NCBI GenBank assembly: GCA_017881025.1
Contig: JADGRJ010000012.1
Coordinates: 1 to 35,565 of the forward strand
Origin: Rhizobacter sp.
Lineage (GTDB): Bacteria > Pseudomonadota > Gammaproteobacteria > Burkholderiales > Burkholderiaceae_C
Length of the DNA: 35,565 nt
Direction: 5' to 3'
Positions within the stretch are counted from its first letter, which is position 1, and each line of letters starts with the position of its first letter. A program made the position numbers and the translations under genes. The notes under the pieces are model-generated. The model was not told where the DNA came from. It made no database searches and was given only the letters and a program-made list of their open reading frames with translations. This document shows, piece by piece, positions 1 through 35,565 of this stretch.

Positions 1-354
1 GTTCTTGCGCTGGCTCAGGTCTTCCTGGAACTCGCGCCGACGCCGCTGCAGCTCGCGGTCCTGGTCGACGAGCTCGCGCTGGCGCCGCGTGCGCTCGGCC
101 TCGGCCAGCGTCGGCGCGTCCTTGTCGAGCTTGTCGCTGGCGGTCTTGAGCCGGTTGGCGAGGTCGTTGAGGTCTTTCTCGCGCTTGGAGAACTCGGCCT
201 CGAGCTTGGCCTGGGCCGCCTTGGCGGGCACGGCGTCGCGCAGGACGCGGTCGCTGTTGACGTAGCCGATCTTCAGCTCCTGCGCCGGCGCGGCCGACGC
301 CGCACCCGCGAGAAGCGTCGCCGCGAGCAGCGATTTCAGGGTGAGGCTGTTCAT
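1..354 (-). CDS. skp: Periplasmic chaperone Skp/OmpH (partial, cut by left edge)
   Basis: The first 118 residues are visible and the 3' end lies outside the window. Skp is a trimeric periplasmic chaperone that holds unfolded outer-membrane proteins on their way to the BAM complex. A signal peptide is clear: Lys7, a hydrophobic core to about residue 19, and a likely cut after ASA (residue 21). The mature protein begins with a family-typical strand (IGYVNSDRVL, residues 29-38). From about residue 45 it is a charged, Lys/Arg/Glu-rich heptad stretch, as expected for the tentacle coiled coil. The ATG overlaps the bamA stop by one base (TGATG), so translation is probably coupled. The position directly after bamA is the usual one. 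Identification is confident from order, signal peptide and coiled coil; the C-terminal half cannot be checked. Confidence 0.9.
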   Translation of the reverse strand, partial: MNSLTLKSLLAATLLAGAASAAPAQELKIGYVNSDRVLRDAVPAKAAQAKLEAEFSKREKDLNDLANRLKTASDKLDKDAPTLAEAERTRRQRELVDQDRELQRRRREFQEDLSQRKN

Positions 355-2693
355 CAAAAGGCTGTCCCGATCTGAAACTGAAGCCGCTGGATTCTATCTT
401 CCGGCTTCTTGCGGATCGGCGTTCCGTAACTGAGCTTCAGCGGGCCCACCGGGGAGATCCAGCTGACCCCCAGGCCGGCCGAGGCGCGCAGGCTTCCCAG
501 GGTGAGCTTCTCGTTCTCGCCCCAGACGTTTCCGCCGTCGGCGTAGACGAAGATCCGCAGCGTCCGGTCGGCGCCGGCGCCCGGCACCGGCAGGTAGAGC
601 TCGTTGTTCAGGTTGAAACGGCGGTTGCCGCCGATGAAGGCGCCGGTCACGTCGACCGGCCCGAGCGAGCCCTGGTCGAAGCCGCGCACGGTGCCGAGGC
701 CGCCGCCGTAGAAGTTCTTGAAGATCGGGTACGGCCGGCCGCCGATCCCTTTGCCGTAGCCGATTTCGGCGTTGACGCCGTAGGTGAACGCGCGGGTGAT
801 CTGGAAGTACTGCTGGCCCTGCAGATTGGCGCGCATGTACTTCGCGTCGCCGAGCGCCGCGTAGTCGAGGTTGACGCGCATGTAGCGGCCGGCCGTCGGC
901 ACCAGCGCGCTGTCGCGGTTGTCGCGCGTCCAGCCGATCGTCAGCGGGACCGAGCTGCTGGTCTCGCCGAACTGCTCGCGATAAAGGAAGTAGCTGTTCG
1001 GCAGCTGGGTCGTCCCCTTGATCTCGGTGCGCTCTGCGCCGATGCCGAAGAAGACCGTGTCGTACTCGCTGAACGGAACGCCGAAGCGGATGGCGATGCC
1101 GGGGGTGACGAGCTTGTATTGCTCGCCCTGGCTGTTGATCGGCCGGCTGGTCCGGTAGTAGACATCGACCGCGCGCGAGATGCCGTCGATCGTGAAGTAC
1201 GGGTCGACCGTGCTCAGCACCAGCGTCCGGTTGTACTTGCTCGTATTGACCTCGAAGCCCAGGTAGTTGCCCGAGCCGAAGATGTTCTCCTGCTTGATCG
1301 CGGCGGTGAGCGAGAGCTTGTCGGCCGACGAGAAGCCGGCGCCGAGCGAGAGATTGCCGGTGGGCTTTTCCTTGATCGTGATCGTCAGGTCGACCTGGTC
1401 GGACGACCCCGGGACCTCGGCGGTGTCGACGCTGACGTCGCTGAAGTAGCCGAGGCGGTCGACGCGGTCGCGCGAGAGCTTGATCTTGCGACCGTCGTAC
1501 CACGACGACTCGAACTGACGGAACTCGCGTCGAACGACCTCGTCGCGCGTACGCGTATTGCCGGCGATGTTGACGCGGCGCACGTAGACGCGGCGCTGCG
1601 GCTCCGCGACAAGGGTGACGACGACGCGGCCGTTGGCGCGATCGATCTCCGGCCGCGACTCGACCTTGGCGAAGGCGTAGCCGAAGGTGCCGAAGCGATC
1701 GACGAAGGCGCGAGTCGTCGCCGCCACCGCCTCGGCGCGATACGCGTCGCCGGGCTTGATCGTGACCAGCGTCTTGAAGTCGTCTTCCTTGCCGAGGAAG
1801 TCGCCCTCCAGCTTCACGCCGGTCACCGTGTAGGGCTGGCCTTCCTTGACGTTGATCGTGATCGTGATGTCCTGCTTGTCGGGCGAGATCGTCACCTGCG
1901 TCGACTCGACCTCCATCTCGAGGTAGCCGCGGTTCTGGTAGTAGGCGCGCAGCGTCTCCAGGTCGGCGTTGAGCTTGGCGCGCGAGTAGCGATCGCCCTT
2001 CAGGTAGAAGTTCAGCCAGCCGCCGTCGTTGAGCTCGAACAAACCCTTCAGCGTGCGCTCGGAGAACGCCCTGTTGCCGGCGATGCGGATCTCGCTGATC
2101 TTCGCCGCGCCGCCTTCGGTGACGGTGAAGGTGACGTTGACGCGATTGCGCTCCTGCGGCGTCACCGTCGTCACGACCTCGGCACCGTAGAGGCTTCGCG
2201 TCAGGTACTGGCGCTTCAGCTCCTGCTCGGCGCGATCGGCGAGCGCCTTGTCGAACGGCAGGCCCTCGCCGATGCCGAAGTCCTTCAGCGACTTGATCAG
2301 GGCGTCCTTCTCGAACTCCTTCATGCCGACGAAATCGATGTTGGCGATGACCGCGCGCTCGTCGACGATGACGACGGCGACGCCGTTGTCGATGTCGATA
2401 CGCACGTCCTTGAAGAGGCCGGTCGCGAACAGCGCGCGCAGGGCAGCGGCGCCCTTCTCGTCGGTGTACGTATCGCCAATCCGGAACGGCAGCGCCGCGA
2501 ACACGGTGCCGGCGTCGGAGCGCTGCAGGCCCTCGACGCGGATGTCCTTGAGCACGAAGGGCTCGACCGCGAGCGCCGAGCCGACCTGCAACGCGACGGC
2601 GAGAGCGACGGCCGAGGGGGCGAGGCGGGCGAGGCGCGAACGACGGAGCGGGCGAGCGGGCGAACGATCGTGGAGATGCATGCGGTCGGTCAT
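354..2693 (-). CDS. bamA: Outer membrane protein assembly factor BamA
   Basis: This is the 779-residue beta-barrel core of the BAM complex, which inserts beta-barrel proteins into the outer membrane. An Arg-rich N-terminus leads into a hydrophobic segment with a likely signal cut after SALA, giving a mature start at VEPF. Five POTRA repeats follow (about residues 45-430), then the Bac_surface_Ag barrel. The conserved VRGF motif of loop 6 is at residues 669-672, and the last residue is Phe (FQIGTAF), the usual C-terminal beta-signal. Length is normal for the family. The start ATG lies in the second copy of a 17-bp tandem repeat shared with the end of rseP. No good Shine-Dalgarno is visible, so initiation may rely on coupling. 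An internal ATG four codons in is a possible alternative start. Its neighbours rseP and skp are the classical ones. Confidence 0.97.
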   Translation of the reverse strand: MTDRMHLHDRSPARPLRRSRLARLAPSAVALAVALQVGSALAVEPFVLKDIRVEGLQRSDAGTVFAALPFRIGDTYTDEKGAAALRALFATGLFKDVRIDIDNGVAVVIVDERAVIANIDFVGMKEFEKDALIKSLKDFGIGEGLPFDKALADRAEQELKRQYLTRSLYGAEVVTTVTPQERNRVNVTFTVTEGGAAKISEIRIAGNRAFSERTLKGLFELNDGGWLNFYLKGDRYSRAKLNADLETLRAYYQNRGYLEMEVESTQVTISPDKQDITITINVKEGQPYTVTGVKLEGDFLGKEDDFKTLVTIKPGDAYRAEAVAATTRAFVDRFGTFGYAFAKVESRPEIDRANGRVVVTLVAEPQRRVYVRRVNIAGNTRTRDEVVRREFRQFESSWYDGRKIKLSRDRVDRLGYFSDVSVDTAEVPGSSDQVDLTITIKEKPTGNLSLGAGFSSADKLSLTAAIKQENIFGSGNYLGFEVNTSKYNRTLVLSTVDPYFTIDGISRAVDVYYRTSRPINSQGEQYKLVTPGIAIRFGVPFSEYDTVFFGIGAERTEIKGTTQLPNSYFLYREQFGETSSSVPLTIGWTRDNRDSALVPTAGRYMRVNLDYAALGDAKYMRANLQGQQYFQITRAFTYGVNAEIGYGKGIGGRPYPIFKNFYGGGLGTVRGFDQGSLGPVDVTGAFIGGNRRFNLNNELYLPVPGAGADRTLRIFVYADGGNVWGENEKLTLGSLRASAGLGVSWISPVGPLKLSYGTPIRKKPEDRIQRLQFQIGTAF

Positions 2694-2721
2694 TGGAGAC
2701 CCAGGGTCATTGGAGACCCAG
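2688..2721. repeat. Perfect 17-bp tandem duplication at the rseP/bamA junction
   Basis: Two identical, abutting copies of GGTCATTGGAGACCCAG (plus strand) lie at 2688-2704 and 2705-2721. Read on the minus strand, the first copy met carries the rseP stop and the second carries the bamA start. Removing one copy would leave a direct ATGA stop/start overlap between rseP and bamA. I infer a recent slippage duplication of an ancestral overlap. Confidence 0.95.
2690..2710 (-). other. Six-codon mini-ORF bridging rseP and bamA
   Basis: ATG overlaps the rseP TGA (ATGA). Six sense codons (MTLGLQ) follow, and the TGA stop overlaps the bamA ATG (again ATGA). It was created by the 17-bp duplication. A ribosome ending rseP could re-initiate here and end exactly on the bamA start. 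Translation is not demonstrated; this is a structural observation. Confidence 0.35.
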
Positions 2722-4074
2722 CAGGCGGGCCATGTCGTTGTAGAGCGCCAGGGACATCATCATGAGCATGATGGCAACCCCGCCACGCTGCAGCCTGTCG
2801 AGCCACAACTCGGAGACCTGACGTCCCGTCACGGCCTCGAAAAGATAATACATCAGGTGTCCGCCATCGAGGACCGGCAGCGGCAGCAGGTTGAGCACGC
2901 CGAGGCTGACGCTGACGATGGCGAGAAAGCCGAGGTAGTAGGCCAGGCCGAGGCGAACCGACTGACCGGCATAGTCGGCGATCGTCACCGGACCGCTCAG
3001 GTTCTTGAGCGACGCCTGGCCGATGATCATCTTGCCGAGCATCTTCACGGTCAGTGCCGACATCTGCCAGGTCTGCGTCACGGCGCTCGTCAGGCCTTCG
3101 ATGGCGCCGTAGCGGACCGCGGTCATCTCGGGCGGCTGCCCCGGAAAGACCTCGAGCCGGCCGACCCGGTTGCCTGCGTCGATGACGACCGCCGGCGTGA
3201 CGACGAGATCGATGCGCACACCGGCGCGCTCGATGAGCCAGCGCATCGGCACGGCGACGCCGGTCTTGCCGCTGGCGCGGATCGCTTCGCGCGCCTGCGC
3301 CGCATCGCCGATCGCGACGTCGTCGATCGAGACGATCCGGTCGCCGGGCTTCAGACCCGCGGCCGCGCCGGCGCCGCCCGCCTTGACCTCTCCGAGCACC
3401 GGCTCGCTCCACGGGCTGCCGAGGCCGATGCGCTGCATCGTCTTCGCATCGACGTCTGCACCCGACAGCGTCGAGAGCGTGAGGTGCGCGCGCCGCTGGC
3501 CGCGGCCGTCGCGGCTGCTGACGAGCAGGTCGATGTCCTCGCCGTGCAGCATCGCCTGCGTCACCTGCCAGCGCAGGTCGGTGAGCGAGCGGATGTCGTG
3601 CCATTCGCTGCCGTCCTGCGACCAGGCGCGGACCCAGTCGCCGGCGCGCATGCCGGCCTTCTCGGCGACGCTCGCCGCCGCCGGCGGGCCGAGCAGCGCC
3701 TTCGGCTCGTCGACGCCGATCCAGTGCGCCGTCGCGTACAGGGCGACCGCGAGCACGAGGTTGGCGGCCGGGCCAGCGGCGACGATCGCCGCGCGCTGCC
3801 AGAGCGGCTTGCGGTTGAAAGCGCGGTCGAGCTCGGCCGGGGCGACGTCGCCTTCGCGCTCGTCGAGCATTCGCACATAGCCGCCGAGCGGCAAGGCGCA
3901 GATCACGAACTCGGTGCTCTCCGGGGTCGGCTGGCGGCGCCAGAGGACGCGGCCGAAGCCGACCGAGAAACGCAAGACCTTGACGCCGCAGGCGACGGCG
4001 ACGCGGTAGTGGCCGTACTCGTGGACAACGATGAGGACGCCGAGCGTCAGGAAGAAGGCGAGGACGGTGACCAT
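2707..4074 (-). CDS. rseP: Intramembrane zinc metalloprotease RseP
   Basis: RseP is a site-2 protease of the inner membrane that cuts anti-sigma factor RseA in the envelope stress response and clears signal-peptide remnants. The zinc motif HEYGH lies in the first membrane helix (His18, Glu19 and His22 from this start). Two PDZ domains occupy the middle, and the second active-site motif PLPVLDGG is near residue 400, followed by the last membrane helices. Length (455 aa) is normal. An in-frame ATG nine bases upstream (4083) exists, but its only purine-rich stretch directly abuts it. The ATG at 4074 has AGGA eight bases upstream, gives the family-typical N-terminus, and sits in a TGATG overlap with the preceding mini-ORF. 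The gene ends in a 17-bp duplication shared with bamA. Confidence 0.95.
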   Translation of the reverse strand: MVTVLAFFLTLGVLIVVHEYGHYRVAVACGVKVLRFSVGFGRVLWRRQPTPESTEFVICALPLGGYVRMLDEREGDVAPAELDRAFNRKPLWQRAAIVAAGPAANLVLAVALYATAHWIGVDEPKALLGPPAAASVAEKAGMRAGDWVRAWSQDGSEWHDIRSLTDLRWQVTQAMLHGEDIDLLVSSRDGRGQRRAHLTLSTLSGADVDAKTMQRIGLGSPWSEPVLGEVKAGGAGAAAGLKPGDRIVSIDDVAIGDAAQAREAIRASGKTGVAVPMRWLIERAGVRIDLVVTPAVVIDAGNRVGRLEVFPGQPPEMTAVRYGAIEGLTSAVTQTWQMSALTVKMLGKMIIGQASLKNLSGPVTIADYAGQSVRLGLAYYLGFLAIVSVSLGVLNLLPLPVLDGGHLMYYLFEAVTGRQVSELWLDRLQRGGVAIMLMMMSLALYNDMARLLGLQ

Positions 4075-4157
4075 CAGCGCCATCCTGCCGCGACCGCGGC
4101 CCGTGAGGTCGAGCCGCGACGCAGGATCGAGAGGCAGCGCATCGTAAAGATTTTCAT
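4074..4157 (-). other. 27-codon mini-ORF bridging dxr and rseP
   Basis: Its ATG overlaps the dxr stop (ATGA), and its TGA overlaps the rseP ATG at 4074 by one base (TGATG). AAAGG lies nine bases upstream of its ATG, inside the dxr end. The predicted peptide begins [14 protein letters not shown] and is basic. Its first codons (AAA ATC TTT ACG) are AT-rich compared with the surroundings. It has no recognisable family. It could be a translated coupling peptide, a true small protein, or a chance ORF in a 70-base gap. Confidence 0.35.
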
Positions 4158-5368
4158 CGCGCGAAGCCTTTCAGGAGCTCGCCGGCGCGCCGACGCGCCT
4201 CGTGGTCGAGCGCGAGCAGCGACTCGAGCGAGTCGGCAGCGCCCGGAGCGGGCAGAAGCGATTCGATGATGCGGCAATTGAGGGTGTGAATCCGATCGAA
4301 CGAAACAGTTCCGGCGAGGAACGCCGCGACCGCTTCTTCGTTGGCGGCGTTGAGCACCGTCGTCGCTCCCGGTGCCGCGCGCAGCGCGTCCCACGCCAGG
4401 CCGAGGCCGGGGTAGAGGCGCAGGTCGGCGGGCTCGAAGGTGAGCGCCGCGAGGGCGCCCCAGTCGAGCGGCTCGGCGCCGGAGGCGATGCGGTCGGGAT
4501 AGCCGAGCCCGTAGGCGATCGGCACCCGCATGTCGGGCGTGCCGAGCTGCGCGAGCACCGACTGGTCGCGGCAGACGACCATCGAATGGATGATGCTCTG
4601 CGGGTGGATGACGACCTCGATCTGCTCGGGCGCGAGCGCGAACAGGTAGTGCGCCTCGATCACCTCGAGCGCCTTGTTCATCATCGTCGCCGAGTCGACC
4701 GAGATCTTGCGCCCCATGACCCAGTTCGGGTGCGCGCAGGCCTCGTCGGGCGTCACCGCGGCGAGCGTCGCCGGATCGCGGCCGCGGAACGGTCCGCCCG
4801 AGGCGGTGAGGACGATCCGCTCGACCCGGTCCTTCCAGCTCGCGCGGTCGATCGGCAGGCACTGGTGGATCGCCGAGTGCTCGCTGTCGATCGGCAGCAG
4901 CGTCGCGCCGCCGTCGGCGACGGTTCGCATGAAGAGCGCGCCGCCGACGACGAGCGCTTCCTTGTTGGCCAAGAGCAGGCGCTTGCCGGCGGCCGCGGCG
5001 GCCAGGCAGGGCGCCAGGCCGGCGGCGCCGACGATCGCCGCCATCACCGTGTCGGCTTCGGGGTGCGCGGCGAGCTCGCACAAGGCACCGGCGCCGCTCA
5101 TGACCTCGGTCGCGACGTCGGCGTTGCCCAGGCGATCGGCGAGCGCGCGCGCTTCGGCCGCGCTGGCGACCGCCGCGTAGCGGGGCCGAAAGCGCAGGCA
5201 CTGCGCGAACAGCTCGTCGAGCCGGCGGTTCGCCGTGAGCGCGAAGACCTCGAAGCGATCGGGATGGGCGGCGACGACGTCGAGCGTCGCGGCGCCGACC
5301 GATCCGGTCGCGCCGAGGACGCAGACGCGCTGCACCTCGCCTCGCCTAGGGGTGAATGGCGTCGTCAC
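4154..5368 (-). CDS. dxr: 1-deoxy-D-xylulose 5-phosphate reductoisomerase
   Basis: This is the second enzyme of the MEP isoprenoid pathway. It converts DXP to 2-C-methyl-D-erythritol 4-phosphate with NADPH and a divalent metal. The NADPH-binding GATGSVG lies near the N-terminus (about residue 18). The metal/substrate residues are in [10 protein letters not shown], followed by ASGGPF and the [20 protein letters not shown] block. I chose the GTG that overlaps the cdsA stop (GTGA), giving 404 residues. No ATG fits, and a second in-frame GTG 11 codons later (V12) would still keep the Rossmann strand. It ends AGGCTTCGCGCGATGA-like, with its stop in an ATGA overlap with a mini-ORF leading to rseP. 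It feeds the same pathway as ispG at 30079 and supplies precursors for UppS upstream in the operon. Confidence 0.96.
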
Positions 5369-6198
5369 AGCATCACCAGCGCGAGGACGATCGGAAAGAC
5401 CGGGAGCAGGCCGTCGACGCGATCGAGGATGCCGCCGTGGCCGGGCAGGAGCGCGCTGCTGTCCTTGGCGCCGGCACTGCGCTTGACGAGCGACTCGAAC
5501 AGGTCGCCGACGACGCTCATCGCGACGAGGAAGACGACGATCAGCGCCATTCCGACGTAGCCGAAGCGGTTGGCCGCGATCGAGAAGAAGCTCTCGGTGC
5601 CGATCGAGCCGGCGGCGTCGATCACGAGCCACGCCGCGGCGACGAGCAGGGCGCCGGCCATGCCGCTCCAAACGCCCTCCCAGCTCTTGCCCGGGCTGAT
5701 CGCCGGCGCGAGCTTGCGCTTGCCGAGCGCGCGGCCGCCGAAATAGGCGAACACGTCGGCGCTCCAGACAAGGAAGAACACCGAGAGGATGAAGTTGAGG
5801 CCGATCGCCTTGGCGTTGGCGAGCGCGAGCCACGCGGTCCAGAGAGCGACCAGGCCGATCGCCCAGCGCAACGCGCGCGGCAGGCGCGGCCAGCCGGCGA
5901 CGCCGGCGCGAAGCACCCACGTGCCGCCGAGCACCCAGGCGAGGAAGGCGAGCCACCAGGCGAGGCGAGGCGCCGTCGTCGTCCAGCCGGCGTAGAGCGC
6001 GAGCGCGCAGGCGGCGCCGAGGGCGATGCCGAGCGGCGCCGCCAGCGCGCCGGCGTCGTTGAGCCGCGCCCACTCCCAGCCGGCGAGCGCCATCGCCGCC
6101 ATCGTCAGGACCGCGAACGGCCACGCTTGCTTCACGATCAGCGCCGGGAGCAACAGGGCCAGCAGCACCATCGCGGTCAGAATGCGCTGCTTGAGCAC
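5365..6198 (-). CDS. cdsA: Phosphatidate cytidylyltransferase (CDP-diglyceride synthase)
   Basis: CdsA makes CDP-diacylglycerol from phosphatidate and CTP at the inner membrane, the branch point for all phospholipids. The 277-residue protein is mostly hydrophobic with several membrane helices. The C-terminal family signature is complete: SLVKR at residues 236-240, then [18 protein letters not shown] around 245-262 with the metal-binding Asp residues. The start is GTG, nine bases after the uppS stop, with only a weak GGG as ribosome site. Its stop overlaps the dxr start (GTGA), so the two are probably coupled. The order uppS-cdsA-dxr is the normal one. Confidence 0.95.
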
Positions 6199-6207
6199 GA
6201 GCGGGCC

Positions 6208-6951
6208 CTAGCTTCCGCTCGCGACGAGCTCGGCGGCGGCGGGGACGGCGCCGAATCGTCGTTCTCGCCGCGCGTACTGCGCCAGTGCGGAGTCGAGCTC
6301 TTCGGTACCGAACTCGGGCCAGAGGCACTCGGTGAAGACGAGCTCCGAGTACGCGGCCTGCCAGAGCAGGAAGTTGCTGATCCGCACTTCGCCGCCGGTG
6401 CGGATGAAGAGGTCGGGATCCGGGGCGTAGCTGAGCGCCATGTAGCTGTTGAGGGTCGCCTCGTCGAGGTCCTCGGGCTTGACGCCCGCGACCATCGCCT
6501 GCCGGCACGCCTGGACGATGTCCCAGCGGCCGCCGTAGTTGAACGCGACCGAGAGGTGGATCTTGGTGTTGTGGCGCGTGCTGTCCTCGGCGTGCTGCCA
6601 GGCCTGGCGCAGCTTGTCCGAGACCTGGGCGCGGTCGCCGACGATGCGCACGCGAACGCCGTCGCCGGCGAGCTTGGCGAGGTACTTCGAGACGGCGACG
6701 AGGACCAGCCCCATCAGGCTCGAGACTTCCTCGCTCGGCCGCTTCCAGTTCTCGGAGGAGAACGCGAACACCGTCAGGTATTCGATGCCGCGGTCGGCGC
6801 ACGCATGGACGGTGCGCACGAGCGCGTCGACGCCCTGCTTGTGGCCGAAGAAGCGCGGCATGTGCCGCTTCTTGGCCCAGCGGCCGTTGCCGTCCATGAC
6901 GATGGCGACGTGGCGGGGCACCGCCGGCGCCGAGGCGGGACGCTCCGCCAT
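6208..6951 (-). CDS. uppS: Undecaprenyl diphosphate synthase (UppS)
   Basis: This cis-prenyltransferase adds isopentenyl units to farnesyl diphosphate to give the C55 carrier lipid for peptidoglycan and O-antigen. It is soluble or membrane-associated and 247 residues long, the usual size. The catalytic and pyrophosphate-binding motif [11 protein letters not shown] begins at residue 19 (Asp20). The substrate-binding [11 protein letters not shown] follows around residues 68-78, and the C-terminal [15 protein letters not shown] is present. The start ATG overlaps the frr stop by one base (TGATG), giving tight coupling. Confidence 0.96.
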
Positions 6952-7511
6952 CAGACCGCCATGATCTCGGCTTCCTTGGCCGAGATGAGCCGATCGATCT
7001 CGGCGATGGTCCGGTCGGTGAGCTTCTGCAGCTCGTCGAGCGAACGGCGCTCCTCGTCCTCGGAGATCGTCTTGTCCTTGGCGAGGCGCCGGGCGTGATC
7101 GTTGGCGTCGCGGCGCAGGTTGCGGACGGCGATCTTGGCGTCCTCACCCTCGTGGCGGGCGACCTTGGTGAGCTCCTTGCGGCGCTCCTCGGTCAAGGCC
7201 GGCATCGGCACGCGCAGCAGGTCGCCCTGCGCCGAAGGATTCAAGCCGAGATCCGACTCGCGGATGGCCTTCTCGATCTTCGCGCCCATTCCCTTTTCCC
7301 AGGGCTGGACGCTGATCGTTCGCGCGTCGAGCAGGGTCACGTTGGCGACTTGGCTGATCGGCACCGGCGAGCCGTAGTAGTCGACGTGCACCTGGTCGAG
7401 GATCCCGGTGTGGGCGCGGCCGGTGCGGATCTTCTGCAAGTCGTTCTTGAGCGACTCGATCGACCGGCCCATCTTCTGCTCGGCGGTCTTCTTGATCTCT
7501 GCAATCGTCAT
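6951..7511 (-). CDS. frr: Ribosome recycling factor
   Basis: RRF, with EF-G, splits post-termination ribosomes. At 186 residues it has the family length (about 185). The N-terminal helix with [10 protein letters not shown], the beta domain ([11 protein letters not shown], then [11 protein letters not shown]) and the C-terminal helices with [17 protein letters not shown] are all present, giving the tRNA-like L shape. AAGGA lies nine bases before the ATG and overlaps the pyrH stop region. Order pyrH-frr-uppS is standard. Its TGA overlaps the uppS start. Confidence 0.97.
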
Positions 7512-7523
7512 GTGAAGCAGTCC

Positions 7524-8234
7524 TTAGACGTGGACGAGCGTGCCCTCGTCCTCTCCCTGAACGACGCGCTTGAGCGCGCCCGACTTGAAGATGCTGAAGA
7601 CGCGGATCGGCAGCTTCTGGTCGCGACAGAGCGCGAAAGCGGTCGCGTCGAGCACCTGCAGGTTCTTGATGATCGCCTCGTCGAAGCTGATCCGGGCGTA
7701 GCGCGTCGCGCCCGGGTCCTTGTTCGGGTCGGAGCTGTAGATGCCGTCGACCTTGGTGGCCTTCAGCACGATCTGCGCGCCGATCTCGGCGCCGCGCAGC
7801 GCCGCCGCGGTGTCGGTGGTGAAGAACGGGTTGCCGGTGCCGGCGGCGAAGATCACGACCTTGCCTTCCTCGAGGTACTGCAGCGCCTTCGGCCGCACGT
7901 AGGGCTCGACGACCTGCTCGATCGCGATCGCCGACATCACCCGCGCCGTGATGCCCTCCTGGCGCATCGTGTCGGCGAGCGCGAGCGCGTTCATCACCGT
8001 CGCCAGCATGCCCATGTAGTCTGCGGTGGCCCGGTCCATGCCGACCGAGCCGCCGGCGACGCCGCGGAAGATGTTGCCGCCGCCGATCACGACCGCGACC
8101 TCGCAACCGAGCTGCGTCACTTCCTGCACCTCGCGCACGATGCGAACGATCGTCGCGCGATTGATGCCGTACGCATCCTCCCCCATCAAGGCTTCGCCGG
8201 AAAGCTTGAGCAGGATGCGCTTGTACGCGGCCAT
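7524..8234 (-). CDS. pyrH: Uridylate kinase (UMP kinase)
   Basis: PyrH phosphorylates UMP to UDP and belongs to the bacterial hexameric amino-acid-kinase family, regulated by GTP and UTP. The 236-residue product has the N-terminal KLSGEALMG phosphate-binding segment, the GGGNIFRG motif, the nucleotide-site region with TGNPFFTTD, and the KATKVDGIY segment. The ribosome site is strong: GAAGGAG eight bases before the ATG. The 74-base gap after tsf holds no gene. Confidence 0.97.
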
Positions 8235-8308
8235 GCAGTCGACTCCTTCGTGATGGTCTTCGAGCCGGGCTGAAGTCTAGCCGCCGACGGTGAAGATCCG
8301 GCGCCGGC

Positions 8309-9226
8309 TCAGCCCTTGGCCGCCGCGACCTGCGCCGCGACCTCGGCCGCGAAGTCGCCGGTCTTCTTCTCGATCCCTTCGCCCACGACGTACAGCGTGA
8401 ACGCATGGACTCGGGTCGACTTCTCCTTGAGCATCTGCTCGACCGTCTGCTTGTCGTTCTTGACGAAGGCCTGGTTGTGCAGGCTGACTTCCTTCAGGAA
8501 CTTCGCGACCGATCCCTCGATGCGCCGGGCGACGATCTCGGGCGACTGCACCGCCTTGCCCTCGGCCTTCGCCTTCTCGGCGTCCTCGGCGGCGCGCAGG
8601 GTCGCGACCGAGCGCTCGGCGGCGATCAGCGATTCGGAGACGTCGGCCGTGGTGAGCGCCTTCGGCTTCATCGCCGCGACGTGCATCGCGACGTCCTTGG
8701 CCGCGGTCTCGTCGCCCTCGAACTCGACCAGCACGCCGATCCGCGTTCCGTGCAGGTAGCTGGCGAGCTTGCCACCGCCGGCGTAGCGCTGGAAGCGACG
8801 GATCGACATGTTCTCGCCGATCTTGCCGATCAGCCCCTTGCGGACGTCCTCGACGGTCGGCCCGAAGCCGTCCTGGCCGAGCGGCAGCGCCGCCAGCGCC
8901 GCGACGTCGGCCGGGTTCTTCGCCGCGACCAGCCCGGCGAGCGCCTTGGCGAAGGCGAGGAACGAGTCGTTCTTGGTGACGAAGTCGGTCTCGCAGTTCA
9001 CCTCGATGAGGGCACCGGTCGTGCCTTCGACCGACGCGGCGACGACGCCTTCGGCGGCGATCCGCGACGCCGCCTTGCCGGCCTTGCTGCCGAGCTTGAC
9101 GCGCAGCAGCTCCTCGGCCTTGTCCATGTCGCCGTCGGCCTCGGTCAGGGCCTTCTTGCACTCCATCATCGGTGCGTCGGTCTTGGCGCGCAACGCGCCG
9201 ACCATGCTTGCGGTGATTGCCGCCAT
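8309..9226 (-). CDS. tsf: Elongation factor Ts
   Basis: EF-Ts exchanges GDP on EF-Tu. The 305-residue length suits a betaproteobacterial form, slightly longer than the 283 residues of E. coli. The UBA-like N-terminus has the [17 protein letters not shown] pattern, and the EF-Tu-contacting TDFV motif lies in [10 protein letters not shown]. The C-terminal part has the dimerisation/coiled-coil module. AAGGAG sits seven bases before the ATG. It is separated from rpsB by a hairpin with a T-run that probably lowers read-through from rpsB. Confidence 0.97.
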
Positions 9227-9290
9227 CGTCTTGCTCCTTCAGACCGGACGCGCCGTCGAGGACGGGGCGCCGGGTTCGATGTTCAGTTGT

Positions 9291-9314
9291 GAAAAAGGGG
9301 CTGAATCAGCCCCT
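9291..9314 (-). terminator. Hairpin plus T-run between rpsB and tsf (attenuator)
   Basis: On the minus strand GGGGCTGATTCAGCCCC forms a perfect 7-bp stem with a 3-base loop (9297-9313) and runs straight into TTTTT. This is a textbook intrinsic terminator placed inside the operon. In E. coli an attenuator also lies between rpsB and tsf, so partial termination that sets the S2:EF-Ts ratio is the likely role. Nothing else is visible in the 122-base gap. Confidence 0.8.
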
Positions 9315-9348
9315 GGGTCCGCTCGCTGGAGGCGAGCCGGAGCGCCGA

Positions 9349-10095
9349 TCAGGCCGAGGCTTCGTCGACTTCGACGAATTCGTCGCCGACGGCGGCGCCC
9401 TGCACCACTTCGTTGGCGGCGTTGGCCTTGCCTTCGAGAACGGCGTCGGCGACGGCCTTGGCGTACAGCGCGACCGCCTTCGACGAGTCGTCGTTGCCGG
9501 GAATCACGTAGTCGATGCCGATCGGCGAGTGGTTCGAGTCGACGATCGCGATGATCGGGATGCCGAGCTTCTTCGCCTCGGCGACGGCGATCTTGTGGAA
9601 GCCGACGTCGATCACGAACATCGCGTCCGGCAGGGCGTTCATGTCCTGGATGCCGCCGATGTCCTTCTCGAGCTTGGCGAGCTCGCGCTGGAACATCAGC
9701 GCTTCCTTCTTGATCCGGATCTCGGTGCCGGCCTCGATCTGCGCCTTCATGTCCTTCAGGCGCTTGAGCGAGCCCTTGACGGTCTTGAAGTTGGTCATCA
9801 TGCCGCCGAGCCAGCGCTGGTCGACGTACGGCATGCCGCAGCGTTTGGCTTCCTGGGCGATCACGTCGCGCGCCTGGCGCTTGGTGCCGATCATCAGGAT
9901 GGTGCCGCGGCGCGATGCCAGCTGGCGGATGAACTTCATCGCTTCCTCGAAGAGCGGCTGCGTCTTCTCGAGGTTGATGATGTGGATCTTGTTGCGATGG
10001 CCGTAGATATACGGGGCCATCTTCGGGTTCCAGAAGCGCGTCTGGTGTCCGAAATGGACGCCGGCTTCCAGCATTTCACGCATCGTGATCGTCAT
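9349..10095 (-). CDS. rpsB: 30S ribosomal protein S2
   Basis: S2 is a late-assembling protein of the small subunit that is needed for S1 binding. The family pattern is clear: [21 protein letters not shown] at the N-terminus, [12 protein letters not shown] in the middle, and [19 protein letters not shown] followed by [18 protein letters not shown]. Length is 248 residues with an acidic C-terminal tail (VEVDEASA). I chose the outer ATG (10095, MTITMREML), which has GGAA about seven bases upstream. An internal ATG at 10083 would give MREML. It is the first gene of the operon and is preceded by its own promoter and a structured leader. map and glnD, often found nearby in relatives, are absent here. 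Confidence 0.98.
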
Positions 10096-10275
10096 CGAGT
10101 TTCCAAAGGTTGGTTCTAGAATCCGGCTCGAATCGCGGCGAAGGATCGGTCTGCCGATCGACGCCACGACACCATTGATGTAGCCGGTTCGCGGATGGAG
10201 CGGCTCCCACGGCCGGTCGCACTCGTTTCCCCCATGGAAACCGGCAACCGAGCAGATCGTCCGCTCGAGGCAAAG
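10096..10275 (-). promoter_or_regulatory. Structured 5' leader of rpsB
   Basis: About 180 nt separate the inferred transcription start from the rpsB ATG. Three inverted repeats are visible on the transcript. The first pairs GAGCGGA with TCTGCTC around a 3-base loop with one G-U pair (10250-10266). The second pairs GTTTCC with GGAAAC around a 5-base loop (10225-10241). The third pairs GATCGG with CCGATC around CAGA (10144-10159). rpsB leaders in gammaproteobacteria carry S2 autoregulation. A similar role here is inference; I do not claim the same fold. Confidence 0.5.
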
Positions 10276-10281
10276 CGTTAA

Positions 10282-10290
10282 ATTATAGCA
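10282..10290 (-). promoter_or_regulatory. Extended -10 promoter of the rpsB operon
   Basis: The minus strand reads TGCTATAAT: a consensus TATAAT (10287-10282) preceded by TG one base away, i.e. an extended -10. It stands out in this GC-rich window. There is no convincing -35 at 16-18 bases. The start would be near 10275, giving an approximately 180-nt leader. The AT island also contains a possible plus-strand -10 for the amidase gene. Confidence 0.7.
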
Positions 10291-10296
10291 TTTGCG

Positions 10297-11667
10297 ATGG
10301 CCGACGACCTCACCGAAGCGCGCCGGCAACTCATTGCGCGCCGCATCTCCGCCGGCGCCTTCGTCGAGCGCTCGATCGCCGCGGCGCAAACGCCGCACGC
10401 GGCGCCCGCCTTCGTCGCGACTTCCTTCGCCGCCGCCCGCGCCGCCGCCGCAGCCGCCGACCGGGCGCGGGACGCCGGCCGCGACCCGGGCCCCCTCGCC
10501 GGGCTGGCGGTGTCCATCAAGGATCTTTTCGACGTCGCCGGCGAGACGACCGCCGCCGGCTCGACGATCCTTCGCGACGCCCCGCCCGCGACCGAGGACG
10601 CGCCCGCCGTGGCTCGCTTGCGCCGGGCCGGCGCGGCGCTGATCGGCCGCACCCACATGTCGGAGTTCGCCTTCTCGGGCGTCGGCATCAATCCTCACCA
10701 CCCCGTCCTCGCCAATCCGGCGACGCTCGAACTCGACGCGACGCCGCGCGCCCCCGGCGGGTCGACTTCGGGCGGCGCCGCCTCGGTCGCGACCGGCGCC
10801 GCCTGGGCTGCGCTCGGCTCCGACACCGGCGGCTCGATCCGCATCCCGGCCGCGCTGCAAGGCCTGGTCGGCTTCAAGAGCACGGCCCGGCTCGTACCGA
10901 TCGATGGCGCCGTGCCCCTGGCGCCGACGCTCGACACCGTCTCAGCGATGACGCGATCGGTTCGCGACGCCGTCGTCGTGCACGAAGTGCTCGCGAGCCG
11001 ATCCGTGTCGCTGCAGCGGCGACCGCTCGACCAGCGGCGCTTCGCGGTGCCGAGCCGGGTGATGCTCGACGGCCTCGACGAAACCGTCGCGCGCGCCTTC
11101 CAGCGCAGCCTCGCGACGCTCTCCGCCGCCGGCGCGCGGATCGAGAAGATCGAGCTGGCAGCGCTCGCCGAGCTCGCCGCGATCAACGCGAGCGGCGGCC
11201 TCGCCGCGGCCGAAAGCTGGACCTTCCATCGCCGCTGGCTGGCCGAGCGCGAGGCCGACTACGATCCGCGCGTCGCGCGCCGCATCCGTCGCGGCGAGGC
11301 AATGAGCGCCGCCGACTACATCGAGCTCCTCGTCGCGCGGCGCGACTGGATCGCGCGAATGGAAAACACCCTGCAGGACTTCGACGCCCTGCTCTCGCCG
11401 ACCGTGCCGATGGTGGCGCCGCCGCTCGCGCGGCTGGTCGATGACGACGACGCGTTCTTCGCCGCCAACAACCTCCTGCTGCGCAATCCGAGCAGCGTCA
11501 ACTTCCTCGACGGCTGCGCCCTCAGCCTGCCGTGCCATCAGGCCGACGAGCTTCCCGTCGGCCTGATGGTCTGGCACTGCGCCGGCCACGACGACGCCGT
11601 CCTCGCCGCCGGCCTCGCGATCGAGGCGGCGCTCGCCGGCACCGCGACCGACAGGCGGCGCGGCTAG
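10297..11667 (+). CDS. Amidase-signature family hydrolase (GatA-like amidase)
   Basis: The 456-residue protein belongs to the amidase signature family, which hydrolyses carboxamides with a Ser-cisSer-Lys triad. The triad is visible: Lys75 in SIKDLFD, cis-Ser156 in [10 protein letters not shown] and nucleophile Ser180 in [10 protein letters not shown], with the 24-residue spacing between the two serines seen in FAAH. It is not the GatA subunit as such, since no gatB or gatC is nearby and the C-terminus is shorter; the substrate is unknown. No good ribosome site precedes the ATG, and a -10-like TATAGC ends seven bases before it, so a leaderless mRNA is possible. It is followed after six bases by dadA, which suggests a joint role in amide or D-amino-acid catabolism (inference). 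Confidence 0.88.
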
Positions 11668-11673
11668 GGCCCG

Positions 11674-13014
11674 ATGCGCGTCGCCGTCATCGGGGCCGGC
11701 GTGATCGGCGTGACGACGGCCTACGAGCTCGCCGTCGACGGCCACGAGGTGACGGTGTTCGAGCGCCGCGGCACCGTCGCTTCCGGCTGCAGCTTCGCCA
11801 ACGCCGGCCTGGTCGCGCCCGGCTACGTCGCGCCCTGGGCCGCGCCGGGAATGCCGGCCAAGGTCGCGCGCCATCTCTTCGCGGCGCATGCGCCAGTGCG
11901 GATCGCCGGCCGGCTCGATGCCGCGACGCTCGGCTGGGCCTGGCGCTGGTGGCGCTCGTGCCGGCCCCAGGTGTACCGCGCGAACCGCGCGCGCATGCAC
12001 CGCCTCGCCCACTTCAGCCGCGAGCGGCTGCTCCAGCTGACGGCGCGGCTGCACCTCGATTTCGAGCGCGCGCAGGGCTTCCTCGTCCTTCTTCGCAGCG
12101 CCGGCGAGCTGGCGGTCGCCGAGGCGGGCGTGCGTGCCCTCGCCGAGCTCGGCGCGGCCCCGGTCGTCCTCGACGCCGCCGGCTGCCGCGCGATCGAGCC
12201 CGGCCTCAACCCGGCGACGCCGCTCCATGCCGGCATCTACTCGAAAGACGACGAGGTCGGCAACTGCCGCGAGTTCACGCACCTGCTGCGCAAGGAAGCC
12301 GAGCGCGCCGGCGCGGTCTTCCGCTTCAACGCCCACGTCGAGCAAATCAGTGCCGGCGCGCGACCATCGCTGCGCGTGATGCAGGCACCGCACGACGCGC
12401 GCGACGAGGCGCTGCGCTCGCTCGACCCGGGCGAGTGGCCGACGACGCAGCCGCAGGCCGGCGAGACGACCGAGCCGAGCTTCGATGCGATCGTCGTCTG
12501 CGCCGCGCTCGAATCGCGGCCGCTGCTGAAGCCGCTCGGCGTTCGCCTGCCGCTCCTGGCGGTGCACGGCTACTCGGTCACCGCGCCGCTGCGCCACGAC
12601 GACGCGCACCTCCACCTCGAGCCCCGCGCCGCGCTGATGGACGAGCGCTACAAGGTCGCGATCAGCCGCCTCGGCCAGCGCGTCCGCGTCGCCGGCAGCG
12701 CCGAGATCGGCGGCGACGCCGAGCGCCAGAACGAGCAGGCGCAGGCGACGCTCGACAAGGTCCTCGACGACTGGTTCCCCGGCGTGACGCGGCGCAGCGC
12801 CGCGCAGCGCTGGAAAGGCGCGCGGCCGATGCTGCCCGACGGGCCGCCGGTGCTCGGGCCGAGCGGAGCCGAAGGCGTCTGGCTCAACGTCGGCCACGGC
12901 GGCAGCGGCTGGGCGCTCGCCGCCGGCTCGGCGCGGCTCGTCGCCGACGCGATCGCCGGACGCAAGACGCCGATCGAGATCGATGGCCTCGGCATCGAGA
13001 GGCTCAGGGCATGA
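11674..13014 (+). CDS. dadA: D-amino-acid dehydrogenase (DadA-like, FAD-dependent)
   Basis: DadA oxidises D-amino acids to 2-oxo acids and ammonia, passing electrons to the respiratory chain from the inner face of the membrane. The 446 residues start with an FAD-binding VIGAGVIGVTTAYEL (residues 5-19). The DadA-typical FANAGLVAPGYVAPWAAPGMP block follows, and the C-terminal WLNVGHGGSGWALAAG FAD segment is present. AGGG lies upstream of the ATG, and the gene follows the amidase gene by six bases, so the two are probably cotranscribed. The family also includes glycine oxidases and other FAD amine oxidases, but the NAG..PGYVAPWAAPG pattern favours DadA. The stop (GCA TGA) forms an ATGA overlap with a 27-codon mini-ORF that leads to nnrDE. 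Confidence 0.9.
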   Translation: MRVAVIGAGVIGVTTAYELAVDGHEVTVFERRGTVASGCSFANAGLVAPGYVAPWAAPGMPAKVARHLFAAHAPVRIAGRLDAATLGWAWRWWRSCRPQVYRANRARMHRLAHFSRERLLQLTARLHLDFERAQGFLVLLRSAGELAVAEAGVRALAELGAAPVVLDAAGCRAIEPGLNPATPLHAGIYSKDDEVGNCREFTHLLRKEAERAGAVFRFNAHVEQISAGARPSLRVMQAPHDARDEALRSLDPGEWPTTQPQAGETTEPSFDAIVVCAALESRPLLKPLGVRLPLLAVHGYSVTAPLRHDDAHLHLEPRAALMDERYKVAISRLGQRVRVAGSAEIGGDAERQNEQAQATLDKVLDDWFPGVTRRSAAQRWKGARPMLPDGPPVLGPSGAEGVWLNVGHGGSGWALAAGSARLVADAIAGRKTPIEIDGLGIERLRA

Positions 13015-13094
13015 GCGGCCACGCACGGCCGCTCCGAAGGGGCCGCTCCGTCCCGCTCGGCGGGACCGCGCGCAGCGCGAGGGTGCACCAGTGA
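13011..13094 (+). other. 27-codon mini-ORF in a hairpin-rich unit bridging dadA and nnrDE
   Basis: Its ATG overlaps the dadA stop (ATGA), and its TGA overlaps the nnrDE GTG (GTGA). The predicted peptide (MSGHARPLRRGRSV...) is basic and low in information. The same stretch has two strong inverted repeats: GCGGCC/GGCCGC at 13015-13032 with a 6-base loop, and GTCCCGC/GCGGGAC at 13050-13066 with a 3-base loop. There is also a repeated GGCCGCTCCG at 13027 and 13041. TGAGCGGC occurs at both edges (13012 and 13092), exactly 80 bases apart. This looks like an inserted small repeat rather than a gene. Confidence 0.4.
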
Positions 13095-14626
13095 GCGGCA
13101 TCGAGCGCATCGACGGCACGGCCGCTCGGGTCGCGCTGCTCGGCGTCGCGGCGACGCGAAAGGTCGAGGGCGAAGCGCTCGCGGCGTTGCCGGCCTTCAC
13201 GCTCATGGCGCGCGCCGGCGCGGCGGTGGCGCGCCTGGCCCTCGCCGTGGCACCGCATGCCGAGCGCATCGTCGTCTTCGCCGGCCCCGGCAACAACGGC
13301 GGCGACGGCATCGAGGCGGCGACTCGCCTGTGCGATTGGGGCAAGCCGACGTCGGTGCTCCGCGTCGGCGGCGCGTCCACGCTGCCCGCCGACGCGGCGC
13401 AGGCGCTCGCCCGTGCCAGCGATGCCGGGGTCGAGATTCGCGCCTTCGATCCGAGTGAAGCGGCGACGGGCGATCGCCCCGATCTGGTCATCGACGCCCT
13501 TCTCGGCATCGGCGCGTCGCGCCCGCCCGAAGGCGAGATCGCCGCCGCGATCGCTCGCATCGCCGAGCTCGCCGCGCTCGGCGCGCGGGTCCTCGCCGTC
13601 GACGTGCCGTCGGGGCTCGACGTCGACCGCGGCCAGCCGCTCGGCGCCGCCTGCGTCGTCGCCGACGACACGCTGACGCTGATCGCACCGAAGCCCGGCC
13701 TGTTCACCGGCAGCGGCCGCGATCACGCCGGGCGGGCGTGGTGCGCGCGACTCGACGTCGACGCGAGAGACGCCGTCGCCGATGCCTGGCTCGTCGGCAC
13801 TCGCGATCCCTCCTGCGCCGCCGCGCCGCGGCGTCATGCGTCACACAAGGGAAGCTTCGGCGACGTCGCCGTCGTCGGCGGCGCGCCCGGCATGGCGGGC
13901 GCGGCGTGGCTCGCGGCCTGTGCCGCGCACGCAGCGGGCGCGGGCCGGGTGTTCGTCGATCTCGTCGGCGATGGCAACGGCGAAGCCGGCGGCGAGATCG
14001 ATCCGCTCCGCCCCGAGCTGATGTTCCGTCGCGGCTGGGCCGCGAGCGATGCCGCCATCGTCGCCGCGACCACCGTCGTCTGCGGTTGCGGCGGCGGCGA
14101 TGCGGTGCGGGCGACGCTGCCGCGACTGCTGTCGATCGCCGCTCGCCTCGTCCTCGATGCCGACGCCCTCAATGCCGTCGCCGCCGATCCTTCGCTCCTG
14201 GCCCTGACGGCGGCGCGCGAGCGCCGCGGCCATGCGACGATCATGACGCCGCATCCGCTCGAGGCCGCACGTCTGCTCGGCAGGACGGCCGCGACCGTGC
14301 AGGCCGATCGCCTTCGCGCGGCGCGCGAGCTCGCGGCGCGCTACCGGTCGGTGGTCGTGCTCAAAGGCTCCGGAACCGTCATCGCCGCCCCCGATGGCAC
14401 TGCGCGCATCAACGCTACCGGCAACGCGGCGCTCGCGAGCGCCGGCACCGGCGACGTGCTCGCGGGCTGGATCGGCGGCCGCTGGGCATCGCTCGCGGCG
14501 AGCGCGTTCGACGTCGCGACGCGGTCAGTGATCGAGCACGGCGCCGGCGCCGAGCCCGAGCGTCCCGGTGCACTGCGTGCCGCCGATCTCGTCGAGATCC
14601 TGCATCACCGCGCCCGCGGCGACTGA
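13091..14626 (+). CDS. nnrDE: Bifunctional NAD(P)HX epimerase / ADP-dependent NAD(P)HX dehydratase
   Basis: This two-domain enzyme repairs hydrated NADH and NADPH. The N-terminal YjeF_N epimerase domain interconverts R- and S-NAD(P)HX, and the C-terminal carbohydrate-kinase-like domain dehydrates the S form with ADP. The epimerase motif GPGNNGGDG is at residues 65-73, and VPSGLDVDRG marks the domain end. The dehydratase has HKGSFGDVAVVGGAPGMAGAA and the nucleotide-site GTGDVLAG at residues 452-459. I chose the GTG at 13091 (511 aa), with GAGGG seven bases upstream; the reading frame stays open further upstream but has no family similarity there. Betaproteobacteria normally have this fusion. 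The link to dadA and the amidase gene may be only positional. Confidence 0.93.
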   Translation: MSGIERIDGTAARVALLGVAATRKVEGEALAALPAFTLMARAGAAVARLALAVAPHAERIVVFAGPGNNGGDGIEAATRLCDWGKPTSVLRVGGASTLPADAAQALARASDAGVEIRAFDPSEAATGDRPDLVIDALLGIGASRPPEGEIAAAIARIAELAALGARVLAVDVPSGLDVDRGQPLGAACVVADDTLTLIAPKPGLFTGSGRDHAGRAWCARLDVDARDAVADAWLVGTRDPSCAAAPRRHASHKGSFGDVAVVGGAPGMAGAAWLAACAAHAAGAGRVFVDLVGDGNGEAGGEIDPLRPELMFRRGWAASDAAIVAATTVVCGCGGGDAVRATLPRLLSIAARLVLDADALNAVAADPSLLALTAARERRGHATIMTPHPLEAARLLGRTAATVQADRLRAARELAARYRSVVVLKGSGTVIAAPDGTARINATGNAALASAGTGDVLAGWIGGRWASLAASAFDVATRSVIEHGAGAEPERPGALRAADLVEILHHRARGD

Positions 14627-14628
14627 GC

Positions 14629-14645
14629 GCCGCCGGCGCGGCGGC
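14629..14645. other. GC stem-loop between convergent nnrDE and SDR genes
   Basis: GCCGCC, a 5-base loop and GGCGGC form a 6-bp stem just after the nnrDE stop, in the 30-base gap of two convergent genes. No T-run follows on either strand, so it is at best a weak or factor-assisted terminator. In such GC-rich DNA it may be chance. Confidence 0.25.
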
Positions 14646-14656
14646 CGCGCCGATCG

Positions 14657-15565
14657 TCAGCCGTTCGCCTGCATCGCCTTGGCGATCTCGATCGTTCCCT
14701 GCGCCGCGCCGCTCTCGGGTACCGTCTCGTGGGTGCGGTCCGAGATCGCCTCGAACCGGAGCGCGATCTGCTCGGCGGCATCGCCTTCGTGGCCGACGTG
14801 GATGCCTTGCGTCATCGTCACGTAGGCGCGCTCGAACGAGCCGGCGCCGGCGCAGAGGATCGCGCGCGTCGGCGCGTCCTCAGCGACGAGCGCGAGCACC
14901 CCCGGCGTCACCGCGCCCGCCTCGAGCAGGCGCAGGACCGCCTCGGGCATCAGCTTTTCCGTCATTCGCGTCGCCGCCGTCGGCGCCAGGCAGTTGACGC
15001 GGATGTCGTGCTTGGCGCCCTCGATCGAGAGCGTCTGCATCAGGCCGACGAGCGCCATCTTCGCGGCGCCGTAGTTGGCCTGGCCGAAGTTGCCGTAGAG
15101 GCCCGACGACGACGTCGTCATGACGATGCGGCCGTAGTTCTGCGCCCGCATCGTCTCCCAGACGGCCTTGGTGCAATGGACTGCGCCCATCAGGTGGACC
15201 TCGACGACGAGCCGGAAGTCGGCGAGCTCCATCTTGCCGAAGCTCTTGTCGCGCAGGATGCCGGCGTTGTTGACGAGGATGTCGACGCGCCCCCATTCGC
15301 TGAGCGCCGCTGCGACCATCGCCTGTACCGCGCCGTAGTCGGTGACCGACGCGCCGTTGGCGATCGCCTTGCCGCCGGCGGCGCGGATCTCGTCGGCGAC
15401 AGCGTGGGCGGCGGTCGGTGCGCCGCCGCTGCCGTCGATGGTGCCGCCGAGGTCGTTGACGACGACGGCGGCGCCGCGCGCCGCCAGCGCCAGCGCATGC
15501 TGCCGGCCGAGGCCGCCGCCTGCGCCGGTCACGATCGCCACTCTTCCGTCGAATCGAATCGCCAT
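14657..15565 (-). CDS. SDR-family dehydrogenase (3-hydroxyacyl-CoA dehydrogenase/reductase type)
   Basis: The 302-residue short-chain dehydrogenase has cofactor motif TGAGGGLGR (residues 13-21), NNAG at 99-102, and the catalytic Ser152-Tyr165-Lys169 set in SSSGLYGNFGQANYGAAK. VVVNDLGG followed by an acidic, Gly-rich insert (residues 35-48) resembles the dehydrogenase domain of peroxisomal multifunctional enzyme type 2. NAD-linked oxidation of 3-hydroxyacyl-CoA is therefore likely, but the substrate is inferred. The C-terminus is longer than in FabG. AAGGGA lies nine bases before the chosen ATG; the upstream in-frame extension overlaps rnr and is not protein-like. It follows rnr by 46 bases. 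In E. coli rlmB follows rnr; it does not here. Confidence 0.88.
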   Translation of the reverse strand: MAIRFDGRVAIVTGAGGGLGRQHALALAARGAAVVVNDLGGTIDGSGGAPTAAHAVADEIRAAGGKAIANGASVTDYGAVQAMVAAALSEWGRVDILVNNAGILRDKSFGKMELADFRLVVEVHLMGAVHCTKAVWETMRAQNYGRIVMTTSSSGLYGNFGQANYGAAKMALVGLMQTLSIEGAKHDIRVNCLAPTAATRMTEKLMPEAVLRLLEAGAVTPGVLALVAEDAPTRAILCAGAGSFERAYVTMTQGIHVGHEGDAAEQIALRFEAISDRTHETVPESGAAQGTIEIAKAMQANG

Positions 15566-15611
15566 GCTCCGCTGTCCCTTTCGTTGATGTGAGTTGCTTG
15601 ACGCCGCGCGG

Positions 15612-17882
15612 TCAGCGCCGCGACGTTCCGCGCGCGCCGGGTCGGCCGGTGGCGGTCTTGCGAACCGCTGTCTTGCCGGCGCGCACCGGCCGCGACGACG
15701 CGCCCGAGCGGGCACGCGCCTTCGCCTTGGCGACCGCCTTGACGACGCGGTCGGCGTCCTTCAGGGCGACGATCTCGCTCGTCGCCGCCTCGGTCCGCTC
15801 GGCCGCTTTGTCGCGGCGCGTGCGCAGCGAGGTCGTCGTCGCCTCCTCACCCTCGCGGACCATGCGGAAATCGATCTTGCGCCCGTCGAGGTCGACGCGG
15901 CTGACCTGGACGCGGACCCGCGTGCCGACGACATAGCGCAGGCCCGACCGTTCGCCGCGCAGCTCCTGCCGCACCTCGTCGAAGCGGAAGAACTCGCCGC
16001 CGAGCTCGGTGACGTGGACCAGCCCTTCGACGTAGAGGCCGTCGAGCTGGACGAACAGGCCGAAGCTCGTCACCGCGCTGACCGCGCCGCCGAACTCCTC
16101 GCCGAGGTGCTCGCGCATGTAGCGGCACTTGAGCCAGGCCTCGACGTCGCGCGACGCTTCGTCGGCGCGGCGCTCGTTGGCGCTGCAGTGCGCACCGGCG
16201 ATCTCCCACGCCTCGAGCTCGCCGCCCGGGACGAGCGGCGGCAATGCGGGCGTGCCCACCTTGGCGTTCTTCGCCGTCTTCACCGCCTTGGCCAGGCGTG
16301 CCTTCTTCGCCGGCTCGCCTTCGGCACGCGCACCGATCGCGTAGCGGCGGCTGTCGAGCAGCGCCTTGATGACACGGTGCACGAGCAGATCCGGGTAGCG
16401 CCGGATCGGGCTCGTGAAGTGCGTGTAGGCCTCGTAGGCGAGGCCGAAGTGGCCGATGTTCTTGCTCGTGTAGATCGCCTGCTGCATCGATCGCAGCAGC
16501 ATCTGGTGGATCTGCGCGGCGTCGGGGCGCTCTTTCGTCGCCGCGGCGATCGCCTGGTACTCGGCCGGCGTCGGGTCGTCACCGATCGACAGGCCCAGGC
16601 CGAGCGCCTTCAGGTAGTTCTGCAGCAGCGTCTTCTTCTCGGGCGTCGGCCCTTCGTGGACTCGGTAGAGCGCGGGGTGCTTGGCGCGTGCGATGAAGTC
16701 GGCCGAGCAGACGTTGGCGGCGAGCATCGATTCCTCGATCAGCCGGTGCGCTTCGTTCCTCGTGCGCGGAACGATCTTCTCGATCCGGCCGTTCTCGTCG
16801 CAGACGATTTGCGTCTCGGTGGTCTCGAAGTCGATCGCGCCGCGCTTGATTCGCGCCCGCAGGAGCGCGCGGTAGACATCGTGCAGGTCGAGCAGGTGCG
16901 GAACGAGCGCGGTGCGGCGCGCTGCCTCGGGGCCGCGCGTGTTGGCGAGGATCGCCGCGACCTCGGTGTAGCTGAAGCGCGCTGCCGAGCGGATGACGGC
17001 AGGGAAGAACTGGTACGCCTGCACCTCGCCGCTGCTGTCGACGAGCATGTCGCAGACCATCGCCAGCCGCTCGACCTCGGGGTTGAGCGAGCACAGGCCG
17101 TTCGAGAGCTTCTCCGGCAGCATCGGGATGACGCGGCGCGGGAAGTAGACCGAGGTCGCGCGCTCGTAGGCGTCGAGGTCGATCGGCTCGCCGGGGCGGA
17201 CGTAGTGGCTGACGTCGGCGATCGCGACGATCAGGCGCCAGCCGTTGTCGACCTTCGACCTGCCGATCTTCACCGGCTCGCAGTAGACGGCGTCATCGAA
17301 GTCGCGCGCGTCCTCGCCGTCGATCGTGACGAGGGCGACGTCGGTGAGGTCGACGCGGCCCTTGCGGTCGGCGGCGCCGACGGTCGACGGCAGCGCCGCG
17401 GCCTGCGCCAGCGCCTGGTCCGAGAAGATGTGCGGCACCTCGTACTTGCGCACCGCGATCTCGATCTCCATGCCGGGATCGTCGATCTCGCCGAGCACCT
17501 CGGTGACGCGACCGACCGGCTGCGAGTGCATCGACGGCGGCTCCATCAGCTCGATCGCGACGACCTGCCCGGCCTTGGCGTCGGCGATGCCGTTGCGCGG
17601 CACGATGATGTCCTGGCCGTAGCGCTTGTCCTCGGGGGCGAGCAGCCAGATGCCGCTCTCGTGGAGCAGGCGGCCGATGATCGGCGCCTTCTTGCGATCG
17701 AGGATCTCGATGACGCGGCCCTCGGGCCGGCCCTTCTTGTCGTAGCGGACGATTCGCGTCTTGACGCGGTCGCGGTGCAGGACGTTCTTCATTTCCTGCG
17801 GCGCGATATAGATGTCGGCCTGGTGGTCGTCGCGGACGACGAAGCCGTGGCCATCGCGATGGCCCTGGACCGTGCCCTCCAC
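15612..17882 (-). CDS. rnr: Ribonuclease R, lacking the usual N-terminal helix-turn-helix region
   Basis: RNase R is a processive 3'-5' exoribonuclease that degrades structured RNA. Visible here are two cold-shock domains starting directly at GTVQGHRDGHGF, the RNB domain with catalytic aspartates in DGEDARDFDD (Asp188, 194, 196 and 197 from this start), HFTSPIRRYPDLL, a C-terminal S1 domain (FGLFVQLDGLYVEGLVHV) and a Lys/Arg/Ala-rich tail. In E. coli the equivalent aspartates are 272, 278, 280 and 281, so about 84 N-terminal residues are missing. No ATG, GTG or TTG lies in frame between the GTG at 17882 and the tRNA-Leu gene, which blocks any longer protein. The GTG start is therefore by default, without a clear ribosome site. 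A TATCAT (17943-17938) could be its -10. Catalysis should be intact. Confidence 0.9.
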   Translation of the reverse strand: MEGTVQGHRDGHGFVVRDDHQADIYIAPQEMKNVLHRDRVKTRIVRYDKKGRPEGRVIEILDRKKAPIIGRLLHESGIWLLAPEDKRYGQDIIVPRNGIADAKAGQVVAIELMEPPSMHSQPVGRVTEVLGEIDDPGMEIEIAVRKYEVPHIFSDQALAQAAALPSTVGAADRKGRVDLTDVALVTIDGEDARDFDDAVYCEPVKIGRSKVDNGWRLIVAIADVSHYVRPGEPIDLDAYERATSVYFPRRVIPMLPEKLSNGLCSLNPEVERLAMVCDMLVDSSGEVQAYQFFPAVIRSAARFSYTEVAAILANTRGPEAARRTALVPHLLDLHDVYRALLRARIKRGAIDFETTETQIVCDENGRIEKIVPRTRNEAHRLIEESMLAANVCSADFIARAKHPALYRVHEGPTPEKKTLLQNYLKALGLGLSIGDDPTPAEYQAIAAATKERPDAAQIHQMLLRSMQQAIYTSKNIGHFGLAYEAYTHFTSPIRRYPDLLVHRVIKALLDSRRYAIGARAEGEPAKKARLAKAVKTAKNAKVGTPALPPLVPGGELEAWEIAGAHCSANERRADEASRDVEAWLKCRYMREHLGEEFGGAVSAVTSFGLFVQLDGLYVEGLVHVTELGGEFFRFDEVRQELRGERSGLRYVVGTRVRVQVSRVDLDGRKIDFRMVREGEEATTTSLRTRRDKAAERTEAATSEIVALKDADRVVKAVAKAKARARSGASSRPVRAGKTAVRKTATGRPGARGTSRR

Positions 17883-17919
17883 CTCGGCGAGAAGCTCGTT
17901 GCCGACAGGTGCGGTGGTC

Positions 17920-17947
17920 TTGGATGTTGTTGCTTTGATGATAGAGT
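17920..17947 (+). promoter_or_regulatory. Putative promoter of tRNA-Leu
   Basis: TTGGAT (17920-17925) and TAGAGT (17942-17947) are 16 bases apart, with TG one base before the -10 (extended -10). The start would fall near 17954, about ten bases before the mature tRNA 5' end. The region is clearly AT-richer than its surroundings. It overlaps the 5' end of rnr on the other strand. Confidence 0.45.
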
Positions 17948-17964
17948 CCGTAGTTGCCTGAGAT

Positions 17965-18049
<85 letters not shown>

Positions 18050-18067
18050 GAACGTGAGAGGGAAAGC

Positions 18068-18101
18068 GGGCCGGCTTCGCCGGCCCTTTTGTTTTGCTTT
18101 T
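18068..18101 (+). terminator. Intrinsic terminator after tRNA-Leu
   Basis: GGGCCGGC, loop TTC and GCCGGCCC (18068-18086) form a perfect 8-bp stem, followed by TTTTGTTTTGCTTTT. It is strong for the tRNA. On the minus strand the same stem follows the phosphoribosyltransferase stop but has only a weak T-run (GCTTTCCC), so it may also slow transcription from purA towards rnr. Confidence 0.9.
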
Positions 18102-18622
18102 CAGATCTGGAATTTCTTGGCCAGCCCGGCCGGCCGCAGGTCGTCGTACTCTTCGAAGGGCTGATGGATCCACGGGCTCGTGGGCAGCATTTCGACGTAG
18201 TAGTCGGGCGTGTACGACGAAACGCCCTTGGTCCAGATGACCGCCGACTTGAGCTCGCTGATCTGCGGCATGCCGCGCAGCCGGTCGACGACGGCGCGCA
18301 AGGTGATCCCGGAATCCGCGAGGTCGTCGACGAGGAGGACCCGGCCGGCGAGCTCGCCGCGCGGCAGGGTGATGTACTTGGCCAGGTCGAGCCGGCCCTG
18401 GATGGTACCCGCCTCGGCCCGGTACGAGCTCGTCGCCATGATCGCGAGCGGCTTGTCGAACACGCGCGAGAGCACGTCGCCCGGCCGCATGCCGCCGCGG
18501 GCGAGGCAGAGGATCTGGTCGAATTGCCAGCCCGTCGCGTCGATCTTGAGCGCGAGGCGCTCGATCAGCATGTGGTACTCGTCCCAGGAGACGTAGAGGT
18601 GTTTGCCGTCGTCGGTGAGCAT
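18101..18622 (-). CDS. Purine phosphoribosyltransferase (Gpt/HPRT-like)
   Basis: The 173-residue type I phosphoribosyltransferase probably salvages hypoxanthine, guanine or xanthine with PRPP. The PRPP loop RVLLVDDLADSGIT is at residues 94-107, and the upstream ARGGMRPGDVLS segment (41-52) forms the pyrophosphate-binding loop. The C-terminal WIHQPFEEYDD resembles bacterial xanthine-guanine enzymes (hood region). It starts 24 bases after the purA stop and is probably cotranscribed, which fits a purine-salvage role. The exact base cannot be told from sequence. A shared terminator hairpin follows its stop. Confidence 0.88.
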   Translation of the reverse strand: MLTDDGKHLYVSWDEYHMLIERLALKIDATGWQFDQILCLARGGMRPGDVLSRVFDKPLAIMATSSYRAEAGTIQGRLDLAKYITLPRGELAGRVLLVDDLADSGITLRAVVDRLRGMPQISELKSAVIWTKGVSSYTPDYYVEMLPTSPWIHQPFEEYDDLRPAGLAKKFQI

Positions 18623-18646
18623 GTCGTTCTCGGCGGGTGCTGAAGG

Positions 18647-21257
<2,611 letters not shown>

Positions 21258-21284
21258 GCGAAAACGCCGCTTGTTAAAAATCAA

Positions 21285-21290
21285 ATTGTA
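21285..21290 (-). promoter_or_regulatory. Possible -10 element upstream of hisZ-purA
   Basis: TACAAT on the minus strand lies in the only AT-rich patch of this area, with a start predicted near 21278 and an approximately 20-nt leader to the hisZ ATG. No good -35 is seen at 16-18 bases. It could let hisZ-purA be transcribed apart from hflKC. Confidence 0.35.
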
Positions 21291-21319
21291 CGGGGCTGTC
21301 CGGCCGGCGCAGGGCCCGC

Positions 21320-21523
21320 TCAGGACCAGAACGCCAGCAGCATCGCCAGCCCCGCGAGGACGCTGACGAGACCGAGGAAGCGGATCTGGCCGTCGCTCAT
21401 CTGCAGGGCGCGCTCGAAGATGCGCCGCCACGAGACCGGGCTGACGAATGGCAGCAGTCCTTCGGCGACCAGCATCAAGGCGACGGCACTGAGCGCGACG
21501 TCCCAGAACGCGATCGACCCCAA
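21320..21523 (-). CDS. DUF2065 (YjeT-like) small membrane protein
   Basis: This short gene encodes about 67 residues with two hydrophobic segments around a polar turn ([30 protein letters not shown]), the pattern of DUF2065. The family regularly follows hflC, as here (gap 5 bases). Its function is unknown; the context suggests a link to HflKC/FtsH membrane quality control. The start is uncertain: no ATG or GTG precedes the first hydrophobic helix, and I chose the TTG at 21523, although AGAGGA is almost touching it. A rare ATC three codons on would have better spacing. The next ATG (LML) would remove most of the first helix. Confidence 0.8.
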
Positions 21524-21528
21524 TTCCT

Positions 21529-22440
21529 CTATTTCCGGGGTGGCGGCGCCGTCCGCGCGGGCGCGACCGGCGGAGCGCCCGCGCCGCGCATCGACTTGAA
21601 GAAATCGCTGCTCGGGTCGACGATCATCAGGTCGGACTTGTTGCGAAAGCTCGCCCGGTACGCCTCGAGGCTGCGATAGAACTGGGCGAACTGCGGGTCG
21701 CGGCCGAACGAGTCGGCGAAGATCGCCGACGCCTTGGCGTCGCCGTCGCCCTTGACCTTCTGCGCATCGCGGTAGGCCTCGGCGACGATCACCTCGCGCT
21801 GCCGGTCGGCGTCGGCGCGGATCTTCTCGCCCTCGGCGGCACCGGTCGAGCGCAGCTGGTTGGCGACCTGCTGGCGTTCGGAGCGCATCCGGCTGTAGAT
21901 CGAGTCGGTGATGTTGCTCACGAAGTCGACGCGCTTGATGCGCACGTCGAGGATCTCGATGCCGAACGACTTGGCGTCCTCGCTGAGGCGGCTGCGCACG
22001 TCCTGCATCACCCTGTCGCGCGCGCTCGAAAGCACCTCGCCGACCGTGCGCTTGGTCACCTCCTCGTTGAACGCCGCATGGACGATCGGCGACAGGCGCG
22101 CCTCGAGGTTTCGCATGTCGGCGCCGTTGTTGCGGATGAACTGACGCGGGTCGGTGACGCGCCACTTGACCAGCCAGTCGATGACCAGGCTCTTCTTCTC
22201 GGCGGTGAAGATCGGCCGCGTCTCGGGGCTGTCGAGCGTCTGGATGCGGCGATCGAGGAAGGCGACGTTCTGGAACGGCGGCGGCAGCTTCCACTTCAGC
22301 CCCGGCTCCTGGATCACTTCCTTGATCTGGCCGAACTCGTAGACGACCGCGACCTGGCGCTGGTCGACGATGAACAGCGTCGACGACGCGAGCATCAAGA
22401 GCAGCAGCAGGCCACCGACGAAGAAGCCGAGACGGTTCAT
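21529..22440 (-). CDS. hflC: HflC, FtsH-modulating SPFH protein
   Basis: HflC and HflK form a large membrane cage around the FtsH protease and restrain it. The 303-residue protein has one N-terminal membrane anchor (residues 5-25), then the SPFH/band 7 domain beginning [13 protein letters not shown], and an Ala/Glu-rich helix with [21 protein letters not shown] short Pro-rich C-terminus ends the protein. AGGAG lies six bases before the ATG. The gap to hflK is only 13 bases and is bridged by a six-codon mini-ORF. Confidence 0.96.
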
Positions 22441-22457
22441 CGTGCGCTCCTGGTCAC
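22437..22457 (-). other. Six-codon GTG mini-ORF bridging hflK and hflC
   Basis: GTG overlaps the hflK stop (GTGA). Six codons (V/M-TRSAR) follow, and the TGA overlaps the hflC ATG (ATGA). The hflC ribosome site AGGAG lies inside it. With a strong ribosome site for hflC this may be chance, but it repeats the pattern seen at other junctions. Confidence 0.2.
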
Positions 22458-23800
22458 CGGCTGTCGCGGTCGCGGCCGCGCTGGTTTTCGCGCGAGCGGA
22501 CGTCGACGCTGTTGCTCGCCGGCGCCGTCTCGGAGGCGGTAGGCGGCGTCGCCGCCGCACCGGTCGCGGGCGTGGCCGGAGCCGCCGCGGCCTGCTGCAG
22601 CAGCCTGTCGAGCGGCAGGTTGAGCAGGCTGCTGTTGTTGTGGGCGTCGATCATGACCTTGGTGATGTTCGAGTAGACCTCGCGCATGGTGTCGATGTAG
22701 AGGCGCTCGCGCGTGACCTGGGGCGCCTTCTGGTACTCGGTGAGCTGGCGGCCGAAGCGGTCGGCGTCGCCTTCGGCCTGCGAGATCACGCGCGACTTGT
22801 AGCCCTCGGCCTCCTGGCGCAGGCGCGCCGCCGTGCCCTGCGCCTTCGGGATTTCCGAGCTGGCGTAGGCCTGTCCCTCCTTCTTCAGGCGGTCGCCGTC
22901 CTGGCCGGCCTTGAGCGTGTCCTCGAACGCCGCCTGCACCTGCTCGGGCGGCTGCACGCTCTGCACGTTGACGTTGACGATCAGGACGCCGGTCTTCAAG
23001 CGATCGAGCTGGGTCTGGATCGAGCGGACGAGGTCATTGGCGATCGCGTCGCGCTGCTCGTAGAGGACGGAGTCGATCTTGCTCTTGCCGACGATCTCGC
23101 GCACCGCCGATTCCGCGGCGAGCGTCACCGCGGTCTCGGGATCGCGGTTCTCGAACAGGAAGGCGCGCGAGTCCTTCAGCCGGTACTGCACGGTGAAGCG
23201 GATGTCGACGATGTTCTCGTCCTGCGTCAGCATCGACGAGTCGCGCAGGCCGGTCGCCTGCGACACCGAATTGCGGCCGACCTCGGTCGAGCGCAGCTGG
23301 GTGACGTTGACGGTCTCGTGCGCCTGGAACGGATACGGGAAGCGCCACTGGAAGCCGGCGTCGACCGTGTGGCTGTAGCGGCCGAACGAGGTGATGACCG
23401 CCTGCTGCCCTTCCTGGACGATGAAGACTCCGCTGCCGAGCCAGATCAGGACGACGACGCCGCCGATGAGGGCCGCGCCGACGCCGGCGCTCTTCAGGTT
23501 CGGCTGGAAGTTGGGTCCGCCGCCGGAGTCGCCGCCACCGCCGTTGCCGCGCTTGGCGCCGCCGCGGCCGCTGAACAGGCCGCTCAGCTTGCGATTGAAA
23601 TCGCGCCAGAGCTCGTCGAGGTCGGGCGGCCCATCGTTGCGGCCGCCGTTCTCGAGCAGCGTCACGCCGGCCGGGCCCGTCCCGGCGGCGCGGCCGGTGG
23701 CACGGCGCCAGGCGGCGGCGAGCCAAGCGCAGCCGGCGGCGCCGACGTCGTGCAGGCGCGCGGCGCGGCTCGATTCGTCGGGCAGGGAGGGCAAGGTCAT
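22454..23800 (-). CDS. hflK: HflK, FtsH-modulating SPFH protein
   Basis: This is the partner of HflC. The core is clear: NDGPPDLDELWRDFNRKLSGLF, a Gly-rich stretch (KRGNGGGGDSGGG), a single membrane helix (GGVVVLIWLGSGVFIV), then the SPFH domain from QEGQQAVITSFGRY and a long Ala/Gln/Glu helix. The C-terminus is Ala/Thr/Pro-rich and polar. I use the ATG at 23800 (448 aa). The 45 residues before VTLLENGG do not look like HflK, and a GTG at 23665 would give a family-typical N-terminus; neither start has a good ribosome site. It follows hflX by 43 bases (from the ATG). Confidence 0.93.
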   Translation of the reverse strand: MTLPSLPDESSRAARLHDVGAAGCAWLAAAWRRATGRAAGTGPAGVTLLENGGRNDGPPDLDELWRDFNRKLSGLFSGRGGAKRGNGGGGDSGGGPNFQPNLKSAGVGAALIGGVVVLIWLGSGVFIVQEGQQAVITSFGRYSHTVDAGFQWRFPYPFQAHETVNVTQLRSTEVGRNSVSQATGLRDSSMLTQDENIVDIRFTVQYRLKDSRAFLFENRDPETAVTLAAESAVREIVGKSKIDSVLYEQRDAIANDLVRSIQTQLDRLKTGVLIVNVNVQSVQPPEQVQAAFEDTLKAGQDGDRLKKEGQAYASSEIPKAQGTAARLRQEAEGYKSRVISQAEGDADRFGRQLTEYQKAPQVTRERLYIDTMREVYSNITKVMIDAHNNSSLLNLPLDRLLQQAAAAPATPATGAAATPPTASETAPASNSVDVRSRENQRGRDRDSR

Positions 23801-23843
23801 GGGCGAGTCGGCTCGAGGGAAAGTCAGGGGCGAGGCGAGGAAT

Positions 23844-25094
23844 TCAGGCGTGCGAATGATAGGTGCCCGTGCGGGCGGCCTCGTCGCCGTCGCCGGCTTC
23901 AGCTTCCATCGCCGCGGCGTCGACATCGGCAGATGCGGCCGTGGCCGCCGGATTCAATCCCGCCTCGGGCGCGGCGAGTTCGGCGATGCGCGCACGCAGC
24001 AGATCGAGCCCTTCGCCGGTCAGCGCGCTGACGAAGACGCGCGGCACACGCGCTCCGCCGGGCAGCTCGGCCATGTCGGCAAGGATGCGCGGCCGCTCGG
24101 TCTCTTCCATGCGGTCGAGCTTGTTGTAGACCAGGATCTGCGCGACGTCGGCGGCGCCGATCTCGGCGAGGACGCGCTGCACTTCCTGCATCTGCGCGTC
24201 GAGCTCCGGGCTGGCGCCGTCGACGACGTGCAGCAGCAGGTCGGCGTCGGCGGCTTCCTTCAGCGTCGCCTGGAACGCCTCGATCAGCGTCGTCGGCAGG
24301 TCGCGGATGAAGCCGACCGTGTCCGAGAGCGCGACCGAGCGGCCGAGACCATCGAGATGCAGCTGGCGCGTCGTCGTGTCGAGCGTCGCGAACAGCTGGT
24401 CGGCGGCGTACGCCTCGGCGTTGACGAGGGCGTTGAAGAGCGTCGACTTGCCGGCGTTGGTGTAGCCGACGAGCGAGACGCGGAACGCGGCGTTCCTCTC
24501 GCGCGCGCGGCGTTGCGTGCTGCGCTGGCGCTTGACGCGCTCGAGCTGCTTCTTGATGCTCTTGATGCGCTCGCCGATCATGCGCCGGTCGAGCTCGATC
24601 TGCGCCTCGCCCGGGCCGCCGCGGTTGCCGATGCCGCCGCGCTGGCGCTCGAGGTGGCTCCAGCGCCGGACCAGCCGCGTCGACAGGTACTGCAGCCGCG
24701 CCAGCTCGACCTGGAGCTTGCCCTCGTGGCTCTGCGCGCGCTCGCCGAAGATCTCGAGGATCAGCATGGTCCGGTCGGCGACGGCAACGCCGAGGTGGCG
24801 CTCGAGGTTCCTCTGCTGCGCCGGCGACAGCGCCTGGTCGAAGATGACGGCCTCGGCCTGGTACAGCTGCACCATCTCCTTCAGCTCGTCGGCCTTGCCG
24901 GAGCCGACGAAGAACGCCGCGTCGGGCGCCTTGCGGCGCGCGACGACTCGCGCGACGGCGACGTCGCCGGCCGACTCGGCCAGCAAGGCCAGCTCGTCGA
25001 GCGACGCGTCGAAGCTGCTGCCGCGGCCGAAATCGACGCCGACGAGGATTGCCCGGGCGGGCGCGTCGCCGTCGTGCGGGCGGACCGCGCTCAC
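23844..25094 (-). CDS. hflX: Ribosome-associated GTPase HflX
   Basis: HflX is an Obg-HflX superfamily GTPase that splits stalled or stressed 70S ribosomes. The 416-residue protein has the N-terminal HflX domain (VGSGKADEL, then IFDQALSPAQQRNLE), the linker with GGIGNRGGPGEAQIE, the G1 loop GYTNAGKST at residues 210-218, DTVGFIRDLP (G3) and NKLD (G4). The start is GTG with a weak AGG eight bases upstream. The C-terminus is extended by an Ala/Asp-rich tail. It lies between hfq and hflK, the conserved order. Confidence 0.96.
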   Translation of the reverse strand: MSAVRPHDGDAPARAILVGVDFGRGSSFDASLDELALLAESAGDVAVARVVARRKAPDAAFFVGSGKADELKEMVQLYQAEAVIFDQALSPAQQRNLERHLGVAVADRTMLILEIFGERAQSHEGKLQVELARLQYLSTRLVRRWSHLERQRGGIGNRGGPGEAQIELDRRMIGERIKSIKKQLERVKRQRSTQRRARERNAAFRVSLVGYTNAGKSTLFNALVNAEAYAADQLFATLDTTTRQLHLDGLGRSVALSDTVGFIRDLPTTLIEAFQATLKEAADADLLLHVVDGASPELDAQMQEVQRVLAEIGAADVAQILVYNKLDRMEETERPRILADMAELPGGARVPRVFVSALTGEGLDLLRARIAELAAPEAGLNPAATAASADVDAAAMEAEAGDGDEAARTGTYHSHA

Positions 25095-25122
25095 CGGCTG
25101 GGCCTGAGGCTGGAACCGCGCG

Positions 25123-25380
25123 TCAAGGCTGCTCGGACGACGTCGACTCGGGTTGGGTCTGGAAATTCACGGCCCGGCCGGGAACGACGGTCGAGATCGC
25201 GTGCTTGTAGACCATCTGCGTGACGGTGTTGCGCAGGAGAACGACGTACTGGTCGAACGACTCGATGTGCCCCTGCAGCTTGATCCCGTTGACGAGGTAG
25301 ATCGAAACCGGAACATGCTCCTTGCGCAGCAGGTTCAGGAAGGGGTCTTGTAGTAGCTGCCCTTTGTTGCTCACGTTCAT
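25123..25380 (-). CDS. hfq: RNA chaperone Hfq
   Basis: Hfq is a hexameric Sm-like protein that pairs small RNAs with mRNAs. The complete core is present: [39 protein letters not shown] (Sm1) and [22 protein letters not shown] with the YKHA motif (Sm2), plus a short acidic tail. The outer ATG (25380) has GGAG only one base away. The GTG two codons in (25374) has GGAG seven bases away and gives the classical [12 protein letters not shown], so the real start is probably that GTG. No good promoter is visible in the 71-base gap after der. Confidence 0.97.
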
Positions 25381-25451
25381 GCTCCGTGATGTGTTTTGGA
25401 GCAGGAAACCTTAACACAGGGATTACCAGCATTGGGACGTAAGGCCATGCA

Positions 25452-26831
25452 TCAGCGGCCCTTCTCGCGGCCGTTCTCCACGAACGGATTCTTCGACGAG
25501 CGCATCTCGATCCGGAGCGGCGTGCCGGTGAGCTTGAAATGGGCGCGAAAGCGCCCTTCCAGGAAGCGCTTGTAAGCATCCGTCACGTGCTCGAGCGAGT
25601 TGCCGTGGATGACGATCACCGGCGGCTTCATGCCGCCCTGGTGCGCGTAGCGCAGCTTGGGGCGGAACGCGCCGGCACGCTTGGGCGTCTGGTGCAGCAC
25701 CGCTTCCTGGAGCAGGCGCGTCAGCACCGGCGTCGGCATCTTGCGCGTCGCCGACGCGTGGGCGTCGGCGATCGCCGTCCAGACCGGCCCGAAGCCCTGG
25801 CGCTTCTTCGCCGAGATGTTGAGCACCGGCGCAAACTTCAGGAACGGCAGGCGTTGCTCGATCGAGCGCTGCAGCGTCTCCTTTGCGTAGGTATCGACGG
25901 CGTCCCACTTGTTGACGGCGACGACGACGGCCCGGCCGCTCTCCAGGATGTACCCGGCGATGTGCGCGTCCTGGTCAGTGACGCCCTGGGTCGCGTCGAG
26001 GAGGAGGAGGACGACGTCGGCCTCGGCGATCGCCTGCAGCGTCTTGACGACCGAGAACTTCTCGACCGCTTCGAACACCTTGCCGCGCCGGCGCAGCCCG
26101 GCGGTGTCGATCAGGTCGAAGCGGCGCCCGCCGCGCTCGAACGGCACGACGATCGCGTCGCGCGTCGTCCCCGGCTGGTCGAAGGCAACCAGGCGCTCCT
26201 CGCCGAGCCAGGCATTGATCAACGTCGACTTGCCGACGTTCGGCCGGCCGGCGACGGCTAGCCGGATCGGCGCATCGGCGTCGGCCTGCTCGCTCGATCT
26301 CTCGCCCTCGTCGTCCGGCTCGGCCGGGAGCGGCTGGCCGAGCGCGGCCTCGAGCGCCGCCTCGGCGAGCGAGACGACGCCCTGGCCGTGCGCCGCCGAG
26401 ACCGGATGCGGCGCCCCCAGGCCGAGCTCGTAGAACTCGCCGAGCAGCGGCGACTCGGGCATGCCTTCGGCCTTGTTGGCAGCGAGGACGACGCGCTTGC
26501 CTGCCGTGCGCAGGTAGCGCGCGATGTCGTGGTCGTGCGCCGACGCGCCGGCACGGACGTCGACGACGAAGACGACGGCGTCGGCCTCGGCGACAGCCTG
26601 CTCGGCCTGGCGCGCCATCTCCTTGACGATGCCGGTCGGGTTCTCGGGCTCGAAGCCGCCGGTGTCGATGACGATGAACTCGTGGCCGCCGACGCTGGCA
26701 TCGCCGTAGTGGCGGTCGCGCGTCAGGCCGGCGAAGTCGGCGACGATCGCGTCGCGCGTCTTCGTCAGGCGATTGAAGAGCGTCGACTTGCCGACGTTGG
26801 GCCGGCCGACGAGGGCGATCACGGGTTTCAT
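25452..26831 (-). CDS. der: Ribosome biogenesis GTPase Der (EngA)
   Basis: Der is a double-GTPase needed for late 50S assembly. The 459-residue protein has two G domains with identical P-loops, GRPNVGKS at residues 9-16 and 195-202. Its G3 and G4 motifs are DTGGF and NKAEG in the first domain, and DTAGL and NKWD in the second. A C-terminal KH-like domain follows ([23 protein letters not shown]). The domains are joined by an acidic linker ([16 protein letters not shown]). It sits between bamB and hfq. A 9-codon ORF follows its stop in TGATG overlap but ends before hfq. Confidence 0.97.
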
Positions 26832-26865
26832 CGGCGTGGCCGGTGCAGCGCCACTGGCAAAGCGG

Positions 26866-28029
26866 TCAGGCCGGGCGGAACGCGAAGACGCCGCCGCTGC
26901 GGGTGACGACGACGAGGACGCCGCCGACGCTCACGGGCGGCGTCGCGATCGCGCTGCCGTCGGTCGGCACACGCGCCTGCGACTCGCCCTTGGCGCGCGA
27001 GAACCAGTGCAGCGTTCCGTTCGAATCGCCGAAGACGACCGACTGGGCCACCGCCGCCGGCGCGCCAACGCCGCGGAACATCAGCGCCTCCGAGGTCCAG
27101 GCGACGTCTCCGGTGGCGGTGCGCCACGCGCTCAAGCGGTCCGACGCATCGGCGCCGAAGAGCAGCTCGCCGTCGCCGGCGATCGCGTCGGTGCCGCCGA
27201 CGGTCTTGGTCCAGGCGACGTTGCCGAGCTGCGCGTCGACGCAGCCGACCGCTGCCTGGAACGAGCGCGCGCAGAGCAGATCGCCGCTGCGGACGGCCGG
27301 ACCGATCAGGTCGGCGAGGCGCTCGACCTCGTTGGCGCCGCGCGGCGAGCCGAGCGGCACCTCCCAGCGCAGCGTCGACGCGACCGGGTCGATGCCGGCC
27401 ACGCGCGGCCCCTGGCCAACGACGAGCGTGTTCTTGAAGGCGGCGATGACTCCGGTCTGCGCCAGCGTCAGCGCGTCGCCGGGGCGCTGCACCTGCCAGA
27501 GCTTGATGCCGTCGCTGGCGTCGAAAGCCTGGACGGTGCGGTCGACGCCGAGGACGAAGATGCGGCCGCCGGCGACCAGCGGCGCGGTCGCGACGCGAAC
27601 GCCGACGCCCTTCTTCCACTTGACCAGGCCGCCTTCGAGGGCGACCAGGTCGCCGTCGCGCGTGACGACGGCGGCGATGCTGCCGTCGCTGCCGACGCCG
27701 GCCGAGATCTTGGCGCCGACGTTGGCGCGCCAGAGCGCGCGGCCGCTGTCGGCCTCGACAGCGAGGACGCTGCCGTCGCCAGCCGCCATCGTCAGCATGT
27801 TGCCGTTGACGGCGACGGTGAGCGGAAACGTGACCGCGCCGATGCTCTGGTTCCAGATCGGCCGGACCGTGATCGGCGCGACGATCGGCTCGAGCTCCTT
27901 GGGCTTCGGCTTGTCCGGGCCGAACATCGAATCGAACACCGAACAGCCGGCGAGCAGGCCGGCCGCGATCGCCGCGGCCAGCGCCAACGCCAGGCGCGCG
28001 CGCGCCCCCCGCCCTTGCCGCGACGCCAT
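26866..28029 (-). CDS. bamB: Outer membrane assembly lipoprotein BamB
   Basis: BamB is an eight-bladed beta-propeller lipoprotein that binds BamA POTRA domains. The 387 residues start with an Arg-rich n-region, a hydrophobic core and a lipobox LLAGC (Cys29). They then show repeated PQQ-propeller blades such as [17 protein letters not shown] and [11 protein letters not shown]. The ATG overlaps the yfgM stop by one base (TGATG), so the two are coupled. Its partner BamA is at 354-2693. Order yfgM-bamB-der is conserved. Confidence 0.95.
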
Positions 28030-28709
28030 CACTTCGCCGCCTCGACGCCGCTCGCCGCGCCCGCCGCCGGCTGCACGCCGAGCAGGTTCAGCTTGGCCTC
28101 GACGATGCGGCGGTAGTCGAGCTTCGGATCCATCGCCGTCCACGCCTTCAGGTATGCGGCCTGCGCTTCGGCGCTCTTGCCCTCCGTCAGCAGGACGTCG
28201 CCACGCCGGTCGGCGGCGAGGGCCGCAAACTCCGGCCCGCCGTCGACGCCGTCGAGCTGCTTCAGCGCCTCTTCGTACTTCTTGGTGTCGAGCAGGAGGC
28301 CGGCGAGGCGCAGGCGCGCGATCGAGCGGTACTCGTTCTCGCCCGCCTTGTCGGCGACCCAGGCCAGGCTCGCGATCGAGGCGTCGTACTGGCCCTTCTC
28401 GGCGGCCACGCGCGCCGCGACCAGGCCGGCCTGCTGCGTGAAGGTTGCGCGCGGATAGCGCTCCTTCATGTCGGCGAAGATCCGCGTCGCCCGCTCGCTG
28501 TCGCCCTCCTGCGCGGCGCGGTCGAGCTCGTCGTAGAGCGAGCCAGCCTTGGCGCCCTGGTCGCGCTGGTAGAGGTTCCAGCCGTTCCAGGCCGCGTAGC
28601 CGCCGAGAACCAGGATGAGCACCCACGTGACGAGGTTGCCGTACTGCTTCCAGAACGCTTTCAGCTGATCGAGCTGTTCCTGCTCTTCGAGATCGAGGTG
28701 AGTGGCCAT
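28029..28709 (-). CDS. yfgM: YfgM-like TPR membrane protein (ancillary SecYEG translocon subunit)
   Basis: The 226-residue protein has an N-terminal cytosolic segment (EEQEQLDQLKAFWKQYG), one membrane helix (residues 24-42) and a periplasmic tetratricopeptide domain with repeated A/L/G patterns. In E. coli, YfgM works with PpiD at the Sec translocon and passes clients to periplasmic chaperones. A BAM-linked role fits its coupling to bamB. A modest AGAAG precedes the ATG, 24 bases after hisS. Confidence 0.9.
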   Translation of the reverse strand: MATHLDLEEQEQLDQLKAFWKQYGNLVTWVLILVLGGYAAWNGWNLYQRDQGAKAGSLYDELDRAAQEGDSERATRIFADMKERYPRATFTQQAGLVAARVAAEKGQYDASIASLAWVADKAGENEYRSIARLRLAGLLLDTKKYEEALKQLDGVDGGPEFAALAADRRGDVLLTEGKSAEAQAAYLKAWTAMDPKLDYRRIVEAKLNLLGVQPAAGAASGVEAAK

Positions 28710-28733
28710 TGGTCTTCTCAGGAGAACCCGAGA

Positions 28734-30044
28734 TTATGAAGCGCGAGTCGGCGCGCTCCGGAGGCGGGAGACGAGCCCGTGGATCGGCTCGAGCGCGACG
28801 GCGACTTGCGGCGTCGCAGGGTTTCGCAGATCCTTCAGGCCGGCTTCGCCGCGCGCCAGCTCGTCGGGACCGAAGATGATCGCGTGGCGAGCGCCGCTCG
28901 CGTCAGCCTTCTTGAACTGCGCCTTCATGCTGCCCTGCCCTTCGCCCGCAGCGGCGTGCATCTGGACCGACACGCCCGCTGCCCGCAGCGCCTCGCAAGT
29001 CACCGTCGCCACCGCCAGCGCCGCGGGGCCGGGAACGATTGCATAGACGTCGACGGCCGCATCCGGCATGGGCACGCCGACCGCCTCGAGCAGCAGCAGC
29101 ATGCGCTCGATGCCCATGCCCCAGCCGACCGCCGGCGTCCGCTTGCCGCCGAGCTGCTCGAAGAGGCCATCGTAGCGGCCGCCGCCGCAGACCGTTCCCT
29201 GCGCGCCGAGGCGATCGGTGACCCACTCGAAGACGGTGAGGTTGTAGTAGTCCAGGCCTCGGACCAGGCGCGGATTAACGCGGTAGTCGAGCCCGGCCGC
29301 ATCGAGCAGGCCACGCACGGCGGCGAAGTGGGCGAGCGAATCGGCGCCGAGGAACTCCATCAGCCGGGGCGCGCCTTCGCCGATCGCCTGCATCGCCGGG
29401 TTCTTGCTGTCGAGGACGCGCAGCGGATTGCTGTGCAGGCGCCGCCGCGAGTCTTCGTCGAGGGCGTCGGCGTGCTGCTCGAGGTAGGCGACCAGCGCGG
29501 CGCGGTGGGCGCTGCGCTCGTTCGCCTGGCCGAGGCTGTTGAGCTCGAGGCGAACGTCGCGTCCGATCGACAGGCCCAGGTCCTGGAGCAGCGCGCGGCA
29601 CATCAGGATCTGCTCGGCGTCCACGTCGGGCCCGGGGTGGCCGAGGGCTTCGATGTCGATCTGGTGGAACTGCCGGTAGCGGCCCTTCTGCGGCCGCTCA
29701 TGGCGGAACAAGACGACCTCGCTCCACAGGCGCAGCGGGCCGTTGTAGAGCGCGTTGTGCTCGATCATGGCGCGCACGATGCCGGCGGTCGCCTCCGGGC
29801 GCAGCGTCAGGCGATCGCCGTTCATCGCGTCCTCGAAGGAATACATCTCCTTCTCGACGATGTCGGTCACCTCGCCGAGGCCGCGCACGAACAGCGTCGT
29901 CGGCTCGACGACCGGCGTGCGCACGTTGACGTAGGCGTAGCGGCGCATCAGCGCGCGCACCTTGTCCTCGAACCACTCCCAGCGCGCCGATTCCGGCGGC
30001 AGGATGTCGTTCATTCCCTTGACGGCGCGCAGGCTCTCGCTCAT
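28734..30044 (-). CDS. hisS: Histidyl-tRNA synthetase
   Basis: This class II synthetase charges tRNA-His. The 436 residues show the N-terminal [14 protein letters not shown], motif 2 [16 protein letters not shown] (113-128), histidine-specific LVRGLDYY and GGGRYDGL, motif 3 [15 protein letters not shown], and the C-terminal anticodon-binding domain. It is clearly the functional enzyme, in contrast to the HisZ paralogue at 20100. The start follows the ispG stop by 34 bases and is bridged by a 13-codon mini-ORF; only a weak GAAG precedes it. Confidence 0.97.
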
Positions 30045-30082
30045 ATGCGGCTTCGCGCTGTTCCGCTCGTGCCCGCCGTCAT
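30041..30082 (-). other. 13-codon mini-ORF bridging ispG and hisS
   Basis: ATG overlaps the ispG stop (GCATGA). Thirteen codons ([13 protein letters not shown]) follow, and the TGA overlaps the hisS ATG (ATATGA). It fills the intergenic gap exactly and contains no good ribosome site for hisS beyond a weak GAAG, so re-initiation from ispG is plausible. Translation is not shown. Confidence 0.35.
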
Positions 30083-31389
30083 GCGACGGTGGTCGAGCCG
30101 AATCGCTTCTCGATGTAGTTCTCGACCAGCGCGTGGAACTCGTTGGCGATGTTGTCGCCGCGCAGCGTCAGCGCCTTGACCCCGTCGATGAAGACCGGCG
30201 CCGCCGGCGCCTCCCCGGTTCCCGGAAGGCTGATGCCGATGTCGGCGTGCTTGCTCTCGCCCGGGCCGTTGACGATGCAGCCCATAACCGCGACCTTCAT
30301 CCTCTCGACGCCGGGATAGCGCGTCTTCCAGACCGGCATCTGGGCGCGCAGGTAGTCGTCGATCTGCTTGGCGAGCTCCTGGAAGGTCATGCTCGTCGTC
30401 CGGCCGCAGCCCGGGCACGCGGTGACGCTCGGGTTGAACGAGCGCAGGCCGAGCGACTGCAGAATTTCGAGGGCGACGACGACTTCCTGCGTGCGCGCTT
30501 CGCCCGGCTGCGGCGTCAGCGAGACGCGGATCGTGTCGCCGATTCCTTCCTGGAGCAGCACCGCTAGCGCCGCGGTCGACGCGACCGTCCCCTTGGTGCC
30601 CATTCCGGCCTCGGTCAGGCCGAGGTGGAGCGGGTAGTCGCAGCGCCGCGCGAGGGCGCGGTAGACGCTGATCAGATCCTGGACGCCCGACATCTTGCAC
30701 GACAGGATGATCTGCTCGGGCGCCAGGCCGATCTCCTCGGCGCGCCGCGCCGACCCGAGCGCCGACAGGATGATCGCCCGGTACATGATCTGCTGCGGCT
30801 CGTGCGGGTCGGGCTGGCGAGCGTTCTCGTCCATCAGCTCGGTGAGGAGCTCCTGGTCGAGGCTGCCCCAGTTGACGCCGATCCGCACCGCCTTGTCGTG
30901 TCGGGCTGCGATCTCGACCATCTGCGCGAACTGGCGGTCGTGCTTGTCGCCCTTGCCGACGTTGCCCGGGTTGATGCGGTACTTCGAGAGCGCTTCGGCG
31001 CACGCCGGAAAGTCGTTGAGCAGGCGATGGCCGTTGTAGTGGAAGTCGCCGATCAGCGGCACGTCGATGCCCATGCGGTCGAGCTGCTCGCGGATGTAGG
31101 GCACCGCGGCCGCCGCTTCCGGCGTGTTGACCGTGATGCGAACGAGCTCCGAGCCGGCGATCGCCAGCTCCTTGACCTGGATCGCGGTGCCGACCGCATC
31201 GACGGTGTCGGTGTTGGTCATCGCCTGGACGCGCACCGGCGCGTCGCCGCCGATCGTGACGACGCGCGCACCCCAGCGGACGCTCGCCTGGCGCGATCGG
31301 CGCGGCGCCGGTTGCGCCGGTGCGATGAACGCGTCGGCGGCCGAAGACATGTCGTTGCGCATCGATCGGATCTCGCTGACGGCGCTCAT
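30079..31389 (-). CDS. ispG: 4-hydroxy-3-methylbut-2-enyl diphosphate synthase (IspG/GcpE)
   Basis: IspG is the penultimate MEP-pathway enzyme, a [4Fe-4S] protein converting MEcPP to HMBPP. The 436 residues contain the TIM-barrel part ([30 protein letters not shown]). The cluster ligands are Cys325 and Cys328 (CPGCGRT), Cys371 (GCIVNGPGE) and Glu378. The first 35 residues (Met/Ala/Pro/Arg-rich) are an extension; later Met codons at 10 or 14 could be the start. It begins two bases after the rodZ stop. It shares its pathway with dxr at 4154. Confidence 0.96.
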
Positions 31390-31391
31390 GG

Positions 31392-32288
31392 CTACTTCAG
31401 CTCGACGCTGGCGACGTTATCGCGCGTCGCGACGAGCTCGACCGGCTGACCGCGAAAGCTGAGCTGGGTTCCCGAGGCGTTGCCGATGCGCACGCGAAAC
31501 GGCGCCGCGCCGTCGATGCCGAGCGCCTCGCCCGGCTGGACCAGGCGCGCGAGCAAGGCGCGGCCGCGCCCATCGGTGACCTCTATCCACGACGGCGCCG
31601 ACGTACGCAGCTGGATCGCGCCGTCGGGCGACGCGGTGCCGTCGCCGGCGGGGACGTTCGCATCGCCGACGGCGGCGCTCGCCGTCGAAGGTGCCGGCGG
31701 CACCGGCAGCGACGTCGCGTCCTGGAGCGGCGGCGCGACGAGCGACGGCGACGGCGACAACGGCGGCGCGACCTGCGTCGTCGCCGCGCTGGCCGCGCCG
31801 CGGCTCGCACCGGCCGGCGCCGCGGCCTGGCTGCGCCAGCCGATCATGCCGAGCCAGCCGGCCGGCAGGAAGTACATGACCGCGGCGGCGATGAGGATGA
31901 GCATGGTCAGCCAGAAGACCCAGCCGAAGGCGAACGACGAGCCGTCGCGCTGGACGAGCGCGCCCGGGCGCTCGCGAAACGGCGCGTTCAGGCCCTCGCC
32001 GACCTGCTCGAGGCGATGGCCGGCGGGCGGCGGCAGCAGGCGCAGCACCGCGTCCGAGTCGATCTTGAGGGCGCGGCAGACGGTCAGCGCCAGCGCCCGC
32101 GCGAAGGTCGCGTCGGGGAGCGCGTCGAAGCGATCGGCCTCGAGCAGCTCGAGCTTCTTCTGCGTGACCTTGATCGACGCCGCGAGGGCGGCGATGTGCA
32201 GGCCCTGGCGCTCGCGCGCCTCGCGCAACAGGCGCCCCGCGCTCGGCGCCGCGACCGGGCCGGCCGCCGCGCCCGCCGCCTCACTCAT
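31392..32288 (-). CDS. rodZ: RodZ-like helix-turn-helix cytoskeletal membrane protein
   Basis: RodZ links MreB filaments to the wall-synthesis machinery. The 298-residue protein has a cytosolic HTH_25 domain (about residues 18-86, [21 protein letters not shown]), one membrane helix (120-141), a long Ala/Pro/Ser/Thr linker and a periplasmic beta domain (DUF4115: [22 protein letters not shown]). The start ATG lies inside the end of pilF (8-base overlap, ATGAGTGA). Order pilF-rodZ-ispG is conserved in proteobacteria. Confidence 0.93.
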
Positions 32289-33096
32289 CGAAGGCGCTCC
32301 GCGCGAAGGCACCGGCCTCGCGCGAATCGGGGAAGCGATTGCGCAGCTGGGCGCCGAACTCTGAGGCGCCCTGGCGGTTGCCGAGCTTGTTCTCGATGCG
32401 CGCGGCGAGCCACAGCGTCTGCGCGTTGGCGACGTCGGGCAGCGCATTGACGCGGCGCACGTAGAAGCGCGCGCGCTCGAATTCGCCGCGCCGATACAGC
32501 ACCTCCGAGAGATTGGTCGCGGTGAACGGGCTCGACGGGTCGAGCTCGTAGGCGCGCGCGAGCGACGCCTCGGCCTCGGCGAGCTGGCCGGCGTGCGCCT
32601 GGCACACGCCCTGGGCCAGCAGCGTCCGGGCGATGCCGCGGTACTGCGTGATCCCGAGCGCCTGGTTGAACATCGCGTTCGCCTCGCCGTAGCGCTGCTG
32701 CTGGCACAGGTACCAGCCGTAGTTGTGCATCGAGTCGGCGTCGCGCGCGTTGAGCTGCAGCGCCCGCTTGAAGCTTTCTTCGGCCAACGCGGTATCGCCG
32801 AGATTCGCGTAGATCAGCCCGCGCAGGTTGAAGGCATCGCCGTAGAGCGGATCGGCGGCGATCGCGAGCTTGACCTGGTCGAGCGCGGTCGTCATCTGGC
32901 CGCGGCTGAAATAGGCCGATGCGAGCTCCATTCGCGCCCGCGCCCGCTTCTGCGGCTCGGGCTCGTCGGAGGCCGTGATCCGGTCGCGCGTTTCGTTGGC
33001 GGGGACGACTCTCGTCGACACCTGTTGGCAGGCCGCGAGGAGCACGACCAGCCCGGCGGTGAGCATGACGATGCGCAGGCGCAGATTCGTCTTCAT
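32281..33096 (-). CDS. pilW: Type IV pilus biogenesis lipoprotein PilF/PilW
   Basis: This is the TPR pilotin that helps the PilQ secretin assemble. The 271 residues start with a lipoprotein signal ending in LLAACQQ (Cys23), then about six TPR units, e.g. [20 protein letters not shown] and [19 protein letters not shown]. The ATG overlaps the rlmN stop (ATGA) and the stop overlaps rodZ. No other pilus genes are in the window. The gene sits here in many proteobacteria, including ones where its partners are elsewhere. Confidence 0.92.
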
Positions 33097-34271
33097 GGGC
33101 GACGTCCCGGGGCGACGCCTTCGACGGCGCGACGGCGCGACGCCGGCGCGGCGATGCGCACCGGGACTGCGCGCGCACGCCGCTCGGCGACGCGCGTCCT
33201 GTCCTGCACTTCGCCGGCGAGCTGGCCGCACGCCGCGGCGATGTCGTCGCCACGCGTCTTGCGAACGGTGGTGACGATGCCGCCCTCCTGGAGCACCGCT
33301 GCGAAGGCGGCGACGCGGGCCGCCGGCGAACGCTTCAGGCCCGACGCGGCGAAGGGGTTGAAGGGAATGAGGTTGACCTTGCACGGCAGGCCGGAACGCT
33401 CGGCGCTGCCGTCGCCGCGAAGCAGCGCGAGCAAGGCCTCGGCCTGCGCCGGCGAATCGTTGACGCCGTCGAGCATGCAGTACTCAATCGTGATGAAGTC
33501 GCGCGGCGCGCGCTCGAGGTAGCGCCGCGCCGAGGCGAGCAGCTCCGCGATCGGGTACTTGCGGTTGAGCGGAACGAGCTCGTCGCGCAGCGCATCGTCG
33601 GGGGCGTGCAGCGAGACCGCGAGCGCGACCGGGCAGTCGTCGCGCAGGCGATCGATCATCGGCACGACGCCCGACGTCGAGACGGTGACGCGACGGCGCG
33701 ACAAGCCGTAGCCGTGGTCGTCGAGCATCGTCCGCAGCGCCGGCAGCAGCGCGCCGTAGTTCTGCAGCGGCTCGCCCATTCCCATCATGACGACGTTCGT
33801 GATCGCGCGTTCACCTGCGGCCAGGCCGAGGCGCTTGCGCAGCTCGAACTCGGCGTGCCAGAGCTGGGCGACGATCTCGGCCGTCGTGAGGTTGCGGCTG
33901 AAGCCCTGGTGGCCGGTGGCGCAGAAGCGGCAGTTGACGGCGCAGCCGGCCTGCGACGAGATGCACAGCGTGCCGCGTCCGGTTTCGGGAATGAAGACGG
34001 TCTCGACGGCATCGCCGGCGCCGACGTCGAACAGCCACTTGACCGTGCCGTCCTGCGCCACCTGCTCGCTCGCGACGGCCAGGCCGACGACCTCGGCCGA
34101 CGCGATCAGCTTGTCGCGAAACGGCCTGGCCAGATCCGACATCGCCGCGAAGTCGCGCTCGCCGCGCTGGTGGATCCAGCGAAAGAGCTGGGTCGCGCGA
34201 AACGCCTTCTCGCCCTGCTGCTCGCACCAGTCGCCGAGCGCGCTGCGGTCGAACTGGAGGAGGTTGACCAT
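33093..34271 (-). CDS. rlmN: Dual-specificity 23S rRNA/tRNA adenine-C2 methyltransferase RlmN
   Basis: RlmN is a radical-SAM enzyme that methylates A2503 of 23S rRNA and A37 of some tRNAs. The 392 residues show the CxxxCxxC motif (Cys110, 114 and 117 in [12 protein letters not shown]), [17 protein letters not shown] and the C-terminal [15 protein letters not shown] with the methyl-carrying Cys. The C-terminus has a basic Arg/Ala extension. It follows ndk by 16 bases and overlaps pilF by four. Confidence 0.96.
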
Positions 34272-34287
34272 CCCGAAGCTCGCGGGC

Positions 34288-34713
34288 TCAGCGACTGTGG
34301 AGATTCATGCCGGCGAAGAAGAACGCGATCTCGATGGCCGCGGTCTCGGCCGCATCGGACCCGTGCACGGCGTTGGCGTCGATGCTCGCGGCGAAGTCGG
34401 CGCGGATGGTGCCGCGGTCGGCCTTCTTCGGATCGGTCGCGCCCATCAGCTCGCGGTTCTTGGCGATCGCACCCTCGCCTTCGAGCACCTGGATCATCAC
34501 CGGGCCGGAGATCATGAACGACACCAGGTCACCGAAGAACGCGCGCGCGCGGTGGACGGCGTAGAAGGCCTCGGCCTCGGCGCGCGAGAGCTGCGCCATC
34601 TTCGCGGCGATGACCTTCAGCCCCGCCGCTTCGAAGCGCGCGTAGATCTGGCCGATCACGTTCTTCGCGACAGCGTCGGGCTTGATGATCGAAAGGGTGC
34701 GTTCCAGCGCCAT
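34288..34713 (-). CDS. ndk: Nucleoside diphosphate kinase
   Basis: Ndk balances nucleoside triphosphates by phosphate transfer through a histidine. At 141 residues it has the exact family size. [13 protein letters not shown] is at the N-terminus and [16 protein letters not shown] carries the catalytic His. CGGAG lies eight bases before the ATG. The frame is open upstream into rluB, but without similarity. A TACAAT -10 upstream suggests its own promoter. Order ndk-rlmN-pilF-rodZ-ispG is conserved. Confidence 0.97.
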
Positions 34714-34748
34714 AGCCTGTACTCCGGGATCCTTGGGCAAAGCCTTCG

Positions 34749-34754
34749 ATTGTA
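34749..34754 (-). promoter_or_regulatory. Possible -10 element of the ndk-rlmN operon
   Basis: TACAAT on the minus strand predicts a start near 34742 and a leader of about 28 nt to the ndk ATG. No convincing -35 is present at 16-18 bases. The 64-base gap also contains CCGGGATCC twice (34724 and 34760), of unknown meaning. Confidence 0.4.
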
Positions 34755-34777
34755 GAGGGCCGGGATCCGTAGGACCG

Positions 34778-34885
34778 TCAGCGGCCGCGGCGGCCGCCGC
34801 CGTAGCCACCACCGCCGCCGCCATAGCCGCCGCCTCCGCCGCCGCCGCCACCACCCCCGCCATAGCCGCCGCCGCCGCGGCCGCG
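34778..34885 (-). repeat. Gly/Tyr-rich low-complexity tail of the RluB-like protein
   Basis: About 35 codons are almost only Gly with three Tyr and flanking Arg (RGRGGGGYG... ending GGGRRGR). The DNA is a run of GGN codons mixed in the third base, so replication slippage and length variation between strains are likely. Gly/Arg/Tyr tails are common in RNA-binding proteins. Confidence 0.85.
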
Positions 34886-35565
34886 ATTCTTGCGATGGAA
34901 GGCGTCTGCGCCGATGTAGCCGACCGAGGTCTGCAGCGGATCGGGTTGCTTCGGATCGCCCTTAGGCCCGCTCGGCGCCCGCGGCGCGCTGCCGCCGGCG
35001 CCGAAGCCGCTGTTCGGGCCGATGCGCCGGCCCTGGACGAAGCGGTGGTCGAAGGTCTGCTGCAGCGGGTTCGGGATCCGGCTCGGATCGAAATCGTCCT
35101 CGTCGTCGCGATCTTCGCCGCCGTTCGGCGTGCGCTCCTGCGCCGGCGGCGCGTCGAAACGCGCCTCGTCGGGACGCCGCGCCTGCGGCCGCTGCCGGTC
35201 GTTCGGCCCGCGGTCGTTCTGCGGCCGATCGTTCTGCGGCCGATCGTTCTGCGGCCGATCGTTCTGCGGCCGGCCGTTGCGCGGGCCGCGATCGTCGCGT
35301 TGCTTGGCGCCGCCGTCGGCGCGCTCTTCGGTTCTCTCCGGCGCGTTGTTGTTGCCGCTGGCCAGGCGCCGGATCGCGCGCACGTCGTTCTCGTCGAGGT
35401 CGACCCAGACGCCGCGCTTCAACCCATGCGGCAGGACGACGGTGCCGTAGCGGATCCGGATCAGCCGGCTCACCGTCAGGCCGACCGCGTCGAAGAGGCG
35501 GCGCACCTCGCGGTTGCGCCCTTCGGTGATGACGACGCGATACCACTCGTTGAGGCCTTCGCCGC
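34778..35565 (-). CDS. rluB: 23S rRNA pseudouridine synthase RluB-like (partial, cut by right edge)
   Basis: Only the C-terminal part is visible, about 262 residues. It starts in the catalytic fold's last strands ([22 protein letters not shown], then LIRIRYG), typical of the RsuA/RluB/RluE/RluF family. A long tail, not needed for catalysis, follows. It is a polar/basic stretch with RPQND repeats, an acidic patch ([10 protein letters not shown]), and a Gly-rich end with Tyr spaced 6-13 residues apart (34778-34885), closing GRRGR. Such tails could bind RNA (inference). The catalytic Asp lies outside the window, so RluB versus another member rests on general resemblance and tail length. Confidence 0.85.
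35206..35280 (-). repeat. 15-bp tandem repeat coding for RPQND pentapeptides
   Basis: Three perfect 15-bp copies (GCGGCCGATCGTTCT on the plus strand; 35221, 35236 and 35251) are flanked by one degraded copy on each side. In frame they code for RPQND four times within the tail of the RluB-like protein. The unit keeps the reading frame, so copy number can vary without a frameshift. Confidence 0.9.

Follow-up and report, generated by a model that had tools for sequence, protein, structure and literature searches.

The dadA/nnrDE Junction

The DNA analysed here, called the window throughout, is a stretch of 35,565 nucleotides from Rhizobacter sp. (assembly GCA_017881025.1, contig JADGRJ010000012.1, positions 1-35,565, forward strand). 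In it, a DadA-like oxidoreductase gene is followed by a gene for a NAD(P)HX epimerase/dehydratase, and the junction between the two is occupied by a short unit with predicted hairpins. The features of this region are the following:

11674-13014, plus strand: upstream gene, DadA-like FAD-dependent oxidoreductase (dadA; Pfam DAO, E = 3.1e-59)
13011-13090, plus strand: element unit of 80 bp, ATGAGC ... GGTGCACCA, directly 5' of the nnrDE start, with boundaries taken from other copies
13011-13094, plus strand: open reading frame of 27 codons (mini-ORF), translation MSGHARPLRRGRSVPLGGTARSARVHQ
13013-13034, plus strand: predicted hairpin 1, arms GAGCGGCC (13013-13020) and GGCCGCTC (13027-13034), which covary across copies
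13050-13066, plus strand: predicted hairpin 2, GTCCCGC-TCG-GCGGGAC, arms 13050-13056 and 13060-13066
13067-13079, plus strand: predicted hairpin 3, CGCGC-GCA-GCGCG, arms 13067-13071 and 13075-13079
13079-13082, plus strand: GAGG, Shine-Dalgarno-like by its sequence, 8 nt before the nnrDE GTG
13091-14626, plus strand: downstream gene, NAD(P)HX epimerase/dehydratase (NnrD/NnrE-like, nnrDE; Pfam YjeF_N, E = 5.7e-39, and Carb_kinase, E = 7.1e-38)

The order within the unit is ATGAGC, hairpin 1, hairpin 2, hairpin 3, the Shine-Dalgarno-like motif and CCA; judged from the copies described below, its left boundary, ATGAGC, is nearly constant, and its right boundary, NTGA, is variable. The ATG of the mini-ORF overlaps the dadA stop as ATGA, and its TGA (13092-13094) overlaps the nnrDE start as GTGA. 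An initial annotation had pointed to a sequence repeated on the dadA stop and on the nnrDE start, and the positions are confirmed: TGAGCGGC is found at 13012-13019, where it covers the stop codon (TGA 13012-13014), and at 13092-13099, where it begins on the second base of the start codon (GTG 13091-13093), with a start-to-start distance of 80. The internal repeat is also present, as GGCCGCTCCG at 13027-13036 and 13041-13050, the frames of dadA and nnrDE are both intact around the insert, and the 27-codon ORF is indeed open over 13011-13094. The strong inverted repeats noticed at that time exist as well, but three hairpins are predicted and not two; moreover, a second GGCCGCTC at 13041-13048 is a possible alternative partner for hairpin 1.

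A reading of the unit as an intrinsic terminator was discarded, as the GC hairpin is not followed by a U run and a T run is absent from 13011-13099. A search of the whole window against Rfam at the gathering cut-off gave no match except for one tRNA, an ordinary gene at 17965-18046.

Copies in the Genome of Origin

The genome to which the window belongs is a draft of 4.33 Mb in 425 contigs, with a completeness of 98.63%. When the stretch 13011-13099 was compared with it by BLAST, 10 matches were found at E ≤ 0.001, in 9 loci, and six copies were near full length, with 93-100% identity over 86-89 bp. Besides the window, the near-full copies separate a kaiC-like gene from a histidine kinase gene, two ketosynthase genes from each other, gspL from gspM, ribH from nusB, and an unassigned ORF from ctaA/COX15. 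The proposal that a small dispersed element had been inserted between dadA and nnrDE is therefore borne out by its several copies in the genome. A profile built from 38 copies matched the window copy, itself one of the 38, with E = 1.7e-21, the next best match in the window having E = 0.13. A covariance model built from the same number of copies added diverged members, among them a type of about 60 bp, and gave 29 matches at E < 0.005 in the whole genome.

In two further loci of this genome (L007/L091 and L008/L093) the unit carries an extra hairpin of 27 nt around AGTGAGCCCTTCAGG, with the frame kept at 36 codons. Weaker related repeats, with CCCCCTCGGGGGG hairpins and a common GGCCGCCCCAAGG core, were also seen (L104-L111), several of them in other orientations or contexts.

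The folding energy of the window copy is ordinary with respect to dinucleotide shuffles (z = −1.38; 24 of 200 shuffles fold as well) and, since the shuffles fold nearly as well, it proves nothing when taken alone. What exceeds chance for this unit is its repetition across the genome, not its folding energy.

Placement and Reading Frame

The alignment of 38 copies derives from 55 rows found by BLAST in the own and related genomes, 39 of which have mini-ORFs of exactly 25, 26 or 27 codons; its rows were picked by mini-ORF length, 17 being left out, and for this reason the frame counts were taken from a different set. This consists of 51 profile matches, namely all 29 at E ≤ 1e-5 in two genomes of the family (G126 and G149), three of which belong to a single array, and the 22 best of the 60 found in the own genome.

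As for the ends, the right one is NTGA in 46 of the 51 matches and the left one in 43, the remaining 8 lacking a left NTGA. An open frame of 20-36 codons stops exactly on the right NTGA in 36 of the 51 matches, in another 10 the open unit continues in the frame of the right-hand start (a left start codon is missing from 4 of them, and one opens only 5 codons), and 5 break the rule. Thirds would be expected if the frame were irrelevant, but the copies are related and their counts are not independent. Two of the five exceptions still end on a start codon, L082 by TGATG and L137 by an ATGCTAG overlap. Thus, the stop/start overlap that marks a translational coupling joint is present at the right end in the 36 NTGA cases and in one more with TGATG. 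The length of the unit is such that a frame opened at its own ATG can end on the TGA of NTGA or enter the gene in frame.

The right-hand starts belong to real genes: the frames that they open match Pfam families in 30 of 34 cases tested, often from the first residues, downstream frames shorter than 90 codons (L115, L128, L138) and an inner array row (L113) not having been given to Pfam. Upstream frames match in 10 of 11. The functions of the neighbours are unrelated and include a urease beta subunit, FolB, LptE, IGPS, an FlhA-like protein and ABC transporters, among others. The element lies between unrelated gene pairs, in sense orientation and directly in front of an NTGA-type start codon; what the initial annotation had overlooked is that the mini-ORF and this placement are the rule across the element family.

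In five loci (L047, L054, L062, L072 and L194) the frame of the element continues into the N-terminus of the protein encoded downstream (Tat-signal, oxidoreductase-like, MutY-like and MurG proteins), so that it may supply the start codon there. N-termini derived from the element were recognised by eye in MutY, MurG and others.

Conserved Structure

The hairpins predicted in the window copy were compared across the family. For the arms of hairpin 1, 78 of 132 pairs are Watson-Crick against a permuted mean of 42.7 (sd 4.9; none of 2000 permutations as high) in 33 distinct copies, 17 of 71 copies that miss the arm motif having been left out of this comparison. The inner pairs of hairpin 3 show C-G/G-C swaps, with both sides changed in 14 and 16 of 38 copies. 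A Shine-Dalgarno-like 4-mer (AAGG, GAGG, GGAG or AGGA) stands at the corresponding place in 46 of 71 copies, and AGGG or GGGG was read by eye in 21 of the other 25.

The open frame kept in 36 of the 51 matches, together with common ends such as ..RVHQ in many copies, could suggest that these are functional small genes, in which a conserved peptide of 20-36 residues has been copied beside many operons. We regard this as very improbable: the letters of hairpin 2 are read in one frame in 23 of 38 copies and in another frame in 14, while the DNA hairpins stay and covary, the lengths vary from 20 to 36 codons, and in 10 of 51 matches the unit is in frame with the gene instead. Judging from the aligned sequences, what is conserved is the structure, together with a frame that stays open and ends in the right place, and not a peptide.

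Ends of the Element

The initial annotation had interpreted the 8-bp flanking repeat as the trace of an insertion, and a MITE with an 8-bp target duplication was the explanation first proposed. Among 60 copies, the left N is an A 56 times and a G 4 times, and GC comes next in 59; on the right, N is an A 38 times, a G 19 times and a T 3 times, with various bases after the NTGA. At positions 5-10, the two sides agree in 196 of 360 comparisons, against 187.4 in permuted pairs (sd 6.1; 459 of 5000 as high), and no excess of left/right matches was found at any stretch examined in the 60 copies. Since the sides match no more than permuted pairs, we attribute the left ATGAGC to the element and the right NTGA to the target, with no detectable duplication. 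With a left end near-invariant and a right end variable over 60 copies, the flanking repeat does not hold as a target duplication. The 8 matching bases of the window come from nnrDE happening to start with GTGAGCGGC, and the repeat is in part a coincidence; in fact, among six close copies, all 8 bases of it are found only in the window copy. At murG, ATGAGCAC is common to both sides, and a short duplication may have occurred at single loci such as this one. The copy at ribH has an extra GTG on its left. Terminal inverted repeats of the MITE type were not found, the left ATGAGC and the right ..GCACCA not being complementary when the alignment was inspected by eye. A MITE, for which the repeats on both sides in the window and at murG would speak, is thus hardly credible in view of the lack of left/right excess over 60 copies.

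A more serious alternative, unlikely in our opinion and yet the one that we take most into account, is that a Y1 (HUH) transposase moves the unit as an ordinary satellite of the REP/REPIN or IS200 type, in which case the placement on start codons would be what selection has left over. Hairpins, the absence of a detectable duplication and a constant terminal TCAT beside a target TCAN (bottom strand) resemble single-strand transposition. Moreover, the Y1 transposase family (PF01797) has matches in 10 of 12 genomes searched, and CGTC, found internally in 12 of 38 copies (GTAG in 6), is located at the base of hairpin 2 in the window copy (13049-13052) as well as in 7 more of the 38. By contrast, no Y1 match was found in the own genome, despite its many copies, or in G126, which has 21; two genomes (G023 and G105) possess Y1 and have no profile match; when Y1 loci were scanned with the profile, the best match in 17 of 20 had an E value of only 0.015; and neither GTAG nor CGTC occurs within 8 nt of either end in any of the 38 copies. 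REPs are, furthermore, described as mostly intergenic (PMC3733652). The suggestion of a REP-like nature is therefore not sustained, there being no end tags in the 38 copies and no Y1 match in the own genome.

Tandem Arrays

Arrays of two to five units were examined at ten loci; adjacent units there share a 4-bp overlap or continue in frame. As read by inspection, 8 of the 10 arrays, whether as a chain or as a fused frame, finish on the NTGA of the downstream gene; the names of the neighbours also come from inspection, except for MurG and NtrY, whose proteins served to find orthologues. Arrays that keep the rule include ftsW-murG (L145), an NtrY-like histidine kinase (L113 and L143) and livH-livM as read (L144). 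In L141, five units of 78 bp follow one another in frame, with no stop within the 100-codon view, and the frame, followed by hand, stops on the ATGA at which the next gene begins. An exception is L149, whose fused units are followed by a frame that closes after 68 codons. The third unit of L144 contains another, inserted hairpin repeat, despite which the frame terminates on the ATGA downstream. Such arrays would grow or shrink by tandem duplication.

Empty and Filled Junctions

In one genus, three species share the flanks of ftsW-murG, and the junction is plain in one of them (L182), holds a single unit in another (L181) and three units in the last (L180); the element is found in 3 of the 20 loci listed of 30, one of them, L194, in frame within murG. 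At the ntrY junction it is present in 4 of the 24 loci listed of 30, as three units, two units, one unit and a remnant. The ribH-nusB copy occurs only in the own genome among the 22 loci listed of 30 and is absent from the 21 others; in five other members of the genus this junction is a plain NTGA overlap. As for dadA-nnrDE, the 9 nnrDE loci listed of 30 include five relatives with dadA upstream, and in all five the element is absent and a short gap is present. The comparison of orthologous junctions recommended at the outset hence agrees with an insertion, but the direct stop/start overlap imagined for dadA/nnrDE before it finds no counterpart in these five gaps. The clean empty/filled comparisons are those of ftsW-murG and ribH-nusB, the junction of the window having no clean empty site among its relatives. 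From the variation between filled and empty states at the four junctions, we conclude that the element comes and goes.

The ntrY remnant (L151, in G169) has an internal deletion and keeps a 19-codon frame ending on GTGA. At ftsW-murG, three further loci (L185, L195 and L196, in G010, G007 and G019, respectively) contain an insert of another kind, about 85-110 bp long, with repeated sequence from the ftsW 3' end at its flanks, for example CTCATGCACGGAGGCCGTGTATGA in L195 and L196.

These comparisons also bear on the idea that the unit is a cis-acting RNA regulator (a coupler, an attenuator or an RNase site), selected at each junction and spreading by tuning the downstream gene. Conserved hairpins with covariation, the Shine-Dalgarno-like motif and the placement at starts would fit it; on the other hand, no Rfam family other than the tRNA was found in the window at the gathering cut-off, the downstream genes are unrelated and occupancy changes within a genus. 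As a primary explanation we deem it rather improbable, whereas regulation in cis may be a secondary role of a mobile element.

Distribution among Bacteria

By BLAST at E ≤ 0.001, 16 of 60 relatives gave a match, and none of 24 genomes from other families of the order did. Of 150 genomes of the family, 126 had a profile match at E ≤ 0.01, a threshold at which some of the weak matches may be to related repeats, and 43 had one at E ≤ 1e-10. In 184 genomes sampled from the class, two had profile matches at E ≤ 1e-6, the own genome and one more member of the family. In one carrier, Azohydromonas caseinilytica, the element lies between genes read as napE and napD. A scan of contigs matched one named record; a plasmid search gave no match with the window copy and one record, a Variovorax paradoxus plasmid, with the copy of a relative; a phage search gave no match to the element.

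A Putative Mobile Cistron Joint

With its anatomy, its placement and its gain and loss established by these comparisons, we consider with good confidence that the window unit is a copy of a mobile element, dispersed and non-autonomous, which belongs to one betaproteobacterial family and acts as a ready-made cistron joint. A ribosome finishing dadA at ATGA would restart on the mini-ORF, unwind the hairpins, stop at GTGA and restart on nnrDE, aided by the GAGG of the element. The insertion would put another joint, one still able to couple translation, in the place of a short one, so that the element would be tolerated where other insertions are polar; on these grounds, translational coupling across it is probably preserved. 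Movement of the element would depend on a recombinase acting in trans, which would recognise the hairpins and insert the element beside NTGA (TCAN on the opposite strand) without detectable target duplication.

We propose, more tentatively and somewhat short of calling it likely, that this is a separate class: a transposable cistron joint that would target the start codon of the downstream gene (NTGA), carry a stop-overlap, a mini-cistron, a ribosome-binding motif and a start-overlap, and spread through operons leaving coupling unbroken.

Bacterial genomes dense in coding sequence have little room for insertions, and the joint between cistrons seems a safe place. If our reading is true, the element offers a natural test of how far ribosomes relay between genes, accounts for many small ORFs, 20-36 codons long, that are found next to real genes in this family, and may serve as a portable part for coupling genes. 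A further question is whether an enzyme or selection confines the element to start codons, and whether these are a target of insertion or the place where insertions survive.

Comparison with Known Systems

Seen beside known repeats, it is a real, dispersed and probably mobile element with an unusual placement rule, at least a variety of the small palindromic repeats and possibly a class of its own. The descriptions of REP, MITE, RPE, BOX and Bor repeats compared here include no repeat that acts as a start-codon mini-cistron, and searches of the open-access literature listed none, subscription papers lying outside this scope and priority being not proven; a search of open-access papers for DNA strings taken from the copies gave no match.

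The REP/REPIN-RAYT systems share with the element short dispersed hairpins and the lack of an autonomous gene, and differ in that the latter has no terminal GTAG/CGTC tag, has no Y1 match in the own genome and sits on start codons. The Bor repeats of Bordetella, described as short stem-loop repeats near coding regions (PMC1590033), are similar in kind and occur in a betaproteobacterium; by that description they measure 26-30 bp and are REP-like, which sets them apart. The pneumococcal BOX elements are mobile, modular repeats able to form ORFs (PMC3049150), as is the present element; the ORFs of BOX are incidental and larger, and targeting of start codons is not part of the BOX description in that source. 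The Rickettsia palindromic elements are, like the present one, small and mobile, palindromic in type and compatible with reading frames; many of them are inserted in frame in genes (PMC10969869), a situation to which the 10 of 51 matches in frame with the right-hand start may correspond; compared by description, they are about 150 bp long and lie inside genes, whereas the present element is of 60-110 bp, lies between genes on the start codon and has as its feature its own start and stop at the joint. Finally, a role of ATGA/TGATG overlaps in coupling by termination and reinitiation has been published (PMC6728339), and identical overlaps are kept on both sides of the element; while the joints treated in that work are joints of host genes, here one is supplied by a repeat.
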